Program-made: the position numbers and the translations under genes
Part shown: piece after piece, positions 1 to 64,000 of the stretch
Layout of the letters: each line of letters opens with the position of its first letter
Position numbering within the stretch: position 1 is the first letter of the stretch
Source: Oscillospiraceae bacterium
GTDB lineage: Bacteria > Bacillota > Clostridia > Oscillospirales > Ruminococcaceae
Direction: 5' to 3'
DNA length: 64,000 bases
NCBI GenBank assembly: GCA_018110825.1
Contig: JAGBCL010000095.1
Coordinates: 248,001-312,000, forward strand
Notes under the pieces: generated by a model
Database searches by the model: none
What the model saw: only the letters and a program-made list of their open reading frames with translations
Told to the model about the DNA's origin: nothing

Positions 1-1
1 A

Positions 2-1945
2 ACAGGTGAGTCCAAGGAAGGTTACTTTGTAAAGAAGTTCAATACTGACGGTGAACTTCTTTCTGAGCTTGACCTTACAAAGTTCAGTGAAGCGGTAAAG
101 AAGGAAACGGGACAGGATTGGTTCTATCCCGAAAACTTTACCTTTGCAAATGACGGAACAATGCTTATCAGCAGCAACAGTATGATTTTCGGTGTTGACG
201 ATAACGGCGGTATAAAGTACGTTATCAAGAATGAAGCTGCTAACGAAAACAGCTGGATGGGCGGTATGTATAAAGCAGGCGACGGCAGAATTTTCACAAT
301 GTTCTCAACAGGTCGTGAACTTGACGGCGAATATGTCAGCGAAAGCAAGCTTTACGAAATTGACTGTGAAAAACAACAGCTTGGTGCTGAATATGTTTAC
401 GAAATGAACGGCCAGATTATGAACGGTACAGACGAGCACGACCTCCTCATCACAAGGGATTCAGGTCTTGTTGGTTACGATATCGAAACCGGTGAAAGCG
501 AAGTAATTATTGACTGGCTCAAGTCAGGTATTGACACAACAGCTATGGACAGCAACGGTACAACCGTGCTCCCTGATGGAAGAATTCTCTGCCTTACATA
601 CGAGTATGATTTCAATGGCGGTGGTTACAGCTGGAGCACTGATGACCTTGTAATCAACATTCTTACAAAGGTTGACCCTGCTGATATTCCTGACAAGAAG
701 CTTATCAAGATTTATGCTCTTTACCTTGATGTCGGCGTTAAGCGTCAGATTGTAGAGTTCAACAAGACAAACGAGATGTATAAAATCGAGCTTACCTCTT
801 ATGACGATTATGCAACAAAGAGCTACGATGAAGCACTCAAGAGAATGAACAACGATATGATTTCGGGCAATATTCCTGATATTATCGTGCTCAACAACGA
901 GCTTCCTGTTGACAGCTACATCTCCAAGGGACTTCTTGCTGACCTCTATCAGTTTATGGATAAGGACGAAACAATCAACAAGGAAGATTACCTCACAAAC
1001 ATCTTTGACGCATATTCGGTTGACGGCAAACTTTACGAGCTTGTACCAAGCTTCAATATCACAACTCTCGTTGGTAAGTCCTCAATCGTCGGTGAAGAGC
1101 CAGGTTGGACAATGGATGAATTCATTGCCCTCGCTGACACTCATCCTGAGGCAATGGTATTCGGCTACGAAATGACCCGTGACAACGTGTTTATGACTCT
1201 TGTTTCCAATTGTTACGACAGCTATATTGACACAGCAACAGGTAAGTGTAACTTCAATTCCGATGATTTCATCAAGCTGCTTGAATTCTCAAGCCGTTTC
1301 CCTAAGGAAATCGACTGGGATACACTTTATGAGGATGATAACTACTGGATGGAACAGGAAACTCGCTTCAGAGATAACAAGGCACTTGTAATGGACCAGT
1401 ATATGAGCAATTTCCGTACAATCCGTGAAATGGAAATGGGCAACTTTGGTGAGCCTATTACTTTCAAGGGTTATCCGGGTGCAAAGGGCAACGGTGCCGC
1501 AATCGATGCATATACATCTATCGCAATCACAGCCAAGGCAGCTAATCCTGACGGCGCATGGGAATTCATCAAGTATTTCCTTTCCGACGAGTATCAAAAT
1601 GAGTTGGAATGGCAGTATCCTATCAAAATTTCCGCACTTGAAGCTCAGATGGAAAAGGCTAAGAAAAGACCATTCTGGGTTGACGAAAACGGCGAAAAGC
1701 AGTACTATGACAACACCTACTACATTGGCGGTCAGGAAATCAAAATCGGTGAAAATACCGATGAGGATAACCAGCGTGTACTTGACCTTATCAAGTCCAC
1801 AACAAACGTAAGCCGCTATGACCGCGACATCTACAAGATTATCGAGGAAGAAGCAGCACCATTCTTTGAAGGACAGAAGACAGCCAAGGAAGTTGCAGAC
1901 ATCATCCAGAACAGAGTTTCAAACTACATCGCAGAAAATATGTAA
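2..1945 (+). CDS. Extracellular solute-binding protein with propeller-like N-terminal region (5' end outside window)
   Basis: The frame is open from the left edge, so the start and any signal peptide lie outside; 647 codons are visible. The first ~220 residues contain short repeated beta-strand-like blocks (phrases such as VGYDIETGES and LPDGRILCL) resembling a beta-propeller. The remainder reads like a family 1 ABC solute-binding protein: IPDIIVLNNELP, DGKLYELVPSF, WTMDEFIALA and PDGAWEFIKYFLSDEYQNE are the usual landmarks. By family it would be an exported, lipid-anchored sugar or oligosaccharide receptor. No permease gene is adjacent on the right, where a bidirectional terminator and a convergent gene follow. 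The solute-binding fold is fairly sure; the propeller label and substrate are inference. Confidence 0.8.
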   Translation, partial: TGESKEGYFVKKFNTDGELLSELDLTKFSEAVKKETGQDWFYPENFTFANDGTMLISSNSMIFGVDDNGGIKYVIKNEAANENSWMGGMYKAGDGRIFTMFSTGRELDGEYVSESKLYEIDCEKQQLGAEYVYEMNGQIMNGTDEHDLLITRDSGLVGYDIETGESEVIIDWLKSGIDTTAMDSNGTTVLPDGRILCLTYEYDFNGGGYSWSTDDLVINILTKVDPADIPDKKLIKIYALYLDVGVKRQIVEFNKTNEMYKIELTSYDDYATKSYDEALKRMNNDMISGNIPDIIVLNNELPVDSYISKGLLADLYQFMDKDETINKEDYLTNIFDAYSVDGKLYELVPSFNITTLVGKSSIVGEEPGWTMDEFIALADTHPEAMVFGYEMTRDNVFMTLVSNCYDSYIDTATGKCNFNSDDFIKLLEFSSRFPKEIDWDTLYEDDNYWMEQETRFRDNKALVMDQYMSNFRTIREMEMGNFGEPITFKGYPGAKGNGAAIDAYTSIAITAKAANPDGAWEFIKYFLSDEYQNELEWQYPIKISALEAQMEKAKKRPFWVDENGEKQYYDNTYYIGGQEIKIGENTDEDNQRVLDLIKSTTNVSRYDRDIYKIIEEEAAPFFEGQKTAKEVADIIQNRVSNYIAENM

Positions 1946-1950
1946 AATTA

Positions 1951-1987
1951 ACGGGTATCGGAGCAATTTCCGATACCCGTTTTTCTT
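1951..1987. terminator. Bidirectional rho-independent terminator
   Basis: An 11-bp perfect stem (1951-1961 with 1970-1980) encloses an 8-nt loop and is followed by TTTTCTT. It lies between two convergent genes and overlaps the stop codon of the minus-strand gene by one or two bases, so it probably serves both. Confidence 0.9.
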
Positions 1988-3059
1988 ATTCCTCAGCAAG
2001 CTTTTCCAGTAACAATGCATATGCTAGCGACATCAGCGGCACACCAAGAAGTATTCCTGCCGCGCCTCCGATTCCTGCCCCAAGCATTATCGCCAGCAGC
2101 ACAAGCACAGGCGGAATACCAAGATTTTTTCCCACAACTCTTGGATAAATGAGATTGTTTTCAAGCTGTTGAAGCACGATTATAAACACCACAAACCATA
2201 TTGCACGAACAGGGTTTATCAGAAAAATAAGCAATGCCGATGGCACTGTACCTACAATTGCTCCAACAACAGGAATAAGTGCAGTTACACCGATAATCGT
2301 GCTTATTAAAAGTGCATACTCAAACCTGAAAATTTTCATTCCGATGTAGCAGAGTATGCCAAGAATTACTGCCTCGGAAATCTGACCCACAACAAAGCGG
2401 GTGAATGTGTCGTAAACCATTCTATAGCGTCTGCAAACCGCTTCATAGCGTTCTCCCGAATACTTTTTCACAATCAGCGAAATACCCTTGCGGATATTTT
2501 CTTTGTCGAAAAGAATATAAATTGAAAAGACAAATCCAATCAGCAGCCGCGCCGCACTACCAACAATATCCGAGCCTTTTACCGCAGCTTTTTCAAGTAT
2601 TTCAGGCAAACTTCTACTGAAGCTTTCCAAAGCTTTTTTCAATGCCGTGAAAAGTCCAAGCGTGTCACGTTTTTCAAGCTTTTCACAGTAACCAATAAAG
2701 TTGCTGTAATATTCATCAAAGTTGTCGAAAAACAACTTTACGCTTGAAATAAGCTGAGGTACGATTATCCACATTATTCCCACAATCAAACCGAGAAGCA
2801 GAATATATGCGGTTGCGACGGAAAGTGTAGTAAGTGTTTTGTTACTTGCCTTTTTGCAGATGTGCCGCCACATTTTCCCTAATCTCATAGCAGGAATATT
2901 CATCACAAAAGCAATTGCTGCACCGATAAAAAGCGGCATAAGCAGGTTTGCCGCCTTGGAAAATATCTCCGAAAAAAATTCAGGCTTTATCGCAGTAGCA
3001 ACAAGTGCTGCCGCAATAAAAGCCGTGAAAAGTATAGTCCGTATAGTTTTTTTATCCAT
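1986..3059 (-). CDS. AI-2E family transporter (PF01594-type membrane protein)
   Basis: A 357-residue polytopic membrane protein with about eight hydrophobic segments and the family landmarks: an N-terminal hydrophobic pair, the central SVKLFFDNFDEYY region, and the C-terminal block VTALIPVVGAIVGTVPSALL followed by LVLLAIMLGAGIGGAAGILLGVPLMS. The family contains TqsA/YdiK-like exporters and sodium/proton antiporter-like members, so the substrate cannot be set from sequence. I place the start at the ATG at 3059, nine bases after GAAAGG; the frame also offers GTG and TTG two and three or more codons upstream. It appears to be a single-gene unit sharing the terminator at 1951. Confidence 0.85.
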   Translation of the reverse strand: MDKKTIRTILFTAFIAAALVATAIKPEFFSEIFSKAANLLMPLFIGAAIAFVMNIPAMRLGKMWRHICKKASNKTLTTLSVATAYILLLGLIVGIMWIIVPQLISSVKLFFDNFDEYYSNFIGYCEKLEKRDTLGLFTALKKALESFSRSLPEILEKAAVKGSDIVGSAARLLIGFVFSIYILFDKENIRKGISLIVKKYSGERYEAVCRRYRMVYDTFTRFVVGQISEAVILGILCYIGMKIFRFEYALLISTIIGVTALIPVVGAIVGTVPSALLIFLINPVRAIWFVVFIIVLQQLENNLIYPRVVGKNLGIPPVLVLLAIMLGAGIGGAAGILLGVPLMSLAYALLLEKLAEE

Positions 3060-3118
3060 CACGCCCAACCTTTCAGCAGTTTACATTATTTTATGCCATA
3101 AAGGTGGACTTATATGTA

Positions 3119-3610
3119 TCAAATCATGCTTTCAATAATTTCCTTTGCTTTTGCATTATCAGCACAAGCCGCAAAAGCAACCCAGTTTCCCTCAGTAATA
3201 ATTACAGCTTCATCAAGCTTGTACATTTCAGCGGGTGTGTAATCCTTGTAAATTGCAGTCTGACTGTCAAGACGGCTCTTTACAGACTCAGCACCGACCT
3301 TTGCACTTGCCTCATCATTGAATTTGAACACGGCAAGCTCATCCGGGTAAGCACCGCTTCCGCAGATATACACGGACATCTCAGCAACAGTTGCCGTATC
3401 AATATCGTAATAAGCTCCTATATTTTCAGCATTCTTTTCCATTGCAGACGGAATTTCAATTTCAGCCATAATTGCGCTTGTTATTCCGCTTGCAGTGGCT
3501 TCAACAGCTTCGTTTACAGTAGCATTAGCCTCAACGGCTTCGCCGTCACTGTTACAACCGCTAAGCATAAGAACAGCAAGCATAGCTGCCGCAATAATTG
3601 ATTTTTTCAT
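3119..3610 (-). CDS. DUF4358 lipoprotein
   Basis: 163 residues starting at the ATG preceded by GAAAGGG with 8-nt spacing; the longer frame adds only seven residues and lacks a ribosome site. A signal peptide with lipobox LMLSGC predicts a lipid-anchored extracellular protein. The body matches the DUF4358 pattern known from Clostridia: Y-D-I-D near the start of the domain, VYICGSGAYPDELAVFKF, AKVGAESVKSRLDSQ, and a C-terminal AFAACADNAKAKEIIESMI. Function is unknown. It lies 17 bp downstream of the SGNH hydrolase gene on the same strand and is probably cotranscribed with it. Confidence 0.8.
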   Translation of the reverse strand: MKKSIIAAAMLAVLMLSGCNSDGEAVEANATVNEAVEATASGITSAIMAEIEIPSAMEKNAENIGAYYDIDTATVAEMSVYICGSGAYPDELAVFKFNDEASAKVGAESVKSRLDSQTAIYKDYTPAEMYKLDEAVIITEGNWVAFAACADNAKAKEIIESMI

Positions 3611-3627
3611 TTTACAAACCCTTTCAC

Positions 3628-4593
3628 TCAATATTCTTCATATGTTTCCGTATTACTGTCTGTTTCTTCAGGTACGGTCGTAACCGTGGTTTCTTCAGTA
3701 ATTTCTTCCGCCACAGTTTCTTCAGCACCGGAAGTCGTTTTTGTTTCAAGTCCTTCTGAAAGTTCATAGTTCATAATTGCTTCCTGAATACGACTGAGAA
3801 TAACCGGATAAGCATGAATCTTTAGATGCAGACCGTCAGTTTCGGCGTATTCCTCAGCAAGAAAACCTGTGCTATCACAAAGAATACTGTAAGTTTCAAC
3901 CCAGATAACATTTTTTTCCGTTATAAGCTTTTCAATACAGGAATTATAAAGCTTTATCTTTTCAATACTTGTTTCGGGATACTCAATTTCATGTTCAGCA
4001 GTAACAGGCGGAATTGAAACAAGGGCAATTTCGGATTCGGGACAATTCAGTCTCAGCTCATCAATGAACAGCTTCATTTTTTCATACATAAAATCAGCTT
4101 CAAGATAAGCAATTCCGTTTGTGCCAAGCATTATGCATATGTATTTCGGGTCAGCCTCGACAGCCCTGTCATAAACCATTTCGCCGCCGACCTCAGTAAA
4201 CATTATTGAGGAAGGTGTAAGACCGGCCTGAGCAAAAACCGAATCTGCAGGGAGAAATTCGTATCCGACAAGTCCGGTTGAAAGAGAGTCACCGACAAAG
4301 AAAAAATCTTCAAAGAATTCTTCCTCATACTCGCCGAGAGAAAGTGTGATTGCAGGAATACTTTCTTCTGTTGCAGCAGAGGTTGTTGTAATAATGATTG
4401 TTTCTGTAGTTTCAGCGGTTGTGGTTTCAACAGATGAAACAGTAGTAACAACCGGTTCAGGTTTAGGTTCAAAAGCCCCTCCCAATTTCAGGATATATAT
4501 ACAGAGCAGCACAATGATAGCTGCCGCAAGAATTAAAATAACGATAGTTGCGGCAACATCTGCAGCTGTTGATTTATTGCCGTTGTAAGACAT
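3628..4593 (-). CDS. Membrane-anchored SGNH/GDSL hydrolase
   Basis: 321 residues. A transmembrane helix (about residues 14-34) is followed by a Thr/Glu-rich spacer and then an SGNH hydrolase domain. Block I is FFVGDSLSTG with the nucleophile Ser, LGTNG is block III, and DGLHLKIHAYP carries the block V Asp and His. The C-terminus is again Thr/Glu rich and low complexity. SGNH hydrolases of this architecture act at the cell surface on acyl or acetyl esters, for example on wall polymers; the substrate here is unknown. GAAAGG lies 7-8 nt before the ATG. It is the first gene of a two-gene unit with the DUF4358 lipoprotein. Confidence 0.82.
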   Translation of the reverse strand: MSYNGNKSTAADVAATIVILILAAAIIVLLCIYILKLGGAFEPKPEPVVTTVSSVETTTAETTETIIITTTSAATEESIPAITLSLGEYEEEFFEDFFFVGDSLSTGLVGYEFLPADSVFAQAGLTPSSIMFTEVGGEMVYDRAVEADPKYICIMLGTNGIAYLEADFMYEKMKLFIDELRLNCPESEIALVSIPPVTAEHEIEYPETSIEKIKLYNSCIEKLITEKNVIWVETYSILCDSTGFLAEEYAETDGLHLKIHAYPVILSRIQEAIMNYELSEGLETKTTSGAEETVAEEITEETTVTTVPEETDSNTETYEEY

Positions 4594-4720
4594 AAAGCAG
4601 ACCTTTCTGTTTTGTTTATTTTATACCGCAAAGGTAAAGAAATCTTGTTCAAGAAAAAACAACATTATTATTATACAACAGCAATCGACTTTTTTCAAGC
4701 ATATTTTTAAATTTCAAAAT

Positions 4721-4770
4721 ATTGCACAAATAATATTTTTGCCGCAGTCAGAGTGTGAAATTTGTGCAAT
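4721..4770. repeat. 11-bp perfect inverted repeat in divergent intergenic region
   Basis: ATTGCACAAAT at 4721-4731 is matched by its exact reverse complement at 4760-4770, with 28 bp between. The genes on either side are divergent, so this is not a terminator; the arms are 2.7 helical turns apart, which would suit a pair of half-sites for a dimeric or tetrameric regulator. Confidence 0.55.
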
Positions 4771-4854
4771 AAATGATGTGAAATTTTTGTATTTGGATAA
4801 ATTGTTTTTTGTGATAAAGTTAATTATGTAGTAATTTTTATTAGGAGATATACA

Positions 4855-6522
4855 ATGAATAAAAAAGTATATAATATTATGGCTTTTTCAGCAGCTTCTG
4901 CAATGCTTTTGTGTGGGTGCAGCAGCGGCAATTCTTCCGTAACGGAAACGAGTGCTTCTGCGTCAGTGTCTGTTGAAACTTCTGTACCGTCCGAAACGTC
5001 TGCAGAAGAAAGTGTAACTGTAACAGAGCGAGTTGTTCCGCCGATGGATACCACTCCTATTACACTGTCGCTTTATGTTGACGACCCTGAGTATGCGGTT
5101 GCATTTGATACACTTGTTGCTCAGGAAATCATTGCAAGAACAGGTGTTACGCTTGAAATAATTGTTCCCGAGGACGAGACGGGGCTTGATACAATGCTTG
5201 AAAGCGGTGAAATTCCTGATTTGATTTATGCGGGAGAGCGTACGGACGAACTTATTGAAAACGGAACCTTGATTGAGCTTGACGGATACAATGAAAAAGT
5301 AGGAGAGTTCTTTACCGAAATGTATGGGGAAAATATTGATTCTCTCCGTGCAGATGACAGAAAGCTTTATACTTTTGGAACAGGCGGTTCAACTCCTTCA
5401 CAATTTACCGCAGAAGGCACATTCCAGATTCAGTATGCAGTACTTGCAGAGCTTGGTTACCCGGAAATAAAGACCCTTGACCAGCTTGGCGATTGCCTCA
5501 GACAGTATAAAGAACTTCATCCGAACAGCAATGGTCTGCTTCTTTGCGGCGGACCGCAGCAGAAATGGCTTGATACGGTAAGTCTGAGAATAAATTATCT
5601 GCTTGGCTGTCCCGATGACGGGGAGTTCATTGTAAATGAGGAAACAGGCGAGGCTGTGTATAAGTGGACAGATGAGCGCACGGGCAGGATTGTAAAGTGG
5701 CTCAATCAGATGTACAATGACGGCATCCTTGACGAAAAATCATTTTCCTTGAAGCATGCCGCATACATTGCACGTATTTCAGAGGGCAACGTTTCTGCAA
5801 TTGCCGATTTCTATGAGGATTACCCATCTGCGGAAGAAACCCTTGGAGAATACGATAAAATATATTGTCCTATTGAGGTTACTCTTGAGGAGGGGACAGC
5901 TGTTCCGTTCCTTGCGGATTACGGCGATTTTGCTGTTGCTGACGGCATTGGAATTACAACAGCCTGTGAAGAACCCGAAAGGGCATTCCGTTTCCTTGAC
6001 TGGTGGTGCAGTGATGAGGCACAGAAACTTGTTAATTATGCAACGGAAGATATTAACACGGAGTTTGACCCTGCCTCGGAAACTTACTATAAAGATACCG
6101 GCGCAGGTCTCTATGCTGAACCATTCCCGATGAGAGGTCTTACAGAAAAGAATGCTGATGGCGAATATTATTCAGCTGCGGTAAATAAACACATTGTAGA
6201 ATATACAGAACCTCAGACTGCGGCTGCTGAAGCTTACGGTGTAACACTTCTGGCGGAAATGTTCCCTCAGATGAACGAACTTCCCGTGTATACAAGAACG
6301 CTGATAAGCGATATGGAAATCCATGCCCTCAGCGAGGAGGGAATTCTCCTTGAAAGCCTTGGAACTTACATCAAAACCGAAGTGCAGAATGCAATCATGC
6401 TTCCTGTTGAGGAGTTTGATGCAAAGTGGAACGAAATTGTTGATTGGTGCAACAGCAACGGTGCACAGAATTTGTCTGATATAATGACGGAACGCGTACA
6501 GAAAGATATGGGTATAAAATAA
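4855..6522 (+). CDS. Extracellular solute-binding lipoprotein (ABC family 1-like)
   Basis: 555 residues with a signal peptide and lipobox LLCGC, then a Ser/Thr/Glu-rich linker and a large periplasmic-binding-protein fold. Landmarks are EIPDLIYAGERTDELIENGTLIELDGY, KTLDQLGDCLRQYKELHP and ERAFRFLDWWCSDEAQKLVNYA. It resembles the large oligosaccharide receptors (LplA-type) of gut Firmicutes. AGGAGA lies 7 nt before the ATG. There are no transporter permeases next to it: the flanking genes are a divergent hydrolase and the convergent mrp. It is therefore an orphan receptor that would have to work with a transporter encoded elsewhere. The ligand is unknown. Confidence 0.85.
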   Translation: MNKKVYNIMAFSAASAMLLCGCSSGNSSVTETSASASVSVETSVPSETSAEESVTVTERVVPPMDTTPITLSLYVDDPEYAVAFDTLVAQEIIARTGVTLEIIVPEDETGLDTMLESGEIPDLIYAGERTDELIENGTLIELDGYNEKVGEFFTEMYGENIDSLRADDRKLYTFGTGGSTPSQFTAEGTFQIQYAVLAELGYPEIKTLDQLGDCLRQYKELHPNSNGLLLCGGPQQKWLDTVSLRINYLLGCPDDGEFIVNEETGEAVYKWTDERTGRIVKWLNQMYNDGILDEKSFSLKHAAYIARISEGNVSAIADFYEDYPSAEETLGEYDKIYCPIEVTLEEGTAVPFLADYGDFAVADGIGITTACEEPERAFRFLDWWCSDEAQKLVNYATEDINTEFDPASETYYKDTGAGLYAEPFPMRGLTEKNADGEYYSAAVNKHIVEYTEPQTAAAEAYGVTLLAEMFPQMNELPVYTRTLISDMEIHALSEEGILLESLGTYIKTEVQNAIMLPVEEFDAKWNEIVDWCNSNGAQNLSDIMTERVQKDMGIK

Positions 6523-6528
6523 AAAACG

Positions 6529-6558
6529 GGCATCGGTTATTGTAACCGATGCCTTTGG
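6529..6558. terminator. Bidirectional terminator between solute-binding protein and mrp
   Basis: An 11-bp perfect stem (6529-6539 with 6543-6553) has a 3-nt loop. T-rich sequence follows on both strands (TTTGGCTTTTT on plus; CGTTTTTTATTT on minus), and the site lies between convergent genes. Confidence 0.85.
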
Positions 6559-6562
6559 CTTT

Positions 6563-7390
6563 TTACTGCATTTTTTCAATTGTTTCAACCGCAAGGTTAA
6601 GGAAATCACCGCTGAAATCCTCAATAAGACCCATATCACAGGCATGTGTGATATCAGGAGAAATCGGAATCTGTGCAAGAAGCGGAATTCCGTTTTCAGC
6701 ACAAACAGCGTCAATGTGGCTGTCGCCGTAAAGCTTGATTTTCTTGCCGCAGTCAGGACATTCAACATAGCTCATATTCTCAACAACGCCGAGAATAGGA
6801 ATGTTCATCATATTAGCCATGCTTACAGCCTTGTTAACAATCATAGCAACAAGGTCCTGAGGAGAAGCAACAATAACAATACCATCAAGCGGAATAGACT
6901 GGAAAACAGTCAGCGGAACATCACCTGTTCCCGGAGGCATATCAACAAACATATAGTCAACATCGCCCCAGATAACATCTGTCCAGAACTGCTTTACAAC
7001 ACCTGCAATAACAGGACCTCTCCAGATAACAGGGTCGCTTGGGTTTTCAAGAAGCAGGTTGACGGACATAATCTCAATCTTGTTGCGGGAAATTGCAGGG
7101 AGAATACCTTCCTGAGTGCCCTTTGCTCTGCCGCCTACACCAAACATCTTAGGAATGGAAGGACCAGTGATATCAGCGTCCATAACAGCTGTCTTATAGC
7201 CCTTTCTTGAGAAAAGAGTAGCAAGCATACCTGTTACAAGGGACTTACCAACGCCGCCCTTACCGCTGACTACACCAATAACTTTTTTTACACTGCTTTG
7301 TGCGTTGAGTGGTTCAATCAGACTTTGAGGCTGATTTCTTGACTCACAGTTTGCACTGCAGCTTGAACAATCGTGTGTACATTCGCTCAT
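6563..7390 (-). CDS. Mrp/NBP35-family Fe-S cluster carrier ATPase
   Basis: 275 residues. A Cys-rich N-terminus (four Cys within residues 4-15) precedes a deviant Walker A, GVVSGKGGVGKS, the A' motif VMDADITGPSIPKMFG, Walker B-like MFVDMPPGTGDVPL and a C-terminal CPDCGKK whose CxxC pair binds the bridging cluster in ApbC/Mrp dimers. By family it is a cytosolic ATPase that carries and transfers [4Fe-4S] clusters to apo-proteins. GAAAGGA precedes the ATG. It is monocistronic, with a near-consensus promoter and an adjacent dyad on the minus strand. Confidence 0.93.
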   Translation of the reverse strand: MSECTHDCSSCSANCESRNQPQSLIEPLNAQSSVKKVIGVVSGKGGVGKSLVTGMLATLFSRKGYKTAVMDADITGPSIPKMFGVGGRAKGTQEGILPAISRNKIEIMSVNLLLENPSDPVIWRGPVIAGVVKQFWTDVIWGDVDYMFVDMPPGTGDVPLTVFQSIPLDGIVIVASPQDLVAMIVNKAVSMANMMNIPILGVVENMSYVECPDCGKKIKLYGDSHIDAVCAENGIPLLAQIPISPDITHACDMGLIEDFSGDFLNLAVETIEKMQ

Positions 7391-7427
7391 TTCAACATAT
7401 CCTTTCAGAATAAATCAGTATCAAAAA

Positions 7428-7442
7428 ATACTTACCAAGTAT
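7428..7442. promoter_or_regulatory. Dyad at the mrp transcription start (candidate operator)
   Basis: ATACTT-ACC-AAGTAT is a perfect inverted repeat placed directly downstream of the mrp -10 box in the direction of transcription, where a bound repressor would block initiation. An Rrf2/IscR-type regulator is one possibility given the Fe-S role of the gene; that is inference. Confidence 0.45.
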
Positions 7443-7471
7443 AGTATACACCTTTTTAAATAATTTGTCAA
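7443..7471 (-). promoter_or_regulatory. Sigma-A promoter for mrp
   Basis: Read on the minus strand: TTGACA (7466-7471), 17-bp spacer, TATACT (7443-7448), about 55 bp upstream of the ATG. Confidence 0.8.
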
Positions 7472-7500
7472 TAATCAGCACAATTATTCACGAAAAGTTG

Positions 7501-7529
7501 TGGACTTTTACATTATTAAGGAGTATAAT
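7501..7529 (+). promoter_or_regulatory. Probable sigma-A promoter for uridine-kinase-like gene
   Basis: TGGACT (4 of 6 matches), 17 bp, then consensus TATAAT at 7524-7529. It lies 33 bp before the ATG. Confidence 0.6.
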
Positions 7530-7561
7530 AAAAATAACAATTAAGGTAAGGAGAAATTCTT

Positions 7562-8503
7562 ATGGCAATCAATTTCATCAGAGCAGCAGATATCAACAGC
7601 GGTCTTTCTTCTGGAACAGAGGATTACGTTTCTGCCTGCGAGAGAATTTATAATTACAGACTTGCGGAAGCCGCAGAAAAAATATATATGGACGCAAAGA
7701 CACGTCCCCTCGTACTGCTTTCTGGACCGTCTGGCTCGGGCAAGACAACCAGTGCTCTTCGTATTGGTAAGCGTCTGCGTGAAAAGGGTCTGTCCGTGCA
7801 TATTATTTCAATGGACAACTATTTTCTTCCTGACGGAGTAGGGGAAATGCCCCTTGATGACGAGGGAAATGTTGACCTTGAATCGCCGTTAAGAATGGAT
7901 ATTCCTCTTTTCAGCGAGCATCTAAAAAAAATGTTCAAGGGTGAACCTGTTGAGTTGCCGAAATTTGATTTTATAACACAGAGCAGAAGCTGGGGCGAAA
8001 CACTTTGCCGCCGTCCCGATGAAATAATTATTCTTGAGGGTATACACGCACTTAATCCTGAAGTAACGGGCGATACAGACGATTTTACAACTTGTATCTA
8101 CGTCAGTGTCCGTACCCGTATCCAGGGCAATGAGGATACTGTTCTTCACCCGAGAACGATTCGTCTTATGCGTCGCCTTTGCCGTGACAAGCTTTTCCGC
8201 GGCAGAAGTGCATCTGACGTTTTCGGTATGCTCCCAAGCGTAACACGAGGCGAGGACTTGTATATCATGCCTCACAAACACCGTGCACACTTTGATATCG
8301 ACACATTCCTTGCTTATGAGCCGTCTGTCTATAAAACAATGCTTCTGCCAGAGCTTGAAAAAGCAAGCGACCTTGCAAAAGTAAGCGGCGATTATGATGC
8401 ATTGCTCAGTACCCTCCGCAATCTTGACCCGCTTGATAAGTGTACAGTTCCTTCCGATTCTCTCGTCCGTGAATTTATCGGCGGAAGCAGTTTTATTTAC
8501 TAA
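7562..8503 (+). CDS. Uridine kinase / phosphoribulokinase-family nucleoside kinase
   Basis: 313 residues. The P-loop is LSGPSGSGKTTSALRIGKRL (around residues 53-72), followed by SMDNYF (the acceptor-site DxYF motif of uridine kinases), KFDFITQSR and the Walker B-like IIILEGIHALNP. The family phosphorylates uridine or a related nucleoside in pyrimidine salvage. Many clostridial members carry an N-terminal TGS/threonyl-tRNA-synthetase-like half of more than 200 residues; here only ~50 residues precede the P-loop, so this is the short form. AAGGAG precedes the ATG. It is monocistronic, ended by a strong hairpin shared with cysK. Confidence 0.82.
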   Translation: MAINFIRAADINSGLSSGTEDYVSACERIYNYRLAEAAEKIYMDAKTRPLVLLSGPSGSGKTTSALRIGKRLREKGLSVHIISMDNYFLPDGVGEMPLDDEGNVDLESPLRMDIPLFSEHLKKMFKGEPVELPKFDFITQSRSWGETLCRRPDEIIILEGIHALNPEVTGDTDDFTTCIYVSVRTRIQGNEDTVLHPRTIRLMRRLCRDKLFRGRSASDVFGMLPSVTRGEDLYIMPHKHRAHFDIDTFLAYEPSVYKTMLLPELEKASDLAKVSGDYDALLSTLRNLDPLDKCTVPSDSLVREFIGGSSFIY

Positions 8504-8506
8504 ATT

Positions 8507-8545
8507 AAAGCACCTGAAATCAAACAGATTTCAGGTGCTTTTTGT
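8507..8545. terminator. Bidirectional terminator between kinase gene and cysK
   Basis: A 14-bp perfect stem (8507-8520 with 8528-8541) encloses a 7-nt loop and runs into T-rich sequence on both strands. The two genes converge here. Confidence 0.9.
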
Positions 8546-8546
8546 A

Positions 8547-9470
8547 TCAATCAGCGAAAATCCCAGTAGAAAGATATCTTTCACCGGTGTCGGGAAGCAG
8601 TGCAACAATTGTCTTTCCCTCATTCTCAGGACGTGCAGCAAGTTCAGCAGCTGCCCAGAGTGCCGCACCCGAGCTTATTCCTACAAGAATACCCTCGCTT
8701 CTTGCCATCTTCTTTGCACAAGCAAAAGCGTCCTCACTTTTTACAGGAATTATTTCGTCAATGATGTCCTTGTTTAGTACCTTCGGAACAAAGTTTGCGC
8801 CGATACCCTGAATTTTGTGAGGACCTGCCTTGCCCTCGGAAAGAAGCGGAGAATCGCTTGGCTCAACTGCAACAATCTGCACATCAGGCTTCATCATCTT
8901 CAGATATTCGCCAACACCTGTGATTGTTCCGCCTGTGCCAACGCCTGCAACAAAAATATCGACTTTTCCATCGGTGTCCTTCCAGATTTCAGGACCCGTT
9001 GAAGCACGGTGAATAAGCGGATTTGCGGGGTTGTCAAACTGCCCTGCAATAATCGAGCCTTCGATTTCTCGATTAAGTTCCTCTGTTTTTTCAATTGCAC
9101 CTGCCATACCCTTTGCACCCTCAGTGAGAATTACTTCTGCACCGAAAGCCTTGAGAAGCATACGTCGCTCAACGCTCATAGTGTCAGGCATTGTGAGAAT
9201 TACACGGTAGCCCTTTGCGCTTCCTACAGCCGCAAGACCAACACCCGTGTTGCCGCTTGTAGGTTCGATGATAGTACCGCCCTCACGGAGAATATGCATA
9301 TTTTCAGCAGTTTCAATCATCGACATGGCAACTCTGTCCTTTGCACTTCCTGCAGGGTTGAAATATTCAAGCTTTGCAAGAATGTCAGCCTTGCCATCCT
9401 TGTTGAAGTTGTTTACACGGAGCAAAGGGGTTTTTCCGATAAGCTCGCCAATATTTTCGTATATCTTCAT
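8547..9470 (-). CDS. cysK: Cysteine synthase (O-acetylserine sulfhydrylase)
   Basis: 307 residues, the normal length. It makes L-cysteine from O-acetylserine and sulfide with PLP in the cytosol. The PLP lysine is in NPAGSAKDRVA, the substrate loop is EPTSGNTGVGLA, the phosphate-binding glycine loop is VAGVGTGGTITGVGEYLK, and the C-terminal LLPDTGERYLST is typical of CysK. The distinction from CysM rests on overall pattern only. It is monocistronic, with a perfect consensus promoter on the minus strand; no T-box or S-box is visible in the short leader. Confidence 0.93.
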   Translation of the reverse strand: MKIYENIGELIGKTPLLRVNNFNKDGKADILAKLEYFNPAGSAKDRVAMSMIETAENMHILREGGTIIEPTSGNTGVGLAAVGSAKGYRVILTMPDTMSVERRMLLKAFGAEVILTEGAKGMAGAIEKTEELNREIEGSIIAGQFDNPANPLIHRASTGPEIWKDTDGKVDIFVAGVGTGGTITGVGEYLKMMKPDVQIVAVEPSDSPLLSEGKAGPHKIQGIGANFVPKVLNKDIIDEIIPVKSEDAFACAKKMARSEGILVGISSGAALWAAAELAARPENEGKTIVALLPDTGERYLSTGIFAD

Positions 9471-9501
9471 TGTTGCAACCTCGTTTCATTGTAATAATAA
9501 A

Positions 9502-9530
9502 ATTATATCACACCTCGCAAACTCTGTCAA
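9502..9530 (-). promoter_or_regulatory. Consensus sigma-A promoter for cysK
   Basis: On the minus strand: TTGACA (9525-9530), 17 bp, TATAAT (9502-9507), about 30 bp before the ATG. Confidence 0.85.
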
Positions 9531-9582
9531 CAAACCAAATTTTCCATTGCAGAAAAAATCTCGGAAAAATTTTAAAAAACAC

Positions 9583-9611
9583 TTGACAAATCGGAATTAT
9601 GGGTGTATACT
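9583..9611 (+). promoter_or_regulatory. Sigma-A promoter for the first DAHP synthase gene
   Basis: TTGACA (9583-9588), 17 bp, TATACT (9606-9611). An ~80-nt leader follows and contains a near-duplicate 15-mer (9618-9632 and 9650-9664, CATAAAAGC followed by T/G and TTAAA) of unknown meaning. Confidence 0.85.
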
Positions 9612-9698
9612 TTAACGCATAAAAGCTTTAAACCTTAAAATCATCAAAACATAAAAGCGTTAAAGCGTATATCTATATATCGAAAGGAAGCTATTACA

Positions 9699-10712
9699 AT
9701 GATTTTAGTATTAAAACAGAACCCGGAACAGGAAAAGGTTGAATCCCTCATTAAAATGCTTGGCGAAAAGGGGCTTTCCACAAACGTCAGTGAAGGTGAA
9801 AACCATACAATTATCGGTCTTATCGGTGATACATCACATCTCCCTATCGACCTTCTTGCAGCTCTCGATATCGTTGAGAATGTAACTCGTGTTTCTGAAC
9901 CGTTCAAGGCTGCAAACCGTAAGATGCATCCTGAAAATTCCATTATTGACTGCAGCGGTGTTCCAATCGGTGAGGGTATGTTCCAAGTAATCGCAGGCCC
10001 TTGCTCCGTTGAAAGCGAAGAGCAGATTATCGAGGTTGCTCAGGATGTCAAGAAAAGCGGTGCAACACTTCTCAGAGGCGGTGCGTTCAAGCCAAGAACT
10101 TCTCCGTACGCTTTCCAGGGTCTCCACGCTGACGGTCTGAAGCTTCTCCTTGAAGCAAAGAAGGAAACAGGACTTCCAATTGTAACAGAAATTATGAATG
10201 TTAACCACGTTGACCTCTTTGCCGATGTTGACGTAATTCAGGTCGGTGCAAGAAATATGCAGAACTTTGACCTTCTCAAGGAACTTGGCAGATGCCGCAA
10301 GCCAATCCTTCTCAAGCGCGGACTTGCAAATACAATGGAAGAACTTCTGATGTCCGCTGAATACATTATGGCTGGCGGTAATAATAACGTAATCCTCTGC
10401 GAGCGTGGTATCCGTACATTCGAAACAAAGACAAGAAATACTCTTGACCTTGCAGCTGTGCCAATGCTCAAGAAGCTTTCTCACCTCCCTGTAATAATTG
10501 ACCCTTCCCACGCAACAGGTATTTCCTGGATGGTTGACCCGCTTGCAAAGGCAGCAATTGCTGTAGGTGCAGACGGTCTTATGATTGAGGTTCACAACAA
10601 CCCTGCAAAGGCACTCTGTGATGGTGCTCAGTCTCTCAATCCTCAGCAGTTTGACACTCTTATGAAGGATGTCAAGCGCAGAGTTGAATTTGAAGGCAAA
10701 AAGATGGGCTAA
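9699..10712 (+). CDS. aroF: 3-deoxy-7-phosphoheptulonate (DAHP) synthase, copy 1
   Basis: 337 residues. It catalyses the first step of the shikimate pathway from PEP and erythrose 4-phosphate. Residues 1-~70 form the ferredoxin-like regulatory domain of type I-beta enzymes (MILVLKQN..., IIGLIGDTS). The catalytic barrel then shows [58 protein letters not shown] and IIDPSHATG, which hold the metal and PEP ligands. The regulatory domain implies Phe/Tyr feedback in characterised relatives. This copy stands alone behind its own promoter, while a second copy heads the aroBAC cluster at 56 kb. Confidence 0.95.
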
Positions 10713-10734
10713 CTGCTCCTTTTTAAAACAATAC

Positions 10735-10780
10735 AACACAAAATCCGCTGTTCCGTTTATGGTGCAGCGGATTTTGTGTT
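10735..10780 (+). terminator. Large hairpin after the DAHP synthase gene (no clear U-tract)
   Basis: A 16-bp perfect stem (10735-10750 with 10765-10780) has a 14-nt loop. No run of T follows, so it may be a transcript 3' stabiliser or an imperfect terminator. Confidence 0.6.
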
Positions 10781-10808
10781 GCAGCAACATAAAAATTTGA
10801 AAAAAATA

Positions 10809-10837
10809 TACACATTTTTGTATAAGTATGGTATAAT
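10809..10837 (+). promoter_or_regulatory. Extended -10 promoter for ABC exporter operon
   Basis: TGG-TATAAT (TATAAT at 10832-10837) fits an extended -10. The -35 region at 10809-10814 (TACACA) is weak, as is usual for this type. Confidence 0.65.
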
Positions 10838-10871
10838 AAAAGTTAAAGTTGATTTTGAAAGGGAAATACAA

Positions 10872-11573
10872 ATGGCTTACGTTGAATTCAAGGACGTTTA
10901 TAAAAGATATCAGATGGGCGAGGTTACAATTGCCGCTTCTGACGGAGTTAATTTTGAAATAGAAAAAGGCGAATTTGCGGTAATTGTTGGTGCTTCGGGT
11001 GCAGGCAAGACAACCGTGCTGAATATGCTCGGCGGTATGGATACATGCGACGAGGGGGAAATTCTTGTTGACGGCAAGGACGTTGCCAAATTTTCTACAA
11101 AGGAAATGACACGTTACCGCCGTCAGGATATCGGCTTCGTGTTCCAGTTCTACAACCTTGTGCAGAATCTTACCGCGAAGGAAAATGTTGAGCTTGCAAC
11201 AGAAATCTGCTCCGATGCTGTTGATGCGGAAGAAGTTCTCCGTCAGGTTGGCTTGGGCGAGCGTATAAACAACTTTCCTGCTCAGCTTTCAGGCGGCGAG
11301 CAGCAGCGTGTTTCAATCGCAAGAGCACTGGCGAAATCTCCTAAGCTGCTCCTTTGCGACGAGCCGACCGGTGCACTTGATTACAATACTGGCAAAACTA
11401 TCCTCAAGCTTCTGCAGGATACCTGCCGTGAAAAGGGAATGACAGTTGTGGTTATTACCCATAATCAGGCAATAACACCTATGGCTGACCGTGTTATAAA
11501 GATAAAGAACAGCAAGGTTTCAAGAGTTACCCTTAACGAAAATCCTGTGTCTGTTGACACTATTGAATGGTGA
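10872..11573 (+). CDS. ABC transporter ATP-binding protein (MacB/LolD type)
   Basis: 233 residues from the ATG at 10872, preceded by GAAAGGGA; the longer open frame upstream overlaps the promoter and is not expected to be translated. Walker A is [17 protein letters not shown], the Q-loop follows in FVFQFYNLV, the signature is [16 protein letters not shown], Walker B is [12 protein letters not shown] and the switch histidine is in VVITHNQ. It is a cytosolic subunit that powers the giant FtsX-type permease encoded 16 bp downstream. By family this is an exporter or mechanotransmission system rather than an importer. Confidence 0.92.
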
Positions 11574-11589
11574 GTTGAGGTATAACATT

Positions 11590-14500
11590 ATGAAAAAAAT
11601 GCTGTTTCGCAACACGCTACGAAGCGTGAAAAATACAAAAAGCCGTTTTATTGCAATTATGGCAATTATTGCAATCGGCAGCGGATTCTTTGCAGGCGTA
11701 AAGTCGGCTGGACCTGATATGAAGCTGAGTGCCGCAGATTATCTTCACAATCAGGCGCTTGATGATTTTCACATTGTTTCCGAGCTTGGCATGGACGACG
11801 AGGACGTTGCCGCTGCAGAAGCTCTCGGAATTACTGATGAAATTTATGCAGGCTACTCTGCTGACCTGATGTTCAGTGCGCTTGACGGTGCGGAAATGAT
11901 TATCAAGGTATATTCCTACAATTCCGACAGCAACATAAGTAAGCCCTACATAACCGAGGGTCGTCTGCCGGAAAAAGCAGGAGAAATCTTTATAGATGAA
12001 AAGCTTTTCAGCAGCGCAGTTGCTGAAATGGGCGGAACAATGTCTTTCCACACTGGTGATGACCGTGAACTTGAGGATATGCTGAATGCAAGCGGTTATA
12101 CAGTAGTTGGTAAGGGACTTATGCCACGTTATGTTTCCTTTGAGCGCGGTACGACAACAATCGGCAACGGTTCAATTGATGGCTGGGCACTCATACCTGA
12201 GGAAAACTTCACTTATGAGGTCTACACGGATATGTACCTGAGCATTGCCGAAGCTGACGGCGTTGACCCGTACAGTGAGGAGTACGAGGACATTATTTCC
12301 CGCAATACCGATATTCTGGAAGCTTTTGCGGAAACACAGATTGAGCACAGAAAATCTGTTGTTACAGATGAGGCTTATGAAGAAATAAACGATGCAAAGG
12401 CTGAGCTTGAGGACGGTAAAAAGGAGCTTGCCGACGCTGAAAAGAAAATTGAGGACGGTAAGAAAGAGCTTGCAGACGGCGAAAAGGAACTTGCAGATGG
12501 CAAGCAGGAAATTGCTGATGCTGAGCTTGAAATAGAAGATGCAAAGACACAGCTTGCCGACGGTGAAAAAGAGATTGAGGATGGCAAGAAAGAGCTTGTT
12601 GATGCTGAAAAGGAAATCGCAGATGGTAAAACTGAACTTGCCGACGCGGAGAAAGAGATTGCAGATGCTAAGAAAGAACTTGCCGATGCGGAAAAAGAAC
12701 TTGCTGACGGTAAGGCTGAGCTTGCAAAGGCTGAGAAAGAAATTGCAGACGGAAAGAAAAAGCTTGATGACGGGGAAAAAGAATATAATGACGGTGTTTC
12801 CGCAAGGGATAGCCTTAAAAATGTGATTTTACAGCTTGAAAAAATTCTTTCTGACTATGAGGTGAATGCTGCTGATACAAATATTGTGAGCAACACAATC
12901 CAAACGCTTAATGAGGGCGGAGTGTTCACGGTTGATGATACACTTAAACAGCTTTTGCAGGGTTATATGATGATGCCTGCAGAGTATGATGACGGAACAA
13001 AAACGGCTTCAAAGCAGGGAATTGAAATATATATTACTCAGCTTGAAGCAAAGGTAACCGAAGCAGATGAAGCGTTGAAGCCTGCTTATGAGGAGCTTGA
13101 AAAAGCAAGAAAAGAACTTGCTGATGGTGAAGCTGAACTTGAAAAGGCAAGAAAAGAGCTTGTTGACGGTGAAGCTGAACTTGGAAAAGGGAGAAAAGAG
13201 CTTGCTGACGGTGAAGCTGAACTTGAAAAGGGCAGGAAAGAACTTGCTGACGGCGAAACAAAACTTGAAGAGGCAAAGCAGAAAATAGCTGATGCGGAAG
13301 CTGAAATTGCTGACGCAAAACAGAAAATCACAGATGGTGAAAAGGAACTTGCTGACGGCAAAACCGAGCTTGCTGACGGCGAAAAGGAAATCGCTGACGC
13401 AAAGCAGGAAATAGCTGACGGAGAACAGGAAGTAGCCGATGCAAAGGTGGAAATCGCAGACGCCGAAAAGGAAATTGCCGACGCTGAACAAGAACTTGCG
13501 GAGGAAATAGACGGTGCGGAAATGTACGTTTTTGACCGTGAAATGTATCCCGCATACGCAAACTATGCCGAGGACTGCGAGCGAGTTGATGCAATCGCTG
13601 CTGTTTTCCCAATTTTCTTTATTCTTGTTGCGGCCCTTGTATGCTGTACAACAATGACACGTATGGTTGAGGAACAGCGTACTCAGATTGGTACGCTTAA
13701 AGCACTTGGCTACAGCCGTTTTTCCATTATCGGTCAGTACATTATCTATGCACTTGCGGCAAGTATCCCAGGTGCACTGATTGGTCTGCTGATTGGCTTC
13801 AATACAATTCCTGCAATCATTTACGAGTGCTACCACGCAATGTATAATCAGCCTTATGTGATTGCACCGTTCCGTTGGGATTACGCAATCGGATGTGCTG
13901 TTGCGGCTTGCCTCTGCACCGGACTTTCTGCACTTTTCGCAAGCCGTCAGGAATTGGTTTCTGTACCTGCACAGCTTATGCGTCCGAAGCCTCCGAAGGA
14001 AGGTAAGCGCATACTTCTTGAGCGTATCACGTTTATTTGGAAACGTCTGAAATTTACAACAAAGGTTACTTTCAGAAATCTGTTCAGATACAAGGCACGT
14101 CTGCTTATGACGGTTATAGGCATCGCAGGCTGTACGGCACTTCTGCTGACGGGGTACGGCTTGCAGTATTCGGTAACTTCTATTGTTGATAAGCAATATG
14201 GCGAAGTTTTCAAGTATGATTCAATGGTTATACTTGATACAAATGCTGACGACGAAGCGTATGCTTCAGTTGCAAAGGACTCCGCCGATACGGGAATAGT
14301 TTCGGAACAGCTTTTCGCTTTGCAGGAAACACATGATGTTGCAAACGCAAGCGGCGAGGATGTTGAAACCTATATTCTTGTTCCTGAAAATTACGCAGAA
14401 CTCAGCAAGTTCATTGACTTGCATGACCGTGAAACAGGGGAGAGTTATACCCTTGATGAAAGCGGTGTAATAATCGGTGAAAAGATTTCACGTATGCTTG

Positions 14501-15180
14501 ATGTACACGCAGGTGACGAAATACATTTCAATGATGGACACAATCTGAAGGTTGCCGCTGTATGCGAGAACTATACTTTCAATTATGTGTTTATGAGCCG
14601 TGCCGATTATGAAAAGGCTGGCTTTGACGACGAGTTCAGAAGCAACATCATATTGCAGAATATGAATGACCTTACCAAGGAGGACGAGCTTTCCACAAAG
14701 CTTGTGGGTAACGATACAGTACTTACAATTCAGTTTTCATCAAACGGCGGCGACAAGTTCCGTGACCTTGTAAGCAGTCTGTCAATGATTATTGTTGTGG
14801 TAATTGTTGCAGCGGGTGCACTTGCTTTTGTTGTACTGTTCAATCTTTCCAACATAAACATCAACGAGCGAGTAAGAGAGCTTGCAACAATCAAAGTTCT
14901 CGGCTTCTATGACGGTGAGGTTGCGGCATATGTGTACCGTGAAAATGTTCTGCTGACCCTTATGGGAACAGCTGCGGGACTTGTTCTCGGTATCTTCCTT
15001 GAAAAATTTGTCGTTCATACCGCAGAGGTTGACTCGGTAATGTTTGCACCGGAAATTCCGCTTTACTGCTTCATTGCGGCAGCGGCATTGACCGTTCTTT
15101 TTGCAGTTATTGTAAATATAACTCTCTATTTCCGACTTAAGAAAATTGATATGGCAACGTCCCTTAAAGCTATCGAATAA
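11590..15180 (+). CDS. FtsX-family ABC permease with two long heptad-repeat arms
   Basis: 1196 residues from ATG 11590 (GAGG 8 nt upstream; the open frame extends 12 codons further into the ATPase gene). An N-terminal helix (about 15-35) is followed by a large extracellular region, then FtsX core helices near residues 680-800, a second MacB-type extracellular domain and three more helices (PTRMVEEQRTQIGTLKALGYSR-like and INERVRELATIKVLGF coupling motifs). Residues 267-399 and 504-636 each consist of exactly 19 seven-residue units of the type A-D-G-x-x-E-L. The two arms flank a 104-residue non-repeat tip, as expected for an antiparallel coiled-coil stalk outside the cell. Substrate unknown. 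It ends 15 bp before the PASTA protein gene. Confidence 0.9.
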   Translation: MKKMLFRNTLRSVKNTKSRFIAIMAIIAIGSGFFAGVKSAGPDMKLSAADYLHNQALDDFHIVSELGMDDEDVAAAEALGITDEIYAGYSADLMFSALDGAEMIIKVYSYNSDSNISKPYITEGRLPEKAGEIFIDEKLFSSAVAEMGGTMSFHTGDDRELEDMLNASGYTVVGKGLMPRYVSFERGTTTIGNGSIDGWALIPEENFTYEVYTDMYLSIAEADGVDPYSEEYEDIISRNTDILEAFAETQIEHRKSVVTDEAYEEINDAKAELEDGKKELADAEKKIEDGKKELADGEKELADGKQEIADAELEIEDAKTQLADGEKEIEDGKKELVDAEKEIADGKTELADAEKEIADAKKELADAEKELADGKAELAKAEKEIADGKKKLDDGEKEYNDGVSARDSLKNVILQLEKILSDYEVNAADTNIVSNTIQTLNEGGVFTVDDTLKQLLQGYMMMPAEYDDGTKTASKQGIEIYITQLEAKVTEADEALKPAYEELEKARKELADGEAELEKARKELVDGEAELGKGRKELADGEAELEKGRKELADGETKLEEAKQKIADAEAEIADAKQKITDGEKELADGKTELADGEKEIADAKQEIADGEQEVADAKVEIADAEKEIADAEQELAEEIDGAEMYVFDREMYPAYANYAEDCERVDAIAAVFPIFFILVAALVCCTTMTRMVEEQRTQIGTLKALGYSRFSIIGQYIIYALAASIPGALIGLLIGFNTIPAIIYECYHAMYNQPYVIAPFRWDYAIGCAVAACLCTGLSALFASRQELVSVPAQLMRPKPPKEGKRILLERITFIWKRLKFTTKVTFRNLFRYKARLLMTVIGIAGCTALLLTGYGLQYSVTSIVDKQYGEVFKYDSMVILDTNADDEAYASVAKDSADTGIVSEQLFALQETHDVANASGEDVETYILVPENYAELSKFIDLHDRETGESYTLDESGVIIGEKISRMLDVHAGDEIHFNDGHNLKVAAVCENYTFNYVFMSRADYEKAGFDDEFRSNIILQNMNDLTKEDELSTKLVGNDTVLTIQFSSNGGDKFRDLVSSLSMIIVVVIVAAGALAFVVLFNLSNININERVRELATIKVLGFYDGEVAAYVYRENVLLTLMGTAAGLVLGIFLEKFVVHTAEVDSVMFAPEIPLYCFIAAAALTVLFAVIVNITLYFRLKKIDMATSLKAIE
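12388..12786 (+). repeat. Heptad-coding repeat array, arm 1 (19 x 21 bp)
   Basis: Nineteen consecutive in-frame 21-bp units encode variants of ADGKKEL/ADAEKEI. The units have diverged at third codon positions but the frame never slips. Confidence 0.9.
13099..13497 (+). repeat. Heptad-coding repeat array, arm 2 (19 x 21 bp)
   Basis: Nineteen further units of 21 bp, beginning with EKARKEL/ADGEAEL alternation and ending in ADAEQEL. The number and length equal arm 1. Confidence 0.9.
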
Positions 15181-15195
15181 GGAGTGGTGTTGTAG

Positions 15196-16446
15196 ATGAA
15201 AACAGCTTATGAGAAAGAAAAAATAATAAGCATAGTTATCATAATTGTATCGCTGATTATAATGGCGGTTGTGGGAACAATTATTATTCTCAGCCATGAC
15301 AAATCCGATGACGGAAAAAAAGGTGAACTTATGCCTGATATTGTGGGGTACAGCTTCAAGGAAGTCCAGGCCTGCTATGAAAGATTTTTTACCCTTGAAA
15401 TAGCAGGGGAAGACTACTCAGACAAGTTTGCCGAGGGGGCAATTCTTTCTCAGGATAATACTGCAGGTACACCGTACGAAAAAGGGAAAACCACTGTCAG
15501 AGTTACCGTAAGCAAAGGTACAAAACCTGTTGAAACTACAGCTCCTGTAACAGAGCCGCCGGCAGAAACAACAACTGTTATAACCGAACCGCCAAAGGTT
15601 GACGGACCAATCGACAACCCTGTTGCCGCATTCGAAACAAACAACCCTTCCAGTGCACTTGATATAACAACCTGCGGACTTAAAATCCCTGATGGCAGGG
15701 GTACAGAAATCATAAATGAACTGTATAGCCTTATGCGTTCTCATGGAGCAGATGCAGGTTTTCTTTACTACAATCCTGAAAATGGCGGCAGTATAGAATA
15801 CAACGCAGATGAGAGATTTTCTTCGGCAAGTATCATAAAGGCTGTGTATGCAAGAGCAATTCTCGGAGCGGGTATTGACCTTAATGCCGAATATGAGATG
15901 ACGGAGGAATTGCTCAACAGTCAGTATGAGCGTGTAAATGATGAGCCTGTGGGAACAATGTTTACCGCTGAGGAACTTATCCGTGCAGCCGTTGCGGAAA
16001 GCGACAATACGGCGTATAAGATGCTGTACCATTATATAGGCTTCTCGGATTTTAATGAGTATGCAAAGTCACTGGGTCTGCCGCAGCGAATGACTTATGA
16101 AAACTATTGGTTCAGAATGACTGCACGTCAGACAGCTGCTTATTTCAAGGATATATACTATTTTATAGAGCAGCATGTTAACGGTGCACTGATGGAAGAG
16201 TGTATGGAAAATGCAGAATACCGTGAAATGTTCTCAGCAGCACTTCCAGATAAAATCGTTGCTGAAAAGTACGGTTATCTGCCTCAGTCAGATTTTTATA
16301 CCCTTGGCGATGCAGGAATAGTTTATGGTTCTGACTCGGATTATGTTCTTGTGGTATATGTAAGGGGCACAGGCACAAACCTTAACACGGAGTTTTTCCG
16401 TGAGGCGGCTGTTCTTGCAGATGAATTGCACGGTTTATTGGCATAA
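15196..16446 (+). CDS. Membrane-anchored PASTA plus class A beta-lactamase-fold protein
   Basis: 416 residues, GGAGTGGTG before the ATG. A transmembrane helix at about residues 10-33 is followed by one PASTA domain (MPDIVGYSFKEVQ ... VTVSKG), a Thr/Pro/Glu spacer and a serine hydrolase domain of the penicillin-recognising class A fold. S212-I-I-K215 is the catalytic SxxK and S269-D-N271 is the SDN motif. I do not find a convincing KTG motif in the expected place (LGDAG or RGTG are the nearest), so activity against beta-lactams is doubtful. It is likely a cell-surface muropeptide-binding or hydrolytic protein and the last gene of the exporter operon. Confidence 0.83.
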   Translation: MKTAYEKEKIISIVIIIVSLIIMAVVGTIIILSHDKSDDGKKGELMPDIVGYSFKEVQACYERFFTLEIAGEDYSDKFAEGAILSQDNTAGTPYEKGKTTVRVTVSKGTKPVETTAPVTEPPAETTTVITEPPKVDGPIDNPVAAFETNNPSSALDITTCGLKIPDGRGTEIINELYSLMRSHGADAGFLYYNPENGGSIEYNADERFSSASIIKAVYARAILGAGIDLNAEYEMTEELLNSQYERVNDEPVGTMFTAEELIRAAVAESDNTAYKMLYHYIGFSDFNEYAKSLGLPQRMTYENYWFRMTARQTAAYFKDIYYFIEQHVNGALMEECMENAEYREMFSAALPDKIVAEKYGYLPQSDFYTLGDAGIVYGSDSDYVLVVYVRGTGTNLNTEFFREAAVLADELHGLLA

Positions 16447-16463
16447 TGCGGAAGTATAAAACA

Positions 16464-16506
16464 TTTTTTGACATTTCATTAATTTATTGTGCATTACGTC
16501 AAAAAA
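16464..16506. repeat. Inverted repeat after the PASTA gene
   Basis: TTTTTTGAC (16464-16472) and GTCAAAAAA (16498-16506) are complementary with a 25-nt loop. It could act as a weak terminator for the upstream operon but lacks a GC-rich stem. Confidence 0.4.
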
Positions 16507-16544
16507 TCTTATTAAATTTTTATCGTAATTCTTATTAATAATGT

Positions 16545-16573
16545 TTGACTATTTTAAGAATTTGTGTTATAAT
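16545..16573 (+). promoter_or_regulatory. Sigma-A promoter for the SHOCT-domain gene
   Basis: TTGACT (16545-16550), 17 bp, TATAAT (16568-16573), with TG one base before the -10. It lies 40 bp upstream of the ATG. Confidence 0.8.
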
Positions 16574-16613
16574 AATTTACAGTTAATTATTATACGAAAG
16601 TGGTGTTATTTCG

Positions 16614-17783
16614 ATGGATAATCAGGCAAGTATGTACAGCGAGAAAAAACTTGCTTATTTTGAAACGGTTTACAGAGAGTCTAAGCTTTCAAAACCGCAG
16701 GATGTTAATATAACAGTTACAGCTAATCATATATACGGTGTTGCTTATATCTGCGAACAGCAGGGTATTATTGAGGAAGATCCCGTTTATTCACGTTTCA
16801 GTTGTGGACTTGAAGAAATTACAAAAATTTACATCAACAACAATAACAAGATGAACCCGATATACATTCAGTGTGATGATACATCAAAGAATGTTATCAA
16901 CCGAAAGAGAATTATTCTTCCTTGCTTCCCTGATAACAATGCAATTATCCAGGTTATCAATGATGCTAAAAAGGAAGTTGACGAAAAGCTTGAAAAACAG
17001 CGTGAAGCTGAGAAAAATCAGAAGATTAAAGAACTTGAAGCACGTCGCAGAGTTCAGGATGATGAATTTGAAATGCTGACAAGTGGCTGGAATGAAATGA
17101 AGGCTGAAAAGGCTGTTCCAGCTCCGGCACCAGCTCCGGCACCGGCACCAGCTCCGGCACCGGCACCAGCTCCAGCTCCGGCACCAGCACCAGCACCAGC
17201 TCCGGCACCGGCACCAGCTCCAGCTCCGGCACCAGCTCCGGCACCAGCACCTGCTCAAAAACAAGAATCTGTTTCTGTTGAGGATATTCTCGGACTTGAT
17301 GATATTCTAGGCATCAAGCACGATGAATCTGTGACTGTGGCAGCAATGGAAGTAGTCGAAGAGGTGCCCGATGAAAAGGCTATTGAGGCAATTCCAGAGG
17401 AAATAGTTCAGAAGGATCCTGATGAGCTTGAAGCAATTGAAATTCCTAATGAAATTCCAGTAGAAGAACCAAAGCCTGCTCCTGTTGAGGAAAAGCCTGT
17501 ACAGACAATTGAAGCAATCGATACGGCTGCTGAAATTGCAAAGAAGCTTACACCTAAGTCTGCACCTAAGAAGCACAGTGCACCTAAGGTTGAAGAAAAA
17601 GTTGAAGTCAAGGAAGAACCAAAGAGAGAAATCAATGTTATCTCTGCTGATGTTGCAGAAAATATGACTCTTGATGACTTTGAAACAGCTGTTAAGAAAC
17701 TGAAGGCAATGTATGACAACGGAATGATTTCCGATGGCGAATTTGCCGCTGAAAAGAAGAAGCTTCTCAAGCACTTATATTAA
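16614..17783 (+). CDS. SHOCT-domain protein with Pro-Ala spacer
   Basis: 389 residues. The N-terminal ~115 residues look like a bacterial PH-like or membrane-stress domain (short strands, ITVTANHIYGVAYIC, FSCGLEEITKIYI). A charged helix follows (VDEKLEKQREAEKNQKIKELEARRR). Residues 169-214 are 23 Pro-Ala pairs, then an acidic Glu-rich linker, and the last ~38 residues are a SHOCT domain (TLDDFETAVKKLKAMYDNGMISDGEFAAEKKKLL). SHOCT modules are short oligomerisation or targeting helices at protein ends. No signal peptide is evident. Function unknown; own promoter and terminator. Confidence 0.75.
   Translation: MDNQASMYSEKKLAYFETVYRESKLSKPQDVNITVTANHIYGVAYICEQQGIIEEDPVYSRFSCGLEEITKIYINNNNKMNPIYIQCDDTSKNVINRKRIILPCFPDNNAIIQVINDAKKEVDEKLEKQREAEKNQKIKELEARRRVQDDEFEMLTSGWNEMKAEKAVPAPAPAPAPAPAPAPAPAPAPAPAPAPAPAPAPAPAPAPAPAPAPAQKQESVSVEDILGLDDILGIKHDESVTVAAMEVVEEVPDEKAIEAIPEEIVQKDPDELEAIEIPNEIPVEEPKPAPVEEKPVQTIEAIDTAAEIAKKLTPKSAPKKHSAPKVEEKVEVKEEPKREINVISADVAENMTLDDFETAVKKLKAMYDNGMISDGEFAAEKKKLLKHLY
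17118..17255 (+). repeat. Pro-Ala codon repeat
   Basis: 46 codons alternate Pro (CCG/CCA/CCT) and Ala (GCT/GCA). The 6-bp period and mixed codons form a degenerate microsatellite that could vary in length by slippage without frameshift when whole units change. Confidence 0.85.
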
Positions 17784-17791
17784 TACATAAA

Positions 17792-17817
17792 GGGAACTCG
17801 TAGGAGTTCCCTTTTTT
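17792..17817 (+). terminator. Rho-independent terminator after SHOCT gene
   Basis: GGGAACTC (17792-17799) pairs with GAGTTCCC (17804-17811) around GTAG and is followed by six T. Confidence 0.9.
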
Positions 17818-17865
17818 ATGCAAATAAAACGGACACCTTAGTCTGTTTGGATAAAAATAAAGTAA

Positions 17866-17893
17866 GGGTACCGAGCAGTAGTGCTCGATACCC
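17866..17893 (-). terminator. Terminator for the minus-strand gene at 17955
   Basis: A 12-bp stem (17866-17877 with 17882-17893) contains one G.U pair when read as minus-strand RNA and an A.C mismatch on plus, so it was selected for minus-strand transcription; TTACTTTATTTTT follows on that strand. A second small hairpin (AAGGCG-ACAC-GCCTT, about 17914-17931) lies closer to the stop codon. Confidence 0.7.
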
Positions 17894-17954
17894 TCAATTT
17901 GTTATTGCGGATTGGCTAAGGCGACACGCCTTTGTCCGTTAATTTTATGATATG

Positions 17955-19004
17955 TTAATATCTCTGCAAGGTTTCAAGTGCTTCTTTTAAAGCAAACTTT
18001 TCAGCACTGCCTTCAGGAGCAGCTTCATATTGTGCTCTGATACGTTCAATAGCTTCATTCATTCGACCGTGAGGTGTCTTGCTGAAATCATCAGCATCAA
18101 ACTCATCATCATCACCGTTATCATCAATTACAGCACCTGATAAGTCGATATTCGCACCAAAAGGTACCTTTTCAAGAATTTTTTTCAGCATACGTCCGCT
18201 GCTGATTACAGCACCCGAAAGGTCAATATTTCGCCAGGAACCAAAGTTGTTGGAATTTTCATCTGCTTCAAATGACTTGTTACGTTCAGCCCACCACTGT
18301 TCATAGGTTAAATCCTCCGTTTCGGAGTAAGCCTCGTTATCAAGCGCAGGCATAAATCTTGCAACAGCGTGCTGTGCTACAATAAGGAAAGTAACATTTC
18401 CCGTTTCGCCCGTAGTAAACGGAATTTCATACACACGGAGCAAGCCGCTTTCATCACGCTTACTTAAAACAGGCTTAAAACGGCTCTTATCAAGCGGATA
18501 AGTAAATCTGTCATCCCAGTTGTTATCCTCATAAATAATGAACTGGGAAACAGCGTCATTTGTGTCATTGTGTCCGCCTGTCATTGCAAAACGAAAAACA
18601 TAATCAATGTTTGGTTCAAGTTGTTTGATACACTTAATCTGAGTCCAAGACCAGTTCCAATCACCGATTTCGTACATTTCAACAACTTTACCATTCTTAT
18701 CATTGACAACCATCCTGCTGCCGACATTCGAGTCACAGGTTGAGTCAAACTTGAATTCTCTTGCATTAAAATTTATAACATTACTCATAATAAAATCCTC
18801 CATATTTTCAGGAGCATGAGTATGCCGTTGCAAAAGACGGATTTCACAGTCCGAGGCATACTCTGCCCGACCGTTTTTAACCAGTCCTCTTGCCCTTTTG
18901 GGGTAAGTCCGACCGATTTCTTTTCCGAATTCATCTGTGACAATTACGTTTTTTTCTATGGGTTTCTCCCCCTTTGTCTGATATTCAATTGCAGTAACGT
19001 GCAA
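17955..19004 (-). CDS. Protein of unknown function with YPKRARGLVKNGRA leader segment
   Basis: The open frame is 349 codons from a TTG at 19004, but no ribosome site precedes that TTG. A strong site (GGAGG, 7 nt) precedes the internal ATG at 18788 (MSNVINFNAREF..., 277 residues). The stretch between them (residues 1-72) is in frame and carries a segment (VTDEFGKEIG, TYPKRARGLVKNGRAEY) that I recall as recurrent in clostridial proteins, so the long form may be real, or the short form may be re-initiated. The main body has a beta-rich domain with WNWSWTQIK and GGHNDTNDAVSQ and an acidic C-terminus containing two copies of NIDLSGAVI. No signal peptide or membrane helix. Function not recognised. 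Confidence 0.65.
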   Translation of the reverse strand: MHVTAIEYQTKGEKPIEKNVIVTDEFGKEIGRTYPKRARGLVKNGRAEYASDCEIRLLQRHTHAPENMEDFIMSNVINFNAREFKFDSTCDSNVGSRMVVNDKNGKVVEMYEIGDWNWSWTQIKCIKQLEPNIDYVFRFAMTGGHNDTNDAVSQFIIYEDNNWDDRFTYPLDKSRFKPVLSKRDESGLLRVYEIPFTTGETGNVTFLIVAQHAVARFMPALDNEAYSETEDLTYEQWWAERNKSFEADENSNNFGSWRNIDLSGAVISSGRMLKKILEKVPFGANIDLSGAVIDDNGDDDEFDADDFSKTPHGRMNEAIERIRAQYEAAPEGSAEKFALKEALETLQRY

Positions 19005-19160
19005 ATTAACGTTACCGTGCTGTAAGCTAAAGGCTTATCCGTATGTTATAACGGATTGCCCAAAGGTGCTTACCTTTCTGTTTTTTGTTATGGGTGCCGT
19101 CCCCGAAAAATATTATATCATATTTGGAAAAGATTTGCAACATTTTTTAGAAATTTTTTC

Positions 19161-19189
19161 TATAACAAGGATAGAACAGCCTTGTTATA
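19161..19189. repeat. Perfect 10-bp inverted repeat upstream of sigma factor gene
   Basis: TATAACAAGG (19161-19170) and CCTTGTTATA (19180-19189) are separated by 9 nt, 45 bp before the GTG start. No T-run follows, which argues against a terminator; it is either an operator or a leader hairpin. Confidence 0.55.
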
Positions 19190-19233
19190 AGTTTTATATA
19201 CGAAAACGCTTATCAACAGCAAGGAGGTGCAGC

Positions 19234-19695
19234 GTGAACAGCATTGAAATAAAAAGGTTATACGAAAAATATTTCGATACGGTGTATAGAATTTGTTTTC
19301 TGTATATGAAAAATGAAGCGGATGCCGCAGATATTGTACAGGACGTTTTCTGCCGTATGATAAAGCGCAGCCCTGTTTTTGACAGCGACGAAAAAGCGAA
19401 AGCCTGGTTGATTGTCACGGCTTCAAACTGCTGTAAAACCTTGCTGAAAAAGTGGTGGTACAAGCTTACAGAGTATAATGAAGCAATGGGAAAAGAGAAA
19501 ACGGAAATGTCAGATAATTCTGTGCTTACGGCAGTCTGGGAACTTGATAAAAAGTACAGCCTGCCTGTTTACCTCTATTACTATGAGGGCTACAAAACCG
19601 CTGAAATCGCAGAAATTCTTAACGAAAAGCAATCCACCATACAAACAAGACTTGCAAAGGCAAGAGAACTATTACGATTGGAATTGGAGGAATAA
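19234..19695 (+). CDS. ECF-type RNA polymerase sigma factor
   Basis: 153 residues from a GTG start at 19234 with AAGGAGG 6 nt upstream; the open frame reaches further up but has no other ribosome site. Region 2 shows LYEKYFDTVYRICFLYMKNEADAADIVQDVFCRMI, including the DAxDIVQDVF core-binding and -10 melting segment. Region 4 shows YLYYYEGYKTAEIAEILNEKQSTIQTRLAKAREL, a helix-turn-helix for the -35 element. The next gene starts 3 bp after the stop and encodes a DUF4179 membrane protein, the usual anti-sigma-like partner. Likely controls a cell-envelope stress regulon, possibly including itself. Confidence 0.9.
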   Translation: MNSIEIKRLYEKYFDTVYRICFLYMKNEADAADIVQDVFCRMIKRSPVFDSDEKAKAWLIVTASNCCKTLLKKWWYKLTEYNEAMGKEKTEMSDNSVLTAVWELDKKYSLPVYLYYYEGYKTAEIAEILNEKQSTIQTRLAKARELLRLELEE

Positions 19696-19697
19696 TA

Positions 19698-20717
19698 ATG
19701 AAAAAAACAGACCTTATAAATCAATTTGACAGCATAAATGCAGACGAAAACACAAAGGATAAAATCTGGAACAGCATTTCCGAAAAATCAGTAAACGCTA
19801 AACCTAAGCTTGTCAGAAAGTCATTTATTATTGCGGCAGCAGCTGCGTGTTTGCTTGTATGTTCAATGCCTGTTGTTGCAAACAGTATAAAATCCCTGCT
19901 TAATGAAAAATATCCCGAAACGGTTGTTATGCAGGAAAATATTCAGAAGGCTGTTTACGAAAGCAATGACGGTCACGTTAAAATGACGGTTGACGAACTG
20001 CTTTCCGATGAAATGATTGTGCTTATGACAGTACATTATGAAGCAATCGACGAAAAGGGAAAAGACTGGATTGCTAACCATAAATTTGAAAGCAATATTG
20101 CCTTAATCAGCAGTAGAAATGCAGGTTTCGGAATTGTTCCCGATATGGGTGACAACACCATAATTCATGGCGTAAATGTATCCTACAATACAGAAGAGCT
20201 TACCGAATATAAAACTGATACAGAACGTTGGTTTTTACTGCATTACGAAGCTTCAAGCCGTGACTATGACTCAGCTCAAGGCAAGTTTGCATATCCCATG
20301 ACGACAGGTGTGGAAACGGTTTTCATTGACACAAAGGGCAACGTACCCGTAAAAACTATTGAACTGAAAAAAGACGAAGTGCCAAGTGAGTATTATACTC
20401 CCACACATATCGAACTTTCCAAGCTGTCTTTTGTAATTTATGCAATGCAGCACGGCGTTTACGAAACCTTCAGTGAGCCTTATCATTACGGAAGCAGATG
20501 GATTTTGCCTGATGAAGAGTACGAAAAAATCGCTTGCTTCTTTGTGATGGAAAACGGCGAAAAAATTGAACTCGAAGGAGGTATGAATTCTACTCATCCC
20601 GACGAAAAAAACAACTACAGCGACCTTGTTCTGCTCAGCAATAAATTGCCTGAAAATATTGATATAGAAACAATTGTGGGACTTGAAATCAATGGGGTTT
20701 ATTATGATTTGACTTGA
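19698..20717 (+). CDS. DUF4179-type membrane protein (putative anti-sigma partner)
   Basis: 339 residues; GGAGG of the sigma gene end serves as its ribosome site. A cytosolic N-terminus of ~35 residues (INQFDSINADENTKDKIWNSI) resembles a short sigma-binding segment. A transmembrane helix (about 45-64, SFIIAAAAACLLVCSMPVVA) follows, then an extracellular beta-rich domain with VKMTVDELLSDEMIVLMTVHYEA, typical of DUF4179. The sigma factor is immediately upstream, so an anti-sigma role is a family-based inference. The stop codon lies inside the -35 box of the rnpB promoter. Confidence 0.78.
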   Translation: MKKTDLINQFDSINADENTKDKIWNSISEKSVNAKPKLVRKSFIIAAAAACLLVCSMPVVANSIKSLLNEKYPETVVMQENIQKAVYESNDGHVKMTVDELLSDEMIVLMTVHYEAIDEKGKDWIANHKFESNIALISSRNAGFGIVPDMGDNTIIHGVNVSYNTEELTEYKTDTERWFLLHYEASSRDYDSAQGKFAYPMTTGVETVFIDTKGNVPVKTIELKKDEVPSEYYTPTHIELSKLSFVIYAMQHGVYETFSEPYHYGSRWILPDEEYEKIACFFVMENGEKIELEGGMNSTHPDEKNNYSDLVLLSNKLPENIDIETIVGLEINGVYYDLT

Positions 20718-20742
20718 CAACCATACCCCAAAATGCTATAAT
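20714..20742 (+). promoter_or_regulatory. Perfect consensus promoter for rnpB
   Basis: TTGACA (20714-20719), 17 bp, TATAAT (20737-20742). The predicted start 7 bp downstream coincides with the first base of the RNase P P1 helix. The -35 box overlaps the stop codon of the preceding gene. Confidence 0.92.
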
Positions 20743-20748
20743 AACCTT

Positions 20749-21111
20749 GCGAGTAAGCTATGCGGTTGAAAGCCAATAAATTGGCTACCAATGCTAACGC
20801 ATTGGCTTTAGGAAAGTCCGAGCATCACAGAGCAGGGTAGCTGCTAACGGCAGCCGAGGGCGACCTTAGGGATAGTGCAACAGAAATATACCGCCAGATT
20901 TTCTGGTAAGGATGGAAAGGCGAGGTAAGAGCTCACCGGAACGCAGGAGACTGCGTTGCCATGTAAACCCTACCCGATGCAACGTCATTTTGGAACAATA
21001 CGTTATTGTCTGCTCGGCAGGCGTATTGCAAAGACGGCTTGAGCATTTCGGCAACGATCTGCCTAGATAGATTTCCGCACACGACAAAACTCGGCTTATC
21101 GGCTTAGTCGC
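20749..21111 (+). ncRNA. rnpB: RNase P RNA, bacterial type A
   Basis: The catalytic RNA of RNase P matures the 5' ends of tRNAs. Conserved segments are visible in order: AGGAAAGTCCG near position 80, AGAGCAGGGTAGCTG, GAGGGCGACCTTAGGG, the universally conserved ACAGAAATATACCGCC, GGTAAGGATGGAAAGGCG, and near the 3' end AGATAGATTTCCGCAC. The ends come from the P1 helix, where GCGAGTAAGC (20749-20758) pairs with GCTTAGTCGC (21102-21111) with one mismatch. About 363 nt fits type A. Open frames on either strand here are spurious. Confidence 0.96.
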
Positions 21112-21124
21112 ATATTTGAAATCA

Positions 21125-21155
21125 AACCTCTGTTTCTTTTGAAGCAGAGGTTTTT
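21125..21155 (+). terminator. Terminator of rnpB
   Basis: A 12-bp stem (21125-21136 with 21141-21152, one G.U) with a TTTT loop runs into TTTTT. Confidence 0.88.
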
Positions 21156-21168
21156 CGTGTTTAAATGC

Positions 21169-21197
21169 TTGCCAATTTTCTGCAAATATGATATAAT
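21169..21197 (+). promoter_or_regulatory. Sigma-A promoter for tex
   Basis: TTGCCA (21169-21174), 17 bp, TATAAT (21192-21197), with an extended TG one base upstream of the -10. Confidence 0.8.
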
Positions 21198-21256
21198 AAA
21201 TAAGCTGTTTTGCAAAGTGATACAGCATGGCATTTTTACTCAAAGGAGAGATTTTT

Positions 21257-23431
21257 TTGAACATTAACGAAACCCTTGCCAAAGAATTCAAGCTCCGTCA
21301 GGAGCAGATTGACAACACAGTTTCCCTTATCGACGACGGCAAAACAATTCCGTTTATTGCACGTTACCGTAAGGAACTGACAGGCTCACTGGATGACCAG
21401 GTACTCCGTGAAATCTTTGACAGGCTTACATATCTGCGTAACCTTGAAAAGCGCAAGGAGGAAATCACCTCCGCAATTACCGAGCAGGAAAAGATGACAG
21501 ACGAGATTGCGGCTGCTATCGAAAAGGCAATGACTCTTGTTGAAGTTGAGGACATTTACCGTCCCTTCAAGCCGAAGAGAAAGACACGTGGCTCTGTTGC
21601 CCGTGAGCGTGGTCTTGAACCTCTCGCTGAATTTATCCTTGCACAGGACAAGTCCTCCGACCCGAATGCAGAGGCTGAAAAGTTCGTTGACGAGGAAAAG
21701 GGCGTAGCTGACGCTGATGCGGCAATTCAGGGCGCTATGGATATCATTGCTGAGGATATTTCCGACGACGCTGAACTCCGTAAGAAGCTTCGTGCAATGA
21801 TTACAAAGCAGGGTATGATGACTTCCAAGGCGGCAAACCCCGAGGAAGAAACCGTGTACAACAACTACTACGAATTTTCCGAGCCTGTGTTCAGAATTGC
21901 AGGACACCGTGTTCTTGCACTTGACCGCGGTGAGCGTGAGGACAAGCTCAAGGTTAGTATTGTAATCCCTGAAATGAGCGGCGAAAATCTTACCGCTGAA
22001 AATTATGTAAAGAATAATTCCGCTTGCGGCGAGCTTGTTAAGGCAGCTGCCGAGGACAGCTTCAAGCGTCTTATATTCCCGTCAGTTGAACGTGAAATCC
22101 GCGCTGACCTTACCGCAAAGGCTTGCGAAGACGCAATCAAGGTTTTCGCATCAAATCTCCGTCAGCTTCTTATGCAGCCGCCTGTTAAGGGCAACGTTGC
22201 GCTCGGTCTTGACCCAGGCTACAGAACAGGCTGTAAGCTGGCAGTTGTTGACGCTACAGGCAAGGTACTGGAAACAGGTGTTGCCTACATCACAACAGGC
22301 GAACAGCGTAAAATCGAGCAGGGTAAAGTGCTTGTGAAAAAGCTTATTGAGAAGCATGGCGTTTCCATTATCGCAATCGGTAACGGTACAGCTTCCCGTG
22401 AGTCAGAAGCTTTTGTTGCCGAGCTTATCAAGGAAATTCCACAGAAGGTAAGCTATATGGTTGTTTCCGAGGCAGGCGCTTCGGTTTATTCAGCATCAAA
22501 GCTTGCGGCGGCTGAATTCCCTGAGTATGACGTTTCACTCAGAAGTGCGGTTTCTATCGCAAGACGTCTGCAGGACCCGCTTGCTGAGCTCGTAAAAATT
22601 GACCCTAAGGCAATCGGTGTCGGACAATATCAGCACGATATGCCAAAGGCGAGAATGGACGAGGCTCTTTCGGGTGTTGTTGAAGACTGCGTAAACAGCG
22701 TTGGCGTTGACCTCAACACAGCTTCTCACTCCCTGCTTTCCTATATCGCGGGTATCAGTGCGGCTGTTGCAAAAAATATCGTTGCATACCGTGAGGAAAA
22801 CGGCTCTTTCACAGATAGAAAGCAGCTTCTCAAGGTTGCAAAGCTTGGTCCTAAGGCTTACGAACAGTGCGCAGGCTTCCTCCGTGTAAGCGGCGGCAAG
22901 AATCCGCTTGACAACACGGCTGTTCACCCTGAAAGCTACGAGGCAGCAAAGAAAATCATTGACGAGTGCGGCTTCTCAATCGCTGACCTGAAGGGCAATA
23001 AGCTTGCTGAAATTCCTGCTGCTGCCGAAAAAATTGGTGTTGCCAAGATTGCCGAAACAGCAGGTATCGGCGTACCAACCGTAAAGGACATCGTCAAGGA
23101 GCTTGCAAAGCCGGGACGTGACCCACGTGACGAGCTTCCACCACCACTTCTCAGAAGCGGCGACGTAATGGAAATCAAGGACTTGAAGCCAGGTATGGAG
23201 CTTGTTGGTACGGTAAGAAACGTTATCGACTTCGGTTGTTTCGTTGATATCGGTGTTCACGAGGACGGTCTGGTGCATATTTCCCAGATTTGTGACCGCT
23301 ACATCAAGCACCCTCTTGAAGCCGTAAAGGTCAACGAGGTTGTCAAGGTGCGTGTACTTGACGTTGACGTCAAGAGAAAGAGAATTTCCCTTACAATGAA
23401 GCTGAATGAGAAAAAGGATTCTACTAAATAA
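21257..23431 (+). CDS. tex: Tex-family S1 RNA-binding protein (TTG start)
   Basis: 724 residues from TTG 21257, chosen because AAAGGAGAG ends 6 nt upstream and Tex proteins begin with this INETLAKEF segment; the in-frame ATG at 21227 lies before that ribosome site. Domains in order: N-terminal HTH-like bundle (LIDDGKTIPFIARYRKE), YqgF/RNase H-like domain (ALGLDPGYRTGCKLAVVD, with IAIGNGTASRESE), helix-hairpin-helix repeats (LNTASHSLLSYIAGIS, AYREENGSF), and a C-terminal S1 domain (GTVRNVIDFGCFVDIG, DGLVHISQI). Tex binds RNA polymerase-associated nucleic acid and affects transcription and stress tolerance. Single-gene unit. Confidence 0.95.
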   Translation: MNINETLAKEFKLRQEQIDNTVSLIDDGKTIPFIARYRKELTGSLDDQVLREIFDRLTYLRNLEKRKEEITSAITEQEKMTDEIAAAIEKAMTLVEVEDIYRPFKPKRKTRGSVARERGLEPLAEFILAQDKSSDPNAEAEKFVDEEKGVADADAAIQGAMDIIAEDISDDAELRKKLRAMITKQGMMTSKAANPEEETVYNNYYEFSEPVFRIAGHRVLALDRGEREDKLKVSIVIPEMSGENLTAENYVKNNSACGELVKAAAEDSFKRLIFPSVEREIRADLTAKACEDAIKVFASNLRQLLMQPPVKGNVALGLDPGYRTGCKLAVVDATGKVLETGVAYITTGEQRKIEQGKVLVKKLIEKHGVSIIAIGNGTASRESEAFVAELIKEIPQKVSYMVVSEAGASVYSASKLAAAEFPEYDVSLRSAVSIARRLQDPLAELVKIDPKAIGVGQYQHDMPKARMDEALSGVVEDCVNSVGVDLNTASHSLLSYIAGISAAVAKNIVAYREENGSFTDRKQLLKVAKLGPKAYEQCAGFLRVSGGKNPLDNTAVHPESYEAAKKIIDECGFSIADLKGNKLAEIPAAAEKIGVAKIAETAGIGVPTVKDIVKELAKPGRDPRDELPPPLLRSGDVMEIKDLKPGMELVGTVRNVIDFGCFVDIGVHEDGLVHISQICDRYIKHPLEAVKVNEVVKVRVLDVDVKRKRISLTMKLNEKKDSTK

Positions 23432-23440
23432 TTAAAAACT

Positions 23441-23500
23441 AACGCTGGAAATTTACCGTCTTTGTTGCAATTGACGAACGGCATTTTCAGCGTTTTTCTT
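23441..23500 (+). terminator. Terminator after tex
   Basis: AACGCTGGAAAT (23441-23452) pairs with ATTTTCAGCGTT (23483-23494, one G.U) over a 30-nt loop that itself can form ACCGTC/GACGAACGG pairing; TTTCTT follows. Confidence 0.8.
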
Positions 23501-23606
23501 TGGTAAAATCTGTTTGTGGATAATGCTTCGATTTGCAGCTTGAGGGACTTGCGAGGTTTGTTGAAAATAAATAAATTTGAACAAAATATTTCCGTCAAGG
23601 TAAAGT

Positions 23607-23635
23607 TTGCCGAATGTCTGACAGGGGAGTATAAT
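23607..23635 (+). promoter_or_regulatory. Sigma-A promoter for the ECF S-component gene
   Basis: TTGCCG (23607-23612), 17 bp, TATAAT (23630-23635). GTCTG and CAGAC flank the -10 box symmetrically and could be half-sites of an operator. No riboswitch is visible in the ~25-nt leader. Confidence 0.75.
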
Positions 23636-23667
23636 ACAGACATACCAAAGAAAAGGGAGTTTTGATT

Positions 23668-24462
23668 ATGTCTGAAACAGCAAAAAAACGTCAGAATTTA
23701 TACCGTATAGTAGCCGTTGGACTTATGGCGGCGCTTGTTTATATCGGCAACTTTATGGAAATCCGTCTTAACAATGATGCCCGTGTACATCTCGGAAATT
23801 CAATGTGTCTGTTGGCAGGTCTGCTTTTTGGCGGAATCAACGGCGGCCTTTCCTCAGGTATAGGCGGTGCACTTTATGATTTGTTCAATCCTGCTTATGT
23901 GTTGTCAGCACCCTATACATTTTTCTCAAAGTTCTCTATGGGCTGGGTTGCAGGCAAGATAAACCGTACAGGAATTAAAAGTGAGTTTAAAAGAACTCTT
24001 ATCGCCGCAATCTGCGGTCAGGTTACATATATTGTTCTTTACCTCGGCAAGTCTTTCATTGAACAGCTTATCCTCGGCAACCCCGTTGAAACAGCAACAA
24101 CCGTTATGGTTGAAAAGGCTGTAACTTCCTGCATAAATGGCGTGCTGGCTGTAATAATTGCCGTGCCGCTTTCAATTGCAATCAGAAAGGCACTCCGTGC
24201 GTCAGGCTTCAAGGCACTTATTGACGAAAAGCCTGAAAGCAAGGGCTATTTCACACCTGTAACAATTGCCCTTACAGCATTTGCTGTAATTGTAACAGCT
24301 GGCTTCGGTATCAGACTTTCCGCTGAGAAGAAAATTCAGAAAGCCGAAGCAGAAAAGGAAGCCGCATATCAGCAGCAGATTGACGACCTTACATATCAGC
24401 TTGAATATCTTTACGAACAGATGGGAATTGAGCCTCCTGTCGTTGAGGAAGTAAGTGAATAA
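23668..24462 (+). CDS. ECF transporter S component (substrate-binding membrane subunit)
   Basis: 264 residues from ATG 23668 (AAAGGGAG 8 nt upstream; a TTG two codons earlier is less likely). The S-component start LYRIVAVGLMAALVYIGNFMEI, the strongly conserved loop GGINGGLSSGIGGALYDLFNPAYVLSAPYTFFSKFSMGWVAGKI and about six membrane helices place it in the energy-coupling-factor vitamin transporter group. The C-terminus carries an unusual helix/coiled-coil tail after the last helix (EKKIQKAEAEKEAAYQQQIDDL). It would share the EcfAA'T module encoded elsewhere. The vitamin or metal cannot be named from this sequence. Confidence 0.85.
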   Translation: MSETAKKRQNLYRIVAVGLMAALVYIGNFMEIRLNNDARVHLGNSMCLLAGLLFGGINGGLSSGIGGALYDLFNPAYVLSAPYTFFSKFSMGWVAGKINRTGIKSEFKRTLIAAICGQVTYIVLYLGKSFIEQLILGNPVETATTVMVEKAVTSCINGVLAVIIAVPLSIAIRKALRASGFKALIDEKPESKGYFTPVTIALTAFAVIVTAGFGIRLSAEKKIQKAEAEKEAAYQQQIDDLTYQLEYLYEQMGIEPPVVEEVSE

Positions 24463-24468
24463 AATGGA

Positions 24469-24500
24469 AGCCTGCGTGTGTTACGCAGGCTTTATTTGTT
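24469..24500. terminator. Bidirectional terminator
   Basis: AGCCTGCGT (24469-24477) pairs with ACGCAGGCT (24483-24491) around 5 nt and is followed by TTTATTTGTTT; the minus-strand HTH gene ends right at it. Confidence 0.85.
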
Positions 24501-24704
24501 TATTTCAGGGTTTTCTGTGCGGCATAAAATATAGTCAATGCTTACTCCATAAAAATCAGCAAGCACCATAAGTGTTTCAGTTGGTGGAACACGCTCTCCG
24601 TTTTCAAATTTTGATTGTAATGATTGTTCAATTCCTGTTTTCATCTGCAAGGCAATTTGTGTATATCCCTTGCTTTTCCTCAGTAGCTTTAAGTTGTTTT
24701 TCAT
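24492..24704 (-). CDS. XRE-family helix-turn-helix regulator
   Basis: 70 residues, essentially one Cro/C1-type domain: LKLLRKSKGYTQIALQMKTGIEQSLQSKFENGERVPPTETLMVLADFYGVSIDYIL. Such single-domain proteins commonly repress their own divergent promoter region. A 15-bp perfect palindrome lies 13 bp upstream of its ATG, between it and the divergent AT-rich gene, a natural operator. Confidence 0.9.
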   Translation of the reverse strand: MKNNLKLLRKSKGYTQIALQMKTGIEQSLQSKFENGERVPPTETLMVLADFYGVSIDYILCRTENPEINK

Positions 24705-24716
24705 AACATCACCCTA

Positions 24717-24731
24717 ATGACATTATGTCAT
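24717..24731. promoter_or_regulatory. 15-bp perfect palindrome, candidate operator of the XRE regulator
   Basis: ATGACATTATGTCAT is symmetrical about the central T. It lies 10 bp upstream of the plus-strand -35 box and over the expected -10 region of the minus-strand gene. Confidence 0.65.
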
Positions 24732-24740
24732 AATTCTATA

Positions 24741-24769
24741 TTGACAAATATTACAATTTGCCATATTAT
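24741..24769 (+). promoter_or_regulatory. Sigma-A promoter for the AT-rich membrane protein gene
   Basis: TTGACA (24741-24746), 17 bp, TATTAT (24764-24769). Transcription would start near 24776, one base after the upstream ATG at 24775, which rules that ATG out. Confidence 0.82.
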
Positions 24770-24813
24770 AGATTTTGAAGAATTACAATAAATATTCAGA
24801 AAGAGTGAGTATT

Positions 24814-25344
24814 ATGAAATTATTTAAAAGCAGAATAGCATTAATGTATTTGTTAGTTTTTATAATTATAGGATTTGGATTTTATATTGGTAACGGATAT
24901 AAAATTTATAATAATAATCAAGGCATTGAAAATATCAATACATCTTATGACAATAATGAATATAAGTTATTGGTTAATGGGTGGATAGATAAGTATGAGG
25001 GTTGGTATGGTTTATCATGGAGAAATACTTATATATGCTATATTAGCCTTGATATTGATGACGAGAATTTTAAGATGTATTGTGAACTTTTAGAAAAAGA
25101 ATACCCAAAAGAATATATAAATTGGAATGAAGTAGAATATGTGGAGTACCTAATAAATATATCAGAAGATGATAAATGTACTTATAAACGTGTGTATGCA
25201 AAAATCAATAATAATGTTGCTATGATTGAACTGGATAGTATCAATGTTACTGAAAATTATAAAAATGTTATACCTAAAATAATTGGTATATGTGCAATGC
25301 TTTTGTTGTTACCGATTTTGTTGAAATTTAGTATATTAAAATAA
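24814..25344 (+). CDS. AT-rich small membrane protein of unknown function
   Basis: 176 residues from ATG 24814; the ATG at 24775 lies before the predicted transcription start. One N-terminal helix (LMYLLVFIIIGFGFYIGN) and one C-terminal helix (IIGICAMLLLLPILLKFSIL) bracket an extracellular or cytosolic domain rich in Tyr, Asn and Glu. Codon use is much more AT-rich than neighbours (many AAT, TAT, ATA), suggesting recent acquisition. It is divergent from the XRE gene and shares the operator-like palindrome. No recognised family. Confidence 0.68.
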   Translation: MKLFKSRIALMYLLVFIIIGFGFYIGNGYKIYNNNQGIENINTSYDNNEYKLLVNGWIDKYEGWYGLSWRNTYICYISLDIDDENFKMYCELLEKEYPKEYINWNEVEYVEYLINISEDDKCTYKRVYAKINNNVAMIELDSINVTENYKNVIPKIIGICAMLLLLPILLKFSILK

Positions 25345-25345
25345 A

Positions 25346-25373
25346 AAGGGTACCATTTCGGTACCCTTAATTT
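25346..25373. terminator. Terminator between AT-rich gene and mannanase
   Basis: AAGGGTACC (25346-25354) pairs with GGTACCCTT (25360-25368) around ATTTC, followed by AATTTT; convergent genes on both sides. Confidence 0.85.
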
Positions 25374-25380
25374 TATGTAT

Positions 25381-26427
25381 TTACGCCGCATCCTCAAAAA
25401 TAGAGCAAACCTCAGAAGTCGCCTTTATACCCGTTGCACCATTAATAAGGTTTTCGCCCCAGTCAGGAGAAAGCACGGAGCCGTCCCATTCGTTGGCAAT
25501 GTCAAGATATTCAACACCGCCGCCGTTGCCCTTCCAGCTCCAGCCCATATAACCGATGTTGTTGTCGGTGCAGTACTGCATAATGTAAGCCTCGTCAACG
25601 TCACCGTCAGAGTGGTTATAGCCGAATTCACCAACGATAATGCAGAGTCCCTGGTCGGTTGCACCCTTGATTGCGGCTTCGATTGTGTCGCTGTTCTTGC
25701 CAGCCGCACCGTACATATGCACGGAGAACATTGTGTTTCTGTCAGGGTCGGACTCGAAAACTTCCATACCGTAGTCCTGAACGCACTTTGCGTACTGTCC
25801 CCAGCCTGCTGAGTCAACCATAATCGTGTTCTTTATTCCTGCCTCACGGAGCTTCGGAATAGCCTGTGTGTAGCCGTCACGCCAGATTGTGCTGTCCCAC
25901 TTGCCGACCCATTCGTTGGCAATGTTGAGAATGCAGTAAGCTTCTGTTCCTGCGAGTACGTCCTTCATTTCAATCCAGAAATCAGTAACTTTCATAAGGT
26001 CATCAATGCTGTCGCTGCCTGTGATGCAGTGCACCTCAACAACAGCAATCATGTCACGTTCCTTAGCATTGCTGATAACACGCTCAAGCTCTTTTATAGT
26101 TGTTTTGCCGTACTGAACACCGCTGCCCAGAACGATTCTGATACTGTTTGAACCAGTTTCGGCAATAGCGTCGTAAGCAGTTTCAAGCTGGTCCTTGAAC
26201 CAAGCGTGCGGGTGGTTGATGCCACGGATTACGAATTCGTTTCCATTTACATCGAGAAGCTTTGTGCCGTCAACCTTGAAGCCTGCACCCTCGGGGAGTA
26301 AATCTTCAGGTTCAGATGCAACAGTTGTTTCAGTTGTTGTTTCCGTTACGGAACTGCTGTTGGAGCAAGCTGTTATAGAAATTGCCATAAAAGCGGCAAG
26401 GGCAATTGCAAGTAATTTCTTTTTCAT
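25381..26427 (-). CDS. GH5 (subfamily 8-like) endo-beta-1,4-mannanase lipoprotein
   Basis: 348 residues. Signal peptide with lipobox ISITAC, Ser/Thr/Glu linker, then a complete GH5 barrel closely matching bacillar mannanases: FVIRGINHPHAWFKDQLETA, SNSIRIVLGSG, AVVEVHCITGSDSI, ILNIANEWVGKWD (acid/base Glu after Asn), TIMVDSAGWGQY, MFSVHMYG, IIVGEFGYNHSDGDVDEA (nucleophile Glu) and YMGWSWKGNGGGVEYLD. It hydrolyses internal beta-1,4 bonds of mannan, here tethered to the cell surface. No carbohydrate-binding module or dockerin is present. It has its own promoter, and no transporter or other mannan gene is adjacent. Confidence 0.92.
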   Translation of the reverse strand: MKKKLLAIALAAFMAISITACSNSSSVTETTTETTVASEPEDLLPEGAGFKVDGTKLLDVNGNEFVIRGINHPHAWFKDQLETAYDAIAETGSNSIRIVLGSGVQYGKTTIKELERVISNAKERDMIAVVEVHCITGSDSIDDLMKVTDFWIEMKDVLAGTEAYCILNIANEWVGKWDSTIWRDGYTQAIPKLREAGIKNTIMVDSAGWGQYAKCVQDYGMEVFESDPDRNTMFSVHMYGAAGKNSDTIEAAIKGATDQGLCIIVGEFGYNHSDGDVDEAYIMQYCTDNNIGYMGWSWKGNGGGVEYLDIANEWDGSVLSPDWGENLINGATGIKATSEVCSIFEDAA

Positions 26428-26459
26428 TGTAAAAATCCTTTCAATAAATTTTTCTTATT

Positions 26460-26488
26460 ATTATACAGTACACAAAACAGATTTTCAA
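26460..26488 (-). promoter_or_regulatory. Sigma-A promoter for the mannanase gene
   Basis: Minus strand: TTGAAA (26483-26488), 17 bp, TATAAT (26460-26465), 32 bp before the ATG. No catabolite-repression cre site is evident nearby. Confidence 0.8.
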
Positions 26489-26504
26489 TGTAAAAAATGC
26501 GAAA

Positions 26505-26521
26505 AAATATTGGAAATATTT
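26505..26521 (-). terminator. Weak A/T-stem terminator after the acetyltransferase gene
   Basis: Minus strand AAATATT-TCC-AATATTT followed by TTTCG; all pairs are A-T, so strength is doubtful. Confidence 0.35.
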
Positions 26522-26527
26522 GCACTG

Positions 26528-27094
26528 TTATTCACAAATTTCAGGATATGGAATAAATTCAGGTTGTTCTGTCAGATGTTCGCCAATAATCTTTTCCATC
26601 CATACCATATCATACCAACGGTTGTATTTGTAGCCGCATTGTTTAAAAGTTCCGATATGCTTATAACCCATACGCTCGTGGAATTTTATACTGTCATTGG
26701 TAAGATATTCGTCCTCGGTTTCGGTGCAGGCTATGCATGCATAAAGATTTGTGATGCCCTGCTTTTTCAGCAAGCGTTCAAGCTCTGCGTACAGAAGTTT
26801 TCCCACACCGCTTCGGCGGTGTTCTTTTTTTATGTAAATTGTAACCTCAACATTGTAGGCATAAGCGGCACGGGTTTTGAATACTCCCGCATAAGCGTAG
26901 CCGATAATTTCATCGTTTTTTACAGCGGCAATGTATGGGTATTTGGCAAGTATATTTTCAATACGTCCTCTGAATTCATCAGCAGTCGGTATATCATACT
27001 CAAATGTGATAGCGGTTTCTGTTACATAGGGTGCATAAATTTTCAGCAACTCCGCCATGTCATTTACGGTAACGGGTCGGATTATAACGGACAT
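26528..27094 (-). CDS. GNAT N-acetyltransferase (phosphinothricin acetyltransferase-like)
   Basis: 188 residues. IRPVTVNDMAELLKIYAPYVTETAITFEYDIPTADEF matches the PAT/YncA branch. The acetyl-CoA motif A is VTIYIKKEHRRSGVGKLLYAELERLL (R/Q-x-x-G-x-G/A), followed by a motif B with SIKFHERMGYKHIGTF. Members acetylate amino groups of small molecules such as phosphinothricin or methionine sulfone; the true substrate here is unknown. AAAGGAGATG precedes the start. Its promoter is back-to-back with that of mscL. Confidence 0.88.
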   Translation of the reverse strand: MSVIIRPVTVNDMAELLKIYAPYVTETAITFEYDIPTADEFRGRIENILAKYPYIAAVKNDEIIGYAYAGVFKTRAAYAYNVEVTIYIKKEHRRSGVGKLLYAELERLLKKQGITNLYACIACTETEDEYLTNDSIKFHERMGYKHIGTFKQCGYKYNRWYDMVWMEKIIGEHLTEQPEFIPYPEICE

Positions 27095-27116
27095 TGTATC
27101 ATCTCCTTTGATTCCA

Positions 27117-27145
27117 ATTATAACATATGGTTAATCCTAAATCAA
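27117..27145 (-). promoter_or_regulatory. Sigma-A promoter for the acetyltransferase gene
   Basis: Minus strand: TTGATT (27140-27145), 17 bp, TATAAT (27117-27122). Confidence 0.75.
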
Positions 27146-27163
27146 CTTTGTTGCTGAAAACTA

Positions 27164-27192
27164 TTGAAAAGACTTGAAAAATGTGCTACAAT
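27164..27192 (+). promoter_or_regulatory. Sigma-A promoter for the mscL-proBA-ahcY operon
   Basis: TTGAAA (27164-27169), 17 bp, TACAAT (27187-27192), with a TG one base before the -10. Its -35 lies 18 bp from that of the divergent gene. Confidence 0.75.
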
Positions 27193-27252
27193 GTATAAGT
27201 TAATGTGGATAAGTGTTTCCGCGAAAAGTAAAATTAAAGGGAGAGTATTATA

Positions 27253-27717
27253 ATGAAAAAGTTTTTCAATGAATTCAAGGAATTTGCAATGAGAGGCAAC
27301 GTCCTCGATATGGCTGTCGGTGTTATTATCGGTGCTGCATTTAAGGCAATCATCGACTCTGTTGTAAACGACCTTATTTCCCCAATTATCGGCATCATCT
27401 TCAAGAAGGATTTCAGCCAGCTTGCTATCGAAATCGGCAAGAAGACTCTTGAAGACGGCACAGTTGAAAGTGTTGCAATCAAGTATGGTGCATTTATCAC
27501 AGCTGTAATCAACTTCCTCATCGTTGCTTTCGTTCTTTTCCTTATCGTAAAGACAGCAAACACAGCTACAAAGCTTGCAAAGAAGCCTGAAGCACCAAAG
27601 GCACCTACAACAAAGAAGTGCCCATACTGTACTTCCGAAATTGCTATCGAAGCAACACGCTGCCCACACTGTACTTCCGAACTTGAGGTTGAAGAAAAGG
27701 AAGAGGTCAAGGCATAA
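27253..27717 (+). CDS. mscL: Large-conductance mechanosensitive channel with C-terminal zinc ribbon
   Basis: 154 residues. The MscL pore is complete: FKEFAMRGNVLDMAVGVIIGAAFKAIIDSVVNDLISPIIG (M1 with the gate), the periplasmic loop, then AVINFLIVAFVLFLIVK (M2). It releases solutes when membrane tension rises in hypo-osmotic shock. After the usual cytosolic helix, the protein continues into a four-cysteine zinc ribbon (C123, C126, C137, C140 in CPYC and RCPHC) and an acidic tail. The ribbon replaces the plain C-terminal bundle of E. coli MscL. The stop codon overlaps the ATG of the next gene (TAATG), indicating translational coupling. Confidence 0.94.
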   Translation: MKKFFNEFKEFAMRGNVLDMAVGVIIGAAFKAIIDSVVNDLISPIIGIIFKKDFSQLAIEIGKKTLEDGTVESVAIKYGAFITAVINFLIVAFVLFLIVKTANTATKLAKKPEAPKAPTTKKCPYCTSEIAIEATRCPHCTSELEVEEKEEVKA

Positions 27718-28664
27718 TGAAAATTGCTATTCTTGAAGCAAAAACCGTATCAAGGGGCGATGTGTCCTTTGATGAGATATACAAGCTTGGCGAGGTCAGA
27801 GAATTCCCGCTTACTCCCGTGGATAAAATCGTGGAGAATGTGGGTGACGCTGAAATCGTGCTCTGTAACAAGACGCCTTTCACAGCTGATGTGCTCCGTG
27901 CCTGCCCTAATCTCAAATACATAGGTCTTTGTGCAACAGGTTACAACAACATTGATATCAAGACCTGCAACGAACTCGGAATAACTGTGTGCAATGTTCC
28001 AGCTTACTCAACAGCGGCGGTTGCACAGCTTGTTTTCTCGTTCATTCTCCACTTTGCAAGCCGTACTTCGGCATATAACAAATTTGTGCGTAACGGCGGC
28101 TGGATTAAGTCGGAAACCTTCTCGGATTTTCTGTACCCTATCCAGGAGCTTGCGGGCAAGACTATCGGTATTATCGGCTACGGTTCAATCGGACGAAAGG
28201 TTGCACATATTGCGCAGGCTTTCAATATGAATGTCATTGTCAACACCCGTACCGCAAAGCAGGACGGTTCAGTAAAGTTTGTTGGACTTAAAGAGCTTTT
28301 CAGCGAGGCTGACGTGATTACAGCACATTGTCCGCTTACCGATGAAACGCTGGGGCTTATCAACAAGGAAACGCTTAGCTACTGTAAGCCATCATGCGTG
28401 ATAATCAATACAAGCCGTGGCCCCGTTGTAAATGAGCAGGACCTTGCTGACGCACTTAACAGCGGCAAAATCGCAGGTGCGGCGCTTGATGTTCTCTGTC
28501 AGGAGCCTATGGCTGAGGATTGTCCGCTTATCGGTGCAAAGAATTGCATTATCACTCCGCATATTGCCTGGGCACCTCTTGAAACAAGAGAGCGTCTTGT
28601 TAAGGTTGTTGCTGAAAATGTGAAGGCGTTCATTGAGGGCTATCCTATAAATACAGTAAATTAA
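27717..28664 (+). CDS. NAD-dependent D-2-hydroxyacid dehydrogenase (glycerate dehydrogenase-like)
   Basis: 315 residues. It contains LKYIGLCATGYNNIDI, the NAD-binding GKTIGIIGYGSIGRKVAHIAQAF, the Arg-bearing NTSRGPVVNEQDLADAL, the Glu region GAALDVLCQEP and the catalytic His in TPHIAWAPLETRERL. The pattern is closest to glycerate/hydroxypyruvate reductases, which interconvert a 2-oxo acid and a D-2-hydroxy acid in the cytosol. It is translationally coupled to mscL and lies 12 bp before proB. Substrate not certain. Confidence 0.88.
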   Translation: MKIAILEAKTVSRGDVSFDEIYKLGEVREFPLTPVDKIVENVGDAEIVLCNKTPFTADVLRACPNLKYIGLCATGYNNIDIKTCNELGITVCNVPAYSTAAVAQLVFSFILHFASRTSAYNKFVRNGGWIKSETFSDFLYPIQELAGKTIGIIGYGSIGRKVAHIAQAFNMNVIVNTRTAKQDGSVKFVGLKELFSEADVITAHCPLTDETLGLINKETLSYCKPSCVIINTSRGPVVNEQDLADALNSGKIAGAALDVLCQEPMAEDCPLIGAKNCIITPHIAWAPLETRERLVKVVAENVKAFIEGYPINTVN

Positions 28665-28676
28665 GAAGGTACTATT

Positions 28677-29465
28677 ATGTTCAATATCGACGATAAAAAA
28701 AGAATTGTAATCAAGGTTGGTACATCAACCCTCACACATAAAACGGGCAGACTCAATATCCGCCGTATGGAACGCTTTGTAAAGGTTCTTGCAGACTTGC
28801 AGAACAGCGGCAAGGAAATTGTTCTTGTTTCGTCAGGTGCTATCGGTCTGGGCATGTCAAAAATGGGACTTTCCGAACGTCCTAAGGATACACCTATGAA
28901 GCAGGCTTGCGCGGCTGTTGGTCAGTGTGAGCTTATGTACATCTACGACAAGCTTTTCGGCGAGTACAACCTTAACGTTGCACAGATTCTTCTTACAAAG
29001 TACATAATCGATACTCCTCGTAAGAACAACGTTGAAAACACCTTTGAAAAGCTTATCAGCCACAATGTTATTCCTGTTGTAAACGAAAATGACACCGTTG
29101 CTATTGATGAGCTGGAGCTTGAGCTTGGCGAAAATGACAGCCTTGCGGCTCTCGTTGCAATTATGAGTCATTCCGATATGCTGGTTATTCTTTCCGATAT
29201 CGACGGACTTTTCGACGGCAACCCTAAGGATAACCCTGATGCAAAGCTTATTCCTGTTGTAAATGAAATCACAGATGAAATCCGTGGTCTTGCAGGCGGT
29301 GCAGGCTCAGGTCTTGGCACAGGCGGTATGATTACAAAAATCCACGCCGCTGAAATTGCAATGGGTGCAGGAATTGATATGGCAATCCTCAACGGCAGAA
29401 ATCCATCTGTTCTGTACGATTTGTTTGACGGAAAAGATGTCGGTACGATTTTTACAAGCAAGTGA
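28677..29465 (+). CDS. proB: Glutamate 5-kinase, short form without PUA domain
   Basis: 262 residues. It phosphorylates glutamate, the first step of proline synthesis. Amino-acid-kinase landmarks: RIVIKVGTSTLTHKTGRLN, IVLVSSGAIGLGM, VVNENDTVAIDELELELGENDSLAALVA, ILSDIDGLFDGNP and GGAGSGLGTGGMITKIHAAEIAMGAGI. The E. coli enzyme has a further ~100-residue PUA domain, absent here, as in several Firmicutes. It is 12 bp from proA. No proC is in the window. Confidence 0.94.
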   Translation: MFNIDDKKRIVIKVGTSTLTHKTGRLNIRRMERFVKVLADLQNSGKEIVLVSSGAIGLGMSKMGLSERPKDTPMKQACAAVGQCELMYIYDKLFGEYNLNVAQILLTKYIIDTPRKNNVENTFEKLISHNVIPVVNENDTVAIDELELELGENDSLAALVAIMSHSDMLVILSDIDGLFDGNPKDNPDAKLIPVVNEITDEIRGLAGGAGSGLGTGGMITKIHAAEIAMGAGIDMAILNGRNPSVLYDLFDGKDVGTIFTSK

Positions 29466-29477
29466 CGGAGGTGTACT

Positions 29478-30725
29478 ATGAACTATATTGAAACTCTCGG
29501 TGCAAAGGCGAAGGCCTCGGAAAAGGCTTTGCGCTGTGCTTCTACAGAATTGAAAAACAAAGCCCTTGCGGCAATTGCAAAGGCACTTTGCGATAACACG
29601 GACAAAATTCTTGCAGCTAACGCAATTGATATTGAAAAGGCTGATGAAAACGGTGTTTCCGTTGTAATGCAGGACAGACTCCGCCTTACAGAAGACCGTG
29701 TAAAAGCTATCGCTGACGATATCGGCAACGTTATCAAGCTTGATGACCCTGTTGGCACAACAGACAGCGGTTCTGTACGTCCTAACGGTATGAGAATTAC
29801 AAAAATCCGTGTACCTCTCGGGGTAATCGGAATTATCTATGAGTCACGTCCTAACGTTACGGTTGACGCCGCTGTTCTTTGTCTTAAAACAGGCAACGTG
29901 GTTATTCTTCGAGGTGGCAAGGAGGCTTACAATTCCAACAAGTGTCTTTGCGAAATTATGCGTGGGGCAATTGCTGAGGTTGGCCTGCCTGAGGACGCTG
30001 TTCAGTTTGTGGACGACACAACAAGAGAGGTTACTACACAGATGATGAAGTGCAGTAACTACCTTGACGTGCTTATTCCACGAGGCGGCGGAGGACTTAT
30101 CCGCGCAGTAAAGGAAAACGCAACAGTTCCTGTAATTGAAACAGGTGTTGGAAACTGCCACGTTTTCGTTGACGAAACAGCTGATATCGAAATGGCTGTG
30201 AATATCGTTGACAACGGCAAGACACAGCGTCCGTCCGTGTGCAATGCAATCGAATCCCTGCTTGTTCATGAGAATATCGCTGAAAAGGCTCTCCCTGCAA
30301 TCAAGGCTCGCCTTGACGGTCACAACGTTGAAATCCGCGGCTGTGAAAAAACTGCGGCAATTCTCGGTGACTGTGTTGTTCCCGCAACTGAGGAGGACTA
30401 CGCTACAGAGTTTCTCAATTACATAATTTCCGTGAAGGTTGTTTCCGATGTTGACGAGGCAATCGACCATATCAACAAATACACAACAGGTCACAGCGAA
30501 TGTATCGTAACAAACAGCCTTTCCAACGCTGACCGTTTCAGAAATGAAATTGACGCAGCTGCTGTTTACGTTAATGTTTCTACACGCTTTACAGACGGTG
30601 GTATGTTCGGCTTTGGCGCAGAAATCGGTATTTCCACACAGAAGCTTCACGCAAGAGGACCTATGGGACTGCGTGAACTTACTTCTATGAAATATCTTAT
30701 TGATGGCAACGGACAAATCCGCTGA
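29478..30725 (+). CDS. proA: Gamma-glutamyl phosphate reductase
   Basis: 415 residues. It reduces glutamyl phosphate to glutamate semialdehyde with NADPH. Landmarks: VPLGVIGIIYESRPNVTVDAA, LKTGNVVILRGGKEAYNSN, LIPRGGGGLIRAV, VPVIETGVGNCHVFVDE, the active-site Cys segment KTQRPSVCNAIESLLVH and the C-terminal GPMGLRELTSMKYLI. GGAGG precedes the ATG. Part of the mscL-ahcY operon, next to proB. Confidence 0.95.
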   Translation: MNYIETLGAKAKASEKALRCASTELKNKALAAIAKALCDNTDKILAANAIDIEKADENGVSVVMQDRLRLTEDRVKAIADDIGNVIKLDDPVGTTDSGSVRPNGMRITKIRVPLGVIGIIYESRPNVTVDAAVLCLKTGNVVILRGGKEAYNSNKCLCEIMRGAIAEVGLPEDAVQFVDDTTREVTTQMMKCSNYLDVLIPRGGGGLIRAVKENATVPVIETGVGNCHVFVDETADIEMAVNIVDNGKTQRPSVCNAIESLLVHENIAEKALPAIKARLDGHNVEIRGCEKTAAILGDCVVPATEEDYATEFLNYIISVKVVSDVDEAIDHINKYTTGHSECIVTNSLSNADRFRNEIDAAAVYVNVSTRFTDGGMFGFGAEIGISTQKLHARGPMGLRELTSMKYLIDGNGQIR

Positions 30726-30742
30726 TTTATGAGGAAAAGAAT

Positions 30743-31783
30743 ATGAGTGAAGATAAAAAGGACTTTTTTGATTATGACAGTTACATAAACAATCAGGAAA
30801 AGGATAAGGAAAAAAACAAGGATACAAAGAAGAATAAGCCGCCTCAGAAGAAAAAACAGTCAGCGAAGAGCGGGAAGAAAAAAACTGCGGAAAAGAATAT
30901 GCAGTCTGAAAAAAGCATACCGACGGATAAAGATAAAAATATTCAGACTGAAAATGTTAAGAAAAAGCAGGACAAGGAGTCTATTGAAAATATCAAGCGT
31001 ATGTTTGATGAGGCTCTGGATGAAAACCGTGAGGAACTTTCTGAGCTTACAGAAGCACCGGTTGAGCCTGAAATGCCTGTAAGCAACCCCGAGGGCTTCC
31101 GCAGAAAGCTTTATATGCTTTTCGGTGTTGTTGTTACACTGCTTGCGATTGTAGGACTTGTTTCTACAGTGGGCTTTGTGGTGGATAAAGTTAAGGCGTT
31201 TGCTGATAATACTCAGCAGAAGAATGAGTTTGCCGAGTATATTTATCCAATCGTAATCTGTGACCCTGCACCTTTTAATCAGGCTGTTAAACTTCGCAGC
31301 GATATGGTAATTACTGCGTCGCTCTGGGATATTATTCTTTATGAAGACAAATCAAGATATGAAACGGAATTTGATATGATAGTTGTTCCTGAGCTTGATG
31401 TGGAGCAGCATTGTCTGAAGCTTTTCGGTACAGGTTTGAACGTAGAGCATCAGTCTGTGCTTGGTGCGGACATTCAGTTCTATTACGATGAAACCATAAA
31501 GTCCTATCGTATTCCTGCCAATCCGAAATATTTTTCGTATTCTCCTTATGTTGAGGAAATTACACGAGTAGGTGAAAGATATACACTTCTCGTAGGTTAC
31601 GTTTCTCCGACACCTGCATGGCTTGCTCTTGATGGGGACAATGAGCCCGTTGCGGATAAATACATGGAATACGTTGTTTCAAAAAGAGGCGACGAAATGA
31701 CACTTGTTGCAATTCAGGAATCTGAAAAGAAGGGGCAGGCTTATTACGAACATTACGGTATTGAAGAGGGACAGGAAGAATGA
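30743..31783 (+). CDS. Single-span membrane protein with Lys-rich cytosolic tail, unknown function
   Basis: 346 residues. Residues 1-~110 are strongly charged and Lys-rich without obvious fold; a membrane helix spans about 124-147; the remaining ~200 residues are outside and contain IVICDPAPFNQAVKLRSDMVITASLWDIILYEDK and YTLLVGYVSPTPAWLALDGDNEP. No family recognised, though similar proteins are common in Oscillospiraceae. Its stop overlaps the start of the YbaK gene (ATGA), so the two are translationally coupled. Confidence 0.75.
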   Translation: MSEDKKDFFDYDSYINNQEKDKEKNKDTKKNKPPQKKKQSAKSGKKKTAEKNMQSEKSIPTDKDKNIQTENVKKKQDKESIENIKRMFDEALDENREELSELTEAPVEPEMPVSNPEGFRRKLYMLFGVVVTLLAIVGLVSTVGFVVDKVKAFADNTQQKNEFAEYIYPIVICDPAPFNQAVKLRSDMVITASLWDIILYEDKSRYETEFDMIVVPELDVEQHCLKLFGTGLNVEHQSVLGADIQFYYDETIKSYRIPANPKYFSYSPYVEEITRVGERYTLLVGYVSPTPAWLALDGDNEPVADKYMEYVVSKRGDEMTLVAIQESEKKGQAYYEHYGIEEGQEE

Positions 31784-32262
31784 ACAAGACCAATGCTATG
31801 CGTCTGCTTGAGGCGGCGAAAATTCCATTCCGTACCGCCGAATATGAAGTAGACGAAAATGATTTGTCCGGTATGCACGTTGCAAACCAGCTTGGTCAGC
31901 CTCCCGAGCAGGTATTCAAGACGCTTGTGCTGAAAGGTGACAAGACGGGATATTTTGTATGCTGTATTCCCGTAAATGAAGAGCTTGACCTGAAAAAAGC
32001 TGCAAAAGCAGCAGGGGATAAAAAGTGTGAAATGCTTCACGTCAAGGATTTGCTTGGCGTGACAGGCTACATAAGAGGCGGCTGTTCTCCTGTGGGAATG
32101 AAAAAGAAATTTCCGACTTTCTTTGACGAAACAGCGGAGCTTTTTGATGAAATTGCGGTAAGTGCAGGTGTCAGGGGTGCACAGATTATTGCTGAACCTA
32201 TGGCGCTTTGCGGATACGTTGAAGCGAAATTACTTGACCTGACGGTCAGAAAGGAATATTGA
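31780..32262 (+). CDS. ybaK: YbaK/EbsC-type aminoacyl-tRNA deacylase
   Basis: 160 residues. NAMRLLEAAKIPFRTAEYEVDENDLSGMHVANQLGQPPEQVFKTLVLKGDKTGYFVCCIPVNEELDLKKAAKAAG is the typical N-terminal half in pattern, and GYIRGGCSPVGMKKKFPTFFDE carries the catalytic-loop glycines. YbaK hydrolyses Cys misloaded on tRNA-Pro in the cytosol. The ATG overlaps the preceding stop. The gene following, ahcY, starts one base after its stop. Confidence 0.92.
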   Translation: MNKTNAMRLLEAAKIPFRTAEYEVDENDLSGMHVANQLGQPPEQVFKTLVLKGDKTGYFVCCIPVNEELDLKKAAKAAGDKKCEMLHVKDLLGVTGYIRGGCSPVGMKKKFPTFFDETAELFDEIAVSAGVRGAQIIAEPMALCGYVEAKLLDLTVRKEY

Positions 32263-32263
32263 T

Positions 32264-33511
32264 ATGATGAGCGAAATCAGAGATGTGAACCTTTGGGAAA
32301 GCGGCGAAACCAAAATTCAGTGGGTTAAGGCGAATATGCCTCTCCTCCGCAGCATTGAAGAAGAATTTTCCGCAACAAAGCCATTTGCAGGAATAAAGGT
32401 TGCCCTTTCTGTGCACCTTGAAGCAAAGACAGCTTATCTATGCCGTGTTCTTGCAGCAGGCGGTGCTGAAATGTATATTACAGGCAGTAATCCTCTTTCC
32501 ACTCAGGACGACGTTGCCGCTGCACTTGTTCACGGCGGACTTAACGTTTTTGCATGGTACGACGCAACTGAAGAGGATTACCACAGACACACATCAAAGG
32601 TAATCGAGGCTGGCCCTAACATCATCATTGATGATGGCGGCGACCTTGTTAACCTTATTCATAATGAGTATCCCGAAAAGATTGCTGACGTAATCGGCGG
32701 CTGTGAGGAAACAACAACAGGTATCATCCGACTTATCGCAATGGCTAAGGAGGATAAGCTGAAATTCCCTATGGTGCTGGTAAACAATGCTGACTGCAAG
32801 CACCTTTTTGACAACCGTTACGGTACAGGTCAGTCCGTATGGGATGGCATAAACCGTACAACAAACCTTATCGTTGCAGGTAAGAATGTTGTTGTTGCAG
32901 GTTACGGCTGGTGCGGCAAGGGCGTAGCAATGCGTGCAAAGGGCCTCGGTGCAGAGGTTATCGTAACTGAAATTGACTCTATCAAGGCTATGGAAGCTGT
33001 TATGGATGGCTTCAAGGTTATGAAGATGACTGAGGCTGCAAAGATTGGTGATTTCTTTGTAACAGTAACAGGCTGCCGTGACGTAATTACCGAAGAAAGC
33101 TTCAAGGTTATGAAGGACGGTGCAATCTGCTGTAATGCAGGCCATTTTGACGTTGAGGTTGATGTTGCAACACTGAAGAAGATTGCTGTTGAAACAAAGA
33201 CAGCACGAAACAATATCCAGGGTTACAAGCTTGAAAGCGGCAAATGGATTTACGTTATTGCCGAGGGCAGACTCGTAAATCTTGCGGCAGGTGACGGACA
33301 CCCTGCTGAAATTATGGATATGTCCTTTGCAATTCAGGCACTTTCTGCACTTCACCTTGTAAAGAATAAAGGCACTTTCACCGAAAAGGTTATTGACGTG
33401 CCTAAGTATATCGACAACGAAGTTGCTGAAAGAAAAATCCGTTTCTGGGGAATGGAAATTGACAAGCTTACCGATGTTCAGGAAGCTTATCTCAACAGTT
33501 GGGAAGCATAA
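32264..33511 (+). CDS. ahcY: Adenosylhomocysteinase (S-adenosylhomocysteine hydrolase)
   Basis: 415 residues. It splits S-adenosylhomocysteine to adenosine and homocysteine using bound NAD. Landmarks: FAGIKVALSVHLEAKTAYL, GSNPLSTQDDVAAAL, IIDDGGDLV, GGCEETTTGIIRL, FDNRYGTGQSVWDGINRTTN, and the Rossmann loop VVAGYGWCGKGVAMRAKGLGA. This is the short bacterial/archaeal-type form without the ~40-residue insertion. It is the last gene of the operon; the other methyl-cycle genes are not in the window. Confidence 0.94.
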   Translation: MMSEIRDVNLWESGETKIQWVKANMPLLRSIEEEFSATKPFAGIKVALSVHLEAKTAYLCRVLAAGGAEMYITGSNPLSTQDDVAAALVHGGLNVFAWYDATEEDYHRHTSKVIEAGPNIIIDDGGDLVNLIHNEYPEKIADVIGGCEETTTGIIRLIAMAKEDKLKFPMVLVNNADCKHLFDNRYGTGQSVWDGINRTTNLIVAGKNVVVAGYGWCGKGVAMRAKGLGAEVIVTEIDSIKAMEAVMDGFKVMKMTEAAKIGDFFVTVTGCRDVITEESFKVMKDGAICCNAGHFDVEVDVATLKKIAVETKTARNNIQGYKLESGKWIYVIAEGRLVNLAAGDGHPAEIMDMSFAIQALSALHLVKNKGTFTEKVIDVPKYIDNEVAERKIRFWGMEIDKLTDVQEAYLNSWEA

Positions 33512-33521
33512 ATATAAAATC

Positions 33522-33555
33522 AAAGCGGTACTGAGAAATCTGTACCGCTTTTGTT
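33522..33555 (+). terminator. Terminator of the mscL-ahcY operon
   Basis: AAAGCGGTAC (33522-33531) pairs with GTACCGCTTT (33542-33551) over a 10-nt loop; TGTTG follows, so the U-tract lies partly within the stem. Confidence 0.8.
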
Positions 33556-33612
33556 GTATATAATCTATAAATATTTATCGTGATTAATTGCGTATTTGTG
33601 TTTAAGTTACAA

Positions 33613-33641
33613 TTGACTTTTAGATGTAATAGTTGTATACT
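33613..33641 (+). promoter_or_regulatory. Upstream promoter of the MacAB-like operon
   Basis: TTGACT (33613-33618), 17 bp, TATACT (33636-33641). Confidence 0.68.
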
Positions 33642-33661
33642 TGTATTAGCTACTTAATACA
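33642..33661. promoter_or_regulatory. Operator-like dyad between tandem promoters
   Basis: TGTATTA (33642-33648) and TAATACA (33655-33661) form a perfect 7-bp inverted repeat with 6-bp spacing, directly after the first -10 box and 11 bp before the second -35 box. Confidence 0.55.
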
Positions 33662-33672
33662 GTAGTAAATGC

Positions 33673-33701
33673 TTGACATAGTAAAAAATGTATGATATTA
33701 T
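33673..33701 (+). promoter_or_regulatory. Proximal promoter of the MacAB-like operon
   Basis: TTGACA (33673-33678), 17 bp, TATTAT (33696-33701), extended by TG one base upstream of the -10; 42 bp before the ATG. Confidence 0.8.
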
Positions 33702-33742
33702 ATATTGTATATTATTAAACAAAATCAGAAAGGAATATACTT

Positions 33743-35581
33743 ATGAAAGCAAAAAAGATAATCATTCCGGTTTCAATTATCGCAGGTATCGCAGCAATCG
33801 GCGTTGCAATTGCTGCTTTGGGAAGTTCTGCATCAAATGTTGCATACGCTGATACAATCCGAATTCAGCAGAAAACCATCGAAAACAAGATTTCTGTAAG
33901 CGGCATTGTTGAAAGTGCAGAGGTAAAGAAGGTATATTCAAAACTCAGCTATCCGGTTGAAAAGGTGAATGTTTCCGTTGGTGATACTGTAAAGAAGGGC
34001 GATGTTCTTTGTACAATCAGCACAGATGACCTTCAGCAGCAGATTCTCCAGCAGCAGTATACGGTTGAAAGCAGCGGTCTGAATGAAGAGTATAGTCTTT
34101 CATCTGCTGAAGAAAAATATAATGATGCACTTGAAGCTTATGAAAATGGCGAAAATCCTTCAGTTATGTCGGCAGAAAAAACTGTTGAGCAGGCTGAAAA
34201 AGCGCTTGAGAATGCAAAGAAAAATGAGGAGAAGGGAATTGATGTTACACTTCCCGATTCAATGGATAATGCATCCAAGCAGGTTGAAAATGCCAAAAAA
34301 GCCTATGAAAACAGCGTGGAAGAATATAACGAGGCAAAGAGCAAGCTTGAAAATTATCCGTTGGCAGTAAAGCAGCTTCAGGATACACTTAACGAGCTTG
34401 AAGAAAGATATAAGCTTGTATGTTCAACCGATGACATAATTGAACTGAAAAATGCAAAAGCCAGATACGAAAATGCCCGTAACAAGAAGGAACATCTTGA
34501 AATGTATGGTGTTGTGTATTCTATAAAGGAAGCTGAGGATATTACGACTGAATATACAGCGGCAAAAGCAGCACTTTCAGAAATTGAAGCAAAATACGAT
34601 AAGGAAAATATAAAGGAACAACTTGATGCTGCACGTATCAAGTATGAGGATGCAATTGACGGTCTTGAGCAGGCATGCGAAGCTGCCGAAAAAGCAATGG
34701 AAACTGCAGAAGATGCTTACGAAAATGCAGTTAAAGCATATGAAAAGACAGAACTGACCAATGAGGATACAAAAACGGATTATAGTGATGCAGTAAAGGA
34801 TGCTGAAAAGGCACTTGAGGAAGCTCAGAAAAAATATGAGTTGGCTGTTGAGCAGGCAGAAGCTGAACTTGCTGCATTGAAAAAAGCTGCTGAACAGCAG
34901 AGAACACTTTCAGGACTTAATGACCCTCAGCTCACAATGCTTGAAAATCTCAAGGGCAAACTCGAATATGCTGTAGTTGTTGCACCATGCGATGGTGTTG
35001 TAACAGCGGTAAACGCTGAAGAAGGCGTAATGGCAAACGGTGTAATTTTCATTATTGAAGATTTGTCAAATCTTCAGATTTCCGCAAGTGTAGGTGAGTA
35101 TGACATCCCTTATGTCGGTGAGGGAATGCAGGCAATAGTAAAATGTGATGCTGTTTCAGGTGTTGAATATGGCGGCAAGGTTACAAATGTTGCTCCTACA
35201 GGTGTCCCTGGAAATTCAGGAACAAGCTATGCCATAGGAGCTGATGTTGACGGCGAGGACGGCAAGATTCTCGTTGGTATGAGTGCAAAGCTTTCAATTA
35301 TCAGCGACAAGCGTGAAAATGCTTTAACAATTACATATGATGCACTTACAACAGATGAAAACGGAAACGATGCGATTTACATTGCTGAAAAGGACGAAAG
35401 CGGTGTTTATCATGCAAAGCTTGTAACTGTTGAAATCGGTCTTGAAACAGACTATGAAATTGAAATCATTTCAAGTGAAATCTCCGCAGGTATGTACGTG
35501 CTTACAAACACAACAATGCTTTCCGATGGTGATGTGGTTGTAATCAACGATAGTGAAACAGAGTCCGAGGTGTCAGAATGA
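33743..35581 (+). CDS. MacA/HlyD-type efflux adaptor with long coiled coil
   Basis: 612 residues. An N-terminal signal-anchor helix (IIIPVSIIAGIAAIGVAIAAL), a split biotinyl-lipoyl domain (VSVGDTVKKGDVLCTISTDDL at the front, VVAPCDGVVTAVNAEEGVMANG after the coil), a ~300-residue helical hairpin rich in EKALE-type heptads, then a beta-barrel (LQISASVGEYDIPYVGEGMQAIVKCDAVSG) and membrane-proximal domain. It would link the MacB-like transporter to the outside or to the wall. The stop overlaps the ATPase start by four bases (ATGA). Confidence 0.9.
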   Translation: MKAKKIIIPVSIIAGIAAIGVAIAALGSSASNVAYADTIRIQQKTIENKISVSGIVESAEVKKVYSKLSYPVEKVNVSVGDTVKKGDVLCTISTDDLQQQILQQQYTVESSGLNEEYSLSSAEEKYNDALEAYENGENPSVMSAEKTVEQAEKALENAKKNEEKGIDVTLPDSMDNASKQVENAKKAYENSVEEYNEAKSKLENYPLAVKQLQDTLNELEERYKLVCSTDDIIELKNAKARYENARNKKEHLEMYGVVYSIKEAEDITTEYTAAKAALSEIEAKYDKENIKEQLDAARIKYEDAIDGLEQACEAAEKAMETAEDAYENAVKAYEKTELTNEDTKTDYSDAVKDAEKALEEAQKKYELAVEQAEAELAALKKAAEQQRTLSGLNDPQLTMLENLKGKLEYAVVVAPCDGVVTAVNAEEGVMANGVIFIIEDLSNLQISASVGEYDIPYVGEGMQAIVKCDAVSGVEYGGKVTNVAPTGVPGNSGTSYAIGADVDGEDGKILVGMSAKLSIISDKRENALTITYDALTTDENGNDAIYIAEKDESGVYHAKLVTVEIGLETDYEIEIISSEISAGMYVLTNTTMLSDGDVVVINDSETESEVSE

Positions 35582-36303
35582 GCAGACCGATAATTGATAT
35601 GAGGGGAATTGTCAAGAGCTTCTATGTTGGCACGCCAAACGAGCTTGAAATTCTCCACGGACTTGATATAGTTGTTCCTGAGGGACAGTTCGTGTCAATC
35701 GTAGGTGCGTCAGGTTCAGGTAAATCCACACTCATGAACATTGTAGGTGCACTCGACAGACAGACTGGCGGACAGTATATCCTTGATGGAATTGACGTTT
35801 CAAAACTGGAAGACGCCGACCTTTCAGGTATCCGTAACAAGAAAATCGGATTCGTATTCCAGACCTTCAACCTTATCGCAAGAACCTCTGCACTGAAAAA
35901 TGTTGAACTTCCGATGCTCTATGCGGGTGTACCAGCAAAGGAAAGAACAAAGCGTGCAAAGGAACTTCTTGAAATAGTTGAAATGTCCGACCGTGAAAAG
36001 CACATGCCTAATGAGCTTTCAGGCGGTCAGAAGCAGAGAATTGCCATCGCCCGTGCTATGGCAAATGACCCCGCTATAATTCTTGCCGACGAGCCTACAG
36101 GTGCTCTCGACTCCAAGACGGGACGTCTTGTAATGGATATCTTCCATAAGCTTCACAAGGAGCAGGGCAAGACAATCGTGCTTATCACACATAACCCTGA
36201 ACTTGCTGAAGAAACAGACAGAATTATCACACTTTCCGACGGCAAAATCGTAAGCGATGTGCTGAAGAATAACCATGAGGAAGTAAAGGAGGCAGCAGAA
36301 TGA
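35578..36303 (+). CDS. MacB-type ABC transporter ATP-binding protein
   Basis: 241 residues. Walker A SIVGASGSGKSTLMNIVGALD, Q-loop FVFQTFNLIARTSALKNVELPML, signature LSGGQKQRIAIARAMA, Walker [17 protein letters not shown] and the switch histidine in VLITHNPELA. ATGA overlaps with both the adaptor gene before and the permease gene after show tight translational coupling. Powers the exporter formed with the adjacent permease. Confidence 0.94.
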   Translation: MSRPIIDMRGIVKSFYVGTPNELEILHGLDIVVPEGQFVSIVGASGSGKSTLMNIVGALDRQTGGQYILDGIDVSKLEDADLSGIRNKKIGFVFQTFNLIARTSALKNVELPMLYAGVPAKERTKRAKELLEIVEMSDREKHMPNELSGGQKQRIAIARAMANDPAIILADEPTGALDSKTGRLVMDIFHKLHKEQGKTIVLITHNPELAEETDRIITLSDGKIVSDVLKNNHEEVKEAAE

Positions 36304-37559
36304 ATTTCATTGAAAATGTAAAGCTTGCCTTTGCTTCACTTAAAGCAAACAAAATGCGTGCCCTGCTGACAATGCTCGGTATCATCATCGGAATCAGCTC
36401 GGTAATTATGATTAATACCATGGGCAGCATTATGGAAAACAGCGTTAATGACATATTTGACTCACAAGGCGGTGCGAGCCTTGTCGGTTTTCAGATTACT
36501 CTCAAGCCTAACCCTGTAAGAGATTACTATACACAAAGTGACCTTATGACAGAGGATATGATTTACAACGTTGCCGAACGTTTTTCAGATGATGTTGACG
36601 CATTATCGCTTGTCTACGGCACAGACAGTGCAACAACAAGATTCAAGCGTGAAAAGCTTGAACTTGTTGTATATTCAATCAGCCCCGGATACCTTAAGCA
36701 GAGTATGACAGGAGTAATCAAGGGCAGATATATTTCCGACAAGGATGTTGCAAGACGCGGAAAAGTTTGTGTAATCAGCGACAAGCAGGCTATCAAGCTT
36801 TACGGCAGCCTTGATAATGCAATGGGTCAGACATTAAGCATAGATATGAATAATCAGAGCTACGATTTTACCGTTGTTGGTATCTACGAATATCAGCTCA
36901 CAGGTATGATGAGTGCAATGGTAAATATGATGGGTGAGGACTGGAACAATGAAGTTTATATTCCTTACACAACAATGGCTGAAATCCAGGGTGACAGCAC
37001 CCCGCTGTTTTTCTATTTCTATGTGAATATCAAGGACGGCGTGAATGCAACACAGTTTGCCGAAGAAGTAAAGGACTATATGAACAACCGCTTCTACCGC
37101 AATAATGACAGTATCGAGGTTTATTACGCAACAGCTGAACAGCAGATGGAAATGATGGGCGAAATCCTCGGAATTGTTTCTATGGTAATTTCCGTAATCG
37201 CAGGTATTTCTCTTGTGGTTGGCGGTATCGGCGTAATGAACATCATGCTGGTTTCCGTAACAGAGCGTACCCGTGAAATCGGTGTAAGAAAGGCACTTGG
37301 CGCACCTAACTCCGCAATCCGTACACAGTTCATTATCGAGTCGGTAATCATATGTCTTATCGGCGGTGCAATCGGTATCGTGTCAGGTATCCTCCTCGGT
37401 AACCTTGTTGGTCTGCTTATGGACGCAACAGCAACACCGTCTGTAGGTGCAATCCTCCTCGCTGTAACCTTCTCAATGGCAATCGGTGTGTTCTTCGGCT
37501 TCTATCCTGCAAACCGTGCAGCAAAGCTTGACCCGATTGAGGCACTCAGATACGAATAA
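36300..37559 (+). CDS. MacB-like ABC transporter permease
   Basis: 419 residues. An N-terminal helix with the MacB motif SLKANKMRALLTMLGIIIGISSVIMI, a large extracellular MacB_PCD domain (~55-280), then three FtsX helices with VVGGIGVMNIMLVSVTERTREIGVRKALGAPNSAIRTQFIIESVIICLIGG and the closing RAAKLDPIEALRYE, all standard. With the adaptor it forms a tripartite-like export or mechanotransmission machine. Four bases overlap the ATPase gene. Substrate unknown. Confidence 0.94.
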   Translation: MNFIENVKLAFASLKANKMRALLTMLGIIIGISSVIMINTMGSIMENSVNDIFDSQGGASLVGFQITLKPNPVRDYYTQSDLMTEDMIYNVAERFSDDVDALSLVYGTDSATTRFKREKLELVVYSISPGYLKQSMTGVIKGRYISDKDVARRGKVCVISDKQAIKLYGSLDNAMGQTLSIDMNNQSYDFTVVGIYEYQLTGMMSAMVNMMGEDWNNEVYIPYTTMAEIQGDSTPLFFYFYVNIKDGVNATQFAEEVKDYMNNRFYRNNDSIEVYYATAEQQMEMMGEILGIVSMVISVIAGISLVVGGIGVMNIMLVSVTERTREIGVRKALGAPNSAIRTQFIIESVIICLIGGAIGIVSGILLGNLVGLLMDATATPSVGAILLAVTFSMAIGVFFGFYPANRAAKLDPIEALRYE

Positions 37560-37577
37560 TAAAAAGGAGTACTTACA

Positions 37578-38495
37578 ATGCCGAAAAAAGAAAAGGAAAA
37601 AGTCAGCAAAGCAAGTCTGATAATAATATTCATTCTTGCCGCTGCACTTGCAATCTGTATCAGGCATATTATCACATCAAATGACCGTGTTGCAAAATTT
37701 GAGAATTACCTCGGTGAATATTACTACTCACAGGAGCACTTGGAGCTTGCAATGCAGGACACCCTCGGCGATATCTACGGCGATAATGCCGAGGCTAACT
37801 TTGACAACTACGTTTACAAGCTTATTCTTGACGACATCAACGAGCATGAGCCTGATGAAATTGCAAAGTACAACACCATTTTCGGCAAAGACAGAACAAA
37901 AGAGGTTTCGGAGCAGCTCGGCGAATACCGTCCCGCAACAGTTACAGTCACGGACGGTATATGCACCGTGAAAATCAATGATTTTGTAATCGGTAAGACC
38001 TGGAAAGACCTTATAAAGCACAAGAAAACCCTTGAAACAAACCGAAAGTTTATCGTCGACCTGCGTGGAAATACAGGCGGACATACAGATGAGCTTGTGG
38101 AGGTTCTCGGACTTTTCCACGAGGACGGCACTGTTGTTTACACGGAAATTGCAAGTGAAATCATCGAGAAAAAATGTATCGGCGACAAGATAATTGACTT
38201 CGACAAGCTGGTTTTCCTCTGTGACGAAAAAACAGCAAGTTCCGCCGAGGTAATGATTTTCAATATGAAAAGTGATTTTCCCGACAAGGTAAGCGTCGTT
38301 GGAAAGCAAACCTACGGCAAATATTATTCTTTTGTTTATGATGATTTTCCCGACGGTTACTCCTTTGCAATGGTTTCCTCTCTTATGGGCAACAGCAAGG
38401 GCGAAACCTTTGACGGAAACGGAATTACCCCCGACATTATAGCCGAGGGCGACGAATGTATGACAAAAGCAATCGAACTTCTGAAAGGAGAATAA
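37578..38495 (+). CDS. Membrane-anchored S41-family peptidase, without PDZ domain
   Basis: 305 residues. An N-terminal helix (ASLIIIFILAAALAICI) anchors an extracellular S41 tail-specific-protease domain: TVTVTDGICTVKINDF, FIVDLRGNTGGHTDELVEVL, FLCDEKTASSAEVMIFNMKSDF with the catalytic Ser after Ala-Ser, and VGKQTYGKYYSF where the Lys lies. The PDZ domain of CtpA-like enzymes is missing. GGAG precedes the ATG, 18 bp after the permease. It probably cuts an extracellular protein or the exported product of this operon. Confidence 0.86.
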   Translation: MPKKEKEKVSKASLIIIFILAAALAICIRHIITSNDRVAKFENYLGEYYYSQEHLELAMQDTLGDIYGDNAEANFDNYVYKLILDDINEHEPDEIAKYNTIFGKDRTKEVSEQLGEYRPATVTVTDGICTVKINDFVIGKTWKDLIKHKKTLETNRKFIVDLRGNTGGHTDELVEVLGLFHEDGTVVYTEIASEIIEKKCIGDKIIDFDKLVFLCDEKTASSAEVMIFNMKSDFPDKVSVVGKQTYGKYYSFVYDDFPDGYSFAMVSSLMGNSKGETFDGNGITPDIIAEGDECMTKAIELLKGE

Positions 38496-38497
38496 TA

Positions 38498-39475
38498 ATG
38501 AAATCATCACTCAATGCAATCTGTGAAAGCTTCATTGCTTCAAGAGATACAATCAAGAATGACTTTATCTGGGAAAATATCTATATTACCCACGTTTGTG
38601 CGGCAAATCTTGCGGCAAGGGGAATATCTGCTGATTCAGAAAAGATGGCTGAGTGCAAAAAGCTTGTGAATGATAAAACAGGCATTTTCTCCAGCTTCCG
38701 CGGTAACGTAAAGCTTCCTATAATAACGTATCTTGCGGCTTCGGAAAACCCTGTGGAAAAGATGGAGAAGGCAAAGCAGATTTATGAAGTGATGAAAAAC
38801 TATTTCTTCGGAAGTGAATATCTTGCTTATGTTTCTCTTGTGCTTACGGATATGATTGACCTTGATAAGGCTGACAAAATTGCTGAAAGAAGCATGCGTA
38901 TCTACGACCTTATGAGAAAGGAACATCCATTCCTGACAGGCAGCGAGGACAGTATTTTTGCAGCACTACTTGCATTCTCTGAAAAGTCCGATGAACAGCT
39001 TGTTGAAGAAATGGAAAGAGTATATAACTACTTCAAGAAAAAGTTCGGAAGCAACGCAGTACAGTCTGTTTCTCACGTCCTTGCCCTTACTGACGGCAAT
39101 GTTGACGCAAAGTGCAAGCGTGTGGAATTCCTTTGGGACAGCCTCAAAAACGCTGGCAGAAAGTACAGCAAATATTTTGAAGTTGCCGCACTTGCCGCAT
39201 TCTCACTCAACGAGTTTGATTTAAGTGAAGCGGTTGACGATATCCTTGAAGTTGATAAATTTCTTGAAGTGCAGAAGGGCTACGGCGTGTTCAGCATCGA
39301 CAAGACTACACGTCTTATGCACGCAGTAATGCTTGTTTCAGCTGACTATTCAGAAAATGCGGTTACAGGTACAACTGCTGTTGCAACAACTCTCGCAATG
39401 GTTGCGGCACAGCAGGCGGCAATGTGTGCAGTAATTGCTTCTTCCGCAGCAGTAACAGCTGCAAACGCTAATTAA
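38498..39475 (+). CDS. DUF4003 family protein
   Basis: 325 residues from ATG 38498 (AAAGGAG 7 nt upstream; the open frame overlaps the S41 gene for 14 more codons). All-helical, matching DUF4003: ICESFIASRDTIKNDFIWENIYITHVCAANLAARG, DKTGIFSSFRGNVKLPIITYLAASENP, LAALVLTDM-like VSLVLTDMIDLDKADKIAERSMRIYDLMRKEHPFLTGSED. The Ala-rich tail (VATTLAMVAAQQAAMCAVIASSAAVTAANAN) is weakly hydrophobic. Molecular function unknown. It lies between the peptidase and two membrane protein genes of the operon. Confidence 0.82.
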   Translation: MKSSLNAICESFIASRDTIKNDFIWENIYITHVCAANLAARGISADSEKMAECKKLVNDKTGIFSSFRGNVKLPIITYLAASENPVEKMEKAKQIYEVMKNYFFGSEYLAYVSLVLTDMIDLDKADKIAERSMRIYDLMRKEHPFLTGSEDSIFAALLAFSEKSDEQLVEEMERVYNYFKKKFGSNAVQSVSHVLALTDGNVDAKCKRVEFLWDSLKNAGRKYSKYFEVAALAAFSLNEFDLSEAVDDILEVDKFLEVQKGYGVFSIDKTTRLMHAVMLVSADYSENAVTGTTAVATTLAMVAAQQAAMCAVIASSAAVTAANAN

Positions 39476-39487
39476 AGGAGAAAGGCT

Positions 39488-39700
39488 ATGGAATTGCTGA
39501 AAGAGTTGGGCATAAGCGGCGGTACAGCAATTATTCTGCTTATCGTGTCATACTGGGTAATCAAGGGAGCTGTGAAGAATGGTATTATTGCCGCCTTTGA
39601 AGAAATCACAGGCAAGGACACGCTGAAAAAGCTTCTAAAAGCAAAGTATATGAACGGGGAAGCGGCTGAACAGGACGAAGAAAAGGAAGTTGAAGAATAA
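39488..39700 (+). CDS. 70-residue single-span membrane protein
   Basis: GGAGAAAGG precedes the ATG. An N-terminal segment with a Gly-Gly (LGISGG) leads into a membrane helix (TAIILLIVSYWVIKGAVKNGIIAAF), a short amphipathic helix (TLKKLLKAKYMNG) and a very acidic end. Its stop overlaps the CPBP gene start (TAATG). It could be an accessory membrane peptide of this operon. I considered an exported peptide substrate, but the Glu-rich tail and lack of a separable leader make that speculative. Confidence 0.65.
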   Translation: MELLKELGISGGTAIILLIVSYWVIKGAVKNGIIAAFEEITGKDTLKKLLKAKYMNGEAAEQDEEKEVEE

Positions 39701-40368
39701 TGAGTAAGAAAAAAGAGTGGATATGTCTTACTGTAAGCTTTCTTGGCAGTATGCTTGGTTTGTATGGCGTTATAGCATTCAATCAGTATGTAATGATGTC
39801 ATTACCCTTGGCAGGCAGAATGGTCAGTATGATAGCAGTTTACTGGCTGGCGGCTTTAATTCCTGTAATTGTAATGCTTGTCTGCAAGGATAAGCTGTCA
39901 GATTACGGCTTTGTCAAGGACAAAATTGGTATGCAGATTATTGTCGGCATATTGATTGGTCTGGCAATGTCTGTCGTGCTGACTTTAATCCCACATCTTT
40001 TAGGCTTCGGAGAGTATTTTGACACGGTAAAGCATTACAAATACCTGTGGCAGTTTATCTATGAGTTTTTCTATTGTATAGTTGCAGTTGGTCTTACCGA
40101 GGAATTTGTATTCCGTGGGGTGATTTACAGTAAAATAAAGAATATTGCTCAGAAAGAGTGGATAGCAATTCTCGTTTCATCACTCCTTTTTGGACTGTTT
40201 CATATATTCGTTGGCAACATATTTCAGATATTCACAACTGCATTTATTGGCGTTGTGTTCTGTATTTGCAGACTGAAAATCAAGAATTGTTCGGTGTTGT
40301 CACTGATAATTGCACACGGTGTATATGACGCATTGATAACTGTATGGGCATCACTTTTATTGACGTAA
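39700..40368 (+). CDS. CPBP family intramembrane metalloprotease
   Basis: 222 residues, about seven hydrophobic helices. The CPBP (Abi/CAAX) motifs are present: TEEFVFRGVIY (EExxxR), FGLFHIFVGN (FxxxH) and a last helix with HGVYDAL. The family includes CAAX-prenyl proteases in eukaryotes and, in Firmicutes, bacteriocin self-immunity and processing proteins. Last gene of the MacAB-like operon, translationally coupled to the 70-residue protein. Confidence 0.88.
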   Translation: MSKKKEWICLTVSFLGSMLGLYGVIAFNQYVMMSLPLAGRMVSMIAVYWLAALIPVIVMLVCKDKLSDYGFVKDKIGMQIIVGILIGLAMSVVLTLIPHLLGFGEYFDTVKHYKYLWQFIYEFFYCIVAVGLTEEFVFRGVIYSKIKNIAQKEWIAILVSSLLFGLFHIFVGNIFQIFTTAFIGVVFCICRLKIKNCSVLSLIIAHGVYDALITVWASLLLT

Positions 40369-40381
40369 TATATTTGGGGTA

Positions 40382-40420
40382 AATGACCTGTGGAGTAACT
40401 TCTTCACAGGTTATTTTTTT
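40382..40420 (+). terminator. Terminator of the MacAB-like operon
   Basis: AATGACCTGTG (40382-40392) pairs with CACAGGTTATT (40405-40415, one G.U) and is followed by TTTTT. Confidence 0.88.
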
Positions 40421-40447
40421 GTTGCAACCAATAGTTGCTGTAACTAA

Positions 40448-40546
40448 TACTAACAACCAATAAAACTGTAGACAAAAAATCTTCACATAATCAAATACGC
40501 AGGATTATGCTCGATTTTTTGTACAGTTTTTGATTGGTTCTTAGTA
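40448..40546. repeat. 99-bp imperfect palindrome, MITE-like
   Basis: The 45-nt left arm (40448-40492) and the 44-nt right arm (40503-40546) are inverted copies with about 38 matching positions and a 10-nt centre. Both ends begin with TA (TA-CTAA.AACCAAT on each side), consistent with a TA target as used by IS630/Tc1-type elements. No transposase is present. It lies between the terminator of one operon and the promoter of the next, 10 bp before the -35 box. Confidence 0.7.
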
Positions 40547-40556
40547 TAAATTTTAA

Positions 40557-40585
40557 TTGACATTTTTCACAAAAAGAGGTATAAT
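40557..40585 (+). promoter_or_regulatory. Perfect consensus promoter of the Ter-like operon
   Basis: TTGACA (40557-40562), 17 bp, TATAAT (40580-40585), 58 bp before the first ATG. Confidence 0.88.
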
Positions 40586-40643
40586 TTTATTATGTTAGAA
40601 TGAGCAAATTATATCTTTTTAAATAGAAAGGCAGGGCAATATT

Positions 40644-41285
40644 ATGTCAGAATTTTCAAGACGACTTCCCGTTTATCTCCTCCTTGACGTTTCAGGTTCA
40701 ATGGCAGGTGACCCTATCGAAGCAGTAAAACACGGCGTCCGTGCGCTTATCTCTGAGCTGAGAGGCGACCCTCAGGCTCTTGAAACAGCGTACCTCTCCG
40801 TTATCACATTCAACTCCAGCGCAAGACAGGTTACTCCGCTTACAGAGCTAATGCTTTTCAAGGAGCCAACCCTCACAGCTGGCGGTGCAACAGCTCTCGG
40901 TGCGGCTCTCCAGCTTCTCAACGAGTGTATCCGTTCCGAGGTAAGAAAGTCAACTGAAACTCAGAAGGGTGACTGGCGTCCTCTCGTGTTCATCCTTACA
41001 GACGGCGCACCAACTGACGAATGGCGTGAAGCTGCTGCAATGCTCAAGAGCACAAAGCCTGCAAACATTATCGCTTGTGCTGCAGGAGCGTACGCTGATA
41101 CAAAGGTGCTCAAGGAAATCACTGACTGCGTGCTTATGATGAACACTCTTTCCGCAGGTGACCTTGCACAGTTCTTTGCGTGGGTTTCCAGCTCCGTAAA
41201 AATGTCCTCCAAGAGCCTTGACTCCAAGCCTGGTGCAAACATCGAACTTCCACCACCGCCACAGGGCTTCGTAATTGTTCCGTAA
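40644..41285 (+). CDS. TerY-like von Willebrand factor A domain protein
   Basis: 213 residues. A compact vWA domain with a complete MIDAS: DVSGSMAG near the N-terminus, the Thr in TAGGATALGAAL and FILTDGAPTDEW. RRLPVYLLLDVSGSM and WRPLVFILTDG are characteristic of TerY. No signal or membrane segment: cytosolic. In known Ter systems TerY forms a metal-ion-dependent platform together with a PP2C phosphatase and a Ser/Thr kinase, and exactly these two genes follow. GAAAGG precedes the ATG. First gene of a six-gene operon. Confidence 0.9.
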   Translation: MSEFSRRLPVYLLLDVSGSMAGDPIEAVKHGVRALISELRGDPQALETAYLSVITFNSSARQVTPLTELMLFKEPTLTAGGATALGAALQLLNECIRSEVRKSTETQKGDWRPLVFILTDGAPTDEWREAAAMLKSTKPANIIACAAGAYADTKVLKEITDCVLMMNTLSAGDLAQFFAWVSSSVKMSSKSLDSKPGANIELPPPPQGFVIVP

Positions 41286-41297
41286 TCGGAGGTAACA

Positions 41298-42497
41298 ATG
41301 GAAAATAACATTAACAAGCTTTCGGATAATGACGTAACCGCCCATACAGCGGCAATGTGGAAATACAACCCCGTGCCCGAAAGTCCTGAGCCATACCCCG
41401 AAGCAAGCTGTTCATCTGCAAATGAAAGCGGCTTTGAGGTTTTCGGTGCAACAGTCCGTGGCAAAAAGCACAAGCACGACGGTACAAACTGCGACGATTT
41501 CTATGCCTTTGAAATTTTTGAGGGTACAGTTATCGCTGCGGCTGCTGATGGTGCAGGCTCAAAGCTGTTTTCGCGAATTGGTGCAAAGGCGGCTTGTGAG
41601 GCTGTTATAAAGTACGTCAAGGCTCGTATTTCATCAATAAAGCGTGACAATCCGAATTACATTGAAATATTGAGTCTGCCACTTGACAATACCGATTTCG
41701 GTGCTATGTGCGGTCAGCTTGCGGCAATGCTCCGTGATAGCTATGCGGAAGCATTTGCGGCGGTTGAAGCAGCTTACGAAAAGAGAAAGGATTACCCCGA
41801 ATTTGAGGAAGCCGCAGGCAGAAAGCCTGAGCTTAAAGACTTTTCCTGCACACTCCTTGCGTCTGTGGTTATCCCTGTTGAGACGGCAAATGGCAGGGAA
41901 TACCTTACCGCGTCAATTCAGCTTGGTGACGGTATGATTGCGGCTGTTGACGAAAGTAACGCAAATCCGCTTATTCTTCTCGGCACGGCTGACGGAGGTA
42001 GCTTTTCGGGGGAAACCGAATTCCTTACTTCCGAACAGTTCAGAAGTCCCGAAAGCCTCATGAGCCGTACAAAAATCCGCAGAGGAAAGCTTACATCACT
42101 TATGCTTATGACAGACGGCGTTGCCGACGACTATTATCCTAACAATACACAGCTTCTTCGTCTTGTGCTTGACCTGAAGCTGAACAATATTCTCGAAATT
42201 GCTGAGCCTGAGCTTATTACAGATGTGACAGTGCCTCAGCCGATTGAGTACCCTTGGGTAAATGACGGCGATGTGAAATATGCTTTGCAGTACGCAAAAA
42301 ATGTACTTGCTGAAACAAATATGACATTGGAACAGCTTTGGGGTGATAAGCATGCACAGAGGAAAGCGTCCCTTGCTTCCTTTGATATTGTTCATGACAA
42401 GGACAAGGCTGAAATGCTGAAAATATGGCTTGACAACTACGTTGAGCGTGGTTCTTTTGATGACCGAACATTGCTTATTATAAATATTAACACATAA
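41298..42497 (+). CDS. PP2C-family protein phosphatase of a TerY-P triad
   Basis: 399 residues. The PP2C metal motifs are recognisable: HDGTNCDDFYAF, AAAADGAGSKLFSRIGAKAA (DGxGS), SIQLGDGMIAA and LMLMTDGVADDYYPN (DG). Cytosolic. It should remove phosphate from Ser/Thr residues placed by the kinase encoded 16 bp downstream. The C-terminal ~90 residues extend beyond the usual catalytic core (LEQLWGDKHAQRKASLASFDIVHDKDKAEMLKIWLDNYVERGSFDDRTLLIIN). GGAGG precedes the ATG. Confidence 0.88.
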   Translation: MENNINKLSDNDVTAHTAAMWKYNPVPESPEPYPEASCSSANESGFEVFGATVRGKKHKHDGTNCDDFYAFEIFEGTVIAAAADGAGSKLFSRIGAKAACEAVIKYVKARISSIKRDNPNYIEILSLPLDNTDFGAMCGQLAAMLRDSYAEAFAAVEAAYEKRKDYPEFEEAAGRKPELKDFSCTLLASVVIPVETANGREYLTASIQLGDGMIAAVDESNANPLILLGTADGGSFSGETEFLTSEQFRSPESLMSRTKIRRGKLTSLMLMTDGVADDYYPNNTQLLRLVLDLKLNNILEIAEPELITDVTVPQPIEYPWVNDGDVKYALQYAKNVLAETNMTLEQLWGDKHAQRKASLASFDIVHDKDKAEMLKIWLDNYVERGSFDDRTLLIININT

Positions 42498-42513
42498 ATT
42501 CCGGAGGTTTCTT

Positions 42514-43983
42514 ATGAGCAGAATGGGTGAAGCGACCCTTGCTGACGGAAGAAAAATTCCGTATGTAATAACCGACAATCCTCCTCGCGGAGGAATGAAA
42601 TACACATATTTTGCACCCGATAAATCCTACGTTGTGCAGTTCTTCAATGAGCCGAATAAAATCGACCGTAATATGACCGCACGTCTTGAAGCAATTATCG
42701 GACGCTACAACCCGACTATTCCCGAGTCAAAGGGTGGTGCAATCGGTAACGACGAGCGCCTTGCAAGCTATTTTGCAGGACGTTTCTGCTGGCCTACCGA
42801 CCTTGTTGTCCTGCCTGAATTCGGCATAGTCTCGCCTGCGTATCCGAAGAGCTTTTTCTTTGAGGAGGGTGCTTCACAGTTCCTTGACCTTAAAGGCAAG
42901 GACAAGAAAAGCAACTGGTTTACTTCCAGCAACCGACGCTTTCTCAACAAAAGCGAGCTTGGTGATTTTCGTTCAATGATACAGATGTCGCTTCTGCTGG
43001 CACGTTCTATCAGAAGACTTCATCAGGCTGGACTTGCACATTCCGACCTTTCCAACAACAACGTTCTTATCGACCCTAAGACGGGAAACTGCGTTGTTAT
43101 CGATATCGATACACTTGTTGTGCCTGGGCTTTTTCCGCCTGAGGTTGCAGGAACACGAGGTTATATTGCTCCAGAGGTTCTCTCCACAATGGAACTTGAC
43201 CGAAATGACCCGAGGAGAAAAATTCCAAGTTCAGTAACGGATTTGCATGCTCTTGCCGTGCTTATCTATGAATATCTTTTCTGCCGTCATCCTCTTATGG
43301 GACCTAAGATTTATTCAACCGAATCAGCCGAGCGTGACGATTACCTTGGTCTTGGACCAATGGCAACGTTTGTCGAAAACCCTGATGATACATCAAATCG
43401 TCCGTCTGCAATGAAAACAACCATCAAGGACCTGGGTCCTATTATGGAAAAACTGTTTCTCCGTGCATTTGTGGACGGTCTGCATAACCCTGCTTTGCGT
43501 CCGTCTGCAATGGAATGGGAACGTGGTCTGGTAAAGACCTGGGATTTGCTCCATAAGTGTTCAAATCCTTCCTGCGACAAGAAATGGTTTGTTCTTCACG
43601 ATGTGAATAATCCTGTATGTCCGTTCTGCGGAACACGAATTACCGACAGGAATATCGTGCGCTTTGAACTCAGTTCAGAGGTGCGTGGACATGATGGTGA
43701 ATGGAGAAATTATTCAGAACTTGACGTTGTAAATAATACTCCGCTTTTCAAGTGGCATCTCTACAGCAATGTGTTTGCTGATGAAAAGGCGGATAAATCC
43801 CTGCAGGCTTATGTTTGTTGTCATAACGGAGAATGGTTCCTTATTAACCGTAACGCCAAGGGTATGCTTTCACCTCAGGGTAATCCGGTTCCTGTGGGAC
43901 AGGCAATCCGTCTCACTGACGGAACAATTTTCCGTGGTTCACGTTATGACCGTGGAATGTTAATCAAGGTGAAAATTATTTAA
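42514..43983 (+). CDS. Ser/Thr protein kinase-like protein with C-terminal zinc ribbon
   Basis: 489 residues. The kinase lobe lacks a classical Gly-rich loop but has MKYTYFAPDKSYVVQFF, the catalytic loop H176-S-D178-L-S-N-N-N, the metal-binding IDIDTLVV in place of DFG, and the activation-end motif GTRGYIAPEVLS, then LHALAVLIYEYLFCRHPLMG. A treble-clef-like zinc ribbon (CSNPSC starting at residue 349, CPFC) follows, then a ~100-residue beta-rich domain. This is the kinase of the vWA-PP2C-kinase triad; its substrate may be the TerD or ATPase-like proteins of the same operon. Confidence 0.87.
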   Translation: MSRMGEATLADGRKIPYVITDNPPRGGMKYTYFAPDKSYVVQFFNEPNKIDRNMTARLEAIIGRYNPTIPESKGGAIGNDERLASYFAGRFCWPTDLVVLPEFGIVSPAYPKSFFFEEGASQFLDLKGKDKKSNWFTSSNRRFLNKSELGDFRSMIQMSLLLARSIRRLHQAGLAHSDLSNNNVLIDPKTGNCVVIDIDTLVVPGLFPPEVAGTRGYIAPEVLSTMELDRNDPRRKIPSSVTDLHALAVLIYEYLFCRHPLMGPKIYSTESAERDDYLGLGPMATFVENPDDTSNRPSAMKTTIKDLGPIMEKLFLRAFVDGLHNPALRPSAMEWERGLVKTWDLLHKCSNPSCDKKWFVLHDVNNPVCPFCGTRITDRNIVRFELSSEVRGHDGEWRNYSELDVVNNTPLFKWHLYSNVFADEKADKSLQAYVCCHNGEWFLINRNAKGMLSPQGNPVPVGQAIRLTDGTIFRGSRYDRGMLIKVKII

Positions 43984-44009
43984 ATTTCCCAAAGAGAGGA
44001 ATATGATTT

Positions 44010-46037
44010 ATGGCTTTATCCGGTCTTTCTGAGCGAGAAGCTGAGGCTTCAAGACAGAAATACGGCTTTAATGAGCAAATATATGAAGCAAATTTTGCAG
44101 AAAAAATATTATATGGAGTAAAATCACTCAGCTGCAAACTTTTTGTAATTGCAGCAATGGTAAAAATTATTGCATTACTTTTGGGACTGCTTGAAATTAC
44201 AGAAACGGTACCTGATGTATCGGGTATATTCATTTTTGCTGGTCTTGCAGTTTTGTGTGCATTTCTGGAAGCAGTGCTGCGGCATGTTTCAGAAAAAAAT
44301 ATAAGCGAGATACGTACTTGTGCACGTCAGAGTGAATATAATGTGCTGCGCAGCGGCAAAGCTGTTGTAATTGATGAGAAAATGCTTGCCGTTGGTGATG
44401 TGGTTTATCTTGCAAGCGGAGATAAAGTTCCTGCTGACGGAATTGTTGCCGACGGGCAGTTTATTGTTGACCAGTCTGAATTCGGAATCCTTGAAAAGAT
44501 TGAAAAAACTACACCGCCTTCAACATTTCATGGCAACAAAACCATGGGCCTGAAAAGTGCCTACAGCCTATATAAGGGTTCTGTTATTACAGAAGGCAGC
44601 GGTGCAATGAAAATAACAGCAATCGGTGAAAATGTTTTTGCTGCAGAAAAAAATCATTTTGATACAAGAATTTACAATGAAAAATACAGCGGATTACTCA
44701 GAGCAGGTTCAATTACTGGTATTGTCTGTTCGGTAATAACGGCTTTAACCGCTATTATTTACGGTGCTGTTTCAGGTCAGATTATAATTGGAATAACAGA
44801 GGGAGTTGCGGCAGCTGCGGTAATACTTGCCGTAATATGTATATGTGAAAAGAATCTGATGGCAGAAACCGTTGCGGCATATATAATGAAAAAGCTGCAT
44901 AAAAACAACATTTCGCTTTTGAATCCTGATTTGCTTAATTCTATGCAGGATGTTAAAGTAGTGTTTACCGATAAATTCGGTGCACTTACAGAGGGCAGTT
45001 GTGTTGTCAGCGGTTTTATTGACGGCAGCGGTAATCAGGTGGATGGCCTTGAAAATGTTGACGAGAAGGTACTTGGACTTATAAAAACAGCAGCAATAAA
45101 TACTTCGTCATCGATTCTTGAAAGCGATAATTTAGTATACGGCGGAACTCCTGTTGACAGAGCAATTCTGAATTACGTGAAAAAAGCTTCGGGAAGAGCC
45201 AAAGTTAAGAAGCTGAGTAATGTCGAAAACAACAATATGAAGGGCGTAACTGTAAATATTGACGGTAAGCTTGCAACATTTTTCAAAGGCAGAGCAGAAG
45301 CTGTAATCAGCAGATGCTCAGACAGCTTTTCGGCAGACGGAAAAAAACGTAAAATAACCAATAAAGATGCTCTGATAAAGCTTGCAGCAACAATTTCGCT
45401 TACGGGAAATGATGTAATCGCCATTGCAGTATCTGACAAGGCGATAAAACAGAATGTGTTTCCATCAGGTTCATATACGTTTATAGGCATGTTTGTAGTT
45501 CATGATAAGGTCTGCAGCGATGCAGGTGAGGCAATGCAAAAGCTTGAAGAAAAAGGTGTTAAAACAATTCTTATCACTTCCGCAAGCCGTGAAACGGTTA
45601 TCTATACGCTGAGAAAAACGGCTTCAAAAAACAAAGGAGTAATTTTAAGCTCCGAGCAGCTTTCTAAAATGAACGATGAACAACTCAAGCGAAAATATTC
45701 CGAAATAAAAGCAATCGTTAATGCAAACAGAAATGATAAGATACGCATGGCAGAAGCAGCATCTGAGCAGGGACTCAGAAGTTGTGTAATAGGTTCAGAG
45801 TATGATGATATTCATATGTTTGACGAAACTGATGCAGCAATTTCATCGCATGTCTGTCCATCATCAATGCACAGTATTTCTGATGCGTCAGTTAAAGCTT
45901 GCAGTATAAAATCAGCTGCGGAGCTGCACGCTGAATCGATACGATATTCAGGATTGTGTAAAATGTTTGCTTCAGCAAGAATTTTCTGTGCAGTCGTTTT
46001 GATGCTGATGACAATTATATCAATTATAGGACGGTGA
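44010..46037 (+). CDS. P-type ATPase-like protein with eroded catalytic motifs (likely pseudoenzyme)
   Basis: 675 residues. The layout follows a P2-type ATPase: an N-terminal cation-ATPase segment (LSGLSEREAEASRQKYGFNE), M1/M2 helices, an actuator domain (AVGDVVYLASGDKVPADGIVADG), M3/M4, P and N domains and one last helix. The Asp for phosphorylation remains (D321) but DKTGTLT reads DKFGALT; the TGES loop reads FGILEK; the M4 PEGLP reads TEGVAA; the hinge GDGxND reads GSEYDD. Only about five helices are present and the protein ends after M5, where transporters have M5-M10. Pumping is therefore unlikely. It may sense ions or nucleotides for the Ter operon. Aggregation-prone decay is possible, but the frame is intact. 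Confidence 0.82.
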   Translation: MALSGLSEREAEASRQKYGFNEQIYEANFAEKILYGVKSLSCKLFVIAAMVKIIALLLGLLEITETVPDVSGIFIFAGLAVLCAFLEAVLRHVSEKNISEIRTCARQSEYNVLRSGKAVVIDEKMLAVGDVVYLASGDKVPADGIVADGQFIVDQSEFGILEKIEKTTPPSTFHGNKTMGLKSAYSLYKGSVITEGSGAMKITAIGENVFAAEKNHFDTRIYNEKYSGLLRAGSITGIVCSVITALTAIIYGAVSGQIIIGITEGVAAAAVILAVICICEKNLMAETVAAYIMKKLHKNNISLLNPDLLNSMQDVKVVFTDKFGALTEGSCVVSGFIDGSGNQVDGLENVDEKVLGLIKTAAINTSSSILESDNLVYGGTPVDRAILNYVKKASGRAKVKKLSNVENNNMKGVTVNIDGKLATFFKGRAEAVISRCSDSFSADGKKRKITNKDALIKLAATISLTGNDVIAIAVSDKAIKQNVFPSGSYTFIGMFVVHDKVCSDAGEAMQKLEEKGVKTILITSASRETVIYTLRKTASKNKGVILSSEQLSKMNDEQLKRKYSEIKAIVNANRNDKIRMAEAASEQGLRSCVIGSEYDDIHMFDETDAAISSHVCPSSMHSISDASVKACSIKSAAELHAESIRYSGLCKMFASARIFCAVVLMLMTIISIIGR

Positions 46038-46041
46038 TTTT

Positions 46042-47334
46042 TTGGACAGCAAAGAAATCCAGCGTTTGCTTGACACCCCCGATAATTTCGGCAGAGTAGA
46101 GCTTCCCAAGGGTGAATTTGAAGGAAAGTTCATCGTGCGTAAAAGCTGTAAAATAAATGGTAACGGCTCGATTTTCTGGAGCAATTCGGGACCTATGCTT
46201 GTTGTCGATGCCGAAAAGGTTGAGATTGATAATCTGAAAATTGAGTTGACAAACAGCAGTCTGCCGCCTGAACAGTATGTTTCTGTTTTCTGCAGGAATA
46301 ATGATACTGTTTTTACAAATGTGGAAGTAAACGGTGCAATACTTGGTATAAAGGACGAGGAACAATTCTGGGGAATACCAAGAATTGTTGATTTGGGAAT
46401 TTTTGAAGCAGAAAAAGAGCATACATATATCATGGAAATTTATTCTCCTGTTGAAGCGGAAATAAGCTGTAATTTCCATGATGTAAGTTTGTCTGTGAAT
46501 TCTCTTTCACAGGGATACAACACTATTACAATCAGTGTCGGAAAAATCAGAAGCGGCTCGCTTATTTACGGAAATATCGTGATAAAATCTGCAGTTGAAA
46601 GAAGAATAATCCTCTGCGGCACAGCAGGAAACGAAAATACATTTGTTGATGGTGAAATGCTGTATACAGTTGACAGGGAAGCACCTGTTCAGTATTCTGA
46701 AATGCTGAAGAATCTTGATTATGTTCAGCTTGCAACAATGCCTGAGCCTGAACCTGAAACAGTTGAACCCGAGGTAGAAGAAATAAATGAAGAACCTGCT
46801 GATGAGTGTGATGAGGAAAATGTAATAATTGTTCCCGGTAAGCGTTTGCCGATTGCACCGAAGCAATACAAAATCGAACTGACAGGCAAATCTGAACCCA
46901 AAATGGATATCGATGCATATCTGTTCATGCTTGACAGTGTTGGTAAAGTCCGAAATGATAAGCGAATGATTTTTTTCGGAAATGACCATTCTGATTGTGG
47001 AAGTGCAACCTACCTCAATGCCCCCGATAAGCGTGTAATGTATATTGATTTCCGACGTATTCCATCCGACGTAAGTATGATGGTGCTGTTGTTTTCAATT
47101 TATGGCAATAATCCGAGTCACCTTTTTGATAAGCTTTTAGACGGTGACGTAAGTATACTTTGCGAAAATGGTGTGCACATGCACCTTCCGCTTGCCGATA
47201 ACATCAGCAAGCGTACGCTTCTTGCAGTTGCCTTTGAGCGTACCGAAGGTATATGGGAAATGATACCATCAGGCAAGGGTATCGGTCTGTCCCTTGAAGA
47301 AATCTGCCGAGGTTACGGCGTAACAATTGTATAA
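46042..47334 (+). CDS. Beta-helix-like domain fused to a TerD domain (TTG start)
   Basis: 430 residues from TTG 46042, four bases after the ATPase-like gene, with GGACGGTGA upstream; no better start is in frame. Residues ~10-215 have short strand-turn repeats (VELPKGEFEGKFIVRKSCKINGNGSIFW, VEIDNLKIELTNSSL, TVFTNVEVNGAIL) like a right-handed parallel beta-helix. An acidic Pro/Glu linker (~233-262) follows. Residues ~287-430 resemble TerD: IDAYLFMLDSVGKVRNDKRMIFFGN, IDFRRIPSDVSMMVLLFSIYG, TLLAVAFERTEGIWEMIPSGKGI and GLSLEEICRGYGV. TerD binds calcium; some acidic ligand positions seem altered. The fusion is unusual to my knowledge. Confidence 0.72.
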   Translation: MDSKEIQRLLDTPDNFGRVELPKGEFEGKFIVRKSCKINGNGSIFWSNSGPMLVVDAEKVEIDNLKIELTNSSLPPEQYVSVFCRNNDTVFTNVEVNGAILGIKDEEQFWGIPRIVDLGIFEAEKEHTYIMEIYSPVEAEISCNFHDVSLSVNSLSQGYNTITISVGKIRSGSLIYGNIVIKSAVERRIILCGTAGNENTFVDGEMLYTVDREAPVQYSEMLKNLDYVQLATMPEPEPETVEPEVEEINEEPADECDEENVIIVPGKRLPIAPKQYKIELTGKSEPKMDIDAYLFMLDSVGKVRNDKRMIFFGNDHSDCGSATYLNAPDKRVMYIDFRRIPSDVSMMVLLFSIYGNNPSHLFDKLLDGDVSILCENGVHMHLPLADNISKRTLLAVAFERTEGIWEMIPSGKGIGLSLEEICRGYGVTIV

Positions 47335-47347
47335 ATGGAGAAAAAAT

Positions 47348-47974
47348 ATGGAATATAACGAGCTTTTAAACAAACGCCGCAGCATAAGAAAATACCTTGC
47401 TGACAGCGTTGATGACAATACGATTGAACAGCTTGTTTCAGCAGCAGTAACCGCACCAAGCGGCTGCAACAGCCAGTGCTGGCGGTTTGTGGCAATCAGA
47501 ACTCCCGAAAAGATTTCCGCACTTGCAGAAGCTGTTGAAAGGGGAGTACGTCGCTTCTACAGAGATGCCGAGGACGAAAACTTCGTTGCATCAAGAGTGA
47601 AGCAGACAACCTTTTTCAAGAACGCACCGTTAGTAATTCTGGTGTACCTCACCGAAATGAAGTACCACGACCCTCGTGTTGAGGAGTATTACTCCGCAAA
47701 GGGCTACGGACACAGCGAAATGCTTTCCACACTGGGCAATCCAGACATGCTGAGTGTTGGTGCAGCAGTTGAAAATCTGCTTCTCAAAGCCGAGGAGTTG
47801 GGACTTGGCGCTTGCTGGATGAACGACCCCATTGTTTCCGCAGAGGAAATAAACGAGTTCATCGGTGCACCTGAGGGACACCACCTTATGAGCGTAATTC
47901 CCGTTGGCAAGCCTGCTTATGTTCCCCGTGAAAAGCAGATGAAGCCGATGAACGAGGTTTTGGAACTTATATAA
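47348..47974 (+). CDS. Nitroreductase family protein
   Basis: 208 residues from ATG 47348 (GGAG 8-9 nt upstream). FMN-binding landmarks: LLNKRRSIRKYLADS, AAVTAPSGCNSQCWRFVAI, VGAAVENLLLKAEELGLGACWM and VIPVGKPAYVPREKQ. The family reduces nitro-aromatics, quinones or flavins with NAD(P)H in the cytosol; the substrate is unknown. It starts 13 bp after the TerD-fusion gene and precedes the operon terminator, so it is probably cotranscribed with the Ter-like genes, though a link in function is unproven. Confidence 0.88.
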   Translation: MEYNELLNKRRSIRKYLADSVDDNTIEQLVSAAVTAPSGCNSQCWRFVAIRTPEKISALAEAVERGVRRFYRDAEDENFVASRVKQTTFFKNAPLVILVYLTEMKYHDPRVEEYYSAKGYGHSEMLSTLGNPDMLSVGAAVENLLLKAEELGLGACWMNDPIVSAEEINEFIGAPEGHHLMSVIPVGKPAYVPREKQMKPMNEVLELI

Positions 47975-48013
47975 AAAATATGGGTATCGAGCTATTGTCG
48001 ATACCCATATTTT
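47975..48013. terminator. Bidirectional terminator between Ter-like operon and chemoreceptor gene
   Basis: A 16-bp perfect stem (47975-47990 with 47998-48013) with a 7-nt loop, A-rich and T-rich flanks, between convergent genes. Confidence 0.93.
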
Positions 48014-49810
48014 TTATTTTGTCTTGAAGGATTCAGCAATCTTTTTCAACCTGTTAGCCTCGGTAACAATCGCCTTAGCGTCCGTCGTGTCAGGCTTTAC
48101 AGGCTCGTATGCAGGTTCAAGTGAAAGCTGGAGAATTAAGTCCTCTGCGGATTTTGCGGCATCTGCGTATTCCTTAGCCGCATTGGTAAGTACATTCATC
48201 TGTGCAAGTGCCTCATCAGCGGAAGCAAGCGCTTCTTCAAGAAGTGCGGCGGTCTGCTTTGCAAGGGTTGAGCCCTTGGAAATGGAGGAAACCGTGCCCT
48301 CGATAAGCTCTGTCGTGGACTTCGCTGAGTCGGAACTCATCTGTGCAAGGGAGCGTACCTCCTCGGCAACAACCGCAAAGCCCTTGCCGAATTCGCCTGC
48401 ACCCGAAGCCTCGATAGCGGCATTGAGCGCAAGAATATTTGTCTGGAAAGCAATATCCTCAATCTGTTCAACAACATCAACAATTCCGTCAGTGTTGTCA
48501 TTGATTGAGTAAATCGCCTCAGTAAGATTATCAAGTTTTTTCTGTTCATCAGCAAGCTTCTGTCTTGCTTCAACAAGCTTATCTGCGGTCTTGTTTGCCT
48601 GAGCAACTATATCTGTACAATCCTCAAAAGCGTTGTAAACTGTAACATTTTTCTTCACGGGCTCAGGCTTTGCAGCGGATTTTACCGTAATCTTTTCAGC
48701 ATTGTCAATAACCTTTTCCGAAGCTGTGCGGATACGTAAAAGTGCCTTGCGAAGCGTTTTCTTTACATCGGAAAGTGCATCGTGAATCATAGCGAAATCG
48801 CCTGCGTAAACAGCCTTGTCCTCGGAAATGTCACCCTCGGCAACATGATTGATTGAAACAGTGATTTCACGGATACAGCCATTGAGTGCACCGATTGTCT
48901 TGTTGAGTGCCTCGGCAATTGCCATAGACTCGTCATTATGGTAAGCCTTAGGAACGGGTGAAGTGAAATCACCATCAGCAAGTGCGGAAATACGTTTTGC
49001 CATGGCCTTGATAGGAGTAAGTGTTTTGCTGAGAATTGCAGCTGTAATAAGGCTGAGAATTGCTGCAAGAATTACCGAAAGGATAACTGATGTAACAATT
49101 TCAAATGTAAGCGGGGGCATCAGCTCTGCAGGAACTGCTTCGACATAAATCGTCCAGCCTTCACGGCTGTCAATACTGTTAGAAGTGACGTATACATTAT
49201 CATTTGCAGAAGTTTGTCCCGCAATAACTGTGCTTTCGTCCTTTACATAAACGGCACAGGATTTGCCAAGAGTAATTTTATCGAAGGTTTCATCGAAAAA
49301 TTCGCTGCCTAATGTGCACACAAGCACGCCTGCACGTTCTTCATCAACATAGTCAAGAGGAGCAGAATATGTACAAACGCTTCTTCCATTCATTTCATAC
49401 GGAGCAGTAAGCCACGCAGTACCATCAATAGCCTTTGCGACAGCTTCATTTTCCGAATAATCGGTTTTCCCGTCAATTGACTTCATGTCAGCAGAGTTTA
49501 CGACGTCAAAAGTTATTCCAGTGCCCGCATAGCTTTCGTTTCGTGCTTCAAGCAGTCGCAGACGATAATCGTCAACTGCACGGCTTATCGATAAGTCTTT
49601 TGAAACGTCAGCTGCAACAGCTGTAACAGCATCAATTTTTCCTGAAAGAGCATCTGCCGCAGTAACGGTGCTTTGCTCTATCAGCGATTTTACTACAGCC
49701 TCAGCAGAATGCTTTGCAGCCGAATATGATATAAGGGAGAACAGCACTGCCGCAACCGCAAATACCGCAAAGGTTACAGCAATCAGTTTTGTTTTAACTG
49801 AATACTTCAA
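48014..49810 (-). CDS. Methyl-accepting chemotaxis protein
   Basis: 598 residues. Membrane helix (~8-28), extracellular Cache-type sensor (ITFDVVNSADMKSIDGKTDYSENEAVAKAI, GKSCAVYVKDESTVIAG), second helix (~240-268), HAMP domain (LTPIKAMAKRISALADGDFTSPVPK), and a signalling coiled coil with hairpin tip around NAAIEASGAGEFGKGFAVVAEEVRSLA. The tip reads SGAGEFGKG where most receptors have ARAGEAGRG, but the Glu and AVVAEEVR contacts for CheA/CheW are kept. The ligand is unknown. It is monocistronic; no flagellar or che gene is in the window. Confidence 0.92.
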   Translation of the reverse strand: MKYSVKTKLIAVTFAVFAVAAVLFSLISYSAAKHSAEAVVKSLIEQSTVTAADALSGKIDAVTAVAADVSKDLSISRAVDDYRLRLLEARNESYAGTGITFDVVNSADMKSIDGKTDYSENEAVAKAIDGTAWLTAPYEMNGRSVCTYSAPLDYVDEERAGVLVCTLGSEFFDETFDKITLGKSCAVYVKDESTVIAGQTSANDNVYVTSNSIDSREGWTIYVEAVPAELMPPLTFEIVTSVILSVILAAILSLITAAILSKTLTPIKAMAKRISALADGDFTSPVPKAYHNDESMAIAEALNKTIGALNGCIREITVSINHVAEGDISEDKAVYAGDFAMIHDALSDVKKTLRKALLRIRTASEKVIDNAEKITVKSAAKPEPVKKNVTVYNAFEDCTDIVAQANKTADKLVEARQKLADEQKKLDNLTEAIYSINDNTDGIVDVVEQIEDIAFQTNILALNAAIEASGAGEFGKGFAVVAEEVRSLAQMSSDSAKSTTELIEGTVSSISKGSTLAKQTAALLEEALASADEALAQMNVLTNAAKEYADAAKSAEDLILQLSLEPAYEPVKPDTTDAKAIVTEANRLKKIAESFKTK

Positions 49811-49918
49811 TGCGACTTCCCTTCCTTTCCATTACAGATAACATTATTATACAACATTTTGAGTAATAATGGAATAATTTTCGTCAATTTGCGTATGTAA
49901 ACATTTTGTGAACAAAAT

Positions 49919-49946
49919 AGCTCCGGGAATAAATCCGCAGAGCTGT
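49919..49946 (-). terminator. Probable terminator of the MoxR-DUF58-transglutaminase operon
   Basis: AGCTCT / GGAGCT arms (49919-49944) form a hairpin on the minus strand, followed by ATTTTGTT. Confidence 0.55.
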
Positions 49947-49949
49947 AAT

Positions 49950-52529
49950 TCAAATTATGCAATAAATAAACTTAACCTTGAACTTCCCGAATGCAGAAAG
50001 CGTCTGACAGTATCTTTTGGCAAGGCTTGTAACCGCAAATTTCATTTCATTCGCATCTTCACGTGTAACAATGTTGCCGCCGAAGGATGCTTTAAGTGCA
50101 ATGCTGATAATCTGAGATGCATTGCCGTCAGCAAGAAATGCCGAACGCTGTGAAAGCATTTCCGCAAATTCAGAGTAAGTCAATCCGCCTTGTTCCGGCA
50201 TATCCATAAGTTTGAGAAGCTGGCAGAAACGCTTGTAGTCGGCAGTAATCTGTGCAATCGGAGTTTTAGCCGATTTGCGTTGCATAAGAATAAAATATCT
50301 GCGCAGGATTATTGCCGCAGGAATTGTAATAATGACCAGAATAAGTATCAATACCCATGTCAGGTCATAAACAACATCAACCTTGTTTTCGCCATCAATT
50401 CCGAAAATTCCAAATCCGACCGATTGCTGAGGACTGCTTTCTGCAGGCTGTGAAGCCTGAGTTTCCGTTTTTTCTGTCGGAATAGTGGTAACCGCTTCTT
50501 CCGTATTATCTGAAACATCGGTGTTGGTAAGGTCTGTTTCTTGAAGCTGAAGAACAGTTTGATTATCATTTGTTTCTTCATTTGAAGTGACAGTTGTTTC
50601 AGTGGTTATTTCAGGTTCGCTTTCCAAAGCAGGTTCTGTTTCCGTAACAGTTGTTTCTGTAGGAAAAGCAGTTCTTACATTGCCGTATCCTGAGGTGAAT
50701 TCCATAGGGTACCAGCCATATCCGTCAATGTAAATCTCAACCCATGCATGTCCATGCGTGTCCTGAACGTTTACAGTTGTTACTGTGCCGGGCGTGATGC
50801 CAGAATCATAATCGTAAGGCGTAATTACATACCCCTCAACATATCGTGCAGGAATACCGGCGTATCGGCACATCATTACCGCTGTTGAAGCAAAGTGTGA
50901 ACAGCTTCCTTCCTTGTGTTCAAGAAAATGGTTTACAAAATCCTTGCCTTTTGGAAGCGGCTCCGTTGTAAGAGTGTAAGTGCAGTTATCTCTCAACCAG
51001 TTTCGGATGTAATAAAGCTTTCTGCCGAAAACCGTCATTTCATCAAGCGTGCTTTTTCCAGTCTGAAATTCTTCTGCAGTGATGTAATCATAATAACTCT
51101 GATTGAAAATCACTGATGGGTCAAAGGTGTCAGGAATTTCAAGATAATTTTCATACACAAAATTTCTGTATATCGCCTCATCACTTGCAAGTGCATGTGG
51201 TACAGACCAGCGACGCTTGAACAGGTTCTGATAACCGTAGTAATCATCAGGGTCATAGAATTGTCCGAAGTACGATTTGTCATTACCGGTGAAATAGCTT
51301 TCATCAATGATTTTGTACCTTAAAACACTCTCAGGCACAAGATTGTATGGCATATACATGTAATCATCATTTGCACAGATATTTTTGACAGAAAAGTTAT
51401 AGCTTGATAGCTTTACAGGAGAATATTTCATATTATATCCGTCCAGAATCAGTGAAGAAAGTTCTTCAGTGGTAAAATTATCTGTAATATTCTCCAGTTG
51501 TCGGAGTTTGTTGTCAGGAAGTTCCTCCCAGCTCCTTCCCGTGTATACAGACCCGACAAAGCCCCTTAAATACACCGTATCCTCAGAACGCGGCAGCGTT
51601 ACCTGAAGAACATCCTTGAATTCAAAACGTATTTTGCCGAATTCATCAAGCTTACCGTGATTAATTGCCCCGTAAACATAATAATCGCCCATAATCTGGG
51701 AAATGGTTTCCTTGATATCATTTTTCAATTCACCGTTGTCCAGATAGCTGTCTGCTTTTTCAAAAATATCGTCAAGTGCCTGAGGACGTTCATAATCAAT
51801 AGCTTTTGTAATGCCGAAAACAAATGCAAAGCATAACGCGGCAGCAACTGCCGCAGCAGCGGAACATTCTATGCCATAACGTATAAATTGCTGATTGTGT
51901 ACGGTGTTGGTGGTTGTAAATTCAAGAACCATCATTGCCACAAAAGAAATAATAAATGCCGCAAAAGCAAGCGGACTTGGTTCAAGTTCTATCATGAATA
52001 CAGGAATGACAGGTACGATAAAAACAAACAATGTATACAATCCGCTGTCACACCGAACAAGCAGATAACCTGCAAGAAAACATATCAGCACCGCAGAATA
52101 AACAACGAATACCGTCATGTGCTGTTGTGCAAGCTCAGGTTCAAGTATAGGGATAAATGGCTTGTTTCTGAATGCAGCCTTGGCTGTTGATGCGTAAATG
52201 TTCAGAAATCCCGCTAATCCCGCAGAAAAAGAATTTTTAAAGACAAATGCACCTGTAATGCATCCCGCCGCAGAAAGAGCAATTGCCGGATATGCAATCT
52301 TATTTTTCAGACGGAACGTATTCGTGAGAATACACATACCGATGATTACAGCCAGAACAAGAGTGTTGCTGACATTTGTTTCAAAGGATGTAAGGACCGT
52401 AAAAATTGAACCGCAGCAACCCAGTACGGCAATGACAAAGCGGATTATCTGTATTTGCAGTGTAGGTTTTGTGCCTGATTTCCTAATCGTTGCAGTGACA
52501 TTGACAGATGACTGACAACCAGATGCCAT
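49950..52529 (-). CDS. Membrane transglutaminase-like protein (TgpA type)
   Basis: 859 residues; AAAGGAGGT 6 nt before the ATG. Five or six N-terminal helices (to ~residue 240), then an extracellular transglutaminase-like domain with the Cys in GSC543SHFASTAVMMCRYAGIPARYVEGY, the His in DTHGHAWVEIYIDGYGWYPMEF and the following Asp position. A Thr/Glu-rich segment, one more helix (LTWVLILILVIITIPAAIILRRYF) and a cytosolic DUF4129-like tail follow. The family is coupled to MoxR and DUF58 genes, as here, and is thought to modify or cut surface proteins. Substrate unknown. Confidence 0.88.
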   Translation of the reverse strand: MASGCQSSVNVTATIRKSGTKPTLQIQIIRFVIAVLGCCGSIFTVLTSFETNVSNTLVLAVIIGMCILTNTFRLKNKIAYPAIALSAAGCITGAFVFKNSFSAGLAGFLNIYASTAKAAFRNKPFIPILEPELAQQHMTVFVVYSAVLICFLAGYLLVRCDSGLYTLFVFIVPVIPVFMIELEPSPLAFAAFIISFVAMMVLEFTTTNTVHNQQFIRYGIECSAAAAVAAALCFAFVFGITKAIDYERPQALDDIFEKADSYLDNGELKNDIKETISQIMGDYYVYGAINHGKLDEFGKIRFEFKDVLQVTLPRSEDTVYLRGFVGSVYTGRSWEELPDNKLRQLENITDNFTTEELSSLILDGYNMKYSPVKLSSYNFSVKNICANDDYMYMPYNLVPESVLRYKIIDESYFTGNDKSYFGQFYDPDDYYGYQNLFKRRWSVPHALASDEAIYRNFVYENYLEIPDTFDPSVIFNQSYYDYITAEEFQTGKSTLDEMTVFGRKLYYIRNWLRDNCTYTLTTEPLPKGKDFVNHFLEHKEGSCSHFASTAVMMCRYAGIPARYVEGYVITPYDYDSGITPGTVTTVNVQDTHGHAWVEIYIDGYGWYPMEFTSGYGNVRTAFPTETTVTETEPALESEPEITTETTVTSNEETNDNQTVLQLQETDLTNTDVSDNTEEAVTTIPTEKTETQASQPAESSPQQSVGFGIFGIDGENKVDVVYDLTWVLILILVIITIPAAIILRRYFILMQRKSAKTPIAQITADYKRFCQLLKLMDMPEQGGLTYSEFAEMLSQRSAFLADGNASQIISIALKASFGGNIVTREDANEMKFAVTSLAKRYCQTLSAFGKFKVKFIYCII

Positions 52530-52548
52530 ATGCCGTACCTCCTTTCAA

Positions 52549-53727
52549 TTATATAATGAGTAATTCGTTGCTGCTGAGCTTTTCGGCATCAGCATAAATT
52601 ATTTCAGTTTTGTACAATTCATCATTTTCAGCTGCATCTAAAGAACCTGTGCATATTATGGTAAGATGAGCATCGCCGCATGTTGCTTCAAGTTCTTCGG
52701 TATGCACAATGTCTGTTCTGTCTGAAAACGTGATAACTCTTGAAAATCGGCTTTTGACAGTAAACTCTTCTTCTGTTTTTTCAGCACTGGAAAAGCTGAT
52801 ATCAACAGCTGCATTTTTCAGGTTGAAAATGATTTCGGAAACTGCCGAAATGAATTTGTCCGTGTTGGTGATTTCATATCTTTGTACTGTATAGTCTGAG
52901 CATGCATACGCAATTGTATGAGTAATCCCGTATTCAATCAGAAAATTCGAAACGGAAAAGGCGGAATCAAGAATTCTGTCAATTGAGTCAGCGTTTCCGC
53001 AGCCGCAGAAATCCATAATGAGCAGGATATTGCTTCCGACAGGAAGGGAAAGTTCCTTTACAATGAACGTTTCGCTTCTGCTGCTGAGTTTCCAGTGAAT
53101 ACGATTGTTATTATCGCCCTCGCGGTACTCGCGGAGTGAAAAGATTTCCGACGGGTCATCACCGGGCTTAAAGGGAGAAAATGTGCTGCTTTCCAAAGTT
53201 GATGAAGCATTGTTCCGAATTTCAGCTTGAATCGGGAAGATAATCGGAAGAGCAATAATTCTGTTTTCTGGAGTGACCTTTACAGGAATTGAAAACAGCC
53301 CCAGAGTATCACGGAGCCGTATCTTTGTTATTCTCACATCCACAGAACCGCAGTGAGATGGAGAGATATTGATTGAAAAAGTTTCATTTGCACGGGCACC
53401 TACAGCCGCACTTAATGAAAATTTCTTTTTTGAAGCGGAATCAAACAGAATGTTCGACTTGTACGCAATTTCCACATAACATCTTGCTATCGGAAATACA
53501 GAGTTGTTTTTCACATTTATCTTCAGAACAGCCGCCATGCCGCGTGGCACCGATGTCTGTTCAAAATAGGCATTTACCCTTACCGATACAGCTGTAATGC
53601 ACAGAATAATCAGCATAAAAAACGGCATTACTAAAACAAACATCAGCAGTATGAATGATAAATCACCCTTGTAAAGAACATGAAAGCCTGCCGAAAATAG
53701 GAGCAGCAGGAAATAAATTAACCTCAT
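52549..53727 (-). CDS. DUF58 domain membrane protein
   Basis: 392 residues. Two N-terminal helices (FLLLLFSAGFHVLYKGDLSFILLMFVLVMPFFMLIILCI), a beta-rich region (FEQTSVPRGMAAVLKINVKNNSVFPIARC), then the DUF58 core FKPGDDPSEIFSLREYREGDNNNRIHWKLSSRSETFIVKEL (the usual DxxxxIxWxxxAR pattern with Ser for Ala) and a vWA-like segment SNILLIMDFCG. GAAAGGACAAG precedes the ATG. Middle gene of the MoxR-DUF58-TgpA set; role unknown but probably chaperone-linked assembly at the membrane. Confidence 0.88.
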   Translation of the reverse strand: MRLIYFLLLLFSAGFHVLYKGDLSFILLMFVLVMPFFMLIILCITAVSVRVNAYFEQTSVPRGMAAVLKINVKNNSVFPIARCYVEIAYKSNILFDSASKKKFSLSAAVGARANETFSINISPSHCGSVDVRITKIRLRDTLGLFSIPVKVTPENRIIALPIIFPIQAEIRNNASSTLESSTFSPFKPGDDPSEIFSLREYREGDNNNRIHWKLSSRSETFIVKELSLPVGSNILLIMDFCGCGNADSIDRILDSAFSVSNFLIEYGITHTIAYACSDYTVQRYEITNTDKFISAVSEIIFNLKNAAVDISFSSAEKTEEEFTVKSRFSRVITFSDRTDIVHTEELEATCGDAHLTIICTGSLDAAENDELYKTEIIYADAEKLSSNELLII

Positions 53728-53746
53728 AAGGCTTGTCCTTTCGGAT

Positions 53747-54703
53747 TTATATTTTAGGAGCAGGAGTGCGTGCGGTTATGTCACGGAGCACGTCAGCTGC
53801 AGTTACACCTGCCGCTTTTGCCTTGGGAGAAATAATAATTCTGTGTTCTGCAACATCGTTGAGAATGTATTTTACATCATCTGGAATAACATAGCTCCGT
53901 CCGCTGAGCAGTGCTGTAGCCTTAGCCATTGCCGCCAATGCAACCGAGCCTCTCGGACTGAGTCCCAGTTTGATTTGTGGGTGTGTACGGGTTGCTGCGG
54001 CAATAGATGCAATATATCTGTAGACACGGTCATCAACAAAAATATGTTCAGCCGCCGCACGAAGCATAAGTACGTCCTTTGCGCTTGCAACAGGAACAAT
54101 GCTGTCAGCAGGCTTTTCCGCACCCTTTGACTTGAGAATTGCAACCTCGCTGTTCAGGTCAGGGTAACCCATCGAAAGACGTACAATGAAACGGTCAAGC
54201 TGTGATTCGGGAAGCATCTGTGTACCTACCGAGCCGATAGGATTCTGCGTGGCAATAACAATGAACGGCTTTGGAAGTTCGTGCGTAACACCGTCAACAG
54301 TTACCGCACCTTCTTCCATAGCCTCAAGAAGTGCACTCTGTGTCTTGCTTGAGGTACGGTTTATTTCGTCAGCAAGGAAAAGGCTGCAAAGTGCCGCACC
54401 CGGCTTGTATTCAAAACATTCTGTTTGCTTGTTGTAGACGGTAAAGCCCGTAACATCTGCAGGAAGCACATCGGGAGTAAACTGCATACGCTTGTAGTCA
54501 AGGGACATCGCCTTTGAAAAAGCAAGTGCAAGGGTGGTTTTTCCTACGCCTGGTATATCATCAAGAAGAATGTGTCCGCCCGCAATAATAGCAAGCTGAG
54601 TCTTGACAATGATGTCATCCTTGCCGATGACAGCTTTTTTGACTTCCTCATTTATTCTCTTTGCTACAGGCAGAACACTCTGGCGTATTGTTTCGTCGGT
54701 CAT
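53747..54703 (-). CDS. MoxR-family AAA+ ATPase
   Basis: 318 residues. VKKAVIGKDDIIVKTQLAIIAGGHILLDDIPGVGKTTLALAFSKAM carries Walker A; FLADEINRTSSKTQSALLEAMEEGAVTVDG is Walker B and the pore-side loop; FIVIATQNPIGSVGTQMLPESQLDRF is sensor 1 with the Arg finger region; GLSPRGSVALAAMAKA is sensor 2. A cytosolic chaperone-like ATPase that acts on its neighbouring membrane partners. First gene of the three-gene minus-strand operon. Confidence 0.94.
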   Translation of the reverse strand: MTDETIRQSVLPVAKRINEEVKKAVIGKDDIIVKTQLAIIAGGHILLDDIPGVGKTTLALAFSKAMSLDYKRMQFTPDVLPADVTGFTVYNKQTECFEYKPGAALCSLFLADEINRTSSKTQSALLEAMEEGAVTVDGVTHELPKPFIVIATQNPIGSVGTQMLPESQLDRFIVRLSMGYPDLNSEVAILKSKGAEKPADSIVPVASAKDVLMLRAAAEHIFVDDRVYRYIASIAAATRTHPQIKLGLSPRGSVALAAMAKATALLSGRSYVIPDDVKYILNDVAEHRIIISPKAKAAGVTAADVLRDITARTPAPKI

Positions 54704-54745
54704 ATCTTAAAACCCCTTAAAGTTTATTTTATCATAATATAAATA

Positions 54746-54774
54746 ATTATATCATACTTTGCGTTGCAATACAA
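54746..54774 (-). promoter_or_regulatory. Probable promoter of the MoxR operon
   Basis: Minus strand: TTGTAT (54769-54774, weak), 17 bp, TATAAT (54746-54751) with extended TG one base before. Confidence 0.6.
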
Positions 54775-54794
54775 ATTACAATTTGGTAAATTGG

Positions 54795-54809
54795 GTTACA
54801 TATTGTAAC
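54795..54809. promoter_or_regulatory. Palindrome in the MoxR / leader intergenic region
   Basis: GTTACA-TAT-TGTAAC is a perfect inverted repeat 20 bp upstream of the MoxR -35 box and 48 bp upstream of the divergent -35 box. Apart from it, the two promoters and a T-rich run, nothing else is seen in 54704-54921. Confidence 0.45.
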
Positions 54810-54857
54810 TTAAATGGAATAAAATTACGTTAATTTCAATTTTTTTTCGTAAAAAAC

Positions 54858-54886
54858 TTGACAATACACGGATACGGGTATATAAT
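54858..54886 (+). promoter_or_regulatory. Perfect consensus promoter upstream of Phe-rich ORF, LRR gene and aro genes
   Basis: TTGACA (54858-54863), 17 bp, TATAAT (54881-54886). It leaves a ~240-nt transcribed leader before the LRR lipoprotein gene. Confidence 0.9.
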
Positions 54887-54921
54887 TAATTGTGTAGATT
54901 TTTATTTTGGAGAAATAAAGT

Positions 54922-55038
54922 ATGAAGGCTGTAAATTCTGTTCTTGGCTTTTTTAACTTTATATTTTTTGCAGGCACAGGCTTTTACTTTAGCTTTGGGT
55001 TTTACTTTCCATGCCATAAAAAAATATATTGCCGATAA
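54922..55038 (+). CDS. 38-residue Phe/Tyr-rich ORF, candidate leader peptide
   Basis: The ATG follows a consensus promoter by 36 bp and a TTTTGGAGAAA ribosome site by about 10 nt. The peptide begins MKAVNSVLGFFNFIFF and ends CHKKIYCR; 10 of 38 residues are Phe and 3 are Tyr, with an alternating run FYFSFGFYF near the middle. Downstream lie an LRR gene and aroF-aroB-aroA-aroC with no terminator between, so it could be a Phe/Tyr attenuation leader like E. coli pheL. It could instead be a small hydrophobic membrane peptide or a chance reading of T-rich DNA. In 55039-55127 I see no firm terminator hairpin (only GAAAT-loop ATGTT/AACAT and weak GCCG/CGGC pairing). Confidence 0.5.
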   Translation: MKAVNSVLGFFNFIFFAGTGFYFSFGFYFPCHKKIYCR

Positions 55039-55133
55039 CAGAATCATAAGCTGATGTTGAAATAACATATTGTTTGTAACGGTCTGCGGCAAGAAGTGTC
55101 ACAGGCTGTTTTTGTTTTGAAAGGAAAATGATT

Positions 55134-56159
55134 ATGAATAGGAAGATAAGAAGTGCTTTTGGTGTACTGACTGCAGCGATAATGGCTTTATCAATGACAG
55201 GATGCGGTAAAGACGATGATACTGCTGCAGAGCCTGCAGAAACTTTCGATTCAGCAGGGTATGAATCAAGAATTGCCGAACTGGAATCTCAGGTTGAATC
55301 ACTGAAAGCTGAAACATCACCTAATATAGGATTTAGGGATAAGTCCGACTTTATTCTCGGTAAAGACAATCCGGCAGTAAGTGAAGCTGCTGCTGTCAAG
55401 GAAGAGGTTATGTCAGATTTGCCGCAGTTTATTACAATCAACGGCGTTGAGTACAGTACCAGCCTTACAAGTCTTACCCTTAATAATATGGGACTTACTG
55501 ATGAAGATATCAAGGATCTGAAGTATATGGTTAACCTTACCGAGCTTCACATCTATCAGAACAATATCAGTGACCTTACACCGCTGAAGGGTCTGACAAA
55601 TCTTGAGGCACTTTCTCTGTTCAATAACAATATCAGTGACCTTACACCGCTTGCAGGTCTTATATCGCTTAAGGATTTGTACCTGCGTTCAAATAATATC
55701 ACAGATATTTCAGCACTTGACGGACTGTTGAATCTTGAAGTGCTTGACCTTTCGGAGAATAATATTTCCGATATTACCCCGCTTGCGGGAATGTCCAATA
55801 TTACATTGCTCCGCCTTAACGACAACCAGATCAGTGACATCTCAGCGCTCAGCAGCATGAAATACATGGACAGACTTCATCTGCAGAATAATCAGATTTC
55901 CGATATAACACCAGTCATGAATATGGTTGATATGACGGAAATCTACCTTGAAAACAATCTTGTTTATGATGTAGAGCCGCTTATGTCTCTGACAAGCCTT
56001 GGCTGGATAAAGCTTGGCGGGAATCCGGTGACAAATCTTAATCCGCTTACCAATCTTGCAGGTCTGAAAAAGCTTTATATCGAAGGCATTTCTGTTTCAG
56101 AAGAAGATATGACAGTGCTTGCGGACAAACTACCTGATACAACTATTGTTACAAAGTAA
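55134..56159 (+). CDS. Leucine-rich-repeat lipoprotein
   Basis: 341 residues from ATG 55134, ten bases after AAAGG (an ATG two codons earlier is too close). Signal peptide with lipobox SMTGC, a short coiled coil (YESRIAELESQVESLKAE), then about eight 22-residue SDS22/internalin-type repeats of the form LEALSLFNNNISDLTPLAGL and a C-terminal cap. It is a lipid-anchored surface protein, likely for protein-protein binding. It sits oddly between a strong promoter/leader and the aro genes, 69 bp before aroF, without a visible terminator between. Confidence 0.88.
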   Translation: MNRKIRSAFGVLTAAIMALSMTGCGKDDDTAAEPAETFDSAGYESRIAELESQVESLKAETSPNIGFRDKSDFILGKDNPAVSEAAAVKEEVMSDLPQFITINGVEYSTSLTSLTLNNMGLTDEDIKDLKYMVNLTELHIYQNNISDLTPLKGLTNLEALSLFNNNISDLTPLAGLISLKDLYLRSNNITDISALDGLLNLEVLDLSENNISDITPLAGMSNITLLRLNDNQISDISALSSMKYMDRLHLQNNQISDITPVMNMVDMTEIYLENNLVYDVEPLMSLTSLGWIKLGGNPVTNLNPLTNLAGLKKLYIEGISVSEEDMTVLADKLPDTTIVTK

Positions 56160-56228
56160 ATAAAAACGTTTCGTGCAGAATGTGTACCTTACGCTTTTAA
56201 ATATATTTTAATTTCGGAGGAAAATAAA

Positions 56229-57245
56229 ATGATTGTTATTCTTAAAAAAGGTGCAAATACCGAAGCTGTTGCAAGACTTGAAGAAATCCTCAAGTCCAAG
56301 GGCGTAACAGCCAACCATATCGAGGGTGCAACCCAGAACATTATCGGTCTTGTAGGCGATACATCAAGAATTGATGTTGACTCACTTCTTGCTCAGGACT
56401 GCGTTGAAAGTATCCGTCGTGTACAGGAGCCTTACAAGCAGGCTAACCGTAAGTTCCATCCTGATGATACAGTTATTCCGGTAAGAGATTGCATCATCGG
56501 CAACGGCTCTCTCCAGATTATTGCTGGTCCTTGCTCTGTTGAAACAGAAGACCAGATTATGCAGACAGCTATCGCTTGTAAAAAGGCAGGCGCAACAATG
56601 CTCCGCGGCGGTGCGTTCAAGCCAAGAACCTCCCCATATTCCTTCCAGGGCCTCGGTAAGGAAGGTCTTGACCTTCTAATTCAGGCTCGTAAGGAAACAG
56701 GACTTCCAATCGTAACAGAAATCATGAACGGTGCTGACCTTGACCTTTTTGCTGATATTGACGTAATCCAGGTAGGTGCAAGAAACATGCAGAACTTCGA
56801 GCTTCTCAAGGCTCTCGGTAAGTCTGATAAGCCAGTCCTCCTCAAGAGAGGGCTTGCAAATACAATGGAAGAGCTCCTCATGTCTGCCGAATACATTATG
56901 GCAGGCGGCAACCAGAATGTTATCCTATGCGAAAGAGGTATCCGTACATTCGAAACATGGACAAGAAATACTCTCGATATTTCCGCTGTACCTCTCCTCA
57001 AGCAGAAGACACACCTTCCGATTTGTATTGACCCATCTCATGCAGCGGGTATTGCTTCTCTCGTTGAACCGCTTTCCCTTGCTTCTATCGTAGCAGGTGC
57101 AGACGCTCTTGAAATTGAAGTACACTGCGACCCTAAGAGTGCACTTTCCGACGCAAGTCAGCAGCTTACACCTGAAAAGTTTGAAGCTGTTATGGGTAAA
57201 ATCAGAGATATTGCAGGATACATGGGCAGAACAATCGGCAAATAA
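56229..57245 (+). CDS. aroF: 3-deoxy-7-phosphoheptulonate (DAHP) synthase, copy 2
   Basis: 338 residues, TCGGAGG before the ATG. Same type I-beta architecture as the copy at 9.7 kb: N-terminal ferredoxin-like domain (MIVILKKGANTEAVARLEEIL, IIGLVGDTS) and barrel with [67 protein letters not shown]. The two catalytic domains are very alike, the regulatory domains less so. This copy starts the shikimate cluster aroF-aroB-aroA-aroC. Confidence 0.95.
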   Translation: MIVILKKGANTEAVARLEEILKSKGVTANHIEGATQNIIGLVGDTSRIDVDSLLAQDCVESIRRVQEPYKQANRKFHPDDTVIPVRDCIIGNGSLQIIAGPCSVETEDQIMQTAIACKKAGATMLRGGAFKPRTSPYSFQGLGKEGLDLLIQARKETGLPIVTEIMNGADLDLFADIDVIQVGARNMQNFELLKALGKSDKPVLLKRGLANTMEELLMSAEYIMAGGNQNVILCERGIRTFETWTRNTLDISAVPLLKQKTHLPICIDPSHAAGIASLVEPLSLASIVAGADALEIEVHCDPKSALSDASQQLTPEKFEAVMGKIRDIAGYMGRTIGK

Positions 57246-57253
57246 TTTTCTAT

Positions 57254-57291
57254 GGGACTATGCGGCAGGAATAACGCTTGCCGCTTGTCCC
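57254..57291 (+). other. Intercistronic hairpin in the aro cluster
   Basis: GGGAC...GCGGCA pairs with TGCCGC..GTCCC (57254-57258/57287-57291 and 57262-57267/57279-57284) with a small internal loop. No U-tract follows. It may stabilise or partly terminate the aroF message. Confidence 0.5.
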
Positions 57292-57349
57292 TGTGCTTGT
57301 TTATAACCGCAGCGTTTTGAAAAGAAATTTTAGATAGGACGGAGATATT

Positions 57350-58432
57350 ATGTCGCTTAAAAAAATTACTGTTACCGCATCAGGAATTTATGACGTGATT
57401 ATCGGCGGAGGTCTGCTCCGTCATTGCGGAGGCTATATTCAGAATGTAACTGAAGCACAGAAGCTTGCGGTTATAACAGATGATACCGTTGACTCACTTT
57501 ACGGGAAAATCGTTACAGCTGCACTTGAAAGCGAAGGCTACATTGTAAGTAAGTTCGTTTTCCCGCATGGAGAGCAGTCAAAAAACTCTGAAACACTGGT
57601 TAAAATCTGGAATTTTCTCTGCGAAAACGGAATAAGCCGAAGTGACTGCCTTGTTGCACTCGGTGGCGGTGTAGTTGGTGATATTACTGGTTTTGCGGCA
57701 GCAACTTATCTTCGCGGCGTTGATTTTGTACAGCTTCCTACAACCCTTCTTGCGCAGGTAGATTCCTCTGTCGGCGGCAAGACAGCTGTTGACCTTGACG
57801 GAGGCAAAAACCTTGTAGGTGCTTTCAAGCAGCCTAAGCTTGTGCTTTGCGATACAGATACGCTTGATACTCTTGATGATGAAATTTTCATCGACGGTAT
57901 GGGTGAAGTCGTTAAGTACGGTATGATTAAATCAGCGTCTCTTTTTTCTGAGCTTGAGCAGTATACCGTTGAAACACTCAGAAAGAATAAGGACGTGCTG
58001 GACGATATTATTGCACAGTGCGTAACAATAAAGCGTGACGTTGTTCAGGCTGACGAGTTCGATACAGGAGAAAGAATGCTCCTTAATTTTGGTCATACAA
58101 TCGGTCACTCAATCGAGCAGTATTACAACTATACAGGCATTACCCACGGCAAGGCTGTAGGCATTGGCATGAAGCTTATTACGGCAATTGCTGAGGAAAA
58201 TGGCATGGCTGAGCCCGGAACATGCGGCAGACTCAAAAACTGCCTCAGCTATTATGGACTTGACAACGATATCGAGCCGACTCCCGCACAGCTTGCAGGC
58301 GGATGCGTAAATGACAAAAAGCGTTTCGGCGGCAACATAAATATAATTATCTGTTGTGATATAGGTGCTTCAATGATTAAGAAGATGCCCGTAGAAGCAT
58401 TCTTTGCAATGCTTGCTGAATATACTGAATAA
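57350..58432 (+). CDS. aroB: 3-dehydroquinate synthase
   Basis: 360 residues. It converts DAHP to 3-dehydroquinate with NAD and a divalent metal. Landmarks: AVITDDTVDSLYG, FPHGEQSKNSETLVKIWNFL, ALGGGVVGDITGFAAATYLRGVDFVQLPTTLLAQVDSSVGGKTAVDL, GKNLVGAFKQPKLV, DGMGEVVKYGMI, and the metal ligands in NFGHTIGHSIEQ and THGKAVGIGM. Third-from-last of the four-gene aro cluster; 15 bp before aroA. Confidence 0.96.
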   Translation: MSLKKITVTASGIYDVIIGGGLLRHCGGYIQNVTEAQKLAVITDDTVDSLYGKIVTAALESEGYIVSKFVFPHGEQSKNSETLVKIWNFLCENGISRSDCLVALGGGVVGDITGFAAATYLRGVDFVQLPTTLLAQVDSSVGGKTAVDLDGGKNLVGAFKQPKLVLCDTDTLDTLDDEIFIDGMGEVVKYGMIKSASLFSELEQYTVETLRKNKDVLDDIIAQCVTIKRDVVQADEFDTGERMLLNFGHTIGHSIEQYYNYTGITHGKAVGIGMKLITAIAEENGMAEPGTCGRLKNCLSYYGLDNDIEPTPAQLAGGCVNDKKRFGGNINIIICCDIGASMIKKMPVEAFFAMLAEYTE

Positions 58433-58447
58433 TCACGAGGATTAACA

Positions 58448-59710
58448 ATGAAAGTAAGAATTACTCCATCAAAGCTTATCGGAAGGGTTAAAGCACCATC
58501 CTCAAAAAGCTTTTCGCACCGTATGCTCATTGCCGCAGCACTTGCAGGCAATGTGTCCGAGGTGTCAAATATAAGTGTTTCAAAGGATATTGACGCAACC
58601 GTAGGTGCAATGAACGCTCTAGGTGCAAATATTTTGTCTGACGGAAGCACATATACTGTTATGGGCATAAAAAAAGCGGCGGAGAAAGCTGTTATAGATT
58701 GCTGCGAAAGCGGCTCAACACTCCGCTTTATAATTCCTATCGCAGCAGCTCTCGGCTGTGAATGTGAGTTTCACGGCAAGGGTAAACTTCCCGAAAGACC
58801 GATTACACCGTATATACGTGAAATGAGCAAATACGGCGTAACCATTACTCGTGAAGAGGGGGTAATGCCTTTCACAATGAGCGGCAAGCTCCGAGGCGGC
58901 GAGTACCTGCTCGAAGGCGATGTTTCATCCCAGTTTATTACGGGTCTGTTGTTTGCACTTCCTCTCTGTGAGGAGGACTCCATAATACGCCTTACATCAC
59001 GCCTTGAATCAAAGCCCTATGCTGATATGACCATAAGTGCACTCAATTGCTACGGAATCGAAATTGAAGAGACAGCTGACGAAAATGGCTACCCAATATA
59101 CAACATAAAGGGCGGACAGAAATATAAATCTGCCGACTGCGTTGTTGAAGGAGATTATTCACAAGCGGCATTCTTCTATGTGGCAAATGCTCTGGGTTCG
59201 GAAATCGTTGTCGACAACCTCAATGTCGATTCCGTGCAGGGCGATAAAAAAATCCTTGAAATTATCAAGGAAATGGGTTATAATAATACAAATGCTTCCG
59301 ACGTGAAGCTTGGAACTTTTGAAGCTGATGTTTCAGATATTCCGGACCTTGTGCCGATTATGACGGTACTGGGCTGCTTCGGTGACGGAATAAGCCGCAT
59401 AACAGGTGCAAAGCGTCTTAAAATAAAGGAAAGCGACCGCCTTGCTGCAATTGCTGATGCACTTAATGCTGTTGGCGGAAAGGTAACCGTGTTTGACGAC
59501 GCACTGGAAATTGCTCCGATTGAAAAATTCCATGCAGGAACAATCAACGGCTGCAACGACCATAGAATAGTTATGGCGGCGGCAATTGCTTCAACTGTGT
59601 CAGATGGTGAATTTGTCATCACCGATGCTGAGGCTGTAACAAAAAGTTATCCCGATTTCTGGAAGGATTTTGCTGCCCTTGGTGGAAATGCTGAAGTAAT
59701 CGCTGATTAA
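58448..59710 (+). CDS. aroA: 3-phosphoshikimate 1-carboxyvinyltransferase (EPSP synthase)
   Basis: 420 residues. It adds the enolpyruvyl group of PEP to shikimate 3-phosphate. Landmarks: VKAPSSKSFSHRMLIAAALAG, DCCESGSTLRFIIPIAAALG, the ELPGSPSSQ-like DVSSQFITGLLFALPL, EGDYSQAAFFYVANALG, and IKESDRLAAIADALNAVGG with NDHRIVMAAAIAS. The target-site loop reads SGSTLRFIIP, where class I enzymes have AGTAMRPL. It is probably a class II enzyme. 25 bp before aroC. Confidence 0.95.
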   Translation: MKVRITPSKLIGRVKAPSSKSFSHRMLIAAALAGNVSEVSNISVSKDIDATVGAMNALGANILSDGSTYTVMGIKKAAEKAVIDCCESGSTLRFIIPIAAALGCECEFHGKGKLPERPITPYIREMSKYGVTITREEGVMPFTMSGKLRGGEYLLEGDVSSQFITGLLFALPLCEEDSIIRLTSRLESKPYADMTISALNCYGIEIEETADENGYPIYNIKGGQKYKSADCVVEGDYSQAAFFYVANALGSEIVVDNLNVDSVQGDKKILEIIKEMGYNNTNASDVKLGTFEADVSDIPDLVPIMTVLGCFGDGISRITGAKRLKIKESDRLAAIADALNAVGGKVTVFDDALEIAPIEKFHAGTINGCNDHRIVMAAAIASTVSDGEFVITDAEAVTKSYPDFWKDFAALGGNAEVIAD

Positions 59711-59735
59711 ACGTGCTGAAAGGATTGAAAAATAA

Positions 59736-60827
59736 ATGTCATCATTCTGGAATCATAATTTAAGTGTATCAATTTTCGGAGAGTCTCACGGCCCCGCAAT
59801 CGGTGTCGTTCTTGATAAGCTTCCTTCAGGTGAGTATATCGACCCTGAGGAAATCCGTAACTTTATGGCAAGACGTGCTCCTAAAAAGGATGCAACTTCA
59901 ACACCTCGCCGTGAAAGCGATATGCCAAATATCCTTTCCGGTATCCATAATAACTATACTACCGGCACACCTCTGTCAGCGTTTATCAATAACACCGATA
60001 CTCATTCCCAGGATTACAGCAATCTTTCCAAGCTTGCACGTCCCGGTCATGCTGACTATACAGGTGCACTCCGCTATAAAGGCTTCAACGATGTAAGAGG
60101 CGGCGGTCATTTCTCAGGCAGACTTACAGCACCGCTTTGTTTTGCCGGTTCAATCTGCGGTCAGATTCTTGAACGCAGAGGTATCTATACTGGTGCACAC
60201 ATAATTCAGGTGCATAATATCAAGGAAGAAAAGTTCAATCCTTGTGAAGTAACCAAGGAGCAGATTATTGCTCTGCGTCATAAGAAATTCCCGACACTCA
60301 ATGACAAGAAGGGTGCGGCTATGGTTGCTGATATTGCTAAGGCAAGAGAAGCAGGCGACAGCGTAGGCGGAGTTATCGAGTGCGTAATTACAAATGTTCC
60401 CGCAGGTATCGGTTCCCCGATTTTTGAGGGACTTGAAAACAGTATCGCACAGCTCATTTTCGGTATTCCTGCAGTAAAGGGTATCGAATTCGGTGCAGGT
60501 TTCCAGGTTGCAGAAATGCTCGGAAGCCAGAATAATGACGAATTCTATGTAAATGAGCACGGCCACGTTCTCACTAAAACAAACAACCACGGCGGTATCC
60601 TCGGCGGTATTTCTTCAGGTATGCCAATCGTGTTCAGAGTTGCCTTCAAGCCAACTCCATCCATTTCAAAACCTCAGGAAACCGTTGATATCAGTGCACT
60701 TACCAACGAAACCCTTGAAATTAAGGGCAGACATGACCCATGCGTTGTTCCGAGAGCAGTTCCCTGCGTAGAAGCAGCAGCAAATATCGCAATCCTTTCC
60801 CATATGCTTAATTATCCGAATTTTTGA
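59736..60827 (+). CDS. aroC: Chorismate synthase
   Basis: 363 residues. It forms chorismate from EPSP using reduced FMN. Landmarks: FGESHGPAIGVVLDKLPSG, FMARRAPKKDATSTPRRESD, RPGHADYTGALRYKGFNDVRGGGHFSGRLTAPLCFAG, GDSVGGVIECVITNVPAGIG, TKTNNHGGILGGISSGMPIVFRVAFKPTPSISKPQ, and GRHDPCVVPRAVPCVEAAA. Normal length. Last of the aro set visible; aroD/aroQ, aroE and aroK are not in the window. Confidence 0.96.
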   Translation: MSSFWNHNLSVSIFGESHGPAIGVVLDKLPSGEYIDPEEIRNFMARRAPKKDATSTPRRESDMPNILSGIHNNYTTGTPLSAFINNTDTHSQDYSNLSKLARPGHADYTGALRYKGFNDVRGGGHFSGRLTAPLCFAGSICGQILERRGIYTGAHIIQVHNIKEEKFNPCEVTKEQIIALRHKKFPTLNDKKGAAMVADIAKAREAGDSVGGVIECVITNVPAGIGSPIFEGLENSIAQLIFGIPAVKGIEFGAGFQVAEMLGSQNNDEFYVNEHGHVLTKTNNHGGILGGISSGMPIVFRVAFKPTPSISKPQETVDISALTNETLEIKGRHDPCVVPRAVPCVEAAANIAILSHMLNYPNF

Positions 60828-60852
60828 TTATTTGACAACATGAGGTGATGAT

Positions 60853-61569
60853 ATGCCTTCATTGAAGCGTGAAGAGGAATATGCAGCAAACAAAAGACGC
60901 TATGAGGATATGAAAAAAAGCTTCAAGACATCGCTGATTATGGCAATAATTCCATCAGCGGGAGTATGGCTTTGCATTACAATTGTGAATTTCTTCAAAA
61001 CACTTGCAATGCTTGCAGGCGGTACAGCTTTTTTTGCTCAGGCAATTCTTAATTTTGCCAATGATACAAATGAGAAATCTGACCTTACGGTAGAAATTCC
61101 ATATCTGTATCTTACATTTCTCTTCGTAATCGCACTGCTTACATGTCTGTCTTTCTTTTTCAAGAAAAGAAAACCAATGTATCCGTTGTTTCTAATTTAT
61201 GGAGCAGGTGCAGTTTACGGACTTATTTCACTTATTACAGGTGGCGGAATACTTGAGGGATTATACTTTATCGCTTACGGCGGATATGGAATATGGCTTA
61301 CCGATTATATCCTCCGTCTGTATAAGGAAAACGACTATCTTTCTCTCCAGGAAGGATATCCTGATTTTATAATTGCAATCGACGAGCCAAGAGCAATGGC
61401 TAATACAAGCGGTCTGTATTATAAAAAAAGCGAATATATCAAGCGTCAGCAGAAAGAGAAGAAGGAAAACAGTGAGGAAGTTCAGGAGCCTCAGAGCTGG
61501 GAAATGGAAGAGCTTCCTCTTGATGCACAGCTTCCAAAGGGAAACAGGAAGATAGACAATATGATGTAA
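60853..61569 (+). CDS. Polytopic membrane protein of unknown function
   Basis: 238 residues; GAGGTGATG precedes the start. About five hydrophobic segments between residues 28 and 155 (for example SLIMAIIPSAGVWLCITIV and YLYLTFLFVIALLTCLSFFF), with a charged N-terminus (LKREEEYAANKRRYEDMKKS) and a C-terminal cytosolic tail rich in Glu and Lys. 25 bp after aroC and 19 bp before the DUF4364 gene, so possibly in the same transcript. No family recognised. Confidence 0.72.
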   Translation: MPSLKREEEYAANKRRYEDMKKSFKTSLIMAIIPSAGVWLCITIVNFFKTLAMLAGGTAFFAQAILNFANDTNEKSDLTVEIPYLYLTFLFVIALLTCLSFFFKKRKPMYPLFLIYGAGAVYGLISLITGGGILEGLYFIAYGGYGIWLTDYILRLYKENDYLSLQEGYPDFIIAIDEPRAMANTSGLYYKKSEYIKRQQKEKKENSEEVQEPQSWEMEELPLDAQLPKGNRKIDNMM

Positions 61570-61588
61570 AACCATATCGGAGATATTT

Positions 61589-62155
61589 ATGAATGAATTT
61601 AATAATGTAGAAATGTATTCTGCTCATGATGTAAAGGTAATGATATGTTATCTTCTTGATAAGCTGAAAAATCCGGTTACAGAGGAGCAGCTTTACGAAA
61701 TTGTGCAGGAAAGCGAAATTATAAATTATTTTTACTATACCGAAGCAATGGGCGACTTGCTGAAAAACAAGTCGGTTGTGCGTGTTGAGCGTGATGGTGA
61801 AATCTATATTGAAGCTACTGAAAAAGGTAAATTCGGCGCAGAGTACTTCAATGATTCCATACCATACTATTTTCGTAAAAGGCTTCTTAAAACAGCTATG
61901 TATTACTTTGCACGAATCAAGCGTGAAAGTGAAGCTGATATTGAGATTACTGAAGTTCCGAATGGATGTGAGGTAAGCTGCAGAATTAAGGATACAAGTT
62001 TTGATATGATGAGAATTTCCCTCTATGCACCCGATTATGACCAGGCAAAGCTTATCAGGGATAAGATTATGCTTGACCCCGTAGGATTCTACAGCAAAGT
62101 AATCGGATTTGCTCTTGAAAATGAGGAAGAACAGATAAAAATTGATGTTGATTAA
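61589..62155 (+). CDS. DUF4364 family protein
   Basis: 188 residues. Pattern matches DUF4364 of Clostridia: HDVKVMICYLLDKLKNPVTEEQLYEIVQESEIINYFYYTEAMGDLLKNKSV looks like a winged-helix domain, followed by YIEATEKGKFGAEYFNDSIPYYFRKRLLKTAMYYFARIKRES and a beta-rich C-terminus. Probably a DNA-binding regulator of unknown target. GGAG precedes the ATG. Confidence 0.85.
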   Translation: MNEFNNVEMYSAHDVKVMICYLLDKLKNPVTEEQLYEIVQESEIINYFYYTEAMGDLLKNKSVVRVERDGEIYIEATEKGKFGAEYFNDSIPYYFRKRLLKTAMYYFARIKRESEADIEITEVPNGCEVSCRIKDTSFDMMRISLYAPDYDQAKLIRDKIMLDPVGFYSKVIGFALENEEEQIKIDVD

Positions 62156-62158
62156 TTT

Positions 62159-62187
62159 AAAGGGTACCATATGGTGCCCTTTTTTGT
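62159..62187 (+). terminator. Terminator after the DUF4364 gene
   Basis: AAAGGGTACC (62159-62168) pairs with GGTGCCCTTT (62173-62182, one G.U) around ATAT and is followed by a T-run. Confidence 0.9.
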
Positions 62188-62195
62188 TAGCAGCG

Positions 62196-62224
62196 TTGAC
62201 AATTATAATGAAAACCGTTATACT
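62196..62224 (+). promoter_or_regulatory. Sigma-A promoter for the ABC transporter genes
   Basis: TTGACA (62196-62201), 17 bp, TATACT (62219-62224), 31 bp before the ATG. Confidence 0.85.
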
Positions 62225-62255
62225 TATAATTAGAAAAAATGAAAGGACCATGCAT

Positions 62256-62915
62256 ATGAGTTATATCCGTTTTCAGGACGTAAGCAAAAGCTTTAACGGA
62301 ATATCCGTAATAAAATCAGTCAGCTTTACAATCGAAAAGGGTGAAATATGCGGCTTTATAGGAAGAAACGGAAGCGGTAAAACCGTTGTGTTCAAGCTTA
62401 TGACAGGTCTGCTTGTTCCCGATAAAGGCAGCGTAACATTTGGCGGTGAAAATCTTACAAAGAAGAATCGTTTCTTTGAGTCGCTTGGCGTAATGATTGA
62501 AACCCCCGGCTTTATTCCTCATTACAGCGGTCTGAAAAATCTGAAAATTCTTAACTCAATGAGTGCAAATCCCGTACCAACAGAGGAAATATGTGCACTT
62601 ATGACAAGATTAGGACTTGACCCGAAAAACCGCAGAGGTGTTCGTACATATTCTCTTGGTATGCGTCAGAAGCTTGGTATTATTCAGGCGGTAATGAACA
62701 AGCCCGAGTTGCTTGTCCTCGACGAGCCTATGAACAGCCTCGATACCGAGTCTGTTGCAGAAATTCGTAAGCTTTTTACTGAGCTTAATGAGCAGGGGGC
62801 TACAATCATCCTCGCCAGTCATATTTCTGACGATATAGACTCACTTTGCACAAGAAAATTCCGTATCGAAAATTCAACCATTGTTGAGGTGCACGATGAA
62901 ATTCTTGTCAACTGA
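62256..62915 (+). CDS. ABC transporter ATP-binding protein
   Basis: 219 residues from ATG 62256, eight bases after GAAAGGA; the frame continues upstream into the promoter and is not coding there. Walker A GFIGRNGSGKTVVFKLMTGLL, signature YSLGMRQKLGIIQAVMN (SLGMR, as in the CcmA/NatA drug- and peptide-exporter group), Walker B LLVLDEPMNSLD and the switch His in LASHIS. It overlaps the next gene by 20 bp. Powers the two permeases encoded downstream. Confidence 0.9.
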   Translation: MSYIRFQDVSKSFNGISVIKSVSFTIEKGEICGFIGRNGSGKTVVFKLMTGLLVPDKGSVTFGGENLTKKNRFFESLGVMIETPGFIPHYSGLKNLKILNSMSANPVPTEEICALMTRLGLDPKNRRGVRTYSLGMRQKLGIIQAVMNKPELLVLDEPMNSLDTESVAEIRKLFTELNEQGATIILASHISDDIDSLCTRKFRIENSTIVEVHDEILVN

Positions 62916-63576
62916 CTTAAAGCGTGTAGTAACCGAGCCCGCGTTTTATATAAGCATTGTTTTGAATTTGATTCTTCTTTTCGGAGCAATGACATACTAT
63001 TTAACAGCAGGCGAAACTGAAACCATGTATACCAGTGCACAAGCACTCGCTTTGCCTTTTGCAGCACCCGTACTTGCGGCAATGCCTTACTCTGTGATGA
63101 TTATGCAGGAAAAGGAAACCCGTTTCGGAACACTTATGACAATCAAACTCCGCAAAAGCGGATACCAGCTTGCACGTCTGCTTACAAGCGGGATTTCGGG
63201 TGCACTTGCCCTGCTCATTCCACAGCTTGTGCTGTTTTTAGTGTGCCTTTGCATAGGCGGAGTGCCCGATTTTGCTTTTGCACTTAAATGCCTCATTCTG
63301 CCGATTACTTTCGGATTTGGCTATGCCGCAATTTCCTACGGACTGACTTTCGTAAACCACCATCGCTACGTGCCACTTGTAATGCCGCAGGTGTTGTATC
63401 TGCTCTGCATCTACGCATTCCCGCACCTTAAACTGGAACGCTTCTATCCACCACTTGATATTGCACCATCAATCTACGGCGGAGAAATCACCCTACAGCG
63501 TTTTGCCGTGCCGCTTATCCTTACAGCAAGTGCAATCCTGCTTACCCTATACGGAAAGGCAGGTGACCGCAGATGA
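62896..63576 (+). CDS. ABC transporter permease subunit (ABC-2 type)
   Basis: 226 residues from ATG 62896, preceded by GAGGTG and inside the end of the ATPase gene. About six membrane helices (AFYISIVLNLILLFGAMTYYL, ALALLIPQLVLFLVCLCIGG, VPLVMPQVLYLLCIYAF, FAVPLILTASAILLTLYG). The last codons overlap the next gene by ATGA. Substrate unknown. Confidence 0.78.
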   Translation: MKFLSTDLKRVVTEPAFYISIVLNLILLFGAMTYYLTAGETETMYTSAQALALPFAAPVLAAMPYSVMIMQEKETRFGTLMTIKLRKSGYQLARLLTSGISGALALLIPQLVLFLVCLCIGGVPDFAFALKCLILPITFGFGYAAISYGLTFVNHHRYVPLVMPQVLYLLCIYAFPHLKLERFYPPLDIAPSIYGGEITLQRFAVPLILTASAILLTLYGKAGDRR

Positions 63577-64000
63577 AACTGAGAGGACTTCGTTTCAGCA
63601 TTTCCGAGCATATCCCCGCGGCAAGATGGTGCCTTGCCCTCGCGGTAATCGCCTTTGTCGCAGTGGTAAGCGTCCATAAATACGTCGATATGGCAGGAAT
63701 GGTAACCTTTTCCGCAATGGAAGTGCTTTTCCTCATACTTACCGACCCGATGAATATCGTGTTCATCTACCTGCCATTGTACCTGTTTGTGGTCTGCGGA
63801 ATAATGTTCGATAACGGCTTCGGCGGAATAGAAATCCTCCGCTGCGGAAGCCGTACAAACTGGCTCGCAGGCAAGCTTGTGACCTACCTTGTGAACAGCG
63901 CTGTCTTTTTTGGAGTAATGTTCGTAATCAACCTTATCATCTGTTCAAGAGCGTTCAATTTCAGCAATGCCTGGTCGGGCGATTTCGTTGGCTTCCGTGT
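63573..64000 (+). CDS. ABC transporter permease subunit, cut by the right window edge
   Basis: The first 142 codons are visible. A polytopic protein with helices at LALAVIAFVAVVSV, IVFIYLPLYLFVVCGIMF and LVNSAVFFGVMFVINLIIC. It is translationally coupled to the preceding permease by ATGA and is probably the second membrane half of the same exporter. Confidence 0.7.
   Translation, partial: MKLRGLRFSISEHIPAARWCLALAVIAFVAVVSVHKYVDMAGMVTFSAMEVLFLILTDPMNIVFIYLPLYLFVVCGIMFDNGFGGIEILRCGSRTNWLAGKLVTYLVNSAVFFGVMFVINLIICSRAFNFSNAWSGDFVGFR

Follow-up and report, generated by a model that had tools for sequence, protein, structure and literature searches.

A predicted Ter-like operon in Oscillospiraceae joins a TerY-P triad to a P-type ATPase without its catalytic motifs

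The stretch of DNA analysed here, 64,000 nucleotides of an Oscillospiraceae contig (JAGBCL010000095.1, positions 248,001 to 312,000) and hereafter called the window, raises the question of what a TerY-P phospho-switch does beside a P-type ATPase that has lost the motifs of a pump and a TerD domain that has lost its calcium loop. The features on which the answer depends, all on the + strand of the window, are as follows.

40557..40585, +, promoter TTGACA-17-TATAAT, 58 bp 5' of gene 1, with a similar promoter in relatives
40644..41285, +, gene 1, TerY-like vWA protein, 213 aa (Pfam VWA, 4.4e-13)
41298..42497, +, gene 2, PP2C phosphatase, 399 aa (Pfam PP2C_2, 4.5e-34)
42514..43983, +, gene 3, Ser/Thr kinase with zinc ribbon and C-terminal part, 489 aa (Pfam kinase, 7e-11)
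44010..46037, +, gene 4, pseudo-P-type ATPase, 675 aa (Pfam E1-E2 ATPase, 3.3e-12)
44970..44990, +, phosphorylation-motif remnant DKFGALT, for DKTGT(I/L)T, with Asp321 kept in the window
46042..47334, +, gene 5, beta-helix-like/ASH-like/TerD fusion, 430 aa, start codon TTG
46042..46356, +, gene 5 residues 1-105, beta-helix-like solenoid (profiles; strands in the model)
46354..46635, +, gene 5 residues ~105-198, ASH/PapD/HYDIN-like beta-sandwich (structure model)
46816..47331, +, gene 5 residues 259-430, TerD domain lacking an acidic Ca2+ loop (PF02342, 1.1e-15)
47348..47974, +, gene 6, nitroreductase-family flavoprotein (Pfam nitroreductase, 2.6e-35)
47971..48017, +, intrinsic terminator

The operon and its TerY-P triad

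The sequence-only reading had proposed a six-gene head-to-tail operon between a perfect promoter and a strong terminator, and all three elements were confirmed: the gene coordinates hold, with successive gaps of 12, 16, 26, 4 and 13 bp; the promoter is the sole 12/12 match among 27 promoter-like sites between 39500 and 49000; and the stem after gene 6 is the longest found in the scan. The predicted operon is thus taken as real on the evidence of its sequence. Shuffled sequence yields a mean of 17.7 promoter-like sites, so that sites weaker than 12/12 carry little meaning; upstream of gene 1 in 19 loci, window included, the score is 12/12 in five, 11/12 in four and 7-10 in the remaining ten.

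By their motifs, genes 1-3 are a TerY-P triad, as had been suggested, comprising (i) a vWA protein with an intact MIDAS (DVSGS at 15, GGAT at 80 and LTDG at 118), adjoining (ii) a PP2C phosphatase that keeps the strings DGAGS, GDG, TDG and DDRT and for which a sequence search of the PDB returned no match, and (iii) a kinase bearing the zinc ribbon that belongs to the triad as defined in passages of PMC11090510. The four ribbon cysteines (C349, C354, C369 and C372) are invariant in 10/10 rows of the kinase alignment. The kinase activity of gene 3 is predicted from motifs; no position could be assigned to the beta3 lysine.

Gene 6, listed as the last of the six operon members, is by its distribution an accessory one: it was found in 4/20 genus loci (own, G003, G004 and G017), several contigs being too short to judge, and was dropped as a core gene. 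The reported absence of TerC was borne out, with no TerC in the 13 genus genomes searched (own and 12 others) against matches in 9/14 control genomes. The six genes include no standalone TerD-type protein (Pfam) and no PRTase, C-C-bond lyase, StiP or HAD gene; in the same genome, genes of the latter types sit in a separate Ter operon. The gene counted as StiP carries a PELOTA domain, and the CitE-like gene is a C-C-bond lyase.

Gene 4: anatomy, selection and descent

By predicted fold, gene 4 encodes a P-type ATPase of the Ca2+ type, without the enzyme motifs. The fold is modelled along its entire length, with the A, P and N domains and the M1-M4 core present, and the modelled chain displays helices M1-M5 only, ending after M5. 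The best solved relative of the family is LMCA1 (lmo0841) of Listeria (sequence profile, 2.4e-56). Dead and intact pumps were assigned by two strings, DKTG[TS] and GDGxND; the catalytic strings DKTG, GDGxND and PEGLP are each found in 0/22 dead pumps and 34/34 intact pumps, and an NGE-like string (for TGES/NGE), counted anywhere in the protein, occurs in three of the 22. It is highly improbable that gene 4 is still chemically active through altered residues, for example in nucleotide binding or channel-like conduction. Asp321 and the Lys of a KGAPE-like motif (FFKGRAE) are retained in the window copy, but several relatives have another residue for the P-motif Asp (TENEG, AGRSS and IERAG in the aligned motif table), and both the complete loss of GDGxND and PEGLP and the end of the model after M5 count against such activity.

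The ATPase had been called decayed, which holds for the enzyme but not for the gene. In a set of 18 hand-chosen pairs, with lineages shared between pairs and dS above 1 in several, dN/dS is 0.09-0.24 for dead pumps (11 pairs; 0.13-0.18 in the three unsaturated ones) and 0.03-0.17 for intact pumps, that is, constraint is weaker in the dead pumps. The 22 full-length dead-pump copies, of 675-715 aa, are all open across deep divergence, and no copy out of 500 in a neutral simulation was still open at 0.25 changes per site. Conservation is highest in M5 (0.81) and P (0.74-0.76) and lowest in N (0.41) among intact pumps; among dead pumps the membrane parts are at the bottom (0.30-0.37) and the N-tail, A and N domains at the top (0.46-0.56). 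Within clade 1 of the dead pumps the cytosolic parts are nearly alike (0.43-0.50), so that it is chiefly the weakly conserved membrane parts that indicate a shift in constraint. Because the frames are open, dN/dS is low and the conservation order is altered, the dead pump is not junk; dN/dS, open frames and the simulation together rule out a decaying pseudogene.

A milder form of decay, in which gene 4 is an outgoing former pump that does little and the triad and gene 5 are the working part, is improbable. It draws on the weaker constraint and on the graded states of the locus, from the full operon through an intact pump without TerDs (L106) and a dead pump to the triad or a PP2C-kinase pair, and it is opposed by values of dN/dS far below 1 even in the unsaturated pairs, by the many full-length open copies and by a conservation order that is altered, not merely flattened. 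Gene 4 also changes rapidly, being 62% identical to its counterpart at one related locus (L088), whereas the kinase there is 97% identical; this fits relaxed constraint as well.

Alternatively, the pseudo-pump could be a regulatory partner that pairs or competes with a working cation ATPase, the phospho-switch setting the inhibition. This is unlikely, even though gene 4 keeps a complete A-P-N-M1..M5 body like that of Ca2+-ATPases, at least 16 of the 20 gene 4-bearing genus genomes have (among the matches listed) another P-type ATPase, its frame at least 892 aa long, and the own and G004 genomes carry an intact Ter ATPase elsewhere: the membrane helices are the fastest-changing parts of gene 4, which is odd for a protein that pairs inside the membrane, and the gene 5 TerD is the sole TerD in 18/21 genus genomes, which by that measure leaves no second Ter operon.

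In the ATPase tree the dead pumps group together as a single clade (SH-aLRT 100); on the kinase tree such a clade is not rejected (p 0.477), the tree as found needing two changes, and long branches weaken the evidence for a single origin. A recent copying of gene 4 from the intact Ter ATPase of its own genome is ruled out by 27% identity and a separate branch in the ATPase tree. A contig search with gene 4 as lone query returned 33 stretches, none of them a relative.

Gene 5 and the distribution of the module

The sequence-only reading described gene 5 as a beta-helix joined to TerD. The TerD domain stands, and PF02342 is found in 31/31 fusion proteins scanned, but the beta-helix-like part covers only about the first 100 residues and is followed by a stretch modelled as an ASH/PapD-like sandwich, a candidate Ig-like fold of the HYDIN/SPD-2 type. 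The assignment of the N-terminus derives from sequence profiles (NosD 7o0y, 1.9e-4; pectinesterase 4pmh, 0.0018; NosD NCBIfam, 3.7e-5, below the family cut-off), the fold search having hardly covered residues 1-100. With one common pattern, the acidic Ca2+ loop is found in 0/49 fusions of the gene 5 type, window included, and in 87/104 standalone TerDs. Metal sensing, put forward earlier as a possible role of the locus, is conjectural.

The kinase and a gene 4 homologue are present in 20/21 genus genomes, and all five core genes lie in the same order on a single contig in 15 of these 20, the other five being cut by contig ends. Loci were named for the best 80 of 111 relatives, with genes assigned by a blastp panel (E 1e-4; 35 bits for fusions) over at most 10 kb of DNA per side, five contig-cut ATPase loci being counted apart (L099, L115, L126, L128 and L142). 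Among these 80 loci, the ATPase is absent from 20, and the 34 with an intact pump (865-940 aa) have it directly behind the kinase in 26, together with a gene 5 type fusion in 26, standalone TerDs in 33 and lyase/PRTase/StiP genes in 20; L106 is an intact-pump locus without standalone TerDs. The full-length dead-pump loci of the same set have gene 5 in 21/21 and, within the same 10 kb per side, standalone TerD or lyase/PRTase/StiP genes in 0/21. Triad motifs are kept in dead-pump loci (vWA MIDAS 20/20, PP2C DGxGS 19/20, kinase HSDLSxxN 22/22 and zinc ribbon pattern 22/22); PP2C is split into two frames at L129 and lacks one of two strings at L105. In other Bacillota the triad (L112, L130 and L159) or a PP2C-kinase pair with no vWA found (L140, L144, L146 and L150) occurs without genes 4 and 5, so the phospho-switch can work without them.

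That the ATPase-like and TerD-like genes are linked with the triad, the point on which the earlier proposal depended, is therefore upheld in the genus and in Bacillota, and a chance neighbourhood of five genes is excluded by its conservation in both. The claim that the two genes fall outside terZABCDEF is right in that both are foreign to that set, but each is ordinary in Bacillota. On sequence comparison, the unusual feature is that pump chemistry is lost together with standalone TerDs and metabolite genes.

Phage defence offers another possible context, in which the locus would be an anti-phage TerY-P variant whose fast-changing pseudo-pump and fusion detect an infection at the membrane or stop it there. 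Parts of PMC7699616, PMC11090510 and PMC10889362 report TerY-P triads as phage defence, part of PMC7824862 describes the Ter system as anti-phage, and the fast evolution of gene 4 agrees with such a role. We nevertheless give it a modest probability, well short of even: nearly all genus genomes carry the cluster (20/21), the 5' neighbours are proB, proA, adenosylhomocysteinase and MacAB-type export genes, with no known defence genes among them, and the stand-alone defence triad reported in passages of PMC11090510 has an OB-fold kinase, against the zinc ribbon kinase here. PADLOC (E up to 0.1), in which TerY-P-named profiles were not pinpointed, likewise returned nothing for vWA, PP2C, gene 4 or gene 5, assigned the kinase to other systems and matched the nitroreductase weakly to PDC-M43A (0.0065).

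A proposed reduced Ter module and its known relatives

At somewhat better than even odds, we favour reading the locus as a Ter module of Oscillospiraceae that is reduced yet self-standing, with the pseudo-pump serving the phospho-switch as its scaffold in the membrane or as its substrate. The anatomy and history of the module are well supported; its mechanism is what we infer. Comparison shows the ancestor to have been a Bacillota ter operon of the order vWA - PP2C - kinase - Ca2+-type P-ATPase - TerD x3-4 - fusion - lyase/PRTase/StiP, from which the standalone TerDs and metabolite genes were lost, along with the transport chemistry of the pump and, in the clade of the window, helices M6-M10. 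A pumpless membrane protein kept by selection beside a kinase suggests a signalling role for the old pump: the pseudo-pump may act as a membrane platform, whose cytosolic parts the kinase/PP2C pair would read or modify under vWA control, and at which the gene 5 fusion would dock as adaptor or effector. By analogy with its family, the module may respond to stress from the envelope, xenobiotics or phages.

Kinases and proteases offer familiar examples of dead enzymes that took on a regulatory role. We put at slightly under even the chance that a P-type ATPase lineage has here become, under selection, a pseudoenzyme and phospho-regulated scaffold, in a minimal Ter system without TerC, TelA, calcium-loop TerDs and metabolite genes; that this lineage extends beyond the gut genus to one or more related genera, as part of that reading, is about equally tentative. 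No paper in the collection of open-licence articles searched contained both of the exact terms 'P-type ATPase' and 'pseudoenzyme', and literature on TerD together with Ca2+-ATPase, vWA and phosphatase gave no lead. With the five-gene set one can look for the targets of the TerY-P switch, in our view an unanswered question of Ter biology, free of a background of tellurite, calcium transport or metabolite synthesis.

Compared to terZABCDEF, the tellurite operon of enterobacteria, the TerD domain is the sole common feature, TerC being absent from the own genome and standalone TerD-type proteins from the six genes. LMCA1 of Listeria is a working pump; gene 4 has lost helices M6-M10 as well as the motifs for phosphorylation, hinge and ion site. 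Set against KP-TerD (2kxt/2kxv) and S. coelicolor TerD (3ibz), gene 5 is missing the acidic loop GDNRTGEGDGDDE of KP-TerD. The TerY-P triad is matched in its three genes, the C-terminal zinc ribbon on the kinase and the active-site strings, but its linked genes here are the pseudo-pump and the beta-helix/ASH/TerD fusion in place of restriction or nuclease genes. Bacillota ter operons (e.g. L108, L114 and L121) share the triad, the ATPase slot, the gene 5 type fusion and their order; their pump is intact and standalone TerDs and lyase/PRTase/StiP genes are common in them, whereas the window locus is without these. From the Ter system of the window, evolution has stripped the chemistry of the pump, the calcium loop and the metabolite genes; what remains is the phospho-switch and two partners that change fast.

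Operon structure and signals

Gene content and order of the operon are conserved, and its fourth gene has lost the motifs of a P-type ATPase while remaining under continued selection. The six head-to-tail genes (40644-47974) described in the sequence-only reading are borne out, with gaps of 12, 16, 26, 4 and 13 bp, as are its perfect promoter, at 40557-40585 the sole 12/12 match among the promoter-like sites in 39500-49000 (27 observed versus a shuffle mean of 17.7), and its strong terminator, located at 47971-48017 and displaying the longest stem in the terminator scan. A like promoter often precedes gene 1 in relatives, scoring 12/12 in five and 11/12 in four of the 19 loci scanned (window included), with scores of 7-10 in the remaining ten. 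The upstream neighbours comprise proB, proA, adenosylhomocysteinase and MacAB-type genes. Pfam assigns families to all six operon proteins.

The GC content is uneven across the operon (gene 1, 51.8%; gene 4, 39.4%; gene 6, 48.9%), as is third-position GC (48.8%, 30.7% and 51.9%, respectively), differences that may reflect expression level or gene age. In the kinase (42514-43983), the β3 lysine is not found at its expected place, which reads VVQF in the window and VVAF in several relatives; an invariant Lys lies upstream, in GGMK, and these kinases may have an unusual active site.

Motif loss and selection in gene 4

The nearest NCBIfam models for gene 4 are Ca2+-type P-ATPases, with scores far under the model cut-offs. 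The strings DKTG, GDGxND and PEGLP are each absent from all 22 full-length gene 4 copies (the window and 21 named loci) and present in all 34 intact pumps taken from comparable neighbourhoods. Somewhere in their sequence, 11 of the 22 copies contain a D-K/R string resembling the P motif; other copies have a substitution of the aligned Asp. Judged by its sequence, gene 4 is a dead pump; no description of a dead pump in a Ter locus was found in the literature searched, at the level of listings and passages.

Pairwise dN/dS of the dead pumps is 0.09-0.24 (11 pairs; 0.13, 0.17 and 0.18 in the three pairs with dS <0.4), compared with 0.03-0.17 for intact pumps (7 pairs) and 0.02-0.12 for kinases (18 pairs), the dead and intact pump ranges overlapping and several dS values exceeding 1. 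Of 500 simulated copies of gene 4 evolving by substitution alone and free of constraint, 0.2% kept an open frame at 0.06 changes per site and none did so at 0.25.

The mean pairwise identity of intact pumps is highest in M5 (0.81) and P (0.74-0.76), followed by M1-M2 (0.61), A (0.59), M3-M4 (0.56), the N-tail (0.49) and N (0.41). In the two dead-pump clades, the membrane parts fall to 0.34-0.35 (M5) and 0.30-0.37 (M1-M4), whereas the other parts show 0.43-0.50 (P), 0.49-0.54 (A), 0.46-0.56 (N) and 0.50-0.52 (N-tail). Thus M5, the most guarded part of working pumps, is among the least guarded in dead pumps, in which A and N rank at the top with the N-tail. This shift is taken as the best clue to gene 4 function, suggesting that the cytosolic parts are bound or modified by something.

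Distribution and history

The kinase occurs in 20 of 21 genus genomes (own included), the other 19 copies being 81-97% identical to that of the window; the sole genome in which it was not found is G007 (78% complete). The same 20 genomes carry a gene 4 homologue, the 19 others showing 30-62% identity and no internal stops, with three contig-cut. The five core genes lie in order on one contig in 15 of the 20 loci (window included), and those of G002, G005, G009, G010 and G020, cut at contig ends, are consistent over the remaining part. The nitroreductase comes next in 4 of the 20 loci, and in some others the contig ends too early to judge its presence. In L095, L096, L098, L101, L102 and L104, a 258-aa protein of the metallo-β-lactamase superfamily (family tested in L095) takes its place after the gene 5 fusion. 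TerD-domain proteins number one per genome, the fusion itself, in 18 of 21 genomes, four in the own genome and G004, and none in G007; TerC was found in none of the 13 genus genomes searched. The own genome carries a further system:

G000:C101:4732-18869 (L007), second, complete Ter operon

L007 comprises a trypsin/YceG protein, rhomboid, YceG, TelA, three TerDs, an intact 895-aa P-ATPase and, by families tested in this copy, PRTase_2/TRSP, C-C-bond lyase, StiP-PELOTA and HAD. G004 carries the same set (L087), and the TerY-P triad is absent from this separate operon in both genomes.

A kinase-alignment scan covered the best 80 of 111 relatives (73 Bacillota, L133 counted in, and 7 from other phyla). 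Among 34 intact-pump loci, the pump directly follows the kinase in 26, a gene 5 type fusion occurs in 26, standalone TerD in 33 and lyase/PRTase/StiP genes in 20. The 21 full-length dead-pump loci show the pump directly after the kinase in 20 (in L100, the called gene 4 start overlaps the kinase), the fusion in 21, and standalone TerD and lyase/PRTase/StiP genes in none. The ATPase is contig-cut in five other loci and missing from 20. L106 is intermediate, with an intact 918-aa pump and the fusion but no standalone TerD. L112, L130 and L159 keep the triad without genes 4 and 5; L148 displays the triad followed by fusion, YceG and TelA, without ATPase; and L140, L144, L146 and L150 retain a PP2C-kinase pair without vWA gene, ATPase or fusion. 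The gene after this pair encodes 214-219 aa, endonuclease III in L140. In the dead-pump locus L129 (5491-6701), the PP2C is read in two frames, 185 and 222 aa long, that overlap, and it may be split or broken.

At the family level, the gene 4 profile finds matches at ≤1e-60 in 29 of 197 genomes sampled (125 genera); among the matches listed, short frames are limited to two genera (G000, G001 and G002, the last contig-cut; G022 and G167), the others having frames of at least 892 aa. In the kinase tree, dead-pump loci split into two adjacent clades next to L106 and L112, requiring two changes as found, but a single constrained clade is not rejected (p 0.477). The ATPase tree unites the dead pumps in one clade (SH-aLRT 100), with very long branches and odd letter make-up.

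Calcium, signalling and known Ter systems

PMC8123226, in the part consulted, cites Pan et al. 2011 for the binding of Ca2+ by KP-TerD. A single pattern applied to both sets finds the acidic loop in 87 of 104 standalone TerDs and 0 of 49 fusions. Since fusions of intact-pump operons also lack it, the loop was lost before the pump died. With a motif-less pump and a loop-less TerD, the window operon has no recognisable calcium pump or calcium loop, and a calcium role is possible but finds no support in these sequences. The middle of gene 5 (46354-46635) is modelled as an ASH/PapD/HYDIN-like sandwich, whose solved matches are mostly cilia and centrosome proteins.

At the membrane, gene 4, gene 5 or both would be the targets of the kinase and phosphatase, and the vWA protein is a putative assembly factor. 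In the literature the triad is referenced to a Ter review from 2012, which reportedly covers wider ter neighbourhoods. The consulted passages of PMC7699616, PMC11090510 and PMC10889362 call the triad a metal-sensing phosphorylation switch and also report it in phage defence; both are possible roles in the window. General envelope stress is rated above phage defence because the operon is near-core in the genus and because of its upstream neighbours. Compared with the general Ter model, which in the part of PMC7824862 consulted comprises a metabolite signal, TerB/TerD sensing, a membrane component and sub-membrane structures, the window locus is reduced to the switch, a single TerD-type adaptor and a membrane body.
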